From Limosilactobacillus sp. WILCCON 0051 (lineage in GTDB: Bacteria > Bacillota > Bacilli > Lactobacillales > Lactobacillaceae): a stretch of DNA of 64,000 bases. A program made the translations under genes and the position numbers. The notes beneath the pieces were generated by a model. It had not been told where the DNA came from. It ran no database searches and was given only the letters and a program-made list of their open reading frames with translations. This document shows, piece by piece, positions 1-64,000 of the stretch. Where the stretch lies: positions 124,001 through 188,000 of the forward strand of contig NZ_CP154878.1 of assembly GCF_039955095.1 (NCBI RefSeq), in the 5' to 3' direction. Numbering within the stretch: the first letter of the stretch is position 1; each line of letters opens with the position of its first letter.

Positions 1-270
1 TTCGTATTCATACAGGACCGCGGCTTCATGCTTGCAGTAATTGCCTTTTTTAGCAAAAGGACAGCTGCATTGCATGTTCCATTGCCCGCTGGCGAGATCG
101 TGGGTAATCGAAACACGGTAAGCCTTGCTGCCGATTACTTTCGCATTGATGAGCAGCACGTTGTCATTGTTTTTTGAAATATGAAATGATTTGACACAGT
201 CATTAGCAACGTAATCACGGCCGCGCTTTAGAATGGTCGCGTTGAAGTAGGAACGCCATTTTTCGTTCAT
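1..270 (-). CDS. SWIM zinc-finger protein, N-terminal part (runs off window)
   Basis: Reading the reverse strand from ATG at 270 gives 90 residues open to the window edge. A GGAG ribosome site lies about 7 nt upstream. The protein starts MNEKWRSYFNATILKRGRDY and carries a SWIM-type zinc motif near residues 69-81 (CSC, then C-K-H). SWIM domains bind Zn and occur in nucleic-acid-linked proteins. In lactobacilli they often form the N-terminus of a large SNF2-type helicase or a stand-alone protein; which applies here cannot be told because the C-terminal part is outside the window. Family-level call is from the motif only. Confidence 0.7.
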   Translation of the reverse strand, partial: MNEKWRSYFNATILKRGRDYVANDCVKSFHISKNNDNVLLINAKVIGSKAYRVSITHDLASGQWNMQCSCPFAKKGNYCKHEAAVLYEYE

Positions 271-411
271 GGAAAACTCCTTAATATATAGTAGAAATTA
301 ATACGAATGTGGCAAAGACTGCCAACGATATGTCTTGATTTTAGCGCAAGGCTAAGCAAGTGTCATCGATAAACTTAAGGACAATCAAAATTTAGCGGTG
401 CATCGATTCTG

Positions 412-447
412 TTTTCGGTGCAAAATCAGCTCAAATTGCACCGAAAA
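412..447. repeat. 12-bp perfect inverted repeat
   Basis: TTTTCGGTGCAA at 412-423 and TTGCACCGAAAA at 436-447 form a perfect 12-bp inverted repeat with a 12-nt spacer, between the SWIM gene start and the end of the ATPase gene. A further GCGGTGCA half-site lies near 395. No T-run follows on either strand, so an operator for the SWIM gene is more likely than a terminator; this is inference. Confidence 0.45.
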
Positions 448-460
448 ATAAATTACAGAC

Positions 461-498
461 TAAAAACCGGATCGCGGCCTGGACTGCGATCCGGTTTA
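461..498 (-). terminator. Rho-independent terminator of the ATPase gene
   Basis: A 12-bp perfect stem (465-476 with 486-497) is followed on the reverse strand by a T-rich tract. It lies just past the stop of the reverse-strand ATPase gene. Confidence 0.75.
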
Positions 499-530
499 TA
501 TTTTGGGCGGTGGTCAGTCGGAAAAATCGA

Positions 531-1598
531 TCAATATCCCAGGTAGTAGGCTGAATCAGGATTCTGCACCTCACTGACGTACTGATCAAAGCAGGGCAGC
601 GTGTATTTGACGAACCCACGACCGCTTGGCAGAACTAAGCCGCGTTCAATAGCTCGCCGCCGGTATTGAGAAACGTAGATCTTATCTTTTCCCATTATCT
701 CGCAGACCGTCTGCAGCTTTTGGTTGCCTTGAATGGCGATCAGATAGCGTCGATCCATTTCAGAAAGACTGGCAAAGATTTTTTGGTAGGCATTGTCGAA
801 AAGATACAGCTGATATTGGGGAAAGACGGCTTGATAGTCATGGATAGTAGGTGTTTTACCCTGGCAATGCTCAAACAGCAGATACCCAAGCAATTGAAAG
901 GCATATGAGTAGCCAGCAGTGGCCTGGGCTAGTTTGCTGGCGAGCTGGGTTGAGCAATTGAACACTTGGGCATAGGTACTGATCATTTCAGCTTTTTGGA
1001 GCGGCGTCATGACGATTTTATCGGAGCGCAGCAAAAATGTCAGTTTGTCGTCATTTTGAATATCTAAGACAAGTTCTGGCAGGCCGGTCATAATGACATA
1101 AATTGGATATTGTTTACGTTTAAGTGCGCTGAACAGCTGAGCAAAGTCACGAATCGACTCGCTGTTGGAAACTTCGTCAATTGTAATTACGACATAGTGG
1201 TGCTTGGTTTGAATCTCAGCCATCATTTTATCGATTGTCAGGGCCAGGCTTGATTTATTGAAATGGCGCTCAACGCTGAAGCCGCCAATTGAAATGCTGC
1301 CCAACTCGTCAAAAAATTTGGCAGCGGGAGAATGAGTTTGATCATAAAGCTGCTGGGCCAAGCTGGTCAGAATCTCGTCATTATTTAGCAGATCGATGCA
1401 GTAACAAGCAGCATCCTGCTGAAACATTTTGGTTAGATGAGAAAGCAGAACCGTTTTTCCCGAGCCGCGCACCCCGGTGATAAAAAATAAACGAGCGAAT
1501 AGACTTTGTTGAACTAATTTATAGATGTCAGTTGTTTTAGGATCGTTGTCAATTAAGATTTTAGGAACATCACCAAAAGTAGGGTTAAATGGATTCAT
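531..1598 (-). CDS. AAA-type ATP-binding protein with C-terminal DNA-binding-like region
   Basis: 355 residues. Walker A GVRGSGKT lies at residues 42-49 and Walker B VVITIDE at 136-142. The opening MNPFNPTFG is typical of a family of archaeal-type/Orc-like AAA ATPases found in Firmicutes and Actinobacteria, whose substrate is unknown. The last 70 residues are basic and look like a winged helix (inference). ATG at 1598 is preceded by GAGAGGAG. The gene is divergent from the ribbon-helix-helix/toxSAS/Panacea cassette, and its promoter region holds four TTTTAAACT repeats. Possible roles include mobile-element or defence functions; nothing in the sequence fixes one. Confidence 0.75.
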   Translation of the reverse strand: MNPFNPTFGDVPKILIDNDPKTTDIYKLVQQSLFARLFFITGVRGSGKTVLLSHLTKMFQQDAACYCIDLLNNDEILTSLAQQLYDQTHSPAAKFFDELGSISIGGFSVERHFNKSSLALTIDKMMAEIQTKHHYVVITIDEVSNSESIRDFAQLFSALKRKQYPIYVIMTGLPELVLDIQNDDKLTFLLRSDKIVMTPLQKAEMISTYAQVFNCSTQLASKLAQATAGYSYAFQLLGYLLFEHCQGKTPTIHDYQAVFPQYQLYLFDNAYQKIFASLSEMDRRYLIAIQGNQKLQTVCEIMGKDKIYVSQYRRRAIERGLVLPSGRGFVKYTLPCFDQYVSEVQNPDSAYYLGY

Positions 1599-1611
1599 AA
1601 TTGCTCCTCTC

Positions 1612-1659
1612 TTTTAAACTCTTTTAAACTTCTGATCTTGTTTTAAACTCTTTTAAACT
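1612..1659. repeat. Four TTTTAAACT iterons upstream of the ATPase gene
   Basis: TTTTAAACT occurs exactly at 1612-1620, 1622-1630, 1641-1649 and 1651-1659. Start-to-start distances are 10, 19 and 10 bp, so all sit near the same face of the helix. The array abuts the ribosome site of the reverse-strand ATPase gene and lies about 100 bp from the divergent cassette, as an operator would. Confidence 0.6.
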
Positions 1660-1716
1660 TGGCTGCAAATTCCAATCACCAAGCGCAATATTTTGGATTA
1701 ATATTGGTTAATAATA

Positions 1717-1722
1717 TATAAT
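1717..1722 (+). promoter_or_regulatory. Probable -10 box of the RHH/toxSAS/Panacea cassette
   Basis: TATAAT lies 35 bp before the first ATG, inside very AT-rich dyad-like sequence (repeated AATATT/TTAATA words between 1688 and 1730) where a ribbon-helix-helix autorepressor could bind. No good -35 box is visible. Confidence 0.4.
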
Positions 1723-1756
1723 ATCAGTATAACAAAAATATTAAAAAGAGGTCTTA

Positions 1757-2011
1757 ATGATGGCAACCGTATCTATGAATTTTAAAACAGACGCCGAAAG
1801 CAAAAAGCAGTTTGATGAAGTTGCTCAGGAATTGGGACTGTCTTCATCGGCACTGCTGAATATCTTCGTTAAGCGGGTCGCCAAGGAAAAAGCCATCCCG
1901 TTTCGCGTTGCGGTCGTTTCAGAAAAAGACGATGACCAAGTTGAGATTCCGCGGGCCGTAATGGAAGAGATCGCCGCTTATTATGTCAATAAGAAAACTG
2001 ACGGAGAATAG
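1757..2011 (+). CDS. DinJ/RelB-like ribbon-helix-helix antitoxin or regulator
   Basis: 84 residues. The N-terminal pattern (TVSMNFKTDAE, then a short helix and LGLSSSALLNIF) matches the RelB/DinJ ribbon-helix-helix family, which binds DNA as a dimer and uses a C-terminal tail to neutralise a RelE/YafQ-type toxin. Two ATG codons are adjacent; 1757 is chosen because AGAGG lies 6 nt upstream. No RelE/YafQ gene follows. Instead, 5 bp after the stop, a toxSAS-like gene begins. It may be the DNA-binding autoregulator of the cassette or a leftover from a DinJ-YafQ pair. The family call is good; the role is inferred. Confidence 0.75.
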   Translation: MMATVSMNFKTDAESKKQFDEVAQELGLSSSALLNIFVKRVAKEKAIPFRVAVVSEKDDDQVEIPRAVMEEIAAYYVNKKTDGE

Positions 2012-2016
2012 CCGAG

Positions 2017-2619
2017 ATGGATGTGATATCAGTAATTGATGAATTGATCGATGACATCTATTCATTGCATAACGAATTCGAAGGCGAGTACCTACAAGAG
2101 CGCAACTCGGCTTTCAATCTGAAAAAAGTAGGCTTTACCGAGATCAAGGATAATGCCGAGTTCCATCAAATGATTGATTTTGAGTTGAGTCAGCTTCAGA
2201 CCTTTATGTTTATAAATGCTTATCGATTAGCGTATAATTCTGAAGAAGCAACAATCCGACATCGTTTAAAGAACATTGACACAATTGATAAAAAGATCGC
2301 CTACTATGCGCATAAAGAAAAAAGTATGAATAAGATTCCTTTACTAAAAGGGCTTAATGATTTTTTGGGTGTACGAATTATTGGTAACAATGTTAATGAT
2401 GATCTGGCAGAAATTATTGCGCTATTAGATCAGAAAAAATCAAATAAGATTATCTCACGTTATTATCACCGTGATGATGGCAAATATCATGCGCTCCATT
2501 GTTATTTTAAAAAAGATAATTTCGCTTTTCCCTGGGAGCTGCAAATATGGGATGAGCTTGATAAACAGGCAAACTTTGCAGATCATGATCGGCATGAAGA
2601 AGAAAAGAACTTTAGATAG
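2017..2619 (+). CDS. Small alarmone-synthetase-like toxin (toxSAS)
   Basis: 200 residues resembling the RelA/SpoT nucleotidyltransferase fold without a hydrolase domain. The order of motifs fits: IRHRLKNIDTIDKK (80-93, basic substrate-binding strand), LNDFLGVRII (113-122, catalytic Asp and G-x-R), KYHALHCYF (156-164, the Y-x-x-x-H element) and WELQIWDELDKQANFADHDRHE (E174, Q176, H190). ToxSAS enzymes pyrophosphorylate nucleotides or tRNA 3' ends and stop growth. Identity as toxin rather than housekeeping RelP/RelQ rests on weak overall similarity, lack of the usual SAS architecture and the Panacea gene directly downstream. Confidence 0.75.
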   Translation: MDVISVIDELIDDIYSLHNEFEGEYLQERNSAFNLKKVGFTEIKDNAEFHQMIDFELSQLQTFMFINAYRLAYNSEEATIRHRLKNIDTIDKKIAYYAHKEKSMNKIPLLKGLNDFLGVRIIGNNVNDDLAEIIALLDQKKSNKIISRYYHRDDGKYHALHCYFKKDNFAFPWELQIWDELDKQANFADHDRHEEEKNFR

Positions 2620-2631
2620 GAGGTTAGGTAG

Positions 2632-3345
2632 ATGTATCAATTAGTGATGTTGGCGAAAATTTCATCCAAGCAGTACGCCTACTGTTTTTCAACTGAAAAT
2701 CGCCAAGAATATATTGATTTTAGTCAAAAAATGGCAGAAGAAATCCCATCTGAGTTGTTTTCATACTTCTCAACCCATTTTTTCAACGGCAAGACTAAAA
2801 CATTCAAAGATATTCAAAAAATGGATCCTTATTTCCGCGATGTCAGACAAGTCATGGACTACCACGACTTCTTAAAAGAGCTGCAGGGCGATATCGAATT
2901 TGATGCCATTGACGTTGCCAGCTACCTGCAGCGGCGGTATGCATTTCCATCATTCGTTCTGCAAAAAACGCTGTACTTTGTCTATGCCGAGCTGCTGACT
3001 GAATATGGCCGCCCGATCTTCAAAGCCGAATTTGAGGCCTACGACAGAGGTCCAGTTGAGCGATCGGTATACCGCGACAACAAATATACCGATAAGCTGG
3101 CTGATAACTATGACTTCATGCCAAAGGTCGTCGCGCTTGATGATGCCCAGCACATTATTGACGTCATTAACGAAACGGCGCAAAAATACGGTCAATACTA
3201 TCAGCAGCATGATGCCTGGAACCATGAGGCAGACAATCTGACGCATCGGCCGGGAACCCCTTGGAGCATCGCGCATGCAAAAGGGCAAAACACCTTGTTG
3301 AGCGATGATGATATTTTGAAGTACCATGCGCTGGAACGATTGTAA
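2632..3345 (+). CDS. Panacea (DUF4065/SocA-like) domain antitoxin
   Basis: 237 residues. Residues about 91-235 match the Panacea/DUF4065 domain: LQKTLYFVYAEL (110-121), then FEAYDRGPVERSVY (134-147), a GTPWS motif and the closing LSDDDILKYHA. Panacea domains are known as promiscuous antitoxins for many toxins, toxSAS among them. Residues 1-90 are an extra N-terminal region with no motif I recognise. An AGGAGG ribosome site overlaps the toxSAS stop codon, so the two are translated from one message 12 bp apart. A terminator follows. The pairing strongly suggests neutralisation of the upstream toxSAS. Confidence 0.85.
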   Translation: MYQLVMLAKISSKQYAYCFSTENRQEYIDFSQKMAEEIPSELFSYFSTHFFNGKTKTFKDIQKMDPYFRDVRQVMDYHDFLKELQGDIEFDAIDVASYLQRRYAFPSFVLQKTLYFVYAELLTEYGRPIFKAEFEAYDRGPVERSVYRDNKYTDKLADNYDFMPKVVALDDAQHIIDVINETAQKYGQYYQQHDAWNHEADNLTHRPGTPWSIAHAKGQNTLLSDDDILKYHALERL

Positions 3346-3358
3346 TTTAAACATTTCT

Positions 3359-3387
3359 AAAGCCCGCGCCTGATGCGAGCTTTTTTC
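3359..3387 (+). terminator. Terminator after the toxSAS-Panacea cassette
   Basis: Stem AAAGC-x-CGC pairing with GCG-x-GCTTT, followed by TTTTTT, just past the Panacea stop. Confidence 0.7.
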
Positions 3388-3399
3388 TTTTAGGCTCGT

Positions 3400-3405
3400 T
3401 ATAAT
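3400..3405 (+). promoter_or_regulatory. Probable -10 box of the two-component operon
   Basis: TATAAT, 40 bp before the response regulator ATG and directly after the upstream terminator. No clear -35 hexamer. Confidence 0.4.
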
Positions 3406-3444
3406 GAAAGAAGTTAAATTACGAAAAAATGAGGAGTACGGCTT

Positions 3445-4134
3445 ATGAAAATTTTGATTGTTGATGACGATAAAGACATCGTTCAATTATTAGAAATCTA
3501 TGTCCGCAATGAAGGCTATGAGCCAATCACGGCCTACAACGGCAAAGAAGCCCTGACCAAGTTAAACACCAATCCGGACATTGGCTTGGTAATCCTAGAC
3601 ATCATGATGCCAGAAATGGATGGGATGGAAGTTATCAAGCAGGTGCGCAAGGATTCATCCATTCCTATTTTGGTGGTTTCGGCCAAGACAACGGACATGG
3701 ACAAGATTCAAGGCTTGATTACGGGAGCCGACGATTATGTCACCAAGCCGTTCAATCCGCTGGAGGTCATGGCCCGCGTCAAGTCCCTGCTGCGGCGGAG
3801 TAAAGGCGATCTGACCAACGATGAGCCAGATGTCTTAAACGTTGGCCCACTGGTGATCAACAAAGATTCACACGAGGTCAAGACGCTCAAAGGCGATACG
3901 ATTCAGCTGACGGCGCTGGAATTTGGGATTTTGTACCTGCTGGCCAGTCATCCCAACCGTGTTTTCAGTGCGGATGATATTTTTGAACGGGTTTGGCAGC
4001 AGGAGTCCGTGGTTTCGGCCAAGACGGTTATGGTTCACGTCAGCCACCTGCGCGATAAGATCGAAGCCGCTACCGGTGGCGAAAAGGTCATCGAAACGGT
4101 GTGGGGCGTCGGCTACAAGGTTGAAAGCCACTAG
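3445..4134 (+). CDS. OmpR/PhoB-family response regulator
   Basis: 229 residues. Receiver domain with acidic pocket DDD (7-9), phospho-acceptor D52 in LVILDIMMPEMDG, and the switch lysine in VTKPF. The C-terminal winged-helix domain ends GVGYKVE, the usual end of the family. GAGG lies about 12 nt before the ATG. It precedes a sensor kinase gene by about 130 bp and surely partners it. VanR-like regulators in lactobacilli have this size; the target genes are not evident. Confidence 0.93.
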   Translation: MKILIVDDDKDIVQLLEIYVRNEGYEPITAYNGKEALTKLNTNPDIGLVILDIMMPEMDGMEVIKQVRKDSSIPILVVSAKTTDMDKIQGLITGADDYVTKPFNPLEVMARVKSLLRRSKGDLTNDEPDVLNVGPLVINKDSHEVKTLKGDTIQLTALEFGILYLLASHPNRVFSADDIFERVWQQESVVSAKTVMVHVSHLRDKIEAATGGEKVIETVWGVGYKVESH

Positions 4135-4265
4135 TTTTGATTTGATAGATGAGGTCTTTTAGTTTGATGGATGAGGTCCGGCGCTCAGATGAATGGGCAT
4201 TGGGCCTTTTATCATGTTTGATCGGCAGGCTCGCGGCATTTTCGTGGGCGGTTAGGGGGTAAAAT

Positions 4266-5444
4266 TTGAAATTAACTACGCGTGAAAAGAGTTCGCTGTT
4301 TTTCGAGGGCGTCTCAACGGTGATCTTGCTGGGCATGATCAATCTGGCCATCATTGTGATTCTGCAATGGATCGTGCGGCGTAATCCCGGCGTCAACAGC
4401 GGGATTTTCATCATTAAGCAGTCCTTGGCGTTTGGCCCGATGGAGATTCGCATTTGGAGCTATCAGCGTATCGTGATCGGCATCATGCTGGTGATCGATA
4501 TCTGGGTTCTCTGGTGGCGATTGATGCGGCGCTACCGGCAATACCAGCAGGATCACATTATCAGAGAGCTGCATTACATCGCGCAGGGACATTTGGATCA
4601 CCGCATTCCATTTAAGCTCAATGGTTCGCTGCAAGACGTCATCACCAGTGTCAATACGCTGGTCGATAGCGTCGTTCAGTCAATGGATGATGAGCGGCAG
4701 GTGGAAAAGTCCAAAGATGAGCTGATCACCAACGTCAGCCATGACCTGCGCACGCCGCTGACCAGCATTATCGGCTACCTGGGCTTGATTGAAGACAAGC
4801 AGTACCGCAGTGAGCAGGACATTCTGCAGTACAACCACATTGCTTATGAAAAAGCCAAGCAGATGAAGGGCATGGTTGATGACCTGTTTGAATTTACCAA
4901 GGTGCAGCAGCATGGCGCCCCGCTCAATTTCATGAAAGTCGATCTGGATCCGCTGTTGGAACAGGTCAGTGCCAGTTTTGAGCTGGAAGCCGAGAAAAAA
5001 GGGATTGAGATTTCCACGCATGTTGATCCTAAACCACTGATGATTGAAGCCGATCCGGAAAAACTGGGCCGGGTCTTCAGCAATCTGGTGTCAAATGCCT
5101 TAAAGTATGGTCATGGAGCAACCTGGATCAAGCTTTCGGCCTCGCGCTACCATGAAATGATTATCGTCAAAGTCGCCAACAACGGGGAACCGATTCCGCA
5201 AAAGTCGCTCAGGCACGTCTTTGACCGATTCTACCGCGTTGAGTCATCGCGTTCCAAAGCAACTGGCGGGACTGGGCTGGGTCTGGCAATCGTCAAGGGC
5301 ATCGTGGATCGGCACCATGGTCAGGTCTCGGTAGCCTCTGATGAAAAGGAAACTGCCTTTACCGTGGTGCTGCCGGCCAGTCAAACCGCGCCATCAGAAG
5401 CAGCGGTCAATGAGGACTCTGCCAAAGCACAGCCAGCTGAGTAG
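4266..5444 (+). CDS. Sensor histidine kinase
   Basis: 392 residues from a TTG start (AGGGGG about 6 nt upstream). Two membrane segments (about 14-36 and 67-85) bracket a short extracellular loop. A HAMP-like linker follows, then HisKA with NVSHDLRTP (phospho-acceptor H159) and HATPase_c with N-box NLVSNALKYG, a DRFYRVESSR F-box and G-box GGTGLGLAIVKGI. The tail after about 370 is Ala/Glu rich and probably disordered. It forms a two-component system with the upstream regulator; the tiny sensor loop suggests it senses the membrane or envelope (inference). Confidence 0.93.
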   Translation: MKLTTREKSSLFFEGVSTVILLGMINLAIIVILQWIVRRNPGVNSGIFIIKQSLAFGPMEIRIWSYQRIVIGIMLVIDIWVLWWRLMRRYRQYQQDHIIRELHYIAQGHLDHRIPFKLNGSLQDVITSVNTLVDSVVQSMDDERQVEKSKDELITNVSHDLRTPLTSIIGYLGLIEDKQYRSEQDILQYNHIAYEKAKQMKGMVDDLFEFTKVQQHGAPLNFMKVDLDPLLEQVSASFELEAEKKGIEISTHVDPKPLMIEADPEKLGRVFSNLVSNALKYGHGATWIKLSASRYHEMIIVKVANNGEPIPQKSLRHVFDRFYRVESSRSKATGGTGLGLAIVKGIVDRHHGQVSVASDEKETAFTVVLPASQTAPSEAAVNEDSAKAQPAE

Positions 5445-5669
5445 TTGAGTATCTATCAAAGCGCAGTCGGCTGAATCGTTGGGCTGACGTTTGATCAATG
5501 ATTTGGGCAGTCGGAAAATCAGTTTTGCTTAACGATCAGCAAAAACCGAACTAAATCGGGCTATTCTGGTATTCTTTAAAATTTAAATATGTTAGACTGG
5601 AATTGCATCGTGTTCAAAGGAATACGAGATAAAAGATGAAAAACATTTAAATGCTGGGGGATATACTTT

Positions 5670-6602
5670 TTGGCTAAAGCACAGCAAATCAATCCAGAAG
5701 GTGCCAGATGGCTGCAGGTTTTAGGCGTTTCGATGCCGCTTTGCCTGAGTTACGTGCCAATTGGCGTTGCCTGTGGGATTTTGTTACACGCCGCGGGGAT
5801 GAACTTCCTGCTGACGTTTCTTGTTTCGGTGATGGTTTTCTCCGGCGGGGCTCAATTCATCTTGGCTTCGCTGTTGATGCTTGATGCACCCATCTCCTCA
5901 ATTTTTATGACGCTGTTTTTCTTGGAACTGCGCTATGCATTGCTGGGATCCAGTCTTTCCAAGTATATGCAAAATGAGTCGCAGCGCTTCGTCTGGCTGT
6001 TTTCCGTTTCAATGAACGATGAAAACTATGCCGTCAACTATCTGAAATTTGCGACCGACAAAAACTGGACGCCTAAAGATGCCTTGTTGGTAGAGCACTA
6101 TTCGCTTTTATCATGGGCGGGGGGCAATATGGTCGGCGGTCTGATCGGCAGTGCCGTGCACATCGATCTGGAAATCGTTGACTTTGCCTTGACGGCGCTG
6201 TTCTTGTACATGATTGTAATGCAGGTGCGCAATCACTTGTCACTGTTGATCAGTCTGGTTTCAGCGGTACTGGCAGTCATCTTCTTGAGCCTGACCAAGA
6301 GTACGCTGGGAATCATCATTGCTACTTTGATTGCCTCGTTTATCGGTTTCATGATCGAAAATACGGTTCGTCAACGTTCTGATCATCCCGACGATGCCTG
6401 GATCATGCGCAAACTGTTCCGACCGGCTTCATCGCGTGATACGATCAGCGACCGGCAGGAAAAGGACCGAGAAGCTGAGGTTAAGGCCGAGCTGAAAGCC
6501 GAGTTGAAAGAAAAACTGCAAAATGATGCCAAAACCGATGAAGCAGCCAGTGATTCGGCAGCGGTCAAGCAGGAGAGCAAGAAATCGAGTGGAGATAAAT
6601 AG
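5670..6602 (+). CDS. azlC: AzlC-family branched-chain amino acid exporter, large subunit
   Basis: 310 residues from a TTG start (GGGGG site about 11 nt upstream). The N-terminal 240 residues are hydrophobic with several membrane spans and match AzlC: LSYVPIGVACG near residue 30, MVFSGGAQF near 60 and the LRYALLGSSLS element. AzlC with AzlD exports branched-chain or related amino acids. Beyond about residue 240 there is a long charged tail rich in K, E, A and D that is not needed for the fold and is unusual for the family. AzlD starts 2 bp after the stop, so the two are coupled. Confidence 0.88.
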   Translation: MAKAQQINPEGARWLQVLGVSMPLCLSYVPIGVACGILLHAAGMNFLLTFLVSVMVFSGGAQFILASLLMLDAPISSIFMTLFFLELRYALLGSSLSKYMQNESQRFVWLFSVSMNDENYAVNYLKFATDKNWTPKDALLVEHYSLLSWAGGNMVGGLIGSAVHIDLEIVDFALTALFLYMIVMQVRNHLSLLISLVSAVLAVIFLSLTKSTLGIIIATLIASFIGFMIENTVRQRSDHPDDAWIMRKLFRPASSRDTISDRQEKDREAEVKAELKAELKEKLQNDAKTDEAASDSAAVKQESKKSSGDK

Positions 6603-6604
6603 AC

Positions 6605-6982
6605 ATGAGTGATTTATTAACTGGTATGCCGGTGCTGTCGTTGGTGCCCAGTCATCACAACCTGACCTATCATTTGATCGTCATCGTGATCGCGGCCATT
6701 GCGGCATTCATCCCGCGCTACTTTCCAATGCGTTTCTTTACCAACCGGAAAATTCCGCTGTGGTTTAACGAATGGATGAAGTACGTGCCGGTCAGTCTGT
6801 TTACGGCATTGGTCGTTAAGTCGATCTTTATGAGCAAGACCTACGCCTTTGTGCCATTTGGTCATGTCAGTCAAATTCTGGCGGCCGTTATCGTAATGAT
6901 CGTTGCCTACTTTACGCGTTCCATGGCCGTTTCGGTAATTGGCGGGCTAGCCGCGGTATGGCTGATTTCTTTGGTAATTTAA
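6605..6982 (+). CDS. azlD: AzlD-family small subunit of amino acid exporter
   Basis: 125 residues, mostly hydrophobic with about four membrane spans, and the characteristic FIPRYFPMRFF followed by WFNEWMKYVPVSLF. It is the usual AzlD partner of AzlC. The start lies 2 bp after the azlC stop, so translation is probably coupled. The N-terminus (about 20 residues before the first span) is a little longer than typical. Confidence 0.88.
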   Translation: MSDLLTGMPVLSLVPSHHNLTYHLIVIVIAAIAAFIPRYFPMRFFTNRKIPLWFNEWMKYVPVSLFTALVVKSIFMSKTYAFVPFGHVSQILAAVIVMIVAYFTRSMAVSVIGGLAAVWLISLVI

Positions 6983-7221
6983 AATAATTGCAAATAATTG
7001 AAGCGTCATTTTCAAAAGCATGATGGCCGGGTTTTGAGCCTGGCATGATCATCATGGGCTGCCTTGCGTCGGAATTGTCCGCGCTGGCTGAAAATGGCGC
7101 TTTTTAGATTTCATTGCGGTTTGATCATTGAGCCGTCGTGGTGCATTATAATGGCTTTGCCAAATCGGCGCGTTCGAATCGTTAGTTGTTTTAGTTGATC
7201 TGGTTTCGCTGGGGATTTGGT

Positions 7222-7457
7222 TAAGCGTTGGTATTGTGAACTTGTCTGGCTCTACTGTTGATTCGGCCATAAGCAGCGGCATCGGTAAAGCTCTGGGTCT
7301 GCCCGGCTGTTGATATGGTGCGAGCGGATGAGCTACGGCTAAGCGTTGGTGTCGTGAACTTGTCTGGCCCCGCTGTTGATTCGGCCATGAACAGCGGCAT
7401 CGGTAAAGTTCTGGGTCTGCCCGGCTGTTGATATGGTGCGAGCGGATGAGCTACGGC
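7222..7457 (+). repeat. 118-bp tandem duplication
   Basis: Two copies begin TAAGCGTTGGT at 7222 and 7340 and end in GAGCTACGGCT; they differ at only a few positions. No ORF of coding character runs through them. Confidence 0.8.
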
Positions 7458-7546
7458 TGAACTTTAGTGATGGGACAGTTAAAAAAGCTGATTTGGGTCC
7501 GGCTTTGTGAAGAAAAATAGGGATGTGGAGTCTGAAGGGGCCCAAA

Positions 7547-7803
7547 TTACCTACTATTGGCTGATTTGAGACCAATAGTAGGTAACTGTATATTCGGCCG
7601 GCTTAACTTTACCTACTTAAGACGATTTTTCTTCGGATAGTAGGTAAAGTTGCATAATTATGGCTTGATTGGGTCAGACCGACTTTGTGAATTACCTACT
7701 ATTTGGAGCTTTTTCCCAAATAGTAGGTAATGTTAGGATACCCTAACTCGATATACATTGATTTTTACCTACTATACATCGCTTTTTCGAAAAAAGTAGG
7801 TAA
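7547..7803. repeat. Array A: four 39-bp palindromic elements
   Basis: Elements at 7547-7585, 7609-7647, 7692-7730 and 7765-7803. Each begins TTACCTACT and ends AGTAGGTAA with exactly 21 bp between. In elements 1 and 3 the dyad extends to 14 and 15 bp of perfect inverted repeat; in 2 and 4 the cores differ. Gaps are 23, 44 and 34 bp. Nothing indicates a gene. The function is unknown; a repeated protein-binding site or RNA hairpin array are the two obvious readings. Confidence 0.85.
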
Positions 7804-7989
7804 TGAGATTTTCGTCATATGTTATTATGCATGATTTTTTGCATAATTCGCTCTAATGAGATTCGGCAACGACTTTTATGACAACCAGCCAGCTGAATTT
7901 ACAGTGGAAAGTCAATTTTGAACGGTTTCGCCCTTCTTGATTACCCGCTTATTCACCATTTTGGGCAAAGCGAGTGCTATGAGCAATGC

Positions 7990-8333
7990 ATCGGTGACTA
8001 ATCGGCTACATGTAGTGACGTATCGGCGGTTGTCCGGCTACGAGTAAGGTCTCATTGGTGCTTGCCTGACGTTTGGACAGCTGACGGGTTTGCATCGGTG
8101 GTTGTCCGACTGCCGGCAAGGTTCCATCGGCGGTTGATCAGCTGCGGGTAGGATTACATTGGTGGTTGCCTGACGTTTGGACAGCTGACGGGTTTGCATC
8201 GGTGACTATTCGGCTACATGTAGTGACGTATCGGCGGTTGATCAGTTGCGGGTAAGGTCTCATTGGTGCTTGCCTGCCATTTGGACTGCCGATAATGTTC
8301 CGTTAGTGGTTGCCAGAATGTCCGCATCAGTTA
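7990..8333 (+). repeat. Nested higher-order repeat (32+32+40 = 104 bp)
   Basis: A degenerate unit starting ATCGGYGGTTG or ATTGGTG begins at 7990, 8022, 8054, 8094, 8126, 8158, 8198, 8230, 8262 and about 8302. The start-to-start spacings repeat as 32, 32, 40, so three 104-bp super-units are present. The first and third super-units share details (GGCTACATGTAGTGACG) that the second lacks. Confidence 0.75.
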
Positions 8334-8501
8334 ATTTGTCATCCTTTAGTCAATCTATTGAATCCGTCATTGGTTAGCCAAATGGTTGCGGGATTGCCTG
8401 GTTCGATTTGAAAATGGCGCTTTTTCATTTTGCGTCAAGCCAGCTGGGGCGATTCATCTTATAATTAAGCCAAGCATTGATAAAACGAGAGGAGTAATTT
8501 A

Positions 8502-9050
8502 ATGAAAAAAGCATATTTGATTCATGGGACCTCTACTCGTGATGATGACTGGTTCCCATGGCTGGAAAAAGCGGCCCGGCCGGCAATTGAACTGGATCGT
8601 CTCTGGCTGCCGGATCCGTTTACCCCGCAACAGGCAGCATGGGATCAGGCAGTTGATGATCAAATCAAGGCCGAAGATGGGATTACGCTGGTAGCGCATA
8701 GTCTGGGCTGCATAACGGCAGTACGCTGGCTGGCTCGTCATGACGTCAAGAACGTGGGCCTGCTTTTGGTGGGGGCATTTGATCAGCCGCTGCCAAACTA
8801 TGCCGGACTGGATGAATTCATGCAGGACAGTGTTGATTATCGCCAGGTACGGCCAAAGATCAGCCGTGCGACCGTGATCGTAGCGCAAAATGATCCGATC
8901 GCGCCTTATCAATTCGGGGTTGCCATGGCCAATCAGTTAGGTGCCAAGCTGATCGTGCGTCCTGATGGCGGGCATTTCCTAACCAGCGATGGCTTTACGG
9001 AATTTCCGCTGGCGTTGACGGAATTGAAGCGGATTGCCGGCGTTGATTGA
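8502..9050 (+). CDS. RBBP9/YdeN-type alpha/beta serine hydrolase
   Basis: 182 residues. LIHGTSTRDDDW at the N-terminus, nucleophile elbow VAHSLGC (Ser near 68), acid in QNDPIAP (Asp near 130) and catalytic His in DGGHFL. Size and motif order match the small RBBP9/YdeN serine hydrolases, whose natural substrates are mostly unknown. GAGAGGAG precedes the ATG. A TATAAT box lies at 8460. The 3' end of the gene is included in a tandem repeat that continues beyond the stop. Confidence 0.85.
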   Translation: MKKAYLIHGTSTRDDDWFPWLEKAARPAIELDRLWLPDPFTPQQAAWDQAVDDQIKAEDGITLVAHSLGCITAVRWLARHDVKNVGLLLVGAFDQPLPNYAGLDEFMQDSVDYRQVRPKISRATVIVAQNDPIAPYQFGVAMANQLGAKLIVRPDGGHFLTSDGFTEFPLALTELKRIAGVD

Positions 9051-9185
9051 CTGGGCTGGGTGGCACTTGCCAGATTCAACTCAACAAACATTATTTTGTA
9101 ACTGCCGGCGTTGAATAACGGACTGGGTGGCGTTTGCCAGATTCAATTCGACAGGCATTATTTAGTAATTAGCGGTGTTGACTGA
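9036..9185 (+). repeat. 67-68-bp tandem repeat overlapping the hydrolase 3' end
   Basis: GCCGGCGTTGA begins at 9036 (last codons of the hydrolase) and 9104; a diverged third start, AGCGGTGTTGA, is at 9171. The units share GGGTGGC, TTGCCAGATTCAA and CATTATTT. The gene end has apparently been duplicated outward into the spacer. Confidence 0.65.
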
Positions 9186-9235
9186 CTGGCTCCTGCAATG
9201 GCATTCTTATTAAGATCCATTGCACCATAATCCTC

Positions 9236-9275
9236 AAAAAAATCCGCCACGCTGCTGACGTGACGGATCTTTTTA
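9236..9275. terminator. Bidirectional terminator between convergent genes
   Basis: AAAAATCCGCCACG and CGTGACGGATCTTTTT form a stem with A- and T-runs at both sides, between the hydrolase and the convergent cfa gene. Confidence 0.75.
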
Positions 9276-9324
9276 TCCAGTTTTGGCGATTCATCCCCTG
9301 CTGCCATAAGCGCGGGTAGTTAAT

Positions 9325-10506
9325 TTAGTGCTTGTTGCTCATGTAGTCGCGCGTCATTGGCAGGTTCTTGCCGGATGCGCCTTTAGTAATCAGAAACTGC
9401 ATAACGTCAATATTGCCGGATTCAAACGAGGCCGCGCATGCCTGCAGATACAGATCCCACATCCGCGTGAATCGTTCACCCATCATGTCTTGAATGTGGG
9501 CCCGGTGTGCGTTGAAGTTCATGTCCCAGATTTCCAGGGTGCGCTGATAGTGGCGCCGCAGCATTTCGATATCAGCAATCTGCAGGTTGTTTTCAACGAT
9601 ATGGCCAACCATTTCCTGCAGCCCAGGGACATAGCCGCCAGGGAAGATGTACTTGTTGATCCAGCCGTTGTAGGCCCCGCCTTGCTGCCGCGTGATGCCA
9701 TGAATCAGTGCCACGCCGTCGTTGGTCAGGTAGCGGGCAACGTCTTTAAAGTACAGGCCCAGATTCTCCTTGCCGACGTGTTCGAACATCCCCACGGAAA
9801 CGATGTAGTCCCATTGTCGATCGCCCAGTTCACGATAGTCCATCAACAAGACCTCGGCCACGTCCTGCAGGTGTTCTTTTTCAATCGTGTTCTGCACCAA
9901 CCGATACTGTTCCTTGCTCAATGTAACGCCGGTAACTTTCAGCCCGTATTCGCGAGCAGCCGTCAGCATCAGGGTGCCCCAGCCACAGCCGATGTCAAGC
10001 AGCGTCTTGCCTGGTTGCGGGTGGAGCTTGTTGATGATGTGGTGCACCTTAGCCATTTGAGCAGCCTTCAGATCATCGTGGTTGCCATTGGTAAAGTAGG
10101 CACATGAATAGGTCAGCGTGTCATCCAGCCACAGCTTGTAAAAATCGTTGCCGACGTCATAATGGCTCTGGACGTCACTGGCACTTTCCTTTTCGCCATG
10201 CCCCTGTTTAGGCAGCACATGGCGGAACTTGCTGCTGCGCATAAAGCTGTCTTTGCTTTCGTAGGCCGATTCAATGACTTTTTGAATGCTGCCGTCAATT
10301 TCGATTTTCTTATCCATGAAGGCCTCGCCTAAAGCGATTGAAGCGTTTTTGGTCAGGTCGCGCACTGGGATCTTCTCGTTGAACCGGATCGTTGCTTGCG
10401 GCTCGCCATTGCCGTAAACGACTGAGGAACCATCCCAGAAAACAATTTTGACAGGGATGGTAAATGAGCGACTCAGCAGGACTTTATAAAACGTCTTTTC
10501 CAACAT
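9325..10506 (-). CDS. cfa: Cyclopropane-fatty-acyl-phospholipid synthase
   Basis: 393 residues from ATG at 10506 (AAGGAAAA upstream; an in-frame ATG further out at 10581 has no better site and gives an unusual N-terminus). Class I SAM methyltransferase core with [11 protein letters not shown], preceded by [27 protein letters not shown], a Cfa signature, and followed by SVGMFEHVG and the C-terminal Cfa helices. It adds a methylene from SAM across the double bond of membrane acyl chains, a known acid and stress response in lactobacilli. It is divergent from the AI-2E transporter gene. Confidence 0.95.
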
Positions 10507-10588
10507 GAAATTTTCCTTCTTTCCAATCCATATGCACGTTATTATACACCCCACAGTAAAATTAGGCGGAATTTGAATCATAACATGC

Positions 10589-10594
10589 TATACT
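10589..10594 (+). promoter_or_regulatory. Extended -10 box of the AI-2E transporter gene
   Basis: TGC-TATACT, an extended -10 element, 34 bp before the ATG. No convincing -35 box. Confidence 0.4.
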
Positions 10595-10627
10595 TAGGCT
10601 AAATTGTCTAAAAATAGGAGGGATTAG

Positions 10628-11656
10628 ATGGTCAATGCATGGCATCGATTCATCGACAACGTACCATTGCGGCGCTTTGCCGTTTTGGCACTGCTGATCT
10701 GGGTGCTCTACTTGATGCGGGGCATGCTAAGTACGATTCTGCTGACGTTTATCTTTACATACATTGTCGTGCACTGGGTTCGCTTCGTTCAGCGCTGGAT
10801 TCCCAGACTGCCCTCGCTGCTGGTAGTCCTGGCAACCTATGTCGTTTTGATTGCGGCTGTTTATTTTGCGGTAACCAAATACTTGCCGCTGCTGATCAAT
10901 GAAATCATCAAGATGGTCAATTCGGTCTTGAAATTTTATCAGTCGCAGGATGGCTATTGGCTGATCAAGCAGCTTAATCACTATATTAGTGCCAGTACCG
11001 TAACTGCGCAGGTCAAGCATGGGATTAATCTGGCCTTTTCAACTTTAACCAGTCTGACGAAGATGGCAGTGACGTTCTTCATGTCATTTATTCTGAGTTT
11101 CTTTTATACGATTGAGCTCAAGCAGATGTATTCGTTCAGTCGGCTGTTTTTGACCAGTGATCTGTTCAGCTGGCTGTTTGAGGACATCTACTTTTTTGGC
11201 AAGAAGTTTGTCAATACGTTTGGGGTGGTCTTAGAGGCGCAGTTCTTCATCGCGCTTTGCAACACGGCGCTGACGACGATCTGTCTGATGTTTATGCATA
11301 TGCCGCAGATTCTAGCGTTGGCTTTGATGGTCTTTATCTTCAGCCTGGTGCCGGTTGCCGGGGTGATCATCTCACTGATTCCTTTGAGCATGGTTGGCTA
11401 TTCGGTTGGCGGCATTCGCGATGTAATCTATATCATCATTATGATTATTGCAATTCACGCGCTGGAATCATATGTCTTGAATCCCAAGTTTATGTCCAGC
11501 CGTACGGAACTGCCGATCTTTTATACGTTCGTCGTACTGCTGGTCAGTGAAAAGCTGTTTGGTACCTGGGGCTTGATCGTCGGTGTGCCGATTTTTACTT
11601 TCCTGCTTGATATCATGGGCGTAAAGTCGATTGGAGACAAAAAACAAAGTGAATAG
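10628..11656 (+). CDS. AI-2E family transporter (PerM-like membrane protein)
   Basis: 342 residues with about eight membrane segments. Paired N-terminal helices, a central soluble stretch (about 95-135), and a C-terminal half with SLVPVAGVIISLIP, the ESYVLNPKFM motif and GTWGLIVGVPIF, all typical of the AI-2E/PerM family. Members are called autoinducer-2 exporters from one E. coli case, but several act as Na+/H+ antiporters, so the substrate is open. AGGAGGG lies about 8 nt before ATG. A terminator follows. Confidence 0.9.
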   Translation: MVNAWHRFIDNVPLRRFAVLALLIWVLYLMRGMLSTILLTFIFTYIVVHWVRFVQRWIPRLPSLLVVLATYVVLIAAVYFAVTKYLPLLINEIIKMVNSVLKFYQSQDGYWLIKQLNHYISASTVTAQVKHGINLAFSTLTSLTKMAVTFFMSFILSFFYTIELKQMYSFSRLFLTSDLFSWLFEDIYFFGKKFVNTFGVVLEAQFFIALCNTALTTICLMFMHMPQILALALMVFIFSLVPVAGVIISLIPLSMVGYSVGGIRDVIYIIIMIIAIHALESYVLNPKFMSSRTELPIFYTFVVLLVSEKLFGTWGLIVGVPIFTFLLDIMGVKSIGDKKQSE

Positions 11657-11664
11657 GTTTAATG

Positions 11665-11697
11665 ACCAGCCTTGATGAAAATCGGTGCTGGTTTTTT
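11665..11697 (+). terminator. Terminator of the AI-2E transporter gene
   Basis: ACCAGC-x-TTGAT pairs with ATCGG-x-GCTGGT, followed by TTTTTT. Confidence 0.75.
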
Positions 11698-11720
11698 AAT
11701 CCAACTGGTGCAGCCGGCTT

Positions 11721-11918
11721 GAGCGGTTTAAGGTTTTCGCCATCGTGGTCGCTAATTGGGTTATGATGAGACAATGTAGGGCAGCCGAGCGATTCCAGCT
11801 CTTCATTAACGTGGCTGCTGCCTGAGTTACGATGAAGCGATGCAGGGCAGTCGAGCGATTTAAACTTTCCGCCATCGTGGCTGATGCCTGAGTCATAATG
11901 AAGCGATTAAGGACATCA
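11721..11918 (+). repeat. 66-bp imperfect tandem repeat, three units
   Basis: Units begin GAGCG at 11721, 11787 and 11853, exactly 66 bp apart, sharing GCCATCGTGG or similar and a TATGATGA/CGATGAAGCGAT segment. Confidence 0.7.
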
Positions 11919-12029
11919 TCGTTAGGAAACTGCTCTTGATTGTCGATTTGACGTTTCAGCTGCTTGTTAAAATGTTTAGCAGATGAAATATACAAAGATT
12001 CTTGTATAAAACGTATGACGGAAATATCA

Positions 12030-12284
12030 TTACCTACTTTTATCGAAAAAGCGATGTATAGTAGGTAAAATTCGTTGTATAAAACTGTTTTCAGAGACAA
12101 TCCGGGTGTGTCTTACCTACTTTTATCGATAAATTTCAATATAGTAGGTAACTGGTTAAGACCAATTGGCGAGAATATACAAAATTACCTACTATTAGCA
12201 AAAAATTCGGCAATAGTAGGTAAAATTGCCAAGATCGGTTATACATTACCTACTATTGCCATGAAAACGCAAAATAGTAGGTAA
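12030..12284. repeat. Array B: four 39-bp palindromic elements
   Basis: Elements at 12030-12068, 12113-12151, 12185-12223 and 12246-12284, each TTACCTACT, 21 bp, AGTAGGTAA. Gaps are 44, 33 and 22 bp. The first element is nearly the reverse complement of the last element of array A, and the similarity continues into its outer flank (TATGACG-rich), so the arrays are diverged inverted relatives on either side of the 8.5-11.7 kb genes. Confidence 0.85.
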
Positions 12285-12298
12285 ATCGTGGATGAGTG

Positions 12299-12530
12299 GC
12301 ATCAAGCTTGACGATGGAGTAAATGGTAAAACTGCTGATGTCTACCGCTAGCCTAACAACAGTGGCATCAAGCTTGACGATGGGGTAAATGGTAAAACTG
12401 CTGATGTCTACCGCTAGCCTAACAACAGTGGCATCAAGCTTGACGATGGGGTAAATGGTAAAACTGCTGATGTCTACCGCTAGCCTAACAACAGTGGCAT
12501 CAAGCTTGACGATGAGATAAATAACAAGTC
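12299..12530 (+). repeat. 66-bp tandem repeat, three full units plus a partial
   Basis: GCATCAAGCTTG recurs at 12299, 12365, 12431 and 12497, exactly 66 bp apart. The first three units are almost identical (one A/G change), the fourth is cut and diverged. Near-identity suggests recent expansion. Confidence 0.9.
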
Positions 12531-12612
12531 GGCCGATGCTCAATGGCGATAAGGCGAGCGGAACGTGAATAGTTGACTCGTACTCCTATTAGGCTGGGAT
12601 TTGGCAGCTTTG

Positions 12613-12762
12613 GTTTACAATTGTAATTACGGGCAATCCATGAAGTTGATCTGAGAATATAAGTTTACAAATGTAATTACGGGTAATCCATGGCGTTGAT
12701 TTAAGAATAGAAGTTTACAAATGTAACTATCAATGATCCATGCAACTGATCTGAGAATGACG
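12613..12762 (+). repeat. 50-bp tandem repeat, three units
   Basis: GTTTACAA begins at 12613, 12663 and 12713, followed in each by TGTAA, an AATCCATG or GATCCATG word and a GAGAAT or AAGAAT word. Units diverge progressively. Confidence 0.75.
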
Positions 12763-12957
12763 GTAATTTGAGAATGGTGGTGCTGTGCAGTGCGAGACGG
12801 TTGCGGATTGTTGCCTTTTAACTTAAGGGGTGCACGATTAATGATCATGATGAGTTCGTGAACAGATTGATAATTGTTATTCACTATCAAAATCAGCTGC
12901 CTTGAATTGTTGATTAAGACAAAGTTAAAAATAAATTAAAAAACGTGTTGACTTTCT

Positions 12958-12986
12958 AATTGAGAATCAGTAGACTAAAACACATC
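12958..12986 (+). promoter_or_regulatory. Promoter of the liv leader and operon
   Basis: TTGACT (12958-12963), 17-bp spacer, TAGACT (12981-12986). It lies 38 bp before the leader peptide ATG. Confidence 0.7.
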
Positions 12987-13023
12987 AAATATTTACTACG
13001 GCAAAAGAAAGGAGCCATGGATC

Positions 13024-13113
13024 ATGAAAAAGCAATTATTCGTACAACTCAACAACATGGCTCTTCAATTGAACGCCCTACTGCTACTGCAGGTCAAGGA
13101 CCCGGTTGCTTGA
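13024..13113 (+). CDS. Leucine-rich leader peptide of the liv operon
   Basis: 29 codons: MKKQLFVQLNNMALQLNALL, continuing LLQVKDPVA. A strong AAAGGAG site precedes the ATG. Eight of the first 22 residues are Leu, with CTA-CTG-CTA-CTG in a row (13078-13089). A strong terminator follows 70 nt after its stop, then livJ. This is the classic layout of a ribosome-stalling attenuator that reads leucyl-tRNA supply. The ORF is too short for usual gene callers; the role is inferred from layout and codon content. Confidence 0.75.
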   Translation: MKKQLFVQLNNMALQLNALLLLQVKDPVA

Positions 13114-13158
13114 TTAAGCACTTTTGCTGATCAGCGATTGAGCCCTTATTTCTGTTGG

Positions 13159-13224
13159 CATGGGGGCCGATCGATACCGGTTGAGAAAAGCCCTCATTCC
13201 ATAGCGGATGAGGGCTTTTCTTTT
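13159..13224 (+). promoter_or_regulatory. Transcription attenuator of the liv operon
   Basis: Terminator: a 13-bp perfect stem, 13184-13196 with 13207-13219, then TTTTT. A competing arm ATGGGGGC (13159-13166) can pair with GCCCTCAT (13189-13196) and so block the terminator; an upstream GCCCTTAT (13141-13148) could in turn sequester that arm through two G-U pairs. These pairings were worked out by eye. Confidence 0.7.
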
Positions 13225-13299
13225 TGCCTTAGATGCGTTTGACAGATATTTGATTGATTGAATGATGAGAAAAAGATTAAAAATAGGGGAGCAAGGCTT

Positions 13300-14490
13300 A
13301 TGAAGATTAAAAGCAAGAAAACAGGAATTGCCGTAATGATGGCAGCGATGACGATGATGGCAGCGGGCTGTTCCGCGACTGGCTCACAAAAAGGCAACTC
13401 GGCTTCGGGCAACACCATTAAGATTGGGGTCAACATGGAACTGTCTGGCGCGGCAGCTGGCTATGGTCAACAAGAAGAAAACGGGATCAAGCTTGCCGTT
13501 CATGACATCAATAAAAACGGCGGCATCAAGGTTAACGGCAAGAAGATGAAGGTCAAGATCGTTACTCGCGACAACAAGACCTCAACTTCCACGGCGGCTT
13601 CGGTTGCTTCACAGTTAACCAACAAGGACAAGGTTGTCGCTACGGTCGGTCCAGCAACGACCAACGCGGCTACGGCAGCCATTCCAAACCAGACTAAGGC
13701 GCAGGTGCCACTGGTTTCACCAACCGCGGCTGATCCAAGCTTTACGCGGACTAAGAAGGGCGGCGTTCAAAAGTACGTCTTCCGGGCCCAGGCACAAAAC
13801 AACTATCAAGGTCAGGTGGCAGCCAACTTTGCCAACGATCATTTAAAGGCCAAGCGCGTTGCTATCTTGGCTGACAACTCCAGCGACTACGGAACGGGAC
13901 TTGCCAAAGCCTTTAAGAAGAACTTCAAGGGTACGATCGTTTCAACGCAGTACTTCCAAGAAGGCGACAAGGACTTTAGCTCTTTGATCACGGCTATCAA
14001 GAACAAGAAGATTGATGCCATCTACGTTCCCGGCTACTACTCTGAAGTCGGCGTAATTATCAAGGAAGCGCGTGAAGCAGGCATTACGGCACCAATCGTT
14101 GGTTCTGGTGGGATGGCAGATCCAAAGCTTGCTAAGATTGCTGGCGATTCAAATGCAACCAACGTTTACTACACGACGCCATTCTCCACGATTACGGCGG
14201 CAAAGAACGCAGAAGCTCGCAAGTTTATGAAGGAATACAAGGCTAAGTACGGTCAGACGGCGCCAACCTACTCTGCATTAGGTTACGACGCGACGATGAT
14301 GGTTGCCAACGCCATCAAGAAGGCTGACTCAACCAACTCCAACAAGATTACGGATGCCTTGGCCAAGACTAAGAACATGAAGGGTGTTACTGGTACGATC
14401 ACGGTCAACAAGCACCACGATCCACAAATGAAGATGTCGGTTGAACAAATGACCAATGGCAAGGTTGTCGCCGGCTACACTGTTAAGTAA
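13300..14490 (+). CDS. livJ: Branched-chain amino acid ABC transporter, binding lipoprotein
   Basis: 396 residues from ATG at 13300 (GGGGAGC about 7 nt upstream; an earlier in-frame ATG at 13258 lacks a site). Signal peptide with lipobox MAAGC near residues 20-24, so it is anchored outside the membrane. The mature part is a type I periplasmic-binding fold: IKIGVNMELSGAAAGYGQ, VATVGPATTNAA, SDYGTGLAKAFKKNF and the ALGYDATMMVANAI helix, typical of LivJ/Leu-Ile-Val binding proteins. First gene of livJHMGF, downstream of the leucine leader and attenuator. Confidence 0.93.
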   Translation: MKIKSKKTGIAVMMAAMTMMAAGCSATGSQKGNSASGNTIKIGVNMELSGAAAGYGQQEENGIKLAVHDINKNGGIKVNGKKMKVKIVTRDNKTSTSTAASVASQLTNKDKVVATVGPATTNAATAAIPNQTKAQVPLVSPTAADPSFTRTKKGGVQKYVFRAQAQNNYQGQVAANFANDHLKAKRVAILADNSSDYGTGLAKAFKKNFKGTIVSTQYFQEGDKDFSSLITAIKNKKIDAIYVPGYYSEVGVIIKEAREAGITAPIVGSGGMADPKLAKIAGDSNATNVYYTTPFSTITAAKNAEARKFMKEYKAKYGQTAPTYSALGYDATMMVANAIKKADSTNSNKITDALAKTKNMKGVTGTITVNKHHDPQMKMSVEQMTNGKVVAGYTVK

Positions 14491-14512
14491 TTAAAGAAAG
14501 GGGGCACCAACC

Positions 14513-15391
14513 GTGCAAATCTTTATGCAGCAACTGATCAATGGTCTCTCGCTCGGCAGTATCTATGCGCTGTTGGCTCTGGGATACACGATGATCTACG
14601 GGATTGTCAAGATTATTCACTTCGCACATGGTGACGTCTACATGCTGGGGGCGTTCTTTGGCTACTATACGATCAACGTCTGGCATTTCAACTTTATCAT
14701 GGCGCTGTTTGGCTCAATGATCTTCTGCGCTTTGGTGGGCATGCTGATCGAGTTTGTCGCATATCGGCCGCTGCGTCATTCATCACGGATTGCCGTTTTG
14801 ATCACGGCAATTGGGGTGTCCTACTTTTTGGAAAACGGCATGTCGGTCCTTTTTTCAGGCGACACGCGCGATTTTCCTCAAGTCATCAAGCAGGTCAACT
14901 ATGAATGGTTTGGCATTCGCGTAACCAACGTCCAGCTGCTGATCTTTGTCACGACAATTATCCTGATGATCGTTTTGCAGCTGATCGTCAAGAAAACCAA
15001 AATGGGACGGGCAATGCGGGCGGCCGCGGCTGATCCGGTGGCAGCGGAACTGATGGGGATCAACATCAATGGCACGATCTCATTTGTCTTTGCAATCGGT
15101 TCGGCAATGGCTGGGGCGGCTGGCGTCTTGATCGGGCTCTACTACAACTCGATTGAACCGACGATGGGGATGACGCCGGGGATCAAAGCCTTTGTTGCAG
15201 CCGTAGTTGGTGGCGTCGGCTCCATTCCAGGGGCGGCAGTCGGGGCCGTGATTATCGGCTGTCTGGAATCAATGATGCAGGCAATTGGCTTCTCGGCATT
15301 CAAGGATGCGGCCGTCTATGTCGTTTTGATTATCGTATTGCTGTTCTTGCCGGCAGGTCTGTTTGGCAATAAGCAGCCGGAAAAGGTTTAG
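14513..15391 (+). CDS. livH: Branched-chain amino acid ABC transporter permease
   Basis: 292 residues from a GTG start (AAAGGGGGC about 8 nt upstream). About eight membrane spans; QLINGLSLGSIYALLALGYT at the N-terminus, HGDVYMLGAF and the GIKAFVAAVVGGVGSIPGA signature identify the LivH permease. It pairs with LivM to form the channel. Confidence 0.95.
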   Translation: MQIFMQQLINGLSLGSIYALLALGYTMIYGIVKIIHFAHGDVYMLGAFFGYYTINVWHFNFIMALFGSMIFCALVGMLIEFVAYRPLRHSSRIAVLITAIGVSYFLENGMSVLFSGDTRDFPQVIKQVNYEWFGIRVTNVQLLIFVTTIILMIVLQLIVKKTKMGRAMRAAAADPVAAELMGININGTISFVFAIGSAMAGAAGVLIGLYYNSIEPTMGMTPGIKAFVAAVVGGVGSIPGAAVGAVIIGCLESMMQAIGFSAFKDAAVYVVLIIVLLFLPAGLFGNKQPEKV

Positions 15392-15402
15392 GAGGCATGA
15401 GG

Positions 15403-16371
15403 ATGAAAATACGTTGGCAGACCATTGCCATCTGGATCGTCTGTATGGCGGCCGGGTATGGCATCATCTATGCTGGTGAAATGACCGGCGTGGTGGATAC
15501 GTTTATTGAAAACATGCTGGTGATGATGGGCATCAATATCATCCTGGCCGTCAGTCTGAACCTGATCGTGGGCTTTTCGGGACAGTTCTCACTGGGACAT
15601 GCCGGGTTTATGGCAATTGGCGCCTACGCAACGGGGATCATGACCCAGACCGAATCAACTTTTGCCGGCCTGATTTTTTCAATGGTGACCGGGATCGCGC
15701 TTGCCATCGTGATTGCGCTGATCGTAGGTATCCCAACGTTACGGCTCAAAGGCGACTATTTGGCGATTGCTACGATGGGGGCAGCCGAGATTATTCGCCT
15801 GACTGCCAATAACTTAAAGATTACCAATGGCCCCGCTGGACTCTACAACATTCCGCAGCTCGTCAGCTGGCCGATCGTCTATATCATGATGTGTCTGACG
15901 ATTATCATCGTGGCCAATTTCGTTCACAGTAAGACGGGACGGGCAATTCGCGCGGTTCGCAATGACGAGCTGGCAGCCACGGCCATGGGAATCAACGCTA
16001 CCAAGTACAAGCTGATGGCCTTTGTGATGGGCGGATCATTGGCAGCGGTTGGCGGTTCGCTTTACGCCTCATACCTGCAGAGTATTGCCCCTAGCAACTT
16101 CAACATCATGGAGTCAGTCTCAATTTTGATCATCGTCGTGCTGGGTGGGATCGGCAGCATTACTGGATCCGTAATTGCCGCCATCGTCTTAGGCGCGATC
16201 GATACGATTCTGCAAAACTTCGGCTCGCTGCGAATGGTGATCTACGCGGTCATGCTGATCGTCATTATGATTGCCAAGCCAAGCGGACTGATGGGGCGGC
16301 GCAAGTTTTCGATCGGCAAATGGCTGACTAAGCGCGCGGCCAAAAAGCAGGCGGCTGTTACTGAATCATAG
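15403..16371 (+). CDS. livM: Branched-chain amino acid ABC transporter permease
   Basis: 322 residues. ATG at 15403 is preferred: GGAGG at 15391 is 7 nt from it but only 1 nt from the in-frame ATG at 15397. Multi-span membrane protein with ILAVSLNLIVGFSGQFSLGH and VVLGGIGSITGSV, the LivM signatures. Partner of LivH. Confidence 0.95.
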   Translation: MKIRWQTIAIWIVCMAAGYGIIYAGEMTGVVDTFIENMLVMMGINIILAVSLNLIVGFSGQFSLGHAGFMAIGAYATGIMTQTESTFAGLIFSMVTGIALAIVIALIVGIPTLRLKGDYLAIATMGAAEIIRLTANNLKITNGPAGLYNIPQLVSWPIVYIMMCLTIIIVANFVHSKTGRAIRAVRNDELAATAMGINATKYKLMAFVMGGSLAAVGGSLYASYLQSIAPSNFNIMESVSILIIVVLGGIGSITGSVIAAIVLGAIDTILQNFGSLRMVIYAVMLIVIMIAKPSGLMGRRKFSIGKWLTKRAAKKQAAVTES

Positions 16372-16383
16372 AAAGGAGCCCTT

Positions 16384-17178
16384 ATGGCAGAAAAATTGTT
16401 AACCGTCCGCAACGTCACGCGGCAGTTTGGTGGGCTGACAGCGGTCAATGACGTTTCGATGACGATTTATGACAACGAGCTGGTCGCCTTGATTGGTCCC
16501 AATGGCGCGGGCAAAACGACCCTGTTCAACATGCTGAGCGGTCTTTTACCAGCCACCAGCGGCACGATCGCGATTCGTCATGATGGGCGCTTCTACAAGG
16601 TCAGCGGCAAGGGAGCCACCAGCGTTGCCCAGCACGGCATCTCGCGGACGTTTCAAAATATTCGGCTGTTTGGAGATATGACGGTGCGGGAAAACATCAT
16701 GGCAGCTTTGAACAACCAATTTAAGGAAAATTTCTGGAGTACGATTTTTCATACGCCGGGCTATTATCGCACCGAGCGTGAGATGAACGATGAAGCCCAA
16801 AAACTGATTGATCGCTATCATTTGACGGCAGTTGCCGATAGTCCGGCCAATAAGCTGCCTTATGGGATGCAGCGGCGGGTCGAGATCGTGCGGGCCCTGG
16901 CAACCAACCCCAAGATTATCTTTTTGGATGAGCCGGCTGCTGGGATGAACCCTGAAGAAACCGCGGAACTGACTAAGATGATTCGTCAGCTGCGCGATGA
17001 GAATAATCTGGCCGTGCTTTTGATCGAACACGACATGTCATTGGTGATGAGTTTGGCTGAGCGCATCTACGTTCTGGATCAAGGCGAGGTTCTGGCCAGC
17101 GGTACGCCTAAAGAAGTCAGCCAGAATCCAGCCGTCGTTAAGGCATACCTGGGAGGTGACATCAATGCTGCAGGTTAA
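16384..17178 (+). CDS. livG: Branched-chain amino acid ABC transporter ATPase
   Basis: 264 residues. Walker A GPNGAGKTT (about 39-47), the signature region PYGMQRRVEIVRAL (a LivG-type variant of LSGGQ), Walker B IIFLDEPAAGMNPEE and H-loop IEHDM. AAAGGAG precedes the ATG. Its end overlaps livF by 14 nt. Confidence 0.95.
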   Translation: MAEKLLTVRNVTRQFGGLTAVNDVSMTIYDNELVALIGPNGAGKTTLFNMLSGLLPATSGTIAIRHDGRFYKVSGKGATSVAQHGISRTFQNIRLFGDMTVRENIMAALNNQFKENFWSTIFHTPGYYRTEREMNDEAQKLIDRYHLTAVADSPANKLPYGMQRRVEIVRALATNPKIIFLDEPAAGMNPEETAELTKMIRQLRDENNLAVLLIEHDMSLVMSLAERIYVLDQGEVLASGTPKEVSQNPAVVKAYLGGDINAAG

Positions 17179-17875
17179 GGACTTAAGCATCAGCTATGGC
17201 GCGATTCAAGCCGTGCGTCACGTTGAGTTTGAAGTGAAAAAAGGCGAGATCGTAACTTTGATTGGGGCGAATGGTGCGGGCAAGTCAACGATCCTGAAAA
17301 CCATTTCGGGAATCGTCAAGCCACAGTCTGGATCAATTGAATATCAAAATGAATCGCTGGTGGGCAAAAAAGCGCCTCAGATCGTGGCAGCCGGGATCTC
17401 TCAGGTTCCAGAAGGGCGGCATGTTTTTCCGGCCATGACCGTCATGGAGAACCTGCAGCTGGGATCTTATCTGCAAAAGGATCGCAGCCAGATTGAAGCC
17501 CGTCTGCAGGAAATCTACCAAATGTTTCCCATTTTAAAGGAACGCCAGCATCAAGACGCGGCGACGCTTTCCGGCGGTGAGCAGCAGATGTTGGTAATGG
17601 CGCGGGCAATGATGGCCAATCCAGACCTCTTGCTTTTGGACGAGCCATCAATGGGACTGGCGCCAATCTACATTCAAAAAGTTTTCGACATCATTCAAAA
17701 AATCAACGCGCAGGGGACCACGATTCTGCTGATCGAACAAAACGCGCATCAGGCCCTTTCAATTGCTGATCGGGGCTATGTGATTGCATCAGGTGAGATC
17801 CAGTTAACGGGCAGCGGTGAGAAACTGTTGAACGATCCTCAGGTTAAGCGGGCCTATCTTGGCGAATCGGCTTAA
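17165..17875 (+). CDS. livF: Branched-chain amino acid ABC transporter ATPase
   Basis: 236 residues. ATG at 17165 has GGAGG 8 nt upstream; the GTG at 17156 overlaps that site. Walker A GANGAGKST, LSGGEQQML signature, Walker B LLLLDEPSMGLAP, H-loop IEQNA. Overlaps livG by 14 nt, so it is translationally coupled. It is the last gene of the operon. Confidence 0.95.
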   Translation: MLQVKDLSISYGAIQAVRHVEFEVKKGEIVTLIGANGAGKSTILKTISGIVKPQSGSIEYQNESLVGKKAPQIVAAGISQVPEGRHVFPAMTVMENLQLGSYLQKDRSQIEARLQEIYQMFPILKERQHQDAATLSGGEQQMLVMARAMMANPDLLLLDEPSMGLAPIYIQKVFDIIQKINAQGTTILLIEQNAHQALSIADRGYVIASGEIQLTGSGEKLLNDPQVKRAYLGESA

Positions 17876-17906
17876 AAGCGCTTTAATAATGATATATAAT
17901 AGTAGA

Positions 17907-17938
17907 AAAGTTCCATTCAGTCAGAATGGAGCTTTTTT
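17907..17938 (+). terminator. Terminator of the liv operon
   Basis: Stem AAG-x-TCCATTC with GAATGGA-x-CTT, then TTTTTT. Confidence 0.8.
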
Positions 17939-18070
17939 ATTAAGTTTGCTAATTTACGGTTTACAAATCGTAATAAAGTCGTTATTGTTATGAATGTACT
18001 TAATTTGAAGTTTGTTTAGCAGATCAAATGCTAAAATGTTCGCTTTTTACGAAATGGAGGAACCGCATCA

Positions 18071-19732
18071 ATGACTGATCTAGAAATTGCCAACGCTGCC
18101 GAAATGGAACCTATTACCAAGATTGCTGAAAAACTGGGCTTAAGTGCCGATGAGATCGAACCATATGGCAAGTACAAGGCCAAGATCGATCTGCCGGTCA
18201 AAGAAGCCCCTGACAAAAAGCACAAGCTGATTCTGGTAACCTCAATCAACCCAACTCCTGCTGGTGAGGGTAAGTCAACGGTGCTGGTCGGCTTGGGGGA
18301 TGCCCTGAACCTGCTGGGCCACCAAACCGTAATCGCAATGCGGGAACCATCCATGGGCCCAGTCTTTGGGATCAAAGGTGGCGCAACTGGCGGCGGCTAC
18401 AGCCAAGTCGTGCCAATGGAAGACATCAACCTGCACTTTACGGGTGACCTGCATGCCTTGACCAGTGCCAACAACACGCTGGCAGCTTTGATCGATAACT
18501 ACATCATGCGGGACAACGAACTGAACCTGGATCCACGCCGCATTATCTGGAAGCGGGTGGCTGACGTTAACGACCGGGTGCTGCGCCACGTGGTAACCGG
18601 TCTGGGCGGCGTAATGCAGGGGGTACCGCGTGAAACCGGCTTTGACATTACGGCAGCTTCTGAATTGATGGCAATCCTTTGTCTTTCTAAGGATCTGGCC
18701 GACTTGAAACAGCGGATTTCCAAGATCGTGGTGGGCTACACCTACGACCAAAAGCCAGTTACGGTTGGTGAGCTCGGCTTTAGCGATGCCATTACGATTC
18801 TGCTTAAGGATGCCTTAAAGCCAAACCTGGTTCAGACGCTGGCACACACGCCGGCCATCGTTCATGGGGGCCCATTTGCCAACATCGCTCACGGCTGCAA
18901 CTCGGTTCTGGCTACCAAAACGGCTTTGCAGCTGGCAGACTACACGGTGACTGAGGCCGGGTTCGGTGCAGATCTGGGGGCTGAGAAGTTCTTGGACATC
19001 AAGCGGCCGGTATTGGGCAAAACGCCTGACGCGCTGGTAATCGTAGCTACGGTGCGGGCGCTGGAATACAACGGCGGTGCAGCGCTGGCTGATCTGAAAG
19101 ATGAACAGCTGCCGGCACTGAAGAAGGGGCTGGCCAACCTGAACCGCCACATTAAGAACATGCAGCGCTATGGCCTGCCGGTTGTCGTGGCCATCAACCA
19201 CTTTACCTTTGACACGGAAGCCGAGATCAAGACCATTGAAGACAACTGCCGCGAATTAGGCGTCAACGTGGTTCTGGCTGATGCCTGGGCTAAGGGCGGC
19301 GAAGGTACGGTTGATCTGGCTAAGGAAGTCGTTAAGCTGGCCGATCAGCCGAGTGAATTCCATGAGCTCTACAGTGTTGAAGGCGACTCGATTGAAGACA
19401 AGGTCAACACGATTGCCAAGACCATCTATGGGGCCAAGGACGTTGAATTCTCCAAGAAGGCTCAAAAACAGCTCAAGAAGTTCCATGAAATGGGCTGGGA
19501 AAACATGCCAGTTTGCATTGCCAAGACGCAGTACTCATTTACCGATGACCAAACGGAACTGGGAGCCCCAACCGACTTCACGTTCCACATTCGCGAATTC
19601 GTTCCTAAGCTGGGTGCGGGCTTTGTCGTAGCACTGTCCGGCAGCGTGATGACGATGCCTGGTCTGGGTAAGAAGCCGGCTGCCGTTAACATGCACATTG
19701 ACGGTGAAGGCAACATTACCGGTTTATTCTAA
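18071..19732 (+). CDS. fhs: Formate-tetrahydrofolate ligase
   Basis: 553 residues, the usual length. ATP-dependent synthesis of 10-formyl-THF, the one-carbon donor for PurN and PurH steps encoded downstream. Visible motifs: [19 protein letters not shown] (P-loop), [20 protein letters not shown] and the C-terminal [23 protein letters not shown] lies about 9 nt before the ATG. It has its own terminator, so it is a separate unit from purEKB. Confidence 0.97.
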
Positions 19733-19743
19733 GATAACTAAAG

Positions 19744-19770
19744 AAAAGGGCGCGGCTGGCGCTCTTTTTT
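19744..19770 (+). terminator. Terminator of fhs
   Basis: GGGCGC and GCGCTC arms around a short loop, then TTTTTT. Confidence 0.75.
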
Positions 19771-19822
19771 GCGTTGGAATCATCACGATAAAGACGAACA
19801 TTATAATTCTCTTATTTCTTCT

Positions 19823-19853
19823 GGTTCGTGAAAAATCTTGTTTTTGCCGAAAA
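19823..19853 (+). promoter_or_regulatory. Possible PurR box pair before purE
   Basis: GGTTCG at 19823 and CCGAAAAC at 19846 form inverted CGAA-type half-sites, followed by TATGCT as a possible -10 near 19860. PurR boxes in lactic bacteria centre on CCGAAC; this pair is imperfect. Confidence 0.35.
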
Positions 19854-19892
19854 CTTTTGCTATGCTAGAGACAGTTTTTAGGAGGTGCCATT

Positions 19893-20381
19893 GTGAGCAG
19901 TGAAATCAGCGTGGTCATGGGCAGCAAGTCCGATTGGCCAACAGTTAAGCAAGCATGTGATATTTTGGATCAGTTTGGCGTCAAGTACGATAAGCAGGTT
20001 ATCTCAGCGCACCGGATGCCAAATGAAATGTTCGATTTTGCCCAGCACGCGGCCGAAAATGGCGTTAAGGTCATTATTGCCTGTGCCGGCGGGGCCGCTC
20101 ATCTGCCAGGAATGATCGCGGCCAATACGCCATTGCCGGTGATTGGGATTCCGGGGCAGACCAAGGCGTTGGGCGGCATGGACTCGCTGCTTTCCATCGT
20201 TCAGATGCCAGCGGGGATTCCGGTAGCCACGACGGCGATCGGCAATGCCGGGGCCAAGAACGCTGCCTTATTGGCCATTCAGATTTTAGGCATCAATGAC
20301 CAAACGCTGCAGGACAAGATCGTGGCTTTCCGTAAAGAAATGCATGACAAGGCGGTGGCCAGCAATGCCGAACTTGACTAA
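19893..20381 (+). CDS. purE: N5-carboxyaminoimidazole ribonucleotide mutase
   Basis: 162 residues from a GTG start (GGAGG 7 nt upstream). VVMGSKSDWPT, VISAHRMP and the GGAAHLPGM segment identify class I PurE, which rearranges N5-CAIR made by PurK into CAIR. Overlaps purK by 17 nt. Confidence 0.96.
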   Translation: MSSEISVVMGSKSDWPTVKQACDILDQFGVKYDKQVISAHRMPNEMFDFAQHAAENGVKVIIACAGGAAHLPGMIAANTPLPVIGIPGQTKALGGMDSLLSIVQMPAGIPVATTAIGNAGAKNAALLAIQILGINDQTLQDKIVAFRKEMHDKAVASNAELD

Positions 20382-21519
20382 GCATCAAGAAGCCTACATT
20401 GAACAAGGCAAGACCATTGGCATTATCGGTGGTGGTCAGCTGGGGCAGATGATGGCTTTTTCTGCCAAAGCAGCCGGGATGAAGGTTATTATTTTGGATC
20501 CTACGCCGCAGTGCCCAGCCGCTCAGGCAGCCGATGATCAGATCGTAGCACCCTATGCCGACGTGGCGGCGATCAAGGAACTGGCGCGGCGGGCTGACGT
20601 TTTGACCTATGAGTTTGAAAACGTTGATCTGCAGGCCTTAAAAGACGTTGCTGATCAGGTTGCCATTCCTCAAGGGACCAATCTTTTATACACGACCAAG
20701 AACCGGATTCGCGAAAAAACGTTTTTGCGCGACGCAGGCCTGCAGACGGCACCATTTGCAGCGGTCAAGAACCGGGCCGATCTGAATGCCGCGGTTGAAA
20801 AACTGGGCTATCCATGTGTTTTGAAGACCTGTGAAGGCGGGTACGATGGTCATGGCCAAATGGTTTTAAAAAGTGCTCAGGACCTGGATGACCCGATCAC
20901 TGAAGAAGTGCTGCAGTACGGTGATGACATCTTGGAAGGCTGGGTGCCGTTTGAAAAGGAATGCTCGGTCATGGTAGCCCGCAATACTGATGGCGACATT
21001 GCCGTCTTTCCAGTCAGCGAAAACATTCATGCCCATGAAATCCTGCATCTGAGCATCGTGCCAGCCCGGATGCCGGTTGAATGGCAGCAGCGCGCTCAGC
21101 AGATGGCCGAAAAGATTGCCGAAGCGATTGATCTCAAAGGCATCTTAGGCGTTGAGATGTTTGTTGGGGCTGATGGTCAGCTCTATGTCAACGAACTGGC
21201 ACCGCGGCCGCACAACTCTGGCCACTACACGATCGAGGCCTGCAACTTTTCGCAGTTTGCGGTTCACAATCGGGCAATCTGCAACTGGCCGCTGCCTAAG
21301 ATCAAATTGATGAGTCCAGTCGTGATGGTCAATGTCTTGGGGCAGCACGTGGCCGGCACGCGGCGCTTGATTCATGAATATCCGCAATGGCATTTTCATG
21401 ACTACGGCAAGGCTGAGAGCCGCCACAACCGCAAGATGGGGCATGTTACCATTTTGACTGATGATATTGAAGCAACGTTAAAGCAAATTAAAGATTCCCA
21501 TGTTTGGGACGATGAATAG
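20365..21519 (+). CDS. purK: N5-carboxyaminoimidazole ribonucleotide synthase
   Basis: 384 residues from ATG at 20365, which has GGCGGTGG about 7 nt upstream and lies inside the end of purE. ATP-grasp enzyme: IGIIGGGQLGQMMAFSAKAAG at the N-terminus, GYDGHGQ, and NELAPRPHNSGHYT. Converts AIR, ATP and bicarbonate to N5-CAIR. In-frame codons before 20365 read through purE and are not part of the protein. Confidence 0.94.
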   Translation: MPNLTKHQEAYIEQGKTIGIIGGGQLGQMMAFSAKAAGMKVIILDPTPQCPAAQAADDQIVAPYADVAAIKELARRADVLTYEFENVDLQALKDVADQVAIPQGTNLLYTTKNRIREKTFLRDAGLQTAPFAAVKNRADLNAAVEKLGYPCVLKTCEGGYDGHGQMVLKSAQDLDDPITEEVLQYGDDILEGWVPFEKECSVMVARNTDGDIAVFPVSENIHAHEILHLSIVPARMPVEWQQRAQQMAEKIAEAIDLKGILGVEMFVGADGQLYVNELAPRPHNSGHYTIEACNFSQFAVHNRAICNWPLPKIKLMSPVVMVNVLGQHVAGTRRLIHEYPQWHFHDYGKAESRHNRKMGHVTILTDDIEATLKQIKDSHVWDDE

Positions 21520-21531
21520 GAGAAAAGATTA

Positions 21532-22830
21532 ATGATTGATCGTTATACCCGTCCAGAAATGAAGAAGCTGTGGAGCGATGAAACCCGCTACCAATGTTGG
21601 CTGGCCGTAGAAATCGCGGCTGATGAAGCCTGGAGCAAGCTGGGCAAGATTCCAGCCGAAGACGTTGAAAAGATTAAGCAGAATGCCAAGTTCACCGTTG
21701 AAGGCATTCAAGAAATCGAAGCCGTTACGCACCATGACGTGATCGCCTTTACGCGTGACGTTTCCAAGTCGCTGGGCCCTGAACGCAAGTGGGTACACTA
21801 TGGCCTGACCAGTACTGATGTCGTTGATACGGCGCAAGGCTACCAGCTTAAGCAGGTCAACGAGATTCTGCGTCAAGACATCAAGGACTTCATGGAAATC
21901 CTGAAAAAGATGGCCAATGAATACAAGTACACGGTCTGCATGGGCCGGACGCACGGGATTCACGCTGAGCCAACGACTTTTGGTCTCAAGGTTGCCCGCT
22001 GGTACTCTGAAATGAAGCGCAACTACGAACGTTTTGAACACGCGGCGGCTGGCGTTGAAGCCGGTAAGATCTCTGGGGCCGTGGGAACGTTTGCCGAAGT
22101 TGACCCACGCGTTGAACAATACGTCTGCGAAAAGCTCGGTCTGCGGGCCCAAGAAGTTTCCAGTCAAGTGCTGCCACGGGATCTGCATGCTGAATACATC
22201 GCCGCTTTGGCTTTGATCGGTACCAGCCTGGAGGAAATGGCGACTGAGATTCGTTCCCTGCAGCGGACGGAAATCCATGAAGTTGAAGAACACTTTGCCA
22301 AGGGTCAAAAGGGTTCTTCAGCAATGCCGCACAAGCGCAACCCAATCGGCTCCGAAAATATCTGCGGCTGTGCGCGGGTATTGCGCGGTCATGTCGTTAC
22401 GGCCTACGAAAACGTGGCACTGTGGCATGAACGCGACATTTCCCACTCCAGCGCCGAACGGATGATTCTGCCAGACACGACGGCGCTCTTGGACTACATG
22501 CTGCACAGATTTGGCCGGATCCTGGCAAACCTGGACGTCTTCCCTGAAACCATGAAGAAGAACATGGACAAGACGCTGGGTCTGATCTACTCTGGCCGAG
22601 TTCTGCTCAAGCTGGTCAAGTCCGGTATGACGCGGGAAAATGCCTACGATCTGATTCAGCCATACACGGCTAAGTGCTGGGCCGAACAAGTACCATTCCG
22701 GCCACTGCTGGAAGCTGACCCAACCATTCAAAAGCAGCTGACCAAAGAAGATCTGGATGACGCCTTTGACTACCACTGGCACCTGCGTCACGTTGACGAC
22801 ATCTTCAAGCGGGTTGGCTTAGACGACTAA
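21532..22830 (+). CDS. purB: Adenylosuccinate lyase
   Basis: 432 residues. Fumarase/aspartase superfamily signature [11 protein letters not shown] at about 261-271, TSTDVVDT and [11 protein letters not shown] for substrate binding. Acts twice: SAICAR to AICAR and adenylosuccinate to AMP. AGGAGAA precedes the ATG. Last gene of purEKB, then a terminator. Confidence 0.97.
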
Positions 22831-22843
22831 TCATCATTAAACC

Positions 22844-22875
22844 AAAGCATCGATTGAAACGATCGGTGCTTTTTT
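22844..22875 (+). terminator. Terminator of purEKB
   Basis: AAAGCATCGAT pairs with ATCGGTGCTTT around a short loop, followed by T-run. Confidence 0.8.
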
Positions 22876-22980
22876 GCTTGGCTTGAAATCGATTAAAACA
22901 CGAACTATAAAATTAAAAACCGCCTTTAGTTAAACGTTAAACTTAGAAAAACCATTATTTTATGATTAAAAACTGAAAAA

Positions 22981-23048
22981 GGTTCGGTTGTACGCTTGAC
23001 GATTTTTAAAAATATGCGTACGATAATAGCAGGATTTAACGAACAATT
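22981..23048 (+). promoter_or_regulatory. Promoter and PurR-type boxes before purC
   Basis: TTGACG (22996-23001), 17-bp spacer, TACGAT (23019-23024). A GGTTCGGTTGT box (CCGAAC on the other strand) sits at 22981 just upstream of the -35, and an inverted AACGAACAATT sits at 23038 just downstream. Both match the CGAA core of PurR boxes, which sense PRPP in Gram-positive bacteria. Confidence 0.6.
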
Positions 23049-23102
23049 TTCCGTTAACCAATTCATCAATTCGTTTTTAGCCTATAAGGAGGGCAATCAA
23101 AA

Positions 23103-23819
23103 ATGGAAAAGCTGTTATATACCGGCAAAGCAAAGCAAATGTGGCAAACCGAAGATCCTGACGTCTTGCGGGTTGTCTACCTGGATCAGGCAACGATGCT
23201 CAACGGTAAGCGTAAGGACCACTTTGACGGAAAGGGCGAAGCAGCCAACGACATCTCAACGCTGGTCTTTGAATACCTGATTGATAACGGCATTCCAACT
23301 CACTTCATCAAGCGCCTTTCTGAAAAGGAAGAATTGGTTAAGAAGTGCCACATGTTCCCGCTGGAATTCGTTACGCGCAACGTCTGCGCCGGTCACTTTG
23401 CCTCCCGTTTCGGCTTAGAGGATGGCATGGAGCTGGACGAACCGGTTGAAGAAACCTTCTACAAGAGCGATGCCTTGGACGATCCATTCGCCAATGAATC
23501 CGACGCGGTTGCCATTAAGGCCTGCACGCATGAAGAATATCAGCAATGCTGGGAACTGGCCCGTCGCTGCAACAAGCTTTTGACGCCATTGTTTAAGAAG
23601 GCTGGCATGAAGCTGGTTGACTTCAAGCTGGAATTCGGCAAGCTTTCGGATGGCTCGCTGGTGCTGGCTGACGAATTCTCGCCTGACAACTGCCGTCTGT
23701 GGGACATCAAGACCAACGCCCACATGGACAAAGACGTCTTCCGCAAGAACCTGGCCGATCTGACCACGACCTATGATGAAGTTTACGCACGCCTGCAAGA
23801 AGCCGTTAAGGAGGACTAA
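23103..23819 (+). CDS. purC: SAICAR synthase
   Basis: 238 residues. YTGKAKQMW at the N-terminus, KRKDHFDGKG, LVDFKLEFG and DEFSPDNCRLWD are standard PurC motifs. Joins CAIR with aspartate using ATP. AAGGAGG lies about 9 nt before the ATG. First gene of purCSQLFMNHD. Confidence 0.96.
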   Translation: MEKLLYTGKAKQMWQTEDPDVLRVVYLDQATMLNGKRKDHFDGKGEAANDISTLVFEYLIDNGIPTHFIKRLSEKEELVKKCHMFPLEFVTRNVCAGHFASRFGLEDGMELDEPVEETFYKSDALDDPFANESDAVAIKACTHEEYQQCWELARRCNKLLTPLFKKAGMKLVDFKLEFGKLSDGSLVLADEFSPDNCRLWDIKTNAHMDKDVFRKNLADLTTTYDEVYARLQEAVKED

Positions 23820-23823
23820 TCAA

Positions 23824-24072
23824 ATGACTACCGTTCGTATTTACGTTACCTACAAGCAATCTGTTTTTGATCCCCAAGCCGAATCCGTTTTAAATGCCAT
23901 CCACCAGTTGGGTCATGAAGAAGTCAAGGATCTGACGGTTGGCAAGTTCTTTGATCTGCAGGTTGAAGGCGATCAGGCAGCCGTTGAAAACACGGTTAAG
24001 GAAGTAGCTGAATCGCTGCTGGTCAACTTCAACATCGAAACGTACAAGTTTGAAGTGCTGGAGGCGAAATAA
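23824..24072 (+). CDS. purS: FGAM synthase subunit PurS
   Basis: 82 residues from ATG at 23824 (GGAGG inside the purC end, about 9 nt upstream). VRIYVTYKQSVFDPQA and LTVGKFFDLQVEG mark PurS, the small dimeric subunit bridging PurQ and PurL. Its stop abuts the purQ start. Confidence 0.94.
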   Translation: MTTVRIYVTYKQSVFDPQAESVLNAIHQLGHEEVKDLTVGKFFDLQVEGDQAAVENTVKEVAESLLVNFNIETYKFEVLEAK

Positions 24073-24753
24073 ATGAAGATTGCGGTCATTCAATTCCCAG
24101 GCTCGAACTGTGACATCGACCTGTACTCGGCACTGCACGATGTCTGCAATGCCGACGTCGAATACGTTTCACACAAGGCCACGAGTCTGGATGGCTTTGA
24201 TGCGGTCATGCTGCCAGGGGGCTTTTCCTATGGCGACTATCTGCGGGCTGGTGCGATTGCTCGGTTCGCCAACGTTATGCCCGCTGTCATCAAGCTCGCT
24301 AATGAAGGCAAGCCAGTCTTTGGTACCTGCAATGGCTTCCAGATCTTAACGGAAGCGGGCCTTTTGCCAGGTGCCCTGAAGAAAAACGACAGCCAAAAGT
24401 TCGTCTGTGAAACGGTGCCTTTGGAAGTCGTTAACAACAACACGCTTTTTACCACGCAGTACCAGGCTCACGAACGCATTGCCCTGCCAATTGCACACGG
24501 TGAGGGCAGCTACTACGCGGATGAAAAAACGCTGGACGAGCTGGAAGCCAACCATCAAGTCGTGTTCCGCTACGCAAGCGAAAATCCCAACGGCTCTTTG
24601 CGCAACATTGCGGGGATCGTTAACAAGCGCGGCAACGTATTGGGCATGATGCCCCACCCAGAGCGCGCCGTAGAAGCACTCCTGGGTTCGACGGACGGTT
24701 TGCGGCTGTTCAAGTCTTTATTGGAAAACGGCACGGTTAAGACGGAGGCATAA
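24073..24753 (+). CDS. purQ: FGAM synthase glutaminase subunit PurQ
   Basis: 226 residues. Class I glutamine amidotransferase with nucleophile Cys in FGTCNGFQ and catalytic His/Glu in [11 protein letters not shown]. Feeds ammonia to PurL. Begins at the first base after the purS stop. Confidence 0.96.
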
Positions 24754-24758
24754 TTAGA

Positions 24759-26987
24759 ATGAAGCAAGCAATGACCCCTGAAGAAATTAAGGAAAAGAAA
24801 CCATATCTCGACTGGAGTCTGTCCGAAAAAGAATATGACTACATCAGCGAAAAGCTGCTGCACCGTTTGCCAAACTACACGGAAACGGGCCTTTACTCGG
24901 CAATGTGGTCCGAGCACTGTTCCTACAAAAAGTCCAAGCCAGTGCTGCGGCTGTTCCCCAACAAGAATGACCGGGTTTTGCAAGGGCCTGGTGAAGGTGC
25001 CGGTGTCGTTGATATTGATGACGGTCAGGCAGTCGTTTTCAAGGCCGAAAGTCACAACCACCCATCAACGGTTGAGCCATACCAGGGTGCGGCTACTGGT
25101 GTCGGCGGAATTTTGCGTGACATCTTCAGTATGGGTGCCCGGCCAATTGCTTCCTTAGACTCGCTGCACTTTGGCGAATTAAGCGATGCCGAGACGCGGA
25201 TGAAAGTCGATGGCGTTGTGCGCGGGATTGGCGATTACGGCAACTGCATGGGGATTCCAACCGTCGCTGGTGAAACGACTTTTGATCCTTGCTACAAGGG
25301 CAATCTGCTGGTCAATGCCATGAGCGTGGGCTTGATGGACCAAAAGAACCAGCAGGAAGGGAATGCCTCTGGGGTTGGCAATGCCGTGATGTACGTCGGG
25401 GCCAAGACTGGTCGTGACGGGATTCACGGGGCAACGTTTGCCTCGGCTGACTTTGGCTCTGGCAACGAGTCACAGCACTCGGCCGTTCAAGTCGGCGATC
25501 CATTCATGGAAAAACTGCTGATGGAAGCCTGCCTGGAACTGATTCAAGATCATGCAGAATGGCTGGTCGGGATTCAAGATATGGGTGCGGCCGGCATCGT
25601 TTCCTCCAGTGCCGAAATGGCTTCTGAAGGTAACTCAGGCATGGACCTGGATCTTGATTTGGTACCACAGCGCGAACCTGGGATGTCAGCTTATGAGATC
25701 ATGCTGAGCGAGTCTCAGGAACGGATGCTTTTGTGCGTTAAGAAGGGGCACGAAGAAGACGTTAAGAAGATCTTTGACTACTATGATCTGGAAGTCGTAA
25801 CGATCGGCCGGATCACGGAAGGCCATCAATACGTGCTGCATCATGATGGTCAGATTGTCTGCGATATTCCAGTCTCCACCTTGACGGACGACGTTTTGGA
25901 AGTCGAATCCGAGGAAAAGAAGCCACAGCGCCTGATCGATGCTGAAAAAGCAGCCAACTGGGTTCCTGAAATCAATGACGCTGCAGCAGTCTACCAAGAA
26001 TTGCTCACGCAGCCAACGATTGCTGACAAATCATGGATCACGCGTCAATACGACTCACAGGTGCGGACTTCCACGGTAGTTGGCCCAGGTTCTGATGCCG
26101 GGGTCATTCGGGTACGCGGAACCAAAAAGGCGCTTTCGATGACGACGGATGGCAATGGTCGGCTGGTCTACTTAAACCCATACGTCGGCGGCAAGATCGC
26201 GCTGGTTGAGGCCGCTTCTAACATCATTGCCTCAGGTGCTTTGCCATTGGCCATTACGGACTGCTTGAACTACGGTGATCCAACCGATCCAGAAATCTTC
26301 TGGGAGCTGCATCACTCAATCGAAGGAATGGCTGAGGCCTGCCGCGTCTTTGATACGCCGGTTATTTCCGGTAACGTATCGCTTTACAATGAAAACAACG
26401 GCTCTGCCATCTACCCAACGCCAATGGTCGGCATGGTGGGTCTGATCAAGGATGCCAAGTACGTCATCCCATCCCGCGTTCAGCATGCGGGCGACAAGCT
26501 GTATCTGGTCGGCAAGACTGGCGATGACTACGCCGGTTCCGAACTGCAGAAGATGATGACGGGCGAGATTGCCGGTACGCTGGCTGACTTTGATCTGGAA
26601 CACGTCCATGACTACCTGAGCCGTCTGCTGAAGGCTGAACAAAGCGGTCTGGTTGCCAGTGCCCATGACTTAAGCGAAGGTGGTTTGGCCGTAGCTGCCG
26701 CTGAAACGGTCTTTAAGACGGAACTGGGCTTAAACGCTGATTTCCGAGCATTGGACAAGAAGCAGTTCTTCAGTGAAACGCCAGGCCGGATGCTGGTCAG
26801 CGTGGCACCAGAAAATGCAGCGGCTTTTGAAGAAATCATGCAAGACGACGCAATGCCAGCTGGTGAGGTCGCAGCAACGCAATGGCTGGAAATCCATCTG
26901 GCTGATGCTGAGCTCAACTTGCCGGTGGCTCAAATGCAAAAACTTTGGGAGGAAGCTTTGCCATGCGCAATGAAATCAAAGGACTAA
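24759..26987 (+). CDS. purL: FGAM synthase synthetase subunit PurL
   Basis: 742 residues, the small (Bacillus-type) PurL that works with PurS and Pur[23 protein letters not shown], and the [15 protein letters not shown] element place it in the AIR-synthase/PurL ATPase family. The C-terminus overlaps the purF start by 25 nt. Confidence 0.97.
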
Positions 26988-28432
26988 ATGAAGAGTGCGG
27001 GGTTTTTGGCGTCTTTGGCGTGCCAGAAGCCAACCGGGTCACCTACTTTGGTCTGCACAACCTGCAGCACCGTGGACAAGAGGGGGCCGGGATCGTCACG
27101 ACTGACGGCGAGCACCTTTATCAGCACCGGGATCGTGGCCTGCTTTCGGAAGTCTTTGCCGATCCAAGCGATATGGAGCGTCTGGTCGGGGATGCCGCGA
27201 TTGGTCACGTTCGCTACGGTACCAGCGGCCACAACTCGATCAACAACGTACAGCCATTTCTGTTCCATTTTCATGATGGTGACATTGCCATGGCACATAA
27301 TGGTCAACTGACCAACGCCGTCACGCTGCGCCGCAAGCTGGAAGACAATGGCGCCGTTTTCCAGTCTGACTCCGATACTGAGATCTTGATTCATCTGATT
27401 CGGCAAAACATTCATATGGGCTTTATACCGGCCTTAAAGAAGACGCTGAACATGGTCAAGGGGGGCTTTGCCTTTTTGTTCCTGCAAAAGGATCGGTTGA
27501 TTGCAGCTTTGGATCCTAATGGTATTCGGCCGCTTTGCTTAGGGCAGATGCCAAATGGCGCCTATGTCGTAACCAGTGAAAGCTGTGCCTTGGATATTGT
27601 AGGTGCCAAATTGATTCGCGACGTTCAGCCAGGTGAGCTGCTGGTGATCGACAAGGATGGCCTGCATGAGGATCGTTATACTGATGACACCAAGCTGGCC
27701 ATCTGTTCAATGGAATACATCTACTTTGCCCGTCCTGATTCCATTATTCATGGCGTGACGGTGCACAGTGCCCGCAAGCAGATGGGGCGCCTTTTGGCCA
27801 AAGAACAGCCAGCGCCTGATGCCGACATGGTCATTGGGGTTCCCAACTCATCGCTTTCCGCGGCGTCTGGTTATGCTGAAGCAGCTGGTCTGCCTTATGA
27901 AATGGGGCTGATCAAGAACCAGTACGTTGCCCGGACCTTTATTCAGCCAACGCAGGCTTTGCGGGAACAAGGCGTTAAGATGAAGCTTTCAGCCGTCCGC
28001 GGGGTCGTTGCCGGCAAGAACGTGGTCGTAGTCGACGATTCAATCGTACGGGGGACGACTTCCAAACAGATCATCCGGATGCTGAAAGAAGCTGGCGCCA
28101 AGTCGGTTCATATGCGGATCGCCTCGCCGCCATTCCGTTTCCCATGCTTTTATGGGATCGACGTCTCCAACCGAGCTGAACTGATGGCAGCTCATTATTC
28201 CGTCCCTGAGATGTGTAAATTGATGGAAGCCGACTCATTAGGATTCTTGAGCGTTGATGGCGTCGTTAAGGCGATTAACGTTCCAGACGCCGGTGATGCA
28301 CCATATGGCGGGCTGACGGTGGCCTACTTTAACGGCGACTACCCAACGCCGCTGTATGATTTTGAAGAAGGCTATCTTAAGTCGTTGAACGAACAAGAAA
28401 AGCGCGCGCGAAAGGAACGACTCTCCAAATGA
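26963..28432 (+). CDS. purF: Amidophosphoribosyltransferase
   Basis: 489 residues from ATG at 26963, with GGGAGGAA about 8 nt upstream inside purL. An 11-residue propeptide (ending LNEE) precedes Cys12 in CGVFGV, which is the Bacillus-type arrangement in which cleavage exposes the N-terminal Cys nucleophile. The PRPP-binding loop [14 protein letters not shown] marks the phosphoribosyltransferase domain. It makes phosphoribosylamine, the first committed step. Confidence 0.96.
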
Positions 28433-29475
28433 AGCGGAAACGTTATGAAGAAGCCGGCGTCAACGTCAATGCCGGCTATGAAATGGTAAAAAAGATCAAG
28501 GATGCCGTTGCTTCAACTGATCGTCCCGGCGTTGTCGGCGGCATCGGCAGCTTTGGCGGGATGTTTGATCTGACGGCAGTTGCCGGACTAACGCATCCAA
28601 TTCTGGTTTCAGGTACGGATGGCGTGGGGACCAAGCTTTTGATCGCCCAAAAGCTGAATCGTCATGACACGATCGGTATCGACTGCGTGGCCATGTGCAT
28701 CAACGATATTCTGGCCCAGGGCGCAGAACCGCTGTTTTTCCTGGACTATATCGCAACGGGTCACAACACGCCTGACAAGATGGCTCAGATCGTATCTGGC
28801 GTGGCAGAAGGCTGCCGTCAAGCCGGGGCGGCCCTGGTTGGCGGGGAAACGGCCGAGATGCCTGACATGTACAGTCAAGATGAATACGATCTGGCTGGCT
28901 ATGCTACCGGTGTCGTTGACCAAGACAAGATGCTGACGACGGCCTTGCCAAAAGCTGGCGACGTCTTGATCGGGCTGGCCTCATCCGGAATTCACTCCAA
29001 CGGCTACTCGCTGGTGCGTCAGGTACTGTTTAAGGACAATGACGTTAAGCTCAGCGATCAGCCGGCCGAACTGAACGGTCAAACGGTTGGCGAAGCATTA
29101 CTGATGCCTACGCGCATTTATGTCAAGCCGGTGCTGCCGTTGATCAAAAAGGGCCTGATTCACGGGGTCAGCCATATCACTGGTGGCGGCCTGCCGGAAA
29201 ATCTGCCGCGGATGTTTGCTGATTCGCTGCAGGCCGTAGTTGATGCCAGCACCTGGCCCAAGCTGCCGATCTTCAGCTATCTGCAAAAGATGGGCGACTT
29301 GGATGCTGATGATCTGTACGGTACGTTTAACATGGGGCTGGGGTTGATTTTAGCCGTGGCTCCCGAAAACGCTGCTGCCGTTCAGGATGCATTAAAGCAG
29401 GCTGGCGAAGACTCATGGCAGATTGGCCGGCTTCAGGACCGACCAGCTGATGAAGAAAAACTGATTATTGAATAA
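28429..29475 (+). CDS. purM: AIR synthase
   Basis: 348 residues, overlapping the purF stop by [25 protein letters not shown] and [12 protein letters not shown] are PurM motifs. Converts FGAM to AIR with ATP. Confidence 0.97.
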
Positions 29476-29488
29476 AAGAGGCAAGAAC

Positions 29489-30079
29489 ATGAACGTGGCA
29501 ATTTTTGCCTCGGGGAACGGGACCAATTTTGAAGTACTGACCAAGCATTTTCAAGATGGCGATATTCCCGGCAAAGAAGCCCTGCTTTTTTGCGACCACC
29601 CCGATGCTTACGTAATCAAACGCGCTCAAAGACTGGGCGTTCCATATGAAACTTTTACCGTGAAGTCTTGCGGATCCAAGCAGGCCTATGAAGAGAAGAT
29701 CATGGCCGTATTGAAGCAGTATGACATTGACTTTATCGTTTTGGCCGGTTATCTGCGCATTATTGGACCAACGATTCTTGATAAATACGAAGGCAGCATC
29801 GTCAATCTGCATCCAGCCTGGCTGCCTGAATATCCGGGCCTGCATTCGATTGAGCGGGCCTTTGCCGATCACCGTAAGGAAACCGGCGTAACGGTCCATT
29901 ACATTGATTCAAATCTGGATGCTGGAACGATTATTGCGCAGCGCCACGTGCCGATCTATCCTGATGACACGGTCGATACGCTGGAGACGCGGGTTCACGA
30001 AACCGAGCATGAACTCTATCCAGAAACCGTTAAGAAGATTTTGACTGAACGCATTGCAAAGGAGAAAAACAACCAATGA
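29489..30079 (+). CDS. purN: GAR transformylase
   Basis: 196 residues from ATG at 29489 (AGAGGC about 8 nt upstream). [10 protein letters not shown] at the N-terminus, the catalytic [12 protein letters not shown] and the [10 protein letters not shown] element with its Asp. Uses 10-formyl-THF, hence the link with fhs. Overlaps purH by 4 nt. Confidence 0.96.
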
Positions 30080-31614
30080 AACGTGCATTAGTTAGCGTAT
30101 CTGATAAGACCAACCTGGTGCCTTTCGTCAAGGGTCTGAGTGAAAATGGCTTTGAAATCGTTTCGACTGGTGGAACGAAGAAGACTTTGGACGAAGCCGG
30201 CATCAAGACCATCAGCATTGAAGAAGTTACCCACTTTCCAGAGATTCTGGATGGCCGGGTCAAGACGCTGAATCCTTATGTTCATGGTGGACTGCTGGCG
30301 CGTCGTGACGTTGCTGAACACATGGACACGCTACATGAATTAAACATCACGCCGATCGATCTGGTCTGCGTCAACTTGTACCCATTCAAGGAAACCATCG
30401 AAAAGCCAGACGTTACGCTGGCCGATGCCATTGAAAACATTGACATTGGCGGTCCTTCCATGGTTCGTTCAGCAGCCAAGAACTATCGCGACGTGACGAT
30501 CGTAACTGACATCAACGATTACGAAACGGTTCTTAACGAAATCAAGGCGCACGGCAACACGACGCTGGAAACGCGGACGATGCTGGGGGCCAAGGCATTC
30601 CGGACTACGGCGGCCTATGATGCGCTGATCTCGCAATACCTGACTAAGCGTTTAGATTTGGAAGACCCCGAAAAGCTTACGCTGACCTACGACTTGAAGG
30701 ATACGATGCGCTACGGCGAAAACAGTCATCAAAAGGCTTGGCTGTACGAGGATCCAATTCCTAAGAAGTTCTCAATCCTGGAAGCCGAACAGCTCCACGG
30801 CAAGAAGCTTTCCTACAACAACATCAAGGACGCCGATGAAGCTCTGCGCAGCGTACGCGAGTTTGATGAACCAACCGTTGTTGCTATGAAGCACATGAAC
30901 CCTTGTGGCATTGGCCGCGGCGAAACGCTGGAACAAGCTTGGGATCGTGCCTATGAAGCTGACCCGGTCTCCATTTTTGGCGGCGTGATTGCCTTGAACC
31001 GGCCTGTTGATCTGGCAACGGCCGAAAAAATGCGCAAGATCTTCTTGGAAATCATTATTGCGCCTGACTTTGATGAAGATGCCTATGCCGTTTTGGCCAA
31101 GAAGAAGAACATTCGCCTGCTCAAGGTTGACTTCTCAGCCAAGGACGAGCCAACGCGTCATGAAGTCGTTTCCGTCATGGGCGGGATTCTGATGCAGGAA
31201 CAGGATACGCTTAAAGAAGACTGGCATGACTGGGAATGCGTCACGGACGTCAAGCCAACTGAAGAACAGCTCAAGACGATGATGTTTGCCTGGAAAGCCG
31301 TTAAGCACACCAAGTCCAACGCCATCGTGGTTGCCAACGATGAACGGACGCTTGGCGTGGGCTCTGGTCAGCCTAACCGGATCGACTCTTTGAAGATTGC
31401 GGTCAAGCATGCCGGCGATGCCATTGATGATCGGACGGTAATGGCATCTGACGCCTTCTTCCCATTCAACGACTGTGTCAAGTTTGCCGGTGAGCACGGC
31501 ATTAAGGCCATCGTACAGCCAGGTGGTTCGGTTCGGGACCAAGAATCAATCGACATGGCCAACGAAATGGGAATTGCCATGGTAATGACGGGTGTTCGTC
31601 ACTTCCGCCACTAA
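30076..31614 (+). CDS. purH: Bifunctional AICAR transformylase/IMP cyclohydrolase
   Basis: 512 residues. The N-terminal IMP cyclohydrolase (MGS-like) domain has STGGTKKTL and [13 protein letters not shown]; the C-terminal AICAR transformylase domain has [10 protein letters not shown] and [10 protein letters not shown]. It carries out the last two steps to IMP. A terminator-like hairpin follows before purD. Confidence 0.97.
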
Positions 31615-31626
31615 TTGCATTTGCAG

Positions 31627-31655
31627 GTCCGCGGATTGATTTCGCGGGCTTTTTT
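31627..31655 (+). terminator. Terminator-like hairpin between purH and purD
   Basis: GTCCGCG and CGCGGGC arms with a 9-nt loop, then TTTTTT. It would reduce purD expression relative to the upstream genes, or allow it to be tuned. Confidence 0.6.
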
Positions 31656-31675
31656 GGGTAAAAGAGGTTTGAAAA

Positions 31676-32932
31676 ATGGAAAAGATGAAATTGCTGGTAA
31701 TCGGCGCCGGTGGTCGTGAATTTGCCATTGCCAAGAAGCTCAACGAAAGTCCTCATGTCGACACGGTTTATTGTGCACCGGGCAATATCGGCATGGTAAC
31801 GGCGGGAATCGTGCCTTTAAATATTGAAGAAGACGATTTTGAGGCGCTGATTCAATTTGCCAAGGATCAATCAATTGCCTGGACGTTTGTTGGCCCTGAA
31901 GATGCCTTATGTGCTGGGATCGTGGATGCGTTCCAAAAAGCTGGTCTGAAGATTTTTGGCCCTAATCAAGAAGCTGCTCAGTTGGAAGGCTCCAAAGACT
32001 ATGCACTGAACTTCATGAACAAGTACCACGTGCCAACTGCCAAGCACGAGACGTTTACGGATCTGAAGTCGGCATTGGCGGGGTTAAACGACTTCGACCG
32101 GCCAGTAGTCATCAAAGCCAATGGTCTGCAAGGCGGCAAGGGAGTAGTGATTGCGCAGACGACGCCAGAAGCCGAAGACACGATTACGGAAATGTTTGAG
32201 CTGGGTGAAGAAAAGCTGGTCTTGGAAGAATGTCTGGTCGGACCGGAATACTCCATGTTTGTCGTAGTCCAAGACGATCAATACCGGATCTTGCCAATGG
32301 CGCAGGATCACAAACGGGCCTACGATGGTGATAAGGGTCCCAACACGGGTGGTATGGGTGCCTACAGTCCGCTGCCGCAGCTCAGTGATGCCGAGCGTCA
32401 GCGCATGATCGATGATGTCGTTGAACCAACCGTCAGCGGACTGCACCAGGCAGGCTACAACTACCATGGCATCATTTATATCGGTCTGATGCTGACGGCG
32501 GCCGGGCCGAAAGTCATTGAATACAACGTGCGGCTGGGCGATCCGGAAACCCAGGTCGTTTTGCCACGCTTGCAGACGGATCTGGTTGAGCTGATCGATG
32601 CCAACGTCAATGATCAGCCGATGCCTGCCATTGAAGAACGCGACATTGCCGTATTGGGCGTGATTCTGGCTTCTAAGGGCTATCCAAAAAAGCCGGTGCA
32701 TGGTCAAAAGCTGGGCTCGTTCCCGGCTGCTAAAGACATTGCCATTGACTATGCCAACGTCAAGGGACATCTTGATGATCTGCATGGTGATGGCGGTCGG
32801 CTTTTGATGGTGATTGGCGAGGATGCTGATCTGCAAAAGGCTCAAGACAAGGTTTATGACTATCTGGCCAAATTAGATGAGCCGGAATGCTTCTACCGTC
32901 ATGACATTGGCGACAAAGCCTTGAAAGATTAA
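31676..32932 (+). CDS. purD: GAR synthetase
   Basis: 418 residues, ATP-grasp. VIGAGGREFAIAKKL at the N-terminus, KANGLQGGKGVVIA and the DHKRAYDGDKGPNTGGMGA signature. Joins phosphoribosylamine and glycine. AGAGG about 9 nt before the ATG. Confidence 0.97.
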   Translation: MEKMKLLVIGAGGREFAIAKKLNESPHVDTVYCAPGNIGMVTAGIVPLNIEEDDFEALIQFAKDQSIAWTFVGPEDALCAGIVDAFQKAGLKIFGPNQEAAQLEGSKDYALNFMNKYHVPTAKHETFTDLKSALAGLNDFDRPVVIKANGLQGGKGVVIAQTTPEAEDTITEMFELGEEKLVLEECLVGPEYSMFVVVQDDQYRILPMAQDHKRAYDGDKGPNTGGMGAYSPLPQLSDAERQRMIDDVVEPTVSGLHQAGYNYHGIIYIGLMLTAAGPKVIEYNVRLGDPETQVVLPRLQTDLVELIDANVNDQPMPAIEERDIAVLGVILASKGYPKKPVHGQKLGSFPAAKDIAIDYANVKGHLDDLHGDGGRLLMVIGEDADLQKAQDKVYDYLAKLDEPECFYRHDIGDKALKD

Positions 32933-32943
32933 TTAAAATAGCG

Positions 32944-32983
32944 AAAACGGTCGGTGACTCAATCTGAGCTGCCGGCCGTTTTG
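32944..32983 (+). terminator. Terminator of the purC-purD operon
   Basis: 11-bp stem (32944-32954 with 32972-32982, one G-U pair), T-rich after. Confidence 0.7.
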
Positions 32984-33118
32984 GTTTGACTGCTTGACGA
33001 CTGCTGGTGCGCGATGATTGTTTGGCAAATGTACTGCCTGATCATTGGCGATTTTAGCTTTTTGTGTTAAAATTAAAAATAGATTAAAATAAAATGAGAG
33101 TAAAAGGACGTGGAAAAA

Positions 33119-34264
33119 ATGGAAGACAGCGTCAAGCTCAACATTTTGCAGGAACTGATCCAGATCAATACGGTCAATGGCCATGAACAGCCGGCTGCTG
33201 AATATCTTAAACAGGTATTGAGCGATCATGGGATTGAAGCTGATCTGATTGCCCTGGCAGCTGGCCGTACGAATCTGGTTGCCGAGGTTGGCGAACATGA
33301 TGGCCCGGTGCTGGCTTTGGCGGGACATCTTGATACCGTAGACGTTGGCGATTCAAATAAATGGCAGCATAATCCGTTCTGCGGTCAGGTAATTGATGAT
33401 GCCATCTATGGCCGCGGCAGCGTTGATATGAAAGGCGGCCTGGCAGCAATGGTCAACACCTTGATTGAGCTAAAGGAAGCCGGTCTGCCTAAACATGGCA
33501 AGGTCCGCCTGCTGGCAACGGTTGACGAGGAAATTGGCGGTCTGGGCTCGCTTGAACTGACGCGGCAAGGACTGGTCCGCGATGTTGATGCCATGATTGT
33601 GGGCGAGGCGACGACCAATCGCTTGGAATACGCACACAGCGGCTCGTTTGACTACCGCGTGAAATCATATGGCCGCCTGGCGCACAGTTCCGATCCCAGT
33701 CTGGGTGTTAATGCCGTTGCCAATCTGGCGCGCTTTTTTGAATACGAGCGGCATGCGTTTGATGACGTAAAGGCAAGTCCCAGTCTGGGCAGCTTGATTC
33801 ATAGCATTACGGTCTTTCATGGCGGCCGTCAGCTCAACTCGATTCCTGACTACGCCTATCTGGAAGGCAACGTGCGGACGATTCCGGAATTTGACAATAC
33901 GGCCGTGCAGAATCGGCTCCAGACGCTGGTAGATCGTTTGAACGCGGAGATGGATGGTCAGTTTGAATTAGAGGTCGTAGCCAGTTTTATGCCAATGGCG
34001 ACTGATCCGGCTGATCCATTCGTTTCTTTGGTGCAGCAATCATATCAAACCGTTGCCAACCAATCGCTGCCGCTTGCCGTTTCGCATGGTGCCACGGATG
34101 CCTCGCGCTACATATTGGATGAGCACCGTTTTCCAATCGTTGAATGGGGGCCGGGCCAAGAAGAAATGTCGCACCAAATTGATGAAAGTCTGCCAGTTGC
34201 GGAGTATCTGCAGGCTGATCAGGTCTACCTGCAGATTGCTAAGGATTTTTTTGGTGATGACTAA
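33119..34264 (+). CDS. M20-family ArgE/DapE-type deacylase
   Basis: 381 residues from ATG at 33119, with AAGGA about 9 nt upstream; the GTG at 33110 is too near that site. Two-metal M20 hydrolase: LAGHLDTVDVG (metal His and catalytic Asp), GRGSVDMKGG, DEEIGGLGS (general base Glu) and GEATTNRLEY. Members hydrolyse N-acyl amino acids such as succinyl-diaminopimelate or acetylornithine; annotations between them are unreliable. It is a single-gene unit here. Confidence 0.85.
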   Translation: MEDSVKLNILQELIQINTVNGHEQPAAEYLKQVLSDHGIEADLIALAAGRTNLVAEVGEHDGPVLALAGHLDTVDVGDSNKWQHNPFCGQVIDDAIYGRGSVDMKGGLAAMVNTLIELKEAGLPKHGKVRLLATVDEEIGGLGSLELTRQGLVRDVDAMIVGEATTNRLEYAHSGSFDYRVKSYGRLAHSSDPSLGVNAVANLARFFEYERHAFDDVKASPSLGSLIHSITVFHGGRQLNSIPDYAYLEGNVRTIPEFDNTAVQNRLQTLVDRLNAEMDGQFELEVVASFMPMATDPADPFVSLVQQSYQTVANQSLPLAVSHGATDASRYILDEHRFPIVEWGPGQEEMSHQIDESLPVAEYLQADQVYLQIAKDFFGDD

Positions 34265-34408
34265 AAAAGTGGGCAATCAAGACTGCAGACGGTTATTGAC
34301 TAGGCGAAATGTTTTATAAGCAGTTGAGTCAAATTAGTATTTTGAAGAATAGCATTTTTTAGCTGTTTCAGTTCAGTTTTTTATTTTAATACATTTTTAA
34401 TATAATCA

Positions 34409-34437
34409 TTGAATTTTAATAAAAATGCAGATATAAT
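34409..34437 (+). promoter_or_regulatory. Promoter of the double-platform T-box leader
   Basis: TTGAAT (34409-34414), 17-bp spacer, TATAAT (34432-34437). Confidence 0.65.
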
Positions 34438-34444
34438 GCTGATA

Positions 34445-34830
34445 AAGATTGAATATCGACAGACGATGATCGGAAAAGTAGTCTGATTGATTGGTCCAGA
34501 AAGTCGCTGGTGGCTGGGAAGCGATCCGAACAATCTGATGAAACACAACTGAGAGTCGATTTTCTGAACGAATTAGTAGGAGAATCCGGGGAGCCCGTTA
34601 CCGCCAAGAGTTTAGACGATGAAACTCACTGAGGCCGTTTTTGCGAGAAAGCGGCAGATTCGAGGTGGAACCGCGCCCATCACGCCCTCGTTGCCGTTTA
34701 GGCAGTGGGGGCTTTCCTGTATCGTCGTGAACTTAATGAGGCAATGGCTGCGAGGCGATTGCAAAGCGGGGTGGAACCACGGTCAGCGTCCCCAAGAGCG
34801 ACAGGCTTTTGGGCGGCGCTTTTTTCTACT
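34445..34830 (+). ncRNA. T-box leader with two antiterminator/terminator modules
   Basis: A Stem I-like region (34450-34600, with GCTGGTGGCTG and an AGTAGG element) leads to T-box sequence GGTGGAACC at 34664 and a 12-bp terminator stem (34684-34695 with 34701-34712). Only about 57 nt later a second T-box sequence GGTGGAACC occurs at 34770, followed by a second terminator with TTTTTT (34785-34827). There is room for only one Stem I, so one tRNA sensor seems to feed two decision points. I could not fix the specifier codon. The next forward gene is an amino acid binding lipoprotein at 36511, beyond an IS110 insertion. Confidence 0.8.
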
Positions 34831-34874
34831 CTAAGTCAAGTGTTATCAACGATTTTAGGCAATTTTATTTTAAA

Positions 34875-34915
34875 ATAAGGACTTGATCGGGAAATGACTC
34901 CCGAAGGATCAAGTC
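34875..34915. repeat. Hairpin between T-box and IS110 transposase gene
   Basis: GACTTGATC pairs with GATCAAGTC, with an inner GGGA/TCCC. It may belong to the IS110 element end or serve as terminator for its reverse-strand gene. Confidence 0.4.
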
Positions 34916-34999
34916 AAATATCTGATTTAGGGCATGATAAATACAGCCACCTTCTGTAATTTCAAAAAGAGGCTGTTATAATATCTATTGGATCAATTT

Positions 35000-36223
35000 T
35001 TATGACAAAAGTCTTTGGTTATGTTTGGCTACGTCATAGCTATATAATTGATCATTCTTAATTAAAGCGAAGATCGTCCGTAATAATTTATGGATCGATG
35101 CGATAGCGGCCTTCTTGTGACTTGCAGTCTCAGAAGACCGTTTTCGTTTCTCGTAATAATCCGCAATATGACAAGGGTTTCCCGCTTTCTTAGCCGACTG
35201 AATTTGGTTTATGGCCAAGTACAGCACCTTTCTGCCAATAGCTGTCCCGCGCTTTGAAATTGACAGGTGGGCCGCAAGGTTGCCAGATTCATAAATCTGA
35301 GGGTCAACGCCAACGAAGGCATTTAATTGGTTAGGGTTTTTAAAGCGTCTGATATCTCCGAGCTCACTAATAATTCTCAAGGCAGTATTTTCGGCGATGC
35401 CAGGAATGCTTTTAAGGATCTCCAGATCCCGCTTGGGAGCGAGCTTGGTCATCTCCTTTAAAGCAGTCTGGCACTCTTCTTCAGCGCTTAGGATGTTGTT
35501 AATGGCCATTTCAAGGCCACGAACATAAGCACTGCTCTTTTTGACAGCTGGGCATGCGAGCTTAGCCAGCCGGATAAGCCTCTGTGCCAGATCATTGGCA
35601 CGTTTTTCACCAATACCAGATAAGCTCTTTAAGAAGTCGATGATATCGGCTTCTTTTGTTTCTAATACGATATCAGGGTGCGGGAATCTGAGAACAATAC
35701 TCCAGTAGTTTTTTCCTCTCGGATTAGCCATTAGGTGCTCAATCTCTGGGAAAGTGAGCTGAATGGCTTTGTGCAGTCTATTCTTGTTGGTTATCAGATC
35801 GTGCGAAGCCTGCTCGTAGATGCGGTTGTTGGCCATCAATTCTTGATATTCTTCGCTTTGAACATAGGCCAGCCGTTGTGGGTGCTCAGACTGCAGCTTG
35901 GCAAGGCACAAGGCATCAAGCTTATCGGTCTTGTTCTGGTGCAGGTCATCCTTTGTCTTTCTTTTGGCTTCCAGCGGATTCATCATGACATAGCGTAATT
36001 CGTGCATGTCCAAAAACGCCTGAAGTCTTCTGGAGTAGACGCCAGTTGCTTCAAAAATAATTTGCGGGTTGGTAACCTGTTTAAGATCATCTAGCAGCTG
36101 ATTGAAGCCTACCATATCGTTGGAGATGGCATAGTCATTAACTTTTTGGCCATTGACCATAATGCATACGTTAGACTTCCGGCTGCTAACATCAATACCG
36201 AAAACAGTTTTCAATAAATCCAT
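35000..36223 (-). CDS. IS110-family transposase
   Basis: 407 residues from ATG at 36223, with GGAGG about 9 nt upstream; longer in-frame starts lack a site. DEDD (RuvC-like) domain with FGIDVSSRKSNV (D11), FEATG (E58) and KTDKLDALCLAKL (D100/D103), then the Transposase_20 domain with LKSIPGIAENTALRIISELGDI and AFVGVDPQIYESG. IS110 enzymes are guided by a bridge RNA made from the element's own non-coding end. The ORF looks intact. It lies opposite to the flanking genes, between a T-box and its probable target. Confidence 0.95.
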   Translation of the reverse strand: MDLLKTVFGIDVSSRKSNVCIMVNGQKVNDYAISNDMVGFNQLLDDLKQVTNPQIIFEATGVYSRRLQAFLDMHELRYVMMNPLEAKRKTKDDLHQNKTDKLDALCLAKLQSEHPQRLAYVQSEEYQELMANNRIYEQASHDLITNKNRLHKAIQLTFPEIEHLMANPRGKNYWSIVLRFPHPDIVLETKEADIIDFLKSLSGIGEKRANDLAQRLIRLAKLACPAVKKSSAYVRGLEMAINNILSAEEECQTALKEMTKLAPKRDLEILKSIPGIAENTALRIISELGDIRRFKNPNQLNAFVGVDPQIYESGNLAAHLSISKRGTAIGRKVLYLAINQIQSAKKAGNPCHIADYYEKRKRSSETASHKKAAIASIHKLLRTIFALIKNDQLYSYDVAKHNQRLLS

Positions 36224-36470
36224 AAGAATAAACCTCCGCTTTACTTGGAGATGAGCTGCCTTCACCCAATTCAATCAGATCTAATTTTCTCAACCGGACT
36301 TTAACAGCCAACATACTTAGACGAGATTCTCAATTGAATGGTGAAGCTGCCAGTTTTGTTTACGACATCATGTGTCCAAGAGCTCCACGGCATTGGCTTC
36401 ATCTCCACTTTACATAGTAAAAGAAAAAGTGTTGAACGACTACTCCGTCGAGTAATCATCCAACACTAGA
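36224..36470 (-). ncRNA. Candidate IS110 bridge RNA region
   Basis: About 250 nt upstream of the transposase start, on the same strand, without ORF. It contains an interrupted dyad (36261-36275 with 36333-36345, TTCACC/GGTGAA and ATTCAAT/ATTGAAT) and a strong hairpin at 36429-36467. The inner hairpin arm pairs fully only on the reverse strand (a U-G pair there, a C-A mismatch on the forward strand), consistent with an RNA read with the transposase. Placement follows the known IS110 group layout; loops were not assigned. Confidence 0.5.
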
Positions 36471-36510
36471 TTAGTATGTTTTATTTGCTAAAACTAGGGG
36501 GTTGATTGAG

Positions 36511-37371
36511 ATGAAAAAACTGACAAGACTATTGATCGTTATTTTAATGCTGCTGCCGGTTTTGGGATTAAGCGGCTGCGTAAAGCACAGTGTAACCTGG
36601 CGCGCCAATCATGTTGACACCTGGCAGGCAATCAAAAAGAGCGGTAAGTTGACGATTGGGGTTGATGACAGTTTTGTACCGATGGATTTTAGGCAGAAAA
36701 ATGGCAAGCTGGTTGGCTATGATGTTGATCTGTCACGGGCTGTCTGTAAAGTTTTAGGACTTAAGGCGGATTTTCAGTCGATTGATTGGTCAATGAAAGA
36801 AACTGAATTAAAAAATGGTACGATTGACGTTATCTGGAATGGTTATACGGCAACGCCCGCTCGTAGAAAACGGATTGCCTTTAGTCGAGTCTATGAGCTT
36901 TCGGGACAGTCGTTGGTCGTAAAAAAAGATTCTGGCATCAATAAGCTGGCTGATATGCAGGGTAAGATTTTGGGCGTTCAGCAAAGCTCCACGGCTCAGA
37001 CTGATTTAAACAAATATCCCCAGGTTTTGAAAAACTACATTAAGGATCGAAAGCCAATTCTTTACCAGGATAACGAGTCGGCCTTTCTGGATCTGCAGGC
37101 AGGCCGCATTCAAGGCGTTTTGGCTGGGACGGAATATGCAGGCTATTATGCAACCCACATTGCTCACAGCAGCAACTACAAATTGATCACGACTGACCAG
37201 TTCCCGCAAGATCGGGTAGCAGTCGGCATGCGAAAAGGGGATGTCACTTTGCGTAAAAAGATCAACTATGCATTGGGCGTTTTGCAGAAAAATGGAACGC
37301 TGCGCCGCATTAATAAAAAATGGCTTGGCATCGACAGCAACTATCTAGGACCAGTCAGCGAAAGTCGTTAA
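36511..37371 (+). CDS. Amino acid ABC transporter binding lipoprotein (family 3)
   Basis: 286 residues from ATG at 36511 (GGGGG about 10 nt upstream). Signal peptide with lipobox LSGC, Cys near 24. Family 3 solute-binding fold: GKLTIGVDDSFVPMDF, GKLVGYDVDLSRAV, IDVIWNGYTATPARRKRIAFS. These bind polar amino acids such as glutamine, arginine or cystine. No permease or ATPase gene is adjacent. It was probably under control of the T-box at 34445 before IS110 landed between them. Confidence 0.87.
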   Translation: MKKLTRLLIVILMLLPVLGLSGCVKHSVTWRANHVDTWQAIKKSGKLTIGVDDSFVPMDFRQKNGKLVGYDVDLSRAVCKVLGLKADFQSIDWSMKETELKNGTIDVIWNGYTATPARRKRIAFSRVYELSGQSLVVKKDSGINKLADMQGKILGVQQSSTAQTDLNKYPQVLKNYIKDRKPILYQDNESAFLDLQAGRIQGVLAGTEYAGYYATHIAHSSNYKLITTDQFPQDRVAVGMRKGDVTLRKKINYALGVLQKNGTLRRINKKWLGIDSNYLGPVSESR

Positions 37372-37435
37372 AAAACTGCCGTAGTCGTTGGAATTTTGAT
37401 ACGATAAAGTAAAAAATGAAAACGGAGCGGTGACA

Positions 37436-37861
37436 ATGGAAAAATTCGATCGTCTGGCAAAGCGCGTTGGCAATTTCTTAGAATGCTTTGCCGAAATCTC
37501 AATGGCTGTCTTTGGGCTGTGTCTGATTGGCTTTGTTTTTGTCGAATTGTGGCAGCTGGTTAAGCTATCGCCACTTTTTGCCGGGCATTTAACCTCATTT
37601 GATCCAGTATTGGAAAAGATCATCACCTTCTTTCTGCTGTTTGAGTTTTTGGCGATGGCAGCCGCAGCGATGCAGAATCATGGTCACTTGGCAGCTGATT
37701 TTTTGATCAGTCTGGGAATCACGGCGTTGTTGAGAGGACTGATTGCCGAGCATGGCACGCCAACGCAGAATATGCTGACCAGCTTGGCGATTCTGGCTTT
37801 GATTATTGGCGAGATCTTGATGCATTGGCAAAACAATCGCGAACATCATGACAATAAATGA
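37436..37861 (+). CDS. PsiE-like small membrane protein
   Basis: 141 residues from ATG at 37436 (GGAG 8 nt upstream). About four hydrophobic segments (near 20-42, 60-80, 85-100 and 112-130). The pattern resembles the phosphate-starvation-inducible PsiE family, whose molecular role is unknown. Similarity is by eye and moderate. Confidence 0.5.
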   Translation: MEKFDRLAKRVGNFLECFAEISMAVFGLCLIGFVFVELWQLVKLSPLFAGHLTSFDPVLEKIITFFLLFEFLAMAAAAMQNHGHLAADFLISLGITALLRGLIAEHGTPTQNMLTSLAILALIIGEILMHWQNNREHHDNK

Positions 37862-37964
37862 GTGCTTTCTATTGGCACGAGCGAAAATCTGATTTAAAAT
37901 ATAGCTTGAATTGTTGTGTATTTTATATACGGCTCACTAAAAGAAGAAAGAGGTCAAACGAACA

Positions 37965-38651
37965 ATGGCTAAATTAGTACTGATTCGTCACGGTAAGAGT
38001 GAATGGAACAAGTCCAACCAATTTACTGGCTGGGTAGACGTTGACTTGGCTCCAGAAGGTGTTGAACAAGCAAAGGCTGCCGGTAAGGCACTGAAGGAAC
38101 ACGGTCTGGAATTTGACTACGCCTACACTTCTGTTCTGAAGCGTGCGATCAAGACGCTGCACTACGCACTGGAAGAATGCGACCAGCTTTGGATTCCTGA
38201 ATTCAAGACTTGGCGTCTGAACGAACGTCACTACGGCGCTTTGCAAGGCAAGAACAAGCAAAAGGCTGCTGAAAAGTACGGTGACGAACAAGTGCACATT
38301 TGGCGTCGTTCCTACGACGTGCTGCCTCCACTGCTGAGTGCCGATGACGAAGGCTCTGCAGCTAAGGACCGTCGCTACGCCAACCTGGATCCACGCGCCA
38401 TTCCTGGTGGTGAAAACCTGAAAGTTACGCTGGAACGGGTTATTCCATTGTGGCAAGACGAAATCGCACCAAAGCTGTTGGACAACAAGAACGTTATCAT
38501 TGCTGCCCACGGTAACTCGCTGCGTGCCCTTTCCAAGTACATCGAAAACATTTCTGACGAAGACATCATGAACCTGGAAATGGCTACTGGCCAACCAGTT
38601 GTTTACGACTTCGATGAAAAGCTGAACGTTTTGAGCAAGGAAAAGTACTAA
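37965..38651 (+). CDS. gpmA: 2,3-bisphosphoglycerate-dependent phosphoglycerate mutase
   Basis: 228 residues. [10 protein letters not shown] (phospho-His in RHG), [23 protein letters not shown] and the second His in [11 protein letters not shown]. Interconverts 3- and 2-phosphoglycerate in glycolysis. AAGAGGTC lies about 12 nt before the ATG. Codon use is strongly biased, as expected for high expression. Confidence 0.97.
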
Positions 38652-38671
38652 TAATTTCTTAAACGTTCTTT

Positions 38672-38706
38672 AAAGACTCGCGAATCGCTTGCGAGTCTTT
38701 TTTTTC
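38672..38706 (+). terminator. Terminator of gpmA
   Basis: AAAGACTCGC with GCGAGTCTTT, 9-nt loop, T-run. Confidence 0.85.
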
Positions 38707-38995
38707 TTTCATAGATCAATAAAAAGAGTTGAGTGGTTGACTTGCCAAGCAAAGAAACCAGTCCGGCTTTTGCGCTTAATAACGGCAATCGTACCGAATT
38801 TACCCGTTTTAGCTCAGCAACGGTGCTTAGCCATTGGATCAGTTAAAAAAGCCTTGTTATTTAAGAAGCTGATTCGTGATTTTGTGAAGACTTTGTAAAG
38901 CATAGACGTTGACGGTGGTACAATCTCAAAGATGTGTTAAGATACACGAAGAACATTTTTAAACATAATTAAGTTAAAAGAGGAGAATTGAATTA

Positions 38996-39985
38996 ATGAA
39001 ACGCAATCACTTGCCTCTCAAAGAATTCATCAACCAATTAAAGAGTACGCTGAAGGGCAAATATAACGCCGCGGTTTGGCCGATTGCCGGCATCACGCTG
39101 CTTTACCTGGCGTTGACGGCCCTTTTGGCACTGCTGTTCACTCGCAGCGCCATGATGCTGGGTTATGCCACGATGCTGATTATGTATGGCATGATCAGCC
39201 AAGTGCTGCTTGCAGTGGTCGAGGCATTAGGTATCTTGGTTTTGTGGTTCTTGGTAACGTTTGGCATGTACTTTGTCAACATGAGTATCTTGTACAGCTA
39301 CCAGGATCAAATCAAGAATCCTAATCTAAAAGTCAGTGCGACGACGATCTGGAAGCACTTTAAGCATCTGAACAAAAATCAGCTGCTGCGGCTGACGCTT
39401 TACAGTAGTCTGTTCATCTTCTTGTGGACGCTGCCATTGGATATCGTGGCAGCCTTGGTAGCCAAGAACCAGGCGTTGGTAATTGCAGTTCGGATCGCCA
39501 ATTTCTTGATTACTTTCTGGAAGACTTTGGAATACTCGCAGGCACCATTGCTGTACCGTGATCAGCAGCCAGCCTTTTTGGGACAGTCAATGCGCCATGC
39601 TTTGACGGCCAGTCGCCGCTTTATGGGTGGCAAGAAGCTTTCATTCTTCACGGTTGAATTGGTAGTCAGCTTCCTGCCGATGCTGGTATGGGGTGCGATC
39701 TTTGGTGGATTGGCCTATTACGGTAACTACACGGCAACCTACTTTGTTATGTATGCCGGATTGATCATCATGCTGCTGGGCTTTTGCGCCTATGCTCCAG
39801 TTGTCTACCTGGCAACGGCTCAATTTTATGAACAAAGCAAGCCGCAATCACCAATTTCGGTTGAGGATGCTTTCGTTAAGACCTTCAAGCCAGTTGAGGT
39901 ATTGACTGGCGAGGCTTATGACGATACTGCCGATGAGCCATCAGCAGTTGACGATGGTGAGCCGATTGTCGAAAATCAAAAATAA
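38996..39985 (+). CDS. DUF975-like multi-span membrane protein
   Basis: 329 residues with about six membrane segments, a short basic N-terminus (KSTLKGKYNAAVWP) and a Pro/Asp/Glu-rich cytoplasmic tail from about 275. Layout and the GKY start of the first span recall the DUF975 family of lactic bacteria. No function is known. AGAGGAG lies about 10 nt before the ATG. The 290-bp upstream stretch holds nothing else I can support. Confidence 0.5.
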   Translation: MKRNHLPLKEFINQLKSTLKGKYNAAVWPIAGITLLYLALTALLALLFTRSAMMLGYATMLIMYGMISQVLLAVVEALGILVLWFLVTFGMYFVNMSILYSYQDQIKNPNLKVSATTIWKHFKHLNKNQLLRLTLYSSLFIFLWTLPLDIVAALVAKNQALVIAVRIANFLITFWKTLEYSQAPLLYRDQQPAFLGQSMRHALTASRRFMGGKKLSFFTVELVVSFLPMLVWGAIFGGLAYYGNYTATYFVMYAGLIIMLLGFCAYAPVVYLATAQFYEQSKPQSPISVEDAFVKTFKPVEVLTGEAYDDTADEPSAVDDGEPIVENQK

Positions 39986-39992
39986 TTCTAAG

Positions 39993-40022
39993 CGTGTCAT
40001 CAATCATGATGGCGCGTTTTTT
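39993..40022 (+). terminator. Terminator of the DUF975-like gene
   Basis: Ten-base-pair stem CGTGTCATCA with TGATGGCGCG, loop of 4, then TTTTTT. Confidence 0.8.
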
Positions 40023-40225
40023 ATTTGCCAATGAATTTAATTTAGGTGTCTTAGCAAAAACGAAGCAGCTGATTTTTAAAAAACGTGCTGGTTGCGGCTG
40101 TTGAACCTAACGATGATTAAAAATAGATAACGATTACAATCTTCGGTAATTGCACAACGTTTTGCCAGTGGGGTGACAAAGGCGTTCTGCTTCATTGCTT
40201 TTTTCGAAAAAGTTTAAATTTGTCG

Positions 40226-40254
40226 TTGACATTCGCTTGTAATCTCGGTATATT
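40226..40254 (+). promoter_or_regulatory. rRNA operon 1 promoter P1
   Basis: TTGACA, 17-bp spacer, TATATT. Confidence 0.75.
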
Positions 40255-40343
40255 AGATAACGTTGTCGCGGCGATGAGCTGTTGATTGCTTTAGATTAAC
40301 GACTTTTCGTCTAACTGCCAAGAAAAATTAATTAAAAAAGTTC

Positions 40344-40372
40344 TTGACAGGTAGTTGACAATTTGTTAAACT
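40344..40372 (+). promoter_or_regulatory. rRNA operon 1 promoter P2
   Basis: TTGACA, 17-bp spacer, TAAACT. Confidence 0.7.
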
Positions 40373-40537
40373 GATTAAGTTGCTTGTTCAAAACGAGCAA
40401 GCAACGGTAGACCTTTGAAAACTGAATACAGTTTCGACGAACACAAATGTGCAGGGTCATCAATCATTACGATTGATGCAAAAACATTTGCGAAGTCAAT
40501 TCGCTTAATTTAAATTTGAGCTTTTCAAGTTCTTATA

Positions 40538-42123
<1,586 letters not shown>

Positions 42124-42313
42124 ATTAATCGGAAACCTGCACATTCGTTGAAACTGCGTTCAGTTTTGAGGGGTCTACCCTCAGCTTGTACTTTGAAAAC
42201 TAAATAATATTTATTTCTTTATTCACAATTAAACCGAGAACACCGCGTTATTTGAGTTTTATTAACGAAATTAATCGCATACTCAATAACTGAGGTGATC
42301 GTAAGATCATCAA

Positions 42314-45236
<2,923 letters not shown>

Positions 45237-45319
45237 TTTAGGGTGTTTCGATTGAACGTGAGAAGAATAGATATTGTTTAGTTTTGAGAGTGCAAGCTCT
45301 CAATCCTGAAAAGGATTAG

Positions 45320-45435
45320 TGTGGTGATGATGGCTTGAAGGATACACCTGTTCCCATGCCGAACACAGAAGTTAAGCTTCAACGCGCCGAAAGTAGTTGG
45401 GGGATCGCTCCCTGCGAGGATAGGGCATTGCCATG
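45320..45435 (+). rRNA. 5S ribosomal RNA, operon 1
   Basis: About 116 nt; helix I pairs 45321-45329 with 45426-45434. CCGAACACAGAAGTTAAGC is the conserved loop. No tRNA follows. Confidence 0.95.
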
Positions 45436-45441
45436 CAAATT

Positions 45442-45477
45442 AAAAACGTCACGGTCAGATGATCGTGGCGTTTTTTT
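45442..45477 (+). terminator. Terminator of rRNA operon 1
   Basis: AAAACG-x-CACG with CGTG-x-CGTTTT, then T-run. Confidence 0.85.
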
Positions 45478-45509
45478 GTCGTATCGGTTTTTGAGGGCCT
45501 TTGTTAAAC

Positions 45510-45577
45510 TGGGTCTTTGTCAAATCGTATTGGTGGAGATCAATTCCCTGCTTCAAAAATGAAGTGGGGATTTTTTT
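45510..45577 (+). repeat. IS end relic, copy 1
   Basis: Starts GTCTTTGTCAAATCGTATTG and ends in a small hairpin with T-run. The same about 65 bp recurs at 53564-53626, directly after an ISL3-type transposase remnant, so this copy is probably the end of a lost ISL3-like element. Confidence 0.65.
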
Positions 45578-45827
45578 TGAATGCAATCAAGGAGTTGGAA
45601 ACTAGGAAAATCTATTGTCAAACTATGGCTGCTAACTCACACCTACTGCGGACAAAAAGGAACTATTAGAAGATCGAAGTTAATATGATTCAATGACTGA
45701 TCAAACCTGAGAAGCTTGATGACAACAAGATTCAATTGGTCTGCAGGTGTTGAACGAGAAAAATTAAGTGGATTTGGCGTTGCGCTTGTGAAGGAAAGCT
45801 TGAGTGAACAGCATAAAGAGACCCAAA
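45578..45827. other. Gene-free stretch, partly homologous to the array A flank
   Basis: No gene seen. The last 60 bp (TGATTTGG, then CTTTGTGAAG-like, then CCCAAATT) match the left flank of array A at about 7487-7546. Confidence 0.4.
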
Positions 45828-45866
45828 TTACCTACTATTGGCTGATTTGACGCCAGAAGGAGGTAA
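45828..45866 (+). repeat. Decayed ninth 39-bp palindromic element
   Basis: Left arm TTACCTACTATTGG is intact; the right arm has decayed to CCAGAAGGAGGTAA, but the total length is still 39 bp. Sequence on both sides matches element 1 of array A. Homology stops at 45891 where element 2 should start, at the end of a miniature IS256. Confidence 0.75.
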
Positions 45867-45891
45867 TTGTATATTCCGTCAGTCTAACTTT

Positions 45892-46195
45892 GGGAGTGTA
45901 AAATTGTTTGTGTAAATTTAAAGGAGGTATTGAAAAAGGGAAAGCCCTCCCCGTATGATTGAACTGCTTAAAACAATCAGAATACGGAGGCTTTCCCCAT
46001 GGAAGATTCTATCAAAAATATCATTACCGCGCTACTGGTAGATGACGATTCGGCTTTAAAAGAGCTGTTTCGGGCCCAGGTCGAAGATGCCGTCAATCAG
46101 TTCCTGCAAAATGAGATGACGGCCGTTGAAACGTTTGGCAGTTGTTAATGGCCAGACTCTTTTTTACAAACACTCTGTTTTACTTTTTATCTTTT
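45892..46195 (+). mobile_element. Miniature, internally deleted IS256-family element
   Basis: About 300 bp. The left end GGGAGTGTAAAATTGTTTGTG and the right-end region TTTTTACAAACACTCTGTTTTAC are imperfect inverted repeats. The interior keeps only the transposase start. Boundaries are approximate, particularly on the right. Confidence 0.55.
45999..46148 (+). pseudogene. IS256-family transposase, N-terminal remnant
   Basis: 49 codons from ATG, starting MEDSIKNIITALL, with FRAQVEDAVNQFLQNEMTA, the helical start of IS256/Mutator transposases (normally about 390-400 residues). It then runs into TAA; the DDE domain is gone. Confidence 0.7.
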
Positions 46196-46419
46196 TAGTC
46201 ATATTAAACTCACTTCCATTAGAATTACCCTCAAAATGATTATGCCGGGGCGTGCTTGAAGTGTAGCGGCAGATAAAAATATTTACTGATTTTCAATTGG
46301 CAGCTGCTTTAGGGTTAAAGGAATCCTACCAATTGTCAGTTTTGGGTTTTATTGCGTCAAAATAAGCGTTACACTAGCCTTTGTGCAATTTTATAGAGAA
46401 AAGAGAGTGAATTTATCTA

Positions 46420-47832
46420 ATGGACGAAGAAGCGACGAGACCTTCTCACCAACTCAACATGCTTGAGGGTGGCATCTTCGGTAAAATGTGTAAAGTAGCG
46501 ATTCCAATTGCTTTAATGAGTACTTTGCAGCAGCTGTTTAACGCGACTGATATGGCGGTAGCTGGGCGTTTTGCCTCAAGTAATGCCATGGCTGCGGTAG
46601 GTTCCAATGCGCCAGTCATTAATATCGTGGTGATGCTGTTTACAGGACTTTCAATCGGTTCAAACGTATTGATTGCTGGTTTGGTTGGTGCAGGCAAGAA
46701 AGAACGAGTCAACGCGGCGATGCATACTGGTTTTTCGGTGGCATTGATCAGTGGGCTGATTATGCTGACGGTCGGCTGCCTGATTGCCAAGCCGATTTTA
46801 GGTCTGCTTGATACACCAGCCAGTATTATGCCGTTAGCGGTCAGCTATTTAAAACTGTACTTTCTTGGTATGCCGTTTTTAATGATTTATGATTTTGGCA
46901 ATGCAGTTTTAAGAGCAGTTGGTGATACCAAGCGACCTTTGTTTTGTTTAATGTTTTCGGGAATGGTCAATGTGGTTTTGAATCTGATTTTGGTAATCGG
47001 TTTTCAGATGAGTTCAGATGGAACGGCGATTGCCACGACCATTGCCAATGCAGTCAGCGCGGCTTTAATCTATCGTCTCTTGGTTAAGGAAACCGGTATG
47101 CTGCACTTTGATTGGAAAAAGCTGGCATTAAATCGTACCTATCTGAAACGAATCATTGCAATTGGGGGACCAGCTGGCCTGCAGGGAATGATTTTCTCAA
47201 TATCCAATATTGTTATTCAGGCAGCCATCAACCATTTTGGCGCGGCATGTGTGGCTGGTAATTCGGCTGGTTTGAATTTTGAATATATCAGCTATTTCTT
47301 TGTTAATGGTTTTGCCCAGGCAACGGTTACTTTTATCAGTCAAAACTATGCAGCACATCAATATCAGCGTTGTCGCAGAATTGCTCGAGTCGCAATGGTT
47401 AGCGCCATTTTATTTACGACAGTCGTTTCAACCACGTTTTATCTGTTCCGCTATCCATTGGTTGATGATATCTTCTCAACCAATTCGGCAGTCGTCCATT
47501 ATGCAATTATTCGGATTACCTTTATCGCGCTGTTAGAACCGTTAACGGCAACTTATGAGATTGCTGGCGGTAGTCTGCGCGGAATTGGTCATTCAATGGC
47601 ACCAGCCGTTATTACGCTGGTAGGCTGCTGCATTTTGCGGGTTGTTTATATTGCTGTCATGCTGCCGCATTTCACGAGCTTTACTCAAGTGGCGCTGATT
47701 TATCCGGTTACCTGGATCATTACTGGAACGGCAGTAATGCTTTTATATGAATCAGTGACGCGCAAAGCTTACGTGACAGAGAAGCCAGCAGTTGCTCCCG
47801 ATCCTGAGATGCAATTGATGCCTCATCATTAA
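46420..47832 (+). CDS. MATE family efflux transporter
   Basis: 470 residues, twelve predicted membrane segments in two related halves. N-terminal FGKMCKVAIPIALMSTLQQLFNATDMAVAGRF and the second-half IAIGGPAGLQGMIFSISNIVIQAAINHFG are MATE signatures. It exports cationic compounds or drugs with Na+ or H+; the substrate is unknown. AGAGAG lies about 11 nt before the ATG. The gene sits alone between the two rRNA operons. Confidence 0.92.
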   Translation: MDEEATRPSHQLNMLEGGIFGKMCKVAIPIALMSTLQQLFNATDMAVAGRFASSNAMAAVGSNAPVINIVVMLFTGLSIGSNVLIAGLVGAGKKERVNAAMHTGFSVALISGLIMLTVGCLIAKPILGLLDTPASIMPLAVSYLKLYFLGMPFLMIYDFGNAVLRAVGDTKRPLFCLMFSGMVNVVLNLILVIGFQMSSDGTAIATTIANAVSAALIYRLLVKETGMLHFDWKKLALNRTYLKRIIAIGGPAGLQGMIFSISNIVIQAAINHFGAACVAGNSAGLNFEYISYFFVNGFAQATVTFISQNYAAHQYQRCRRIARVAMVSAILFTTVVSTTFYLFRYPLVDDIFSTNSAVVHYAIIRITFIALLEPLTATYEIAGGSLRGIGHSMAPAVITLVGCCILRVVYIAVMLPHFTSFTQVALIYPVTWIITGTAVMLLYESVTRKAYVTEKPAVAPDPEMQLMPHH

Positions 47833-47845
47833 TTAATTCGTTATG

Positions 47846-47882
47846 CCCAATTCTTTTCCAATCAGAATTGGGTTTTCTTTTT
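47846..47882 (+). terminator. Terminator of the MATE gene
   Basis: CCCAATTCT with AGAATTGGG, then TTTTCTTTTT. Confidence 0.85.
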
Positions 47883-48170
47883 GAATCGATTTCTTAATTC
47901 TTGGCTGATGATCAGTGTGAACGTACGTCATTTACTGACAGGATTTAGTGACTGTTTCAATGATGATTGACTGGAAATTTTAGTCGTGGGGCGAAAAATG
48001 CTGAGAAAAGGGTGTCGGTTGACTAGCTTGTTGAGAAAAACAATGATGTAATACTCCCACTTAAGCATTATTGAATTCCCGCCTAATGTTTAATTTAAAT
48101 GATGGATTAGCAGTTAAAGTGTTTGCTGATCAGCCTAAACAAAAGAAATTGAAAAATCGTCGAAAAACTA
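47883..48170. other. Spacer before rRNA operon 2
   Basis: No gene or clear structure seen. Confidence 0.4.
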
Positions 48171-48199
48171 TTGACGATGGCTGTTAAAACCTGTATAGT
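48171..48199 (+). promoter_or_regulatory. rRNA operon 2 promoter P1
   Basis: TTGACG, 17-bp spacer, TATAGT. Confidence 0.7.
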
Positions 48200-48258
48200 T
48201 ATATACCGTTGTCACAGCGTTTGGCTGATGACGATAAGTAACAAAATCAAATTAGTAG

Positions 48259-48287
48259 TTGACAGATTGATTTGATTTTGTTAAACT
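48259..48287 (+). promoter_or_regulatory. rRNA operon 2 promoter P2
   Basis: TTGACA, 17-bp spacer, TAAACT. Confidence 0.75.
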
Positions 48288-48346
48288 ATAAAAGTTGTCG
48301 ATTGATGAGTGATGACTTGTTTGATAAATTGATTTGAAAAAAGTTA

Positions 48347-48375
48347 TTGACTTACTTCAAATGATATGTTAAACT
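48347..48375 (+). promoter_or_regulatory. rRNA operon 2 promoter P3
   Basis: TTGACT, 17-bp spacer, TAAACT. The three promoters lie exactly 88 bp apart. Confidence 0.7.
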
Positions 48376-48540
48376 TAAATACGTCATCGAAGCAATTAGA
48401 TCGATGATCGGTAGACCTTTGAAAACTGAATACAGTTTCGACGAACACAAATGTGCAGGGTCATCAATCATTACGATTGATGCAAAACATTTGCGAAGTC
48501 AATTCGCTTAATTTAAATTTGAGCTTTTCAAGTTCTTATA

Positions 48541-50126
<1,586 letters not shown>

Positions 50127-50316
50127 ATTAATCGGAAACCTGCACATTCGTTGAAACTGCGTTCAGTTTTGAGGGGTCTACCCTCAGCTTGTACTTTGAA
50201 AACTAAATAATATTTATTTCTTTATTCACAATTAAACCGAGAACACCGCGTTATTTGAGTTTTATTAACGAAATTAATCGCATACTCAATAACTGAGGTG
50301 ATCGTAAGATCATCAA

Positions 50317-53239
<2,923 letters not shown>

Positions 53240-53322
53240 TTTAGGGTGTTTCGATTGAACGTGAGAAGAATAGATATTGTTTAGTTTTGAGAGTGCAAGC
53301 TCTCAGTCCTGAAAAGGATTAG

Positions 53323-53438
53323 TGTGGTGGTGATGGCTTGAAGGATACACCTGTTCCCATGCCGAACACAGAAGTTAAGCTTCAACGCGCCGAAAGTAGT
53401 TGGGGGATCGCTCCCTGCGAGGATAGGGCATCGCCACG
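53323..53438 (+). rRNA. 5S ribosomal RNA, operon 2
   Basis: Like copy 1 but helix I differs: 5' arm GTGGTGGTG, 3' arm CATCGCCAC, versus GTGGTGATG and CATTGCCAT. Each change keeps pairing. Confidence 0.95.
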
Positions 53439-53444
53439 CATCAT

Positions 53445-53517
53445 GCTGACTTAGCTCAGTTGGCAGAGCAACGCACTAGTAATGCGTAGGTCGAAGGTTC
53501 GAATCCTTTAGTCAGCA
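53445..53517 (+). tRNA. tRNA-Thr (anticodon AGT)
   Basis: 73 nt. Acceptor GCTGACT/AGTCAGC with discriminator A, D arm AGCTCAGTTGGCAGAGC, anticodon stem ACGCA/TGCGT with loop CTAGTAA, T arm GAAGG-TTCGAAT-CCTTT. CCA is not encoded. Anticodon AGT needs A34-to-inosine editing to read more than ACU. Located 6 bp after 5S of operon 2 and absent after operon 1. Confidence 0.93.
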
Positions 53518-53526
53518 CTATTTGAT

Positions 53527-53563
53527 AACTCGGTGATGGTTAGATCCATCATCGAGTTTTTTT
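53527..53563 (+). terminator. Terminator of rRNA operon 2 and tRNA-Thr
   Basis: AACTCGGTGATGG with CCATCATCGAGTT (one mispair), then T-run. Confidence 0.85.
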
Positions 53564-53626
53564 GGTCTTTGTCAAATCGTATTGGTGAAGATCTATTCCC
53601 TGCTTCAAAAATGAAGTGGGGATTTT
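53564..53626 (-). repeat. IS end relic, copy 2
   Basis: Near-identical to 45510-45577; here it joins the C-terminal end of an ISL3-type transposase remnant, so it is the element's right end with its terminator hairpin. Confidence 0.65.
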
Positions 53627-53809
53627 TTAATAACGGATGCATTCAATGCGCCGAAGCAGATTTTCAAAGTTACGGAAGCCAAAACAGCTACGCTTTAAGT
53701 TTTTGATCTTATGATTGATGCCTTCCAGTGGACCATTGGAGTAGTCATATTTGGTACTATTAGCGACAAAATGGGCCGATTGATGAAACGTATGGACAGG
53801 TTGATCCAT
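53627..53809 (-). pseudogene. ISL3-family transposase, C-terminal remnant
   Basis: 60 residues containing YSNGPLEGINHKIKNLKRSCFGFRN, the C-terminal signature of ISL3 transposases (normally about 400-430 residues). Everything upstream is missing, and the flanking 53810-53930 has no transposase sequence. Confidence 0.75.
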
Positions 53810-53932
53810 AGCGGTTTTGGAGTTTTATAGTTAGAGATGATATTGAGTGCTTATCTTGGCTTGATTTTATGCTGGCAAAAAATTAAAATCAACTGTAACT
53901 TAAAATACTGATTCTGAATAAAGGAGCATTTT

Positions 53933-55699
53933 ATGAACTTTGCTGGAGTCTATCATCGGCCAGAAAGCGAAATGGCCTATCTTTATACTAAAGATATCAT
54001 GCATATTCGTTTGAAAACGGCTAAAGATGATATTGCTGGTGTCAGTCTATTGCACGGTGATCCATACAGCCTGCGCAGCCGACCGGACCTACCAAAATTT
54101 TATACGCAGCCGACGCCAATGAAAAAGATTCATACCGATGAGCTGTTTGACTATTGGCAATTAGCCGTAACTGAGCCTAAGAAACGTTTAGCCTATGCCT
54201 TTGAACTGATTGATCAGTCTAACAATTGTTTTATCTATTCTGATCAGGGATTTATCCAGCCGACCGACCAAAGGAAGCTGAACGATGCCAATACTTATTT
54301 TCGCATGCCTTATTTTCAAGATATTGATGCTTTTCACGCACCAAAATGGGTCGAGCAGACGGTTTGGTATCAGATTTTTCCAGAGCGCTTTGCCAATGGT
54401 GATTCAACCAACGACCCTCAAGATACCAAACCTTGGAATCCCAACGAGCATCCAAGACGACAAGACTTTTATGGTGGTGATCTGCAAGGTGTTATCAATC
54501 ATCTGGATTATCTTAAACAGCTAGGCGTTAATGGCTTGTACTTTAATCCAATCTTTAAGGCACCTTCTAATCATAAGTATGACACGCAAGATTATTATCA
54601 AATTGATCCACATTTTGGTGATGCTAAGCTGTTTAAGAAACTGGTTGAGCAGGCACATCAAAGAGGGATACGCGTTATGCTGGATGCCGTTTTTAATCAT
54701 ATTGGTGATCAATCGCCTATGTGGCAAGACGTTTTGAAAAATGGCCAGGATTCAAAGTATGCCGACTGGTTTCATATCAATCGTTTCCCAGTTACCTATA
54801 CACCGACGGACAACTTTGAATTTGCCAAGGATGCAACCTACGACACGTTTGACTACACGCCACATATGCCAAAACTTAATACGGCCAATCCCAAGGTACA
54901 GGACTGGCTTTTAGATATTGCGGGCTATTGGGTGCGTGAATTTGATATTGATGCCTGGAGGCTGGACGTTGCCAATGAGATTGACCATCACTTTTGGCGT
55001 CGTTTCCATAATGAGATGCTGACACTCAAAGATGATTTTTATATTCTGGGGGAGATCTGGCATTCTGCACAGCCATGGCTCAATGGCGATGAGTTTACCG
55101 GTGTGATGAACTATGACTATACTGGAGCGATTATTAATCATTTCATCAAACACGAGCTGAGCAGCCAAGGACTGGTTGATCGTTTAAGTCATCAATTAAT
55201 GCTTTATCGCGATCAGACTAATGCCATGATGTTTAATGTGCTTGATTCGCATGATACGGCTCGTATTATGACCTTAGCCAACGAAGATGATCAGCTGGTC
55301 AGACAGACACTGGCATTTACGTTTCTACAGCCGGGGAGTCCATCAATTTATTACGGTACCGAATATGGGATGACGGGGGGCAATGATCCGGATTGTCGCA
55401 AGCCGATGAACTGGTACCCCGATGCAAAAGCGATGGCAATGCATGATTTTGTTCGTGATTTGATTAAATGGCGAAAAGAACACTGGCAGCTGATAGCACA
55501 GGGCACGATTGAACTGACTGCCTTAAATGACAATCAAGGTGTAGTTATCAAGCGCAGACTCAATAATCAGCAATTGATAGCAGTTTTTAATACCAGTAGC
55601 GAGCCATTGCAAGTTACGCTTGCGCCATTTTTTGCTCAGGGCTTTTCAAACGGCATACTTTTGCCAAAAGGGTTTGCTGTGGCGGCACTGTCAGAATAA
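53933..55699 (+). CDS. GH13 neopullulanase/cyclomaltodextrinase-type enzyme
   Basis: 588 residues, the usual length for the maltogenic amylase group. An N-terminal CBM34-like domain (about 1-120) precedes the catalytic barrel. Conserved regions: DAVFNHIG (251-258), WRLDVANE with nucleophile D345, ILGEIWH with acid/base E374, and VLDSHDT with transition-state D441. It hydrolyses alpha-1,4 links in maltodextrins, cyclodextrins or pullulan. No signal peptide, so it acts in the cytoplasm. AAAGGAGC lies about 7 nt before the ATG. It stands alone, after the rRNA operon and an IS relic. Confidence 0.93.
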   Translation: MNFAGVYHRPESEMAYLYTKDIMHIRLKTAKDDIAGVSLLHGDPYSLRSRPDLPKFYTQPTPMKKIHTDELFDYWQLAVTEPKKRLAYAFELIDQSNNCFIYSDQGFIQPTDQRKLNDANTYFRMPYFQDIDAFHAPKWVEQTVWYQIFPERFANGDSTNDPQDTKPWNPNEHPRRQDFYGGDLQGVINHLDYLKQLGVNGLYFNPIFKAPSNHKYDTQDYYQIDPHFGDAKLFKKLVEQAHQRGIRVMLDAVFNHIGDQSPMWQDVLKNGQDSKYADWFHINRFPVTYTPTDNFEFAKDATYDTFDYTPHMPKLNTANPKVQDWLLDIAGYWVREFDIDAWRLDVANEIDHHFWRRFHNEMLTLKDDFYILGEIWHSAQPWLNGDEFTGVMNYDYTGAIINHFIKHELSSQGLVDRLSHQLMLYRDQTNAMMFNVLDSHDTARIMTLANEDDQLVRQTLAFTFLQPGSPSIYYGTEYGMTGGNDPDCRKPMNWYPDAKAMAMHDFVRDLIKWRKEHWQLIAQGTIELTALNDNQGVVIKRRLNNQQLIAVFNTSSEPLQVTLAPFFAQGFSNGILLPKGFAVAALSE

Positions 55700-55730
55700 T
55701 CATGTCAAAGAAAGTCGTAACGGTAATTAT

Positions 55731-55767
55731 AAAAGACCTGTCCAGTTATTTACAGGACAGGTCTTTT
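55731..55767. terminator. Bidirectional-looking terminator after the GH13 gene
   Basis: A 13-bp perfect stem AAAAGACCTGTCC with GGACAGGTCTTTT. Confidence 0.85.
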
Positions 55768-55875
55768 GAATAGGAATTTTAAGTGTTTTTGTGAGTGTTT
55801 TAAAAAGTAGGAGTTTGATTTAATTATGCCTAGCCGAAAATCCCGTGACTTTAGTCATGGGATGGATAGGCTTAC

Positions 55876-56313
55876 TCAGCGTCCATTTGGATACTTTTTC
55901 TTTTGGAATGCATTGTATTTTTGATTGTTGATATAGTTTTCCACTACATCTTTACTCATATTGCCAAGCGTACTCATATAGTAACTGGGAGACCATAAAT
56001 GCCCACCCCAATATTCAGATTATCAAATTTCTGGATGCCGTTTGAGAAAAATAAATGTCCTTTGAGCGATAGTGCTGGTTGGTGCCTTGCTAGGTGGAAA
56101 ACTGATCAGCACATGATCCGGCATGACTTCCAGCTTTTCCATCACAATATCGTTATCTTTTGCGACCATTCGCAGTATATCTTTCATTTCATCGGCTAGT
56201 TTTTTAGTAGCGAAGGTCTGGGGACGATACTTGGTTACCCAGATTAAGTGATAATGAAAATTATAGACAAAGCGACGAGTATAAACTGCATCTTGAATTT
56301 TTTCTTTAGTCAT
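55876..56313 (-). pseudogene. tnpA: TnpA (IS200-type HUH transposase), inactivated
   Basis: The full 145-codon frame can be followed from ATG at 56313 to TGA at 55876, but it carries two adjacent in-frame stops (TGA TAA near 56018-56025) between KRHPEI and SEYWGGHLWSPSYYMS. The catalytic Tyr region (VVENYINNQ) lies after them. VMPDHVLISF also appears to lack two residues compared with the usual DHVHLLISF. Hence TnpA is dead or severed from its catalytic Tyr. Confidence 0.85.
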
Positions 56314-56350
56314 TAGCTGATGATATAATTCAATTAAAGGAGGTGAAAAA

Positions 56351-57607
56351 ATGAAGTCAATGGCACAATTGGAATACCATTATGGATTGAAGGTTCGCAT
56401 CTATCCGAGTGATTACCAGAAACAAATAATCAAGGTTAACAGCGATGCCAGTCGTTTCATCTATAATGAGATGGTTGCGATCGGTAAAGAACTCTGGCAA
56501 TTAAACCGAATCAAACTGTCGATTGATACGGTTCAGGATCGGATCCAACAGCTAAAGCTTCGTCAAAACGCTAAGCAGATGTCAAATCATTTCCAGTTTT
56601 TGGAAGATAAGCGCATTGACAGTCTTGCTAAGGCTAATGCAATTCAAAACTATCACAAGGCTTGGAACGCTTTTCGCAAGGTTCATGAAGCCGGTGTGCC
56701 AAAATTTCATCGTAAAAGCTATGCCTGGCGATACCAGACCAACTGTCAATATCCAAAGCAAAAGACAGCCCGGCTAGACAACGGTACCGTCTGCTTTGAA
56801 GACCGCAAACATATTGTGGTGCCTAAACTAGGACGTTTGCGGATCAAAGGCGCTCAGCAGCGACTATTGGATCGTCAAGGCGAAACACGCATTGGTACGG
56901 TGACCATTTCCAAAGATGCTGCCGATCGATTCTTTTTGTCGCTGCAATTAGGTTCCGATACACCGTTTGTTTCTAAGCTTAGCCGTACTAATCGGCAAAT
57001 TGGCATTGACCTAAACACAGAAAACTTTCTGACTGTCAGTGATGGTCGAACCATCGCTAACCCACGCTACTATCGAACAATCAAGGGAAAATTAGCTAAA
57101 GCACAGCGCACTCTTTCACGCCGCCAGCGCCGGGCTAAAAAAGAGCAGCGTTCCTTGCGAGAAAGCAAAAACTACCAGAAGCAGCGTTTGTTAGTCGCTA
57201 AGATCCATGCACGGGTATTTGACCGCCGCCATGATTTTCTCCAGCGCACGTCTACAGCACTGATCAAGAACCAAGATCTCGTTGTAGCCGAAGAATTGAG
57301 GAGTAAGAATCTACTAAAAAATCATGCCTTGGCAATGAGCATCAGTGATGTTGGCTGGCGGTCTTTCTTGGGGATGTTGTCATACAAAGCCGACCTCTAT
57401 GACCGTCAATTTATCACGGTCAGCCCTAAAAACACGACCCAAACCTGTCATGACTGCGGTTTTGTAATGGGAAGTGACGGGACCGAAAAGCTGACACTGG
57501 CAGATCGTGAATGGATATGTCCAAAATGCCATGTTCATCATATCCGTGATTACAATGCAGCACTAAATATTCTTAAAAAAGGACTCCAGAAACAACAAAA
57601 AGCCTAG
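56351..57607 (+). CDS. tnpB: TnpB, RNA-guided nuclease of IS200/IS605
   Basis: 418 residues, intact. RuvC catalytic residues in GIDLNTENF (D220), VVAEELRSKN (E314) and IRDYNAALN (D400); a zinc ribbon CHDCG...CPKC (C366, C369, C390, C393). TnpB proteins cut DNA guided by an omega RNA made from the element's right end. GGAGGTG lies about 5 nt before the ATG. It is divergent from the dead tnpA. Confidence 0.95.
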   Translation: MKSMAQLEYHYGLKVRIYPSDYQKQIIKVNSDASRFIYNEMVAIGKELWQLNRIKLSIDTVQDRIQQLKLRQNAKQMSNHFQFLEDKRIDSLAKANAIQNYHKAWNAFRKVHEAGVPKFHRKSYAWRYQTNCQYPKQKTARLDNGTVCFEDRKHIVVPKLGRLRIKGAQQRLLDRQGETRIGTVTISKDAADRFFLSLQLGSDTPFVSKLSRTNRQIGIDLNTENFLTVSDGRTIANPRYYRTIKGKLAKAQRTLSRRQRRAKKEQRSLRESKNYQKQRLLVAKIHARVFDRRHDFLQRTSTALIKNQDLVVAEELRSKNLLKNHALAMSISDVGWRSFLGMLSYKADLYDRQFITVSPKNTTQTCHDCGFVMGSDGTEKLTLADREWICPKCHVHHIRDYNAALNILKKGLQKQQKA

Positions 57608-57790
57608 TCAAAAAGCTAGGCTCATTCCTATGGCAACCTGGGAATGTAAAAGGCATTGGTAATTAGATGATCACTGCTCAAGCAACTGCGGCTGTTTGAG
57701 TAAATCGTCCGTATCTATGCAAATTGTGGTTCAGACACTCAATACAGGGGTGTTTGCCCACAAGCCATCGACTTTAGCCGATGGTGGTTG
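57600..57790 (+). ncRNA. Candidate omega RNA (right-end RNA) of TnpB
   Basis: About 180 nt between the tnpB stop and the right-end hairpin, with several short hairpins (AGCCTAG/CTAGGCT at 57601-57623, GGAATG-type and CCATCG/CGATGG). By family precedent the scaffold ends at the element's right end and the guide is the next about 20 nt of host DNA, here running into the 3' end of the MFS transporter gene. Confidence 0.5.
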
Positions 57791-57792
57791 AC

Positions 57793-59034
57793 TTAACGCT
57801 TAACGGTCTTGATGGACAATACGCAGAGTCCACCAATGATAGAAAAGACAAATGAAATCAAGAAGATGCTTGAGAAGCCAAATACCGAAATTGCAGCAGC
57901 GGCAATGACTGGAGCAATAGCCTGCGTCAGCGTGTTACCCAAGTTGTAGACACCTAAGAAAAAGGCAACGCGATCTGGGTCAGGAATTACTTCCAAGTTC
58001 AGCAGGTTGTCCAAGGCGTTCCACAGCCCCATCCCGATACCAGCACATAAGGCGTAGATTGCAATCCCCACAGTTGAGTGCATGAAATAAAGGGATGCTG
58101 CGCCAAGTGCCAAGAAGATGGTCGAAAAACCAACCGGTAACTTCAATACTTTAAGCTTATCAGAAACCGGACCAGCAAAGAGACCCATCAAGATCCCGAA
58201 AATCAGCATAATCGTGTTGATCAATTGAATAGAAGATTGGGTTTGTGATCCCCGCTTCAAAAAGTCAGTCATAATGTAGAGAATGTAGCCAGTAATTGCA
58301 AAGTTGCCGACCCCTTGGAACATCTTACCGATAAAGGCCAGGTAGTAGTCGCGACCAACCGACCAGCCAGGAAAAACGTTTTTGATATCTTTGAAGGAGA
58401 ATTTCTCCTTGGCTTCTGGTTTTTGATCATCAACAGCATCAAGACTGGATGGCTCATGAACGATCAATACTGCAATCAAGGTACCGATAAATTCAACGAT
58501 CCCAAAGATGATGAATCCCAGTCGGAACTGGCTAAGGAACATGGCACCAACCACGTTAAAACCGTTATTCCCAAGTGCCATCCCCAGTCCACCATAAGCA
58601 GAGGAAGCGGTCCCTTTCTGGTTTTCAGGAGCCAGATCCAGCCAGGCAACCATTGGCGCAACGATGAAATTCAAGGCTGCTTGACCAATCATCCATGCAA
58701 TCAGCAGCATCGTAACGTTCTGGGCAAATGAGGCACCAATCATTGACAGCATGAAGGCCAACGCACCACCCATAATCCATGGTGTCCGCTTACCAAAACG
58801 TGACTTGGTACGGTCGGATAAGGCCCCAGCAATCATATTCGAAATAGCGGCAACAATCATCCCCATCGTTGAGAAAAGGGCGACCAGCTGCACCTTTTTG
58901 GCTGGATCCAATTGTTGCAACATGGCTGGCAGAAATAGACTATTCATGACAATGTATGGTCCCAGCCAGCTGGCAGGACCGATAATCAGACCGGGAACCA
59001 GTCGTTTGATTGAAACGGTTGCTTTTTTACTCAT
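57793..59034 (-). CDS. MFS transporter, probably for sugars or xylosides
   Basis: 413 residues, about twelve membrane segments. Loop 2-3 motif GALSDRTKSRFGKRTPW is of the MFS/GPH sugar type. It follows the GH43 gene by 2 bp on the same strand, so it is co-transcribed and likely imports the substrate of that enzyme. Its stop lies less than 10 bp from the IS200/IS605 right end. Substrate is inferred. Confidence 0.85.
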   Translation of the reverse strand: MSKKATVSIKRLVPGLIIGPASWLGPYIVMNSLFLPAMLQQLDPAKKVQLVALFSTMGMIVAAISNMIAGALSDRTKSRFGKRTPWIMGGALAFMLSMIGASFAQNVTMLLIAWMIGQAALNFIVAPMVAWLDLAPENQKGTASSAYGGLGMALGNNGFNVVGAMFLSQFRLGFIIFGIVEFIGTLIAVLIVHEPSSLDAVDDQKPEAKEKFSFKDIKNVFPGWSVGRDYYLAFIGKMFQGVGNFAITGYILYIMTDFLKRGSQTQSSIQLINTIMLIFGILMGLFAGPVSDKLKVLKLPVGFSTIFLALGAASLYFMHSTVGIAIYALCAGIGMGLWNALDNLLNLEVIPDPDRVAFFLGVYNLGNTLTQAIAPVIAAAAISVFGFSSIFLISFVFSIIGGLCVLSIKTVKR

Positions 59035-59036
59035 AA

Positions 59037-60698
59037 TTACTTCTCCCCATTTTTAACCTGATAGTAGTCGAAAGCAGCTGCTGAATCATGCTGGTAGGCA
59101 TCGACACTGCCGATAAAGTTGAACAGGCCGGTAAAACCGCCAATTTCGCCGGGCTCGCCATTGACGCCTTCATCAGATAGATAGCTGACGTCAAAGTCTT
59201 TGCCAACTTTGATCCATTCATCGTTTTCGTTAAAGCGGCAGTAAATCTGAGCCGTCCCCAGGTGATAGTTAATCTTGATTTCAGCACTATTGCCAGGAAC
59301 CTCGACTTGATCATAGACATAATCAATCTTTTCACCTAGTTTGGCTTGAATGATGCCCAATACCAGCTTTTGTTCCTTATCATCCAGATGCAGACTTGCG
59401 TACAGCCAGTTATTGGAATCATAGTACAGTCCAGCCCCAGCAGTCTGTGAATAATGAACAGGATCAAATGTCACTTTGGTTTGCAGTGAGTAGTCAAGTG
59501 AAGTAGCGCGCGTGGCCATGATTGAAGGGCTAACTTGCGAGAAAAGAGAATTTGCACCCTTGATCATGAGCTGATTGTCTACGATACCGACCCAGGAAGC
59601 ATTTTGTTCATGGTAAGGAGTCATAAACTTAAGATTGTAGGCGTCGCCTTTAAAATCGTCAAAGACGTCATCAAACTCTTGATTACGAGAATTGGTTATG
59701 CCAGCAGGTGCTGGAGTTGACATCTTTGCCAGATTGGAGCCATCCGCCATCTCAAGCCAGCCATCTTCATTCCAAATGACTTTTTGCAGTGAGGTTTCGC
59801 GTCCCAGTGGATTTAAGGTTGTACCAGGCAGCGGGCGTGACATTAGATGAGCAATGTAGAATTCATGGTTAGGTGTTTCAACCAACGAACCATGCCCAGC
59901 TTTTTGCATGATCGAGTGTGGATTATACATCTCGAAGTGACCAGCATCTGGATCACCCAATGAGAACAGATGGCGTGGCGATGAGGTAATGATTGGCTCG
60001 CCGGTTGGGTTTGGCTCATATGGTCCAAAAACGTGCTTTGCGCGACCGATCTCGATACCATGCCCATAGCCGGTACCGCCAGAAGCCGCCAGCAGATAAA
60101 ACCAGCCGTCATGTTTGTAGATCTGGGGAGCCTCAACGCAGCCACGCGTGGTGAAGCCAGTCGAGACGCGATGCCAATTCCCTTTGATGCCACCATTTTC
60201 AAGATCAGCCTCGGCAATTACCAGATGGCCGGGTGCCTGATAGCCCAAACGTGTTTCCCATTCCAGAATGGAAAGATAGTGATGACCATCTTCATCGTGG
60301 TAAAGGGATGGATCAAAACCAATTGAGGTCAAATAGATTGGTTCTGACCAAGGACCAGTAATATCTTTGGCATACATGGCGTAGGATTCAGAATTAAACT
60401 CACGACCGGCCATATTCTGCATATGACAGTATGCCAGCCAAAACAGGCCGTTTTTTTCATCGTAGGACAGGTGCGGAGCCCAGATGCCGGCTGGCGTATT
60501 GGTTCCGCGCAGGTTAACCTCACCATGCTGCAGAACGTGGGTTAAAAGATCCCAGTTGACCAAATCTTTGGAATGAAAAATCTGAATGCCTGGATTCCAG
60601 TGGAATGTGGAGGTTGCAATGTAATAATCTTCACCTACACGAATAATTGATGGATCCGGAGCCATTCCAGGGATGATTGGATTTTGAATTTCAGTCAT
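59037..60698 (-). CDS. GH43-family beta-xylosidase/arabinofuranosidase
   Basis: 553 residues. Five-blade propeller with catalytic base in MAPDPSII (D15), pKa-modulating Asp in GFDPSLYHDE (D129) and acid Glu in CVEAPQIYK (E189); a C-terminal beta-sandwich (about 330-550) is typical of GH43 xylosidases. It has no signal peptide, so it acts on short imported xylo-oligosaccharides. It shares an intergenic region with a divergent AraC regulator and two cre-like boxes. Confidence 0.92.
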   Translation of the reverse strand: MTEIQNPIIPGMAPDPSIIRVGEDYYIATSTFHWNPGIQIFHSKDLVNWDLLTHVLQHGEVNLRGTNTPAGIWAPHLSYDEKNGLFWLAYCHMQNMAGREFNSESYAMYAKDITGPWSEPIYLTSIGFDPSLYHDEDGHHYLSILEWETRLGYQAPGHLVIAEADLENGGIKGNWHRVSTGFTTRGCVEAPQIYKHDGWFYLLAASGGTGYGHGIEIGRAKHVFGPYEPNPTGEPIITSSPRHLFSLGDPDAGHFEMYNPHSIMQKAGHGSLVETPNHEFYIAHLMSRPLPGTTLNPLGRETSLQKVIWNEDGWLEMADGSNLAKMSTPAPAGITNSRNQEFDDVFDDFKGDAYNLKFMTPYHEQNASWVGIVDNQLMIKGANSLFSQVSPSIMATRATSLDYSLQTKVTFDPVHYSQTAGAGLYYDSNNWLYASLHLDDKEQKLVLGIIQAKLGEKIDYVYDQVEVPGNSAEIKINYHLGTAQIYCRFNENDEWIKVGKDFDVSYLSDEGVNGEPGEIGGFTGLFNFIGSVDAYQHDSAAAFDYYQVKNGEK

Positions 60699-60734
60699 TT
60701 TGAATATCCTCCCAAATGCATATATATCGGTTTA

Positions 60735-60748
60735 TGATTGCGTTTACA
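60735..60748. promoter_or_regulatory. cre-like CcpA site 1
   Basis: TGATTGCGTTTACA matches the cre consensus TGWNANCGNTNWCA at all fixed positions but one. It lies between the GH43 and AraC starts. Confidence 0.55.
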
Positions 60749-60778
60749 TTTATTTTGTGAAATTATAATATAATATCT

Positions 60779-60792
60779 TGAAGCCGTTTCCA
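60779..60792. promoter_or_regulatory. cre-like CcpA site 2
   Basis: TGAAGCCGTTTCCA matches the cre consensus with two departures. Confidence 0.4.
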
Positions 60793-60866
60793 ATAGAAAA
60801 ACTGGATGTTGTAAAAATGTTATTTTCAAAAAGTAAAAATTGTAACTTTCTGATAGGAGAATTATT

Positions 60867-61685
60867 ATGAGCAGCAGTCATCATGAATACGTTGTCAGCA
60901 ATCTGCCATTAGGAGTACGTTTTTATCAATCGGACGTTACGACTTCCGGTTACGTACCTTTTCATTGGCATAACAGCATTGAGGTGCTATTAGTACTGAA
61001 TGGTGAGTTGACAGTAACCATGAACCGAAAAACCACCAGTATTACCAATAATGAGTTTATTATCATTTCATCAGGGGTCATTCATGATGTCAGAAATACG
61101 CCCAATCAAGCCTTGGTTTTGCAGATACCGCTTCAGATTCTTGATCCATACGTTGCCAAGCCAGAAGAGATCCTATTTGATATGAGTCGTCCAATCAGTA
61201 CTAAACTGAAAAAACAGATCATTGCTCAGCTATTAAAGATTAATCAGGCAGTTTATGAAAAGCCGGCTGGTTACCTGTTTGATGCCGAGATTGCCCTAAC
61301 CGAATTTTTAAAGCTGATCGTTCTGAATCTTGGAGAAGAGGGAAAAAACGTTTTTTCAAATGTTGGCAGCAATCTTAAGAACTTGTTGGTCTATATTGAC
61401 AGTCATTATCGAGAAGAAATCTCAATTCAGCAAATGGCCAGACAGTCAGGCTATAATGCTTCTTACCTGTCGCGACTGTTTAAGAAAAATATGGGAATCA
61501 CACTGACTGAATATATTTATGAGATTCGCTTGAGCCGTTTTTATGATGACCTGCTCGAAACCGATAAGCCAATCAATGAATTGATGGATCGACATGGCTT
61601 GACCAACCGACGGACCAGTCGTGAACAGTTCAAAAAAATGTATGGAATCTTGCCACATGAGGTTCGCAAAAACAGATCCAGGTAA
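60867..61685 (+). CDS. AraC-family transcriptional regulator
   Basis: 272 residues. N-terminal cupin-like sensor domain (FHWHNSIEVLLVLNGELTVTMN, about 31-52) and C-terminal double helix-turn-helix: ISIQQMARQSGYNASYLSRLFKKNMGI, then the last helix with EQFKKMYGILPHEVR. TAGGAGAA lies about 8 nt before ATG. Divergent from GH43-MFS, which it most likely controls in response to a xyloside. Confidence 0.92.
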   Translation: MSSSHHEYVVSNLPLGVRFYQSDVTTSGYVPFHWHNSIEVLLVLNGELTVTMNRKTTSITNNEFIIISSGVIHDVRNTPNQALVLQIPLQILDPYVAKPEEILFDMSRPISTKLKKQIIAQLLKINQAVYEKPAGYLFDAEIALTEFLKLIVLNLGEEGKNVFSNVGSNLKNLLVYIDSHYREEISIQQMARQSGYNASYLSRLFKKNMGITLTEYIYEIRLSRFYDDLLETDKPINELMDRHGLTNRRTSREQFKKMYGILPHEVRKNRSR

Positions 61686-61727
61686 GTTGTTGAGTGATCG
61701 TAAAAAAGCCACCGCTGTTGGCGATGA

Positions 61728-62177
61728 CTATTGCGTTCCGAATACAGCTTTGACTTTAAGGCCTTTTTGACTGCGGTACCAGCCGCGATGATCGGTTTTG
61801 ATCTGGGCAATGATCTGGCCGTGCGGATTTTGTACGTAGATGGGTAGATGTGTCTGGGCAGCTTTTTGCAGCGTGCTGATCTGATTGGTCAACTGATCCA
61901 GCTGACTTTTTAGCTGCTGATCGGTAAGATTCTGTGCCGATGTTTTTAAAAGAATGCGGCGTTCAGATACATCGATTTTTATGTATTGATCATGGTCTAG
62001 ATTTTGGTTGAGCGATCTTTTTAGGTGTGTGGTACGACTTTGTAAAATGGTCGGATCCAGATCGGGATGATCATCAAAAATGGCCATAATTACAGCCGCA
62101 ATGATGGCAACGGCAAACATCAGTCTGATCATAGCACGATAGTTTTGGCCAATTTGGCGATTATTGTTCCACCGCAT
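61728..62177 (-). CDS. Membrane-anchored protein of unknown function
   Basis: 149 residues from ATG at 62177 (GAGGTGAG about 5 nt upstream). One N-terminal membrane segment (about 15-35) and an extracytoplasmic remainder with a helical, Gln-rich stretch (LTDQQLKSQLDQLTNQISTLQ) that could form a coiled coil, and a small C-terminal beta-like part. I do not recognise the family. Confidence 0.55.
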   Translation of the reverse strand: MRWNNNRQIGQNYRAMIRLMFAVAIIAAVIMAIFDDHPDLDPTILQSRTTHLKRSLNQNLDHDQYIKIDVSERRILLKTSAQNLTDQQLKSQLDQLTNQISTLQKAAQTHLPIYVQNPHGQIIAQIKTDHRGWYRSQKGLKVKAVFGTQ

Positions 62178-62308
62178 CTTCTCACCTCGCGTCGTTGATT
62201 GATTATATTTTACGCTTGGCGGGGCAATAATGTAACGACAGAATCAGCATTTTTGTGGTGTTTTATAAGCGTTAAATTAGAAAATGATGATAAAATTTTA
62301 AAAACCTA

Positions 62309-62337
62309 TTGACTTTGAGGATTGTGGTGCTTATTAT
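62309..62337 (+). promoter_or_regulatory. Promoter of the hydratase T-box unit
   Basis: TTGACT (62309-62314), 17-bp spacer, TATTAT (62332-62337). Confidence 0.65.
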
Positions 62338-62374
62338 ATAAGCATAAATTAAATGCGAATTAGAAATAAATTAA

Positions 62375-62650
62375 AAACGTTGATTAGGAAGAGTAGCTTG
62401 ATCAGCCAGCCAAGCAGAAAGCTGACGGTAGTTGCGAGTCAGCCGCGCGGTCAAGTGAAAATCACCTATGAGTTGGGCGTCAAAATCTTAGTAAGACGTA
62501 CCTGGCAGCACCCATTATCGTGCCGATGAATCCAGTCTGGCTGGGTTTGTTTGAGGTTAAGTTTAAGCTTAACGAAAAAAGGTGGTACCACGCCCATGTG
62601 ACGTCCTTTAAGTGCTTTGCGAAAGCAGGCATTTAAAGGGCGTTTTTTAA
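62375..62650 (+). ncRNA. T-box leader
   Basis: T-box sequence GGTGGTACCACG at 62581-62592, an AGTAAGACG element and Stem I-like region upstream, and a terminator (CGTCCTTTAA with TTTAAAGGGCG, then TTTTTT) at 62602-62648. It senses uncharged tRNA; I could not assign the specifier. It precedes a 34-aa ORF and a hydratase gene. Confidence 0.85.
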
Positions 62651-62688
62651 TTCGTATTCAAAACCAAGCATCAAGAGAGGTGAGTGTC

Positions 62689-62793
62689 ATGAAAGACAGC
62701 GACATTAGCGACATTACCAATATTAAAAATCAACTCGCAAAACGCCTTAAACAAGGACACTCACGCGGTAACCATTATAATCTGCCAGCGTGA
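62689..62793 (+). CDS. Short 34-aa ORF between T-box and hydratase
   Basis: 34 codons: MKDSDISDITNIKNQLAKRL then KQGHSRGNHYNLPA, with GAGAGGTGAG about 6 nt before the ATG. Its stop lies about 12 nt before the hydratase ribosome site, so translation may be coupled. No family recognised; could be a real small protein or a leader peptide. Confidence 0.5.
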   Translation: MKDSDISDITNIKNQLAKRLKQGHSRGNHYNLPA

Positions 62794-62819
62794 GGCAATT
62801 AAAAATGGAGGAATCTAAT

Positions 62820-63626
62820 ATGACTGAACAACAAGCAAACCTGACCGCAAACCAAGAAAAATTCGCTCAAGCACTGTATGATGCCTACAAGTCTGGCAAC
62901 CCGCTGTTAGAATCTGAATGGGAAGGCGTCGTTAATGATGACGACACGGCCTACTTAGTTCAGGATCGCGTTACGGCTTTAAAGGATCAACCGGTTGGCG
63001 GCTACAAGGTTTCCTTGACCAGTGAGGAAACGCAAAAGATGTTTGACTCTGATTCGCCGCTGTATGGCCAGCAGGTAGAAGATCACTTCTTAAAGTCGCC
63101 AGCAGAAGTCAAGCTCAGTGATCGCATGGCTGCGCTGGCCGAAGTTGAGCTGGGCTTCCGAGCTAAAGAAGATCTGTCTCCAGACGATTCGCTTGAAGAC
63201 CTGATGAAGAAGACGACGGTGTGCGGCACGCTTGAAGTTCCCGACTCACGCTTTAAGGACTGGTTCCCTAATCTGTCCAAGTACAACGTTATGTCTGACT
63301 GTGCCGTGGGCGGTCTGGTCGTCTATGGCGAAGAACGTGATACGGATAAGGTATTTGCTACGCCTGAAGATGCCGCCAAAGTTCACGCCGAGCTATATTT
63401 CAATGGTGAGAAGAAGGATGAAGGAGATTCCTCAGAAGTGCTGGGCAATCCGCTGAAGTCGCTGCAATGGCTGGTGGCTAAGCTGGCTTCACAAGGCAAG
63501 CAGTTTAAAAAGGGTCAGCTGGTATCTTCCGGAACGTTCGTCTTACCGCCAAAACTGGCTGCTGGCAAGTGGGAAGCTAAGTTTGATCATGGCTTTGGCA
63601 CGGTTGAGCTGAACGTTACCGACTAG
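62820..63626 (+). CDS. 2-keto-4-pentenoate hydratase-like protein (FAH family)
   Basis: 268 residues from ATG at 62820 with GGAGG about 8 nt upstream; the in-frame GTG at 62790 overlaps the preceding ORF. The fold is recognisable from YKVSLTSEETQKMF and the metal-site AALAEVELGFRAKED (E-x-E in place), and SSGTFVLPP at the end. Such enzymes add water to 2-oxo-enoates or decarboxylate them in aromatic breakdown, but the T-box suggests a link to amino acid metabolism here. Exact substrate unknown. Confidence 0.75.
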   Translation: MTEQQANLTANQEKFAQALYDAYKSGNPLLESEWEGVVNDDDTAYLVQDRVTALKDQPVGGYKVSLTSEETQKMFDSDSPLYGQQVEDHFLKSPAEVKLSDRMAALAEVELGFRAKEDLSPDDSLEDLMKKTTVCGTLEVPDSRFKDWFPNLSKYNVMSDCAVGGLVVYGEERDTDKVFATPEDAAKVHAELYFNGEKKDEGDSSEVLGNPLKSLQWLVAKLASQGKQFKKGQLVSSGTFVLPPKLAAGKWEAKFDHGFGTVELNVTD

Positions 63627-63735
63627 TGTTATGTTTTCCCTACCTGATTTGTTAGTAAAAATGACAAAAAATCAGCTTAAGAATTGTTTAAAAACACAAT
63701 AAGAATTATTTAAATCTATTAATCGACAAAACGCG

Positions 63736-63783
63736 AAAAGACTGTTATGACGGGATTGGGCCCCCGTGGTAGCAGTTTTTTTA
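63736..63783 (+). terminator. Terminator of the hydratase unit
   Basis: AAAAGACTGTTATGACGGG pairs imperfectly with CCCCGTGGTAGCAGTTTTTTT. Confidence 0.75.
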
Positions 63784-63869
63784 ATTTATGCAATACTTGT
63801 TTTAAAAATAGTTTGCACTAAAATGATGATCGAAAATGATAATTTACATCTGTAAAGGAGTGAAGGCTC

Positions 63870-64000
63870 ATGTGTACTGCAGCAACCTATACTGCTGGTG
63901 ACCACTATTTTGGTCGGAATTTGGATCTGGAATTGTCTTATGGTGAAAAGGTTACGATCACGCCGCGTAATTTTCCGCTGACTTTCCGTAAGATGCCAAC
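63870..64000 (+). CDS. Choloylglycine hydrolase family (bile salt hydrolase-like), 5' part
   Basis: 44 residues to the window edge, starting MCTAATYTAGDHYFGRNLDL. Cys2 becomes the N-terminal nucleophile after Met removal; R16 and D19 are the next conserved active-site residues. AAAGGAG lies about 8 nt before the ATG. The family includes bile salt hydrolases and penicillin V acylases; the N-terminus favours the former, but the specificity loops are outside the window. Confidence 0.9.
   Translation, partial: MCTAATYTAGDHYFGRNLDLELSYGEKVTITPRNFPLTFRKMP

Follow-up and report, generated by a model that had tools for sequence, protein, structure and literature searches.

Helically phased arrays of a near-constant 39-bp dyad in a Limosilactobacillus genome and their candidate nuclease-like partner protein: a proposed, seemingly undescribed two-part DNA system

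The window, i.e., the whole stretch of 64,000 nt that was analysed (124,001-188,000 of the genome), contains nine dyads of 39 bp, where 0.02 would be expected from shuffled sequences. All nine places given in a preliminary description of this DNA are real; eight dyads are exact matches, whereas the one at 45828 carries a single mismatch in its right arm and has to be considered an imperfect member, since its right end reads AGGAGGTAA. Array unit 1 consists of a conserved left end (CTTTGTGAAGAAA), four dyads separated by three conserved linkers, and a conserved right end (TTATGCATGATTTTTTGCATAAT). Arrays 1 and 2 derive from a single ancestral unit and are inverted relative to each other, with arms of 72 nt (7752-7823 and 12010-12081) that are 90% complementary. 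Thus, their mirrored spacings (Table 1), although correctly given earlier, do not represent two independent observations. The dyad at 45828 is read as a remnant composed of a lone first element and a piece of the first linker. Judged by eye, it lies downstream of the apparent end of an rRNA operon.

Table 1. Dyads and array units in the window (positions within the 64,000-nt stretch)
Feature	Position	Strand	Remarks
Array unit 1 (T orientation)	7500..7847	+	Dyads matched; ends set by eye from a partly displayed flank alignment (39 arrays)
Dyad A, array 1	7547..7585	.	Exact match
Dyad B, array 1	7609..7647	.	Exact match; A-to-B distance 62 bp
Dyad C, array 1	7692..7730	.	Exact match; B-to-C distance 83 bp
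Dyad D, array 1	7765..7803	.	Exact match; C-to-D distance 73 bp
Array 2 (A orientation), four dyads, inverted relative of array 1	12030..12284	-	
Dyad D, array 2	12030..12068	.	Exact match
Dyad C, array 2	12113..12151	.	Exact match; 83 bp from D
Dyad B, array 2	12185..12223	.	Exact match; 72 bp from C
Dyad A, array 2	12246..12284	.	Exact match; 61 bp from B
Lone dyad A with truncated first linker	45828..45866	+	One mismatch; sequence inspected

The whole genome harbours 184 dyads when up to two mismatches are allowed, and nearly all of them are organized in four-element arrays with spacings of about 62, 83, and 73 bp that vary by 1 bp or by one helical turn, amounting to some 47 dispersed copies of an array unit of about 350 bp. 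In the 1.046 Mb examined, 39-bp dyads account for 288 of 295 exact half-sites, and 178 of 180 pairs formed by a left half-site and the next right half-site (up to one mismatch each) span 39 bp. The remaining two span 38 bp, and dyads of 40 bp occur at loci of other genomes (16/105 for the TTACCTACT spelling and 4/53 for TTACTTACT, a few dyads being counted twice where loci overlap), so that the core length, described at first as invariable, is almost but not strictly constant. Nevertheless, a genome-wide check for variable core length and random spacing found both lengths and spacings to be non-random. The core was likewise described as free in sequence. It drifts like the flanks, as shown below, but it carries a central run of T (of A on the opposite strand), and certain cores recur at specific positions, an example being ATGCATCGCTTTTTTGAAAAA in fourth elements. 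Different arrays share conserved linkers and vary inside the dyad, a layout opposed to the identical repeats and unique spacers of a CRISPR array, which was rejected as an explanation. The arrays lie in intergenic gaps, with a preference for those between convergent genes, which flank 24 of 45 arrays against 75 of 453 gaps of at least 100 bp (P 1e-7); the enrichment is weaker with respect to gaps of at least 400 bp (24/45 vs. 34/128, P 0.0017), both backgrounds including array-bearing gaps and relying on gene calls from a purpose-made hexamer model. Arrays are present only in some lineages.

A single protein family adjoins arrays both in this genome and in the MAGs G060, G063, and G064 (Treponema), and G059 also has an array-adjacent member, as recognized by a motif of the protein. 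This family ranked fourth among the families shared by array neighbourhoods, after ABC transporter, MATE-like, and response-regulator families, which are common everywhere. Its gene in this genome is a single copy at 1,994,689-1,995,498, outside the window, and encodes a protein of about 270 aa; no transposon genes were noticed by eye beside it. Of 12 array-bearing genomes, 11 encode the protein, against none of 28 others, 26 of which belong to one genus (P 5e-9). G031 keeps arrays without the gene; as this genome sequence is a draft with some arrays at contig ends, losses of arrays there may partly stem from assembly. The nuclease locus continues into different DNA downstream in both G031 and G061. 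The ~270-aa protein is thus most likely the cognate protein of the arrays. At least 6,258 proteins belong to the family at E 1e-8 or better, and it is called 'hypothetical protein' wherever a name is given among the matches listed. The occurrence of the family is sporadic. A RAYT/Y1 transposase was also considered as a universal partner and rejected, because PF01797, found in this genome and in four array-bearing MAGs, is absent from six of ten (G056, G059, G060, G062, G063, and G066, although MAGs may be incomplete).

Relatives of the protein are often accompanied by arrays of their own, whose half-site mostly differs from that of this genome. When flanks were searched at 38 homologue loci (29 of 30 in a first set, L194 being omitted, and 9 of 16 new ones, leaving out L199-L204 and L209, which match in the C-terminal part only), at least three dyads were found at 29 loci and at least four at 24. 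The corresponding figures are 3/38 and 1/38 for control MAG segments devoid of TTACNNACT dyads and 0/38 in both cases for shuffled loci; moreover, 7 of 9 homologue loci that had not been chosen via arrays contain at least three dyads. The home array lies 5' of the gene at 21 of 25 loci, scored for 25 of the 26 listed. Several paralogues with different half-sites can coexist within one genome, and in G072 another half-site family is found at several places. Half-site spelling could not be linked with the phylogeny of the protein (a tree leaving out L173, L176, and L183), in which TTACCTACT proteins do not cluster. A survey for the dyad spelling of this genome in an order around G059 returned 1 of 295, namely G059 itself, a result that speaks just to the rarity of this spelling.

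The distances between neighbouring dyads follow a period of 10.5-10.6 bp. When each of 24 loci contributes a single spacing, R is 0.81, a value reached in 0 of 20,000 null draws, and all 45 distinct spacing values give an R of 0.74. These 24 of the 38 homologue loci, for which distances above 130 bp were dropped, include three that share the TTACCTACT spelling and two with weak dyads (L183 and L188); left out were nine loci with fewer than three dyads, the doubtful L176 and L182, L166 and L192 (twins of L165 and L191), and L173 with no separate reason. Since whole turns separate neighbours, the dyads of an array lie on one face of the helix.

Half-sites and cores differ markedly in their rate of change. 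Between two strains, divergence amounts to 2.8% in half-sites (19/668), 9.0% in cores (71/789), and 10.1% in flanks (774/7643), as counted by substitutions only, leaving indels aside, at 14 array loci hand-picked among ortholog matches. Half-sites thus evolve about 3.2 times more slowly than cores (P 6e-7) and 3.6 times more slowly than flanks, while cores and flanks do not differ (P 0.35). Changes away from the half-site consensus number 14 in G031, where the protein has been lost, against 3 in the protein-keeping lineage (P 0.013), with a small ascertainment bias because elements were chosen by their match in this genome; a further two deviate in both. Furthermore, the two half-sites of a dyad vary independently within genomes: at position 9, both are alike in 144 of 186 dyads of this genome, where 146 would be expected. 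Because half-sites are constrained, cores and flanks drift, and the halves vary independently, the elements fit better as DNA sites than as RNA hairpins. The preliminary description had left room for an RNA role, which the independent variation of the arms disfavours. More generally, hairpins of RNA or single-stranded DNA, acting as terminators, mRNA ends, or REP-like structures, would agree with palindromic arms and a position at gene ends, but many cores are non-complementary, the overall length hardly varies, dyad spacing follows helical turns, and Rfam offers no notable match (just two matches far below the gathering score in 7300-12700 of the window, and none at 11 loci of other genomes), making this explanation extremely improbable.

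The comparison with G061 illustrates how arrays are distributed between genomes. Nineteen array loci have both flanks in the examined part of G061; one contains a remnant and 18 are devoid of an array. At 14 of these, the gap measures 16-332 bp, compared with 0.6-3.4 kb in this genome, whereas three contain different DNA of 0.7-2.3 kb and one is rearranged. No clean insertion border or empty site was found in G061 among the 19 loci. The array-free loci, together with the dispersed copies of the unit and their lineage-limited presence, would also suit ordinary miniature inverted-repeat elements mobilized by some unknown transposase and now drifting, with a nuclease gene lying near one of them by accident. 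Such a history is very improbable, considering that the slow evolution of half-sites is unlike drift, that neither inverted repeats nor duplications were noticed by eye at the unit ends in the displayed portion of the alignment of 39 array flanks, and that arrays with other half-sites lie beside most homologues examined. A phage origin was discarded, as the viral contigs lacked an exact match to the dyad or the two-dyad pattern. Likewise, a match in Methylococcales (L012) is probably due to chance: it consists of one copy, the reversed control also yields one, and the protein is missing.

The ~270-aa protein is predicted to carry a coiled coil with a beta-hairpin at its N-terminus and, at its C-terminus, a TnsA-like domain with a PD-(D/E)XK nuclease fold. 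E160, D191, and E206 are found in 68 of 68 aligned rows and K158 is invariant, although in the catalytic pattern E...D...(D/E)xK the ExK is replaced by E-H-x (H207 in 67 of 68), so that the expected lysine is missing. Pfam has no family for the protein and gave just scattered weak matches for the 68 members scanned; a Foldseek comparison with the PDB returned nothing at E < 0.001, and a profile search of PDB sequences a single chain at E 0.18. The C-terminal domain matches PDC-S68 with best E values of 1e-28 (G060 protein) and 1e-23 (protein of this genome), and the PDC-S69 profile (289 positions) weakly and partially (6e-6). PDC-S68 and PDC-S69 are candidate defence proteins, and this resemblance, along with the sporadic occurrence and the coexistence of paralogues with different half-sites, raises the possibility of a defence or addiction system in which arrays mark self or restrain the nuclease, to be released by array-free DNA or array loss. 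However, the PDC-S68 profiles are 1,202-1,273 positions long and are matched only in about their last 100-130 positions, and G031 keeps arrays without the gene; a defence role is therefore regarded as quite improbable.

The preferred reading, to which we assign a probability of roughly 0.6, is that dyad sites and the protein with the predicted nuclease fold constitute a cognate system in which the protein binds the dyads. The 39-bp element would be a dyad DNA site made of two inverted 9-bp half-sites at a fixed distance of 30 bp around a free T/A-rich core, a rigid dimer would bridge both half-sites of each dyad, and proteins on neighbouring dyads would bind cooperatively. Given that the array lies 5' of the gene in most array-bearing relatives, autoregulation is proposed for the home array. 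The remaining arrays of the genome, being extragenic and non-autonomous, would make up a slowly spreading population that persists only as long as the host has the enzyme, like REPINs and their RAYTs. Geometry, phasing, half-site selection, independence of halves, co-occurrence, and arrays of other spellings beside relatives were established by computation, and the nuclease fold is a prediction; binding, dimer bridging, cleavage, autoregulation, and spread are inferred. The earlier idea that a cooperative protein occupies paired sites some three turns from each other gains indirect support from the nearly fixed length, phasing over 24 loci, half-site constraint alongside drifting cores, independent halves, and a candidate partner pointed out by neighbourhood and co-occurrence, with binding itself still a deduction.

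Alternatively, the protein may be a DNA-binding regulator or chromosome organiser that uses the arrays at gene ends for anchoring or insulation, neither cutting nor spreading them. The missing catalytic lysine, the operator-like home array 5' of the gene, the intergenic location with its convergent-gap enrichment, and half-sites under selection in place all agree with such a function. Nonetheless, we consider it unlikely: the arrays copy one four-element unit with shared linkers, which needs some dispersal, a nuclease fold with conserved acidic residues would be superfluous, and sporadic occurrence and loss in a sister genome are ill-suited to a basic chromosome function.

Dyad arrays and nuclease-like protein together seem to be an undescribed two-part DNA system. 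The statement in the preliminary description that no such family is known stands within the open-access literature covered and the Pfam, NCBIfam, PADLOC, PHROGs, and Rfam scans, where no description was found. Several known systems share some of its traits. Like the present arrays, the BIMEs and REP arrays of enterobacteria group palindromic units near the ends of genes, above all where genes converge; to our knowledge, they have neither a fixed 39-bp spaced dyad nor such a spacing rule, and their enzyme is different. Long-spacer repressor operators such as NikR, BirA, or CIRCE also pair inverted half-sites across a spacer of constant length, yet they are located at promoters, unlike the dispersed phased arrays at gene ends described here. 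TnsA of Tn7 has 7% identity to the ~270-aa protein, whose N-terminus is a coiled coil. PDC-S68 and PDC-S69 of PADLOC have the C-terminal domain in common with it, although in PDC-S68 this domain belongs to an architecture of about 1,200 positions rather than to a protein of 257-275 aa beside a phased array.

In its way of working, the closest counterpart is the REPIN-RAYT system of Pseudomonas and E. coli, to which the enzyme and geometry found here are unrelated. Both comprise extragenic dispersed inverted pairs with a variable middle, a design described for REPINs in PMC3116915, and a chromosomal enzyme gene beside cognate repeats. A further shared trait is a lower number of repeats in genomes without the enzyme, which PMC8049555 reports for E. 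coli. The present system differs from REPIN-RAYT in that its partner is predicted to be PD-(D/E)XK-like instead of an HUH/Y1 transposase, its arms lack hairpin-like covariation, its multi-dyad arrays are phased to whole helical turns, and several paralogues per genome go with different half-sites. Extended to the family of at least 6,258 nuclease-fold members, the proposal becomes a tentative one, held at somewhat under even odds: a two-component system spanning two phyla or more, in which each enzyme would have its own half-site, read whole turns, and maintain and spread arrays at gene ends. If true, this would parallel REPIN-RAYT while having arisen from another enzyme and another mode of recognizing DNA, and it would propose a DNA partner for a large family lacking a Pfam match. 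It would also provide a readable code, since the array next to each gene hints at its half-site, dyad length, and spacing, and would make directly testable, in a harmless gut Lactobacillus, how DNA is recognized at a distance, how cooperativity operates in helical steps, and why bacteria keep dispersed extragenic palindromes. Natural strains with and without the enzyme exist.

All nine elements of the preliminary description are present where it placed them, eight as exact matches to TTACCTACT-N21-AGTAGGTAA and one (45828) with a mismatch, against 0.02 expected. The genome is a single 2.356-Mb contig, with a match to the DnaA domain at base 301 and the window at 124,001-188,000, in which 184 such dyads, i.e., two inverted 9-bp half-sites around a 21-bp core, are found at up to two mismatches and none with the reversed control pattern. 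The 1.046 Mb of the genome that was read, comprising the window and further stretches, covers all 184 and contains 186 dyads at up to four mismatches, grouped into 39 four-dyad arrays, seven triplets, and nine singles. In five cases, a triplet and a single are the two parts of one array split by an insertion of about 1.55 kb; the absent fourth member of the other two triplets is a 38-bp dyad. Two more singles together form another split array, and the single at 2,290,245 is probably a chance match, since it carries four mismatches and lies within a called gene. The total amounts to 46 four-element arrays, one extra split array, and the window remnant.

The geometry of these elements is nearly invariant. 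When pairs are defined as a left and then a right half-site within 100 bp, with at most one mismatch each, 178 of 180 in the 1.046 Mb span 39 bp and 2 of 180 span 38 bp; moreover, 288 of 295 exact half-sites are located in a dyad. The spacing is 62/83/73 in 24 of the 39 intact arrays, and the remainder are off by a single bp or by 10-11 bp (62 becoming 72 or 73, 83 becoming 93, 73 becoming 84). The second window array, also intact, reads 61/72/83 and is an inverted relative of the first. Because the linkers are conserved between arrays and the unit extends some 45 bp past the outer dyads on either side, the arrays seem to have descended from a single unit with four elements, roughly 350 bp long. 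The L. mucosae unit also has other conserved short palindromes: GTTAGG-N4-CCTAAC, located in the third linker, and TTATGCA...TGCATAA, located past the fourth dyad. These may represent a second site type of the system; in Oscillospiraceae units, ATACCCCCAGGGGGTAT adjoins the dyad.

Alignment of 14 orthologous array loci with L. mucosae DSM 13345 (G031) reveals differences at 19/668 half-site positions, 71/789 core positions, 160/2099 other unit positions, 774/7643 positions of flanking intergenic DNA, and 525/6824 positions of called genes. Half-sites change more slowly than cores (P 6e-7) and cores behave like flanks (P 0.35); therefore, the half-sites are kept in place and the core is nearly free. 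An RNA hairpin, the other role considered for the palindromes, would require the arms to co-vary and is thus disfavoured, since within each genome examined the left half-site base hardly predicts its right counterpart beyond chance (in this genome, 144/186 alike vs 146 expected at position 9 and 157 vs 153.5 at position 1), although the sets from other genomes are small (2 to 29 dyads). Only position 5 in the array-bearing metagenome assembly (MAG) G063 departs clearly from this (29/29 alike vs 22.1 expected), which is put down to two separate spellings there. Rfam gave no match of note.

Among 55 relatives, matches occur only in G031 (47 dyads) and in a second genome whose lone match is probably due to chance. 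When a single genome of each species was scanned for exact matches, further ones turned up in MAGs of Lachnospiraceae, Ruminococcaceae/Oscillospiraceae, and one Treponema, with 39-bp dyads spaced at 62-63, 73-74, 82, 124-126, or 178-187 bp, and once at 129; a second spelling, TTACTTACT...AGTAAGTAA, occurs in G063, where its dyads follow one another at 73-74 bp. The candidate partner is a protein of about 270 aa, in this genome single-copy and encoded outside the window, with a predicted PD-(D/E)XK nuclease fold and an N-terminal coiled coil. Among 40 genomes, it is present in this genome and in 10/10 array MAGs, which were found via one half-site spelling and may be incomplete, and absent from 26 other Limosilactobacillus (0/26), the sister genome G061, a Methylococcales genome, and G031. 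Hence, it occurs in 11/12 genomes with several dyads and in 0/28 with none or one. Half-site changes assignable to one side fall in G031, which lacks the protein, in 14/17 cases and in this genome in 3/17 (P 0.013); several arrays of G031, a draft assembly, are shorter or missing, and G061 retains only scraps. In the phylum survey (E 1e-15), the full-length family was found in only 4/397 genomes besides the centre and is therefore sporadic, and six further matches comprise the C-terminal part only. This C-terminal domain also forms part of open frames roughly 1,200 aa long in other genomes (G524, G410, G705, and G056).

Homologues of the protein commonly lie beside arrays of their own. A blind search for dyad families with inverted 9-bp arms, up to 1.5 kb on each side of 38 homologue loci (29/30 from the 40-genome set and 9/16 new from the phylum survey), found at least three dyads at 29/38 and at least four at 24/38. 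The corresponding numbers are 3 and 1 for 38 MAG segments without TTACNNACT dyads, 0 and 0 for shuffled loci, and 11 and 9 for 60 segments of this genome, the nine looking like runs of repeats inside genes. At least three dyads occur at 7/9 loci picked independently of arrays. The half-sites are mostly locus-specific (TTACTTACT, TTACATGTA, TGCAGTA, CATACGTTG, TGTCGGTAA, TTACCTGCA, TTAGCCTA, ACCGCCTGG, and more), homologues in G062, G065, G066, and G067 have spellings other than the dyads that led to these genomes, and the TTACCTACT proteins do not group together in the protein tree. With one spacing from each of 24 loci, the best period is 10.5-10.6 bp (R 0.81; 0/20,000 random draws); across all 45 distinct spacing values, R is 0.74, and 59 and 111 are out of phase. 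The array lies 5' of the gene in 21/25 cases. In the 394 kb read of genome G072, TTACCTGCA arrays occur beside their homologue gene and in two other places, and thus dispersal is not peculiar to L. mucosae; four more spellings were tested in this stretch, three of which were seen only beside their own homologue gene, and one had a single weak match elsewhere.

The protein probably binds the arrays and may cut them. In the simplest reading, a dimer would span both half-sites of a dyad (30 bp, about 100 angstroms) and stack cooperatively along one face of the helix; the coiled coil could set the fixed dyad length. The 5' position of the adjacent array suggests autoregulation of the gene, and the four-element unit may have been dispersed to about 47 places via enzyme-made breaks repaired from another array. 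As reported (PMC8049555, PMC3116915), REPIN-RAYT systems combine an enzyme gene with a dispersed extragenic partner that decays once the enzyme is lost. The present system resembles them in these three respects at the genome level, but is not a member, as both the enzyme and the hairpin feature fail to fit.

The 1.55-kb element, presumably an IS3/IS150-type insertion sequence, is present in six copies (99.6-100% identical) in the 1.046 Mb read. All six lie within arrays, 14-27 bp from a dyad. Many stretches read were picked around arrays, but the two copies in a contiguous 780 kb follow the same rule; the element seems to target arrays. Around both window arrays, the DNA between called genes contains tandem repeats of 118, 104, 67, 66, and 50 bp.

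Coordinates of the 1.55-kb element and of the tandem repeats
Feature	Coordinates	Numbering
1.55-kb element	762160-763705	genome, outside window
1.55-kb element	867235-868779	genome, outside window
1.55-kb element	1393858-1395402	genome, outside window
1.55-kb element	1482637-1484180	genome, outside window
1.55-kb element	1801357-1802900	genome, outside window
1.55-kb element	2146850-2148393	genome, outside window
Tandem repeat	7219-7454	window
Tandem repeat	7987-8326	window
Tandem repeat	9053-9186	window
Tandem repeat	12295-12538	window
Tandem repeat	12613-12762	window

At 14/19 array loci, G061 has 16-332 bp vs 0.6-3.4 kb in this genome, where two of the 14 include the 1.55-kb insertion; therefore, the difference exceeds the array unit. 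Along the chromosome, arrays are frequent except in a stretch of roughly 625 kb (137-761 kb), close to the origin and to one side of it, which has no array save the remnant at 169,828.
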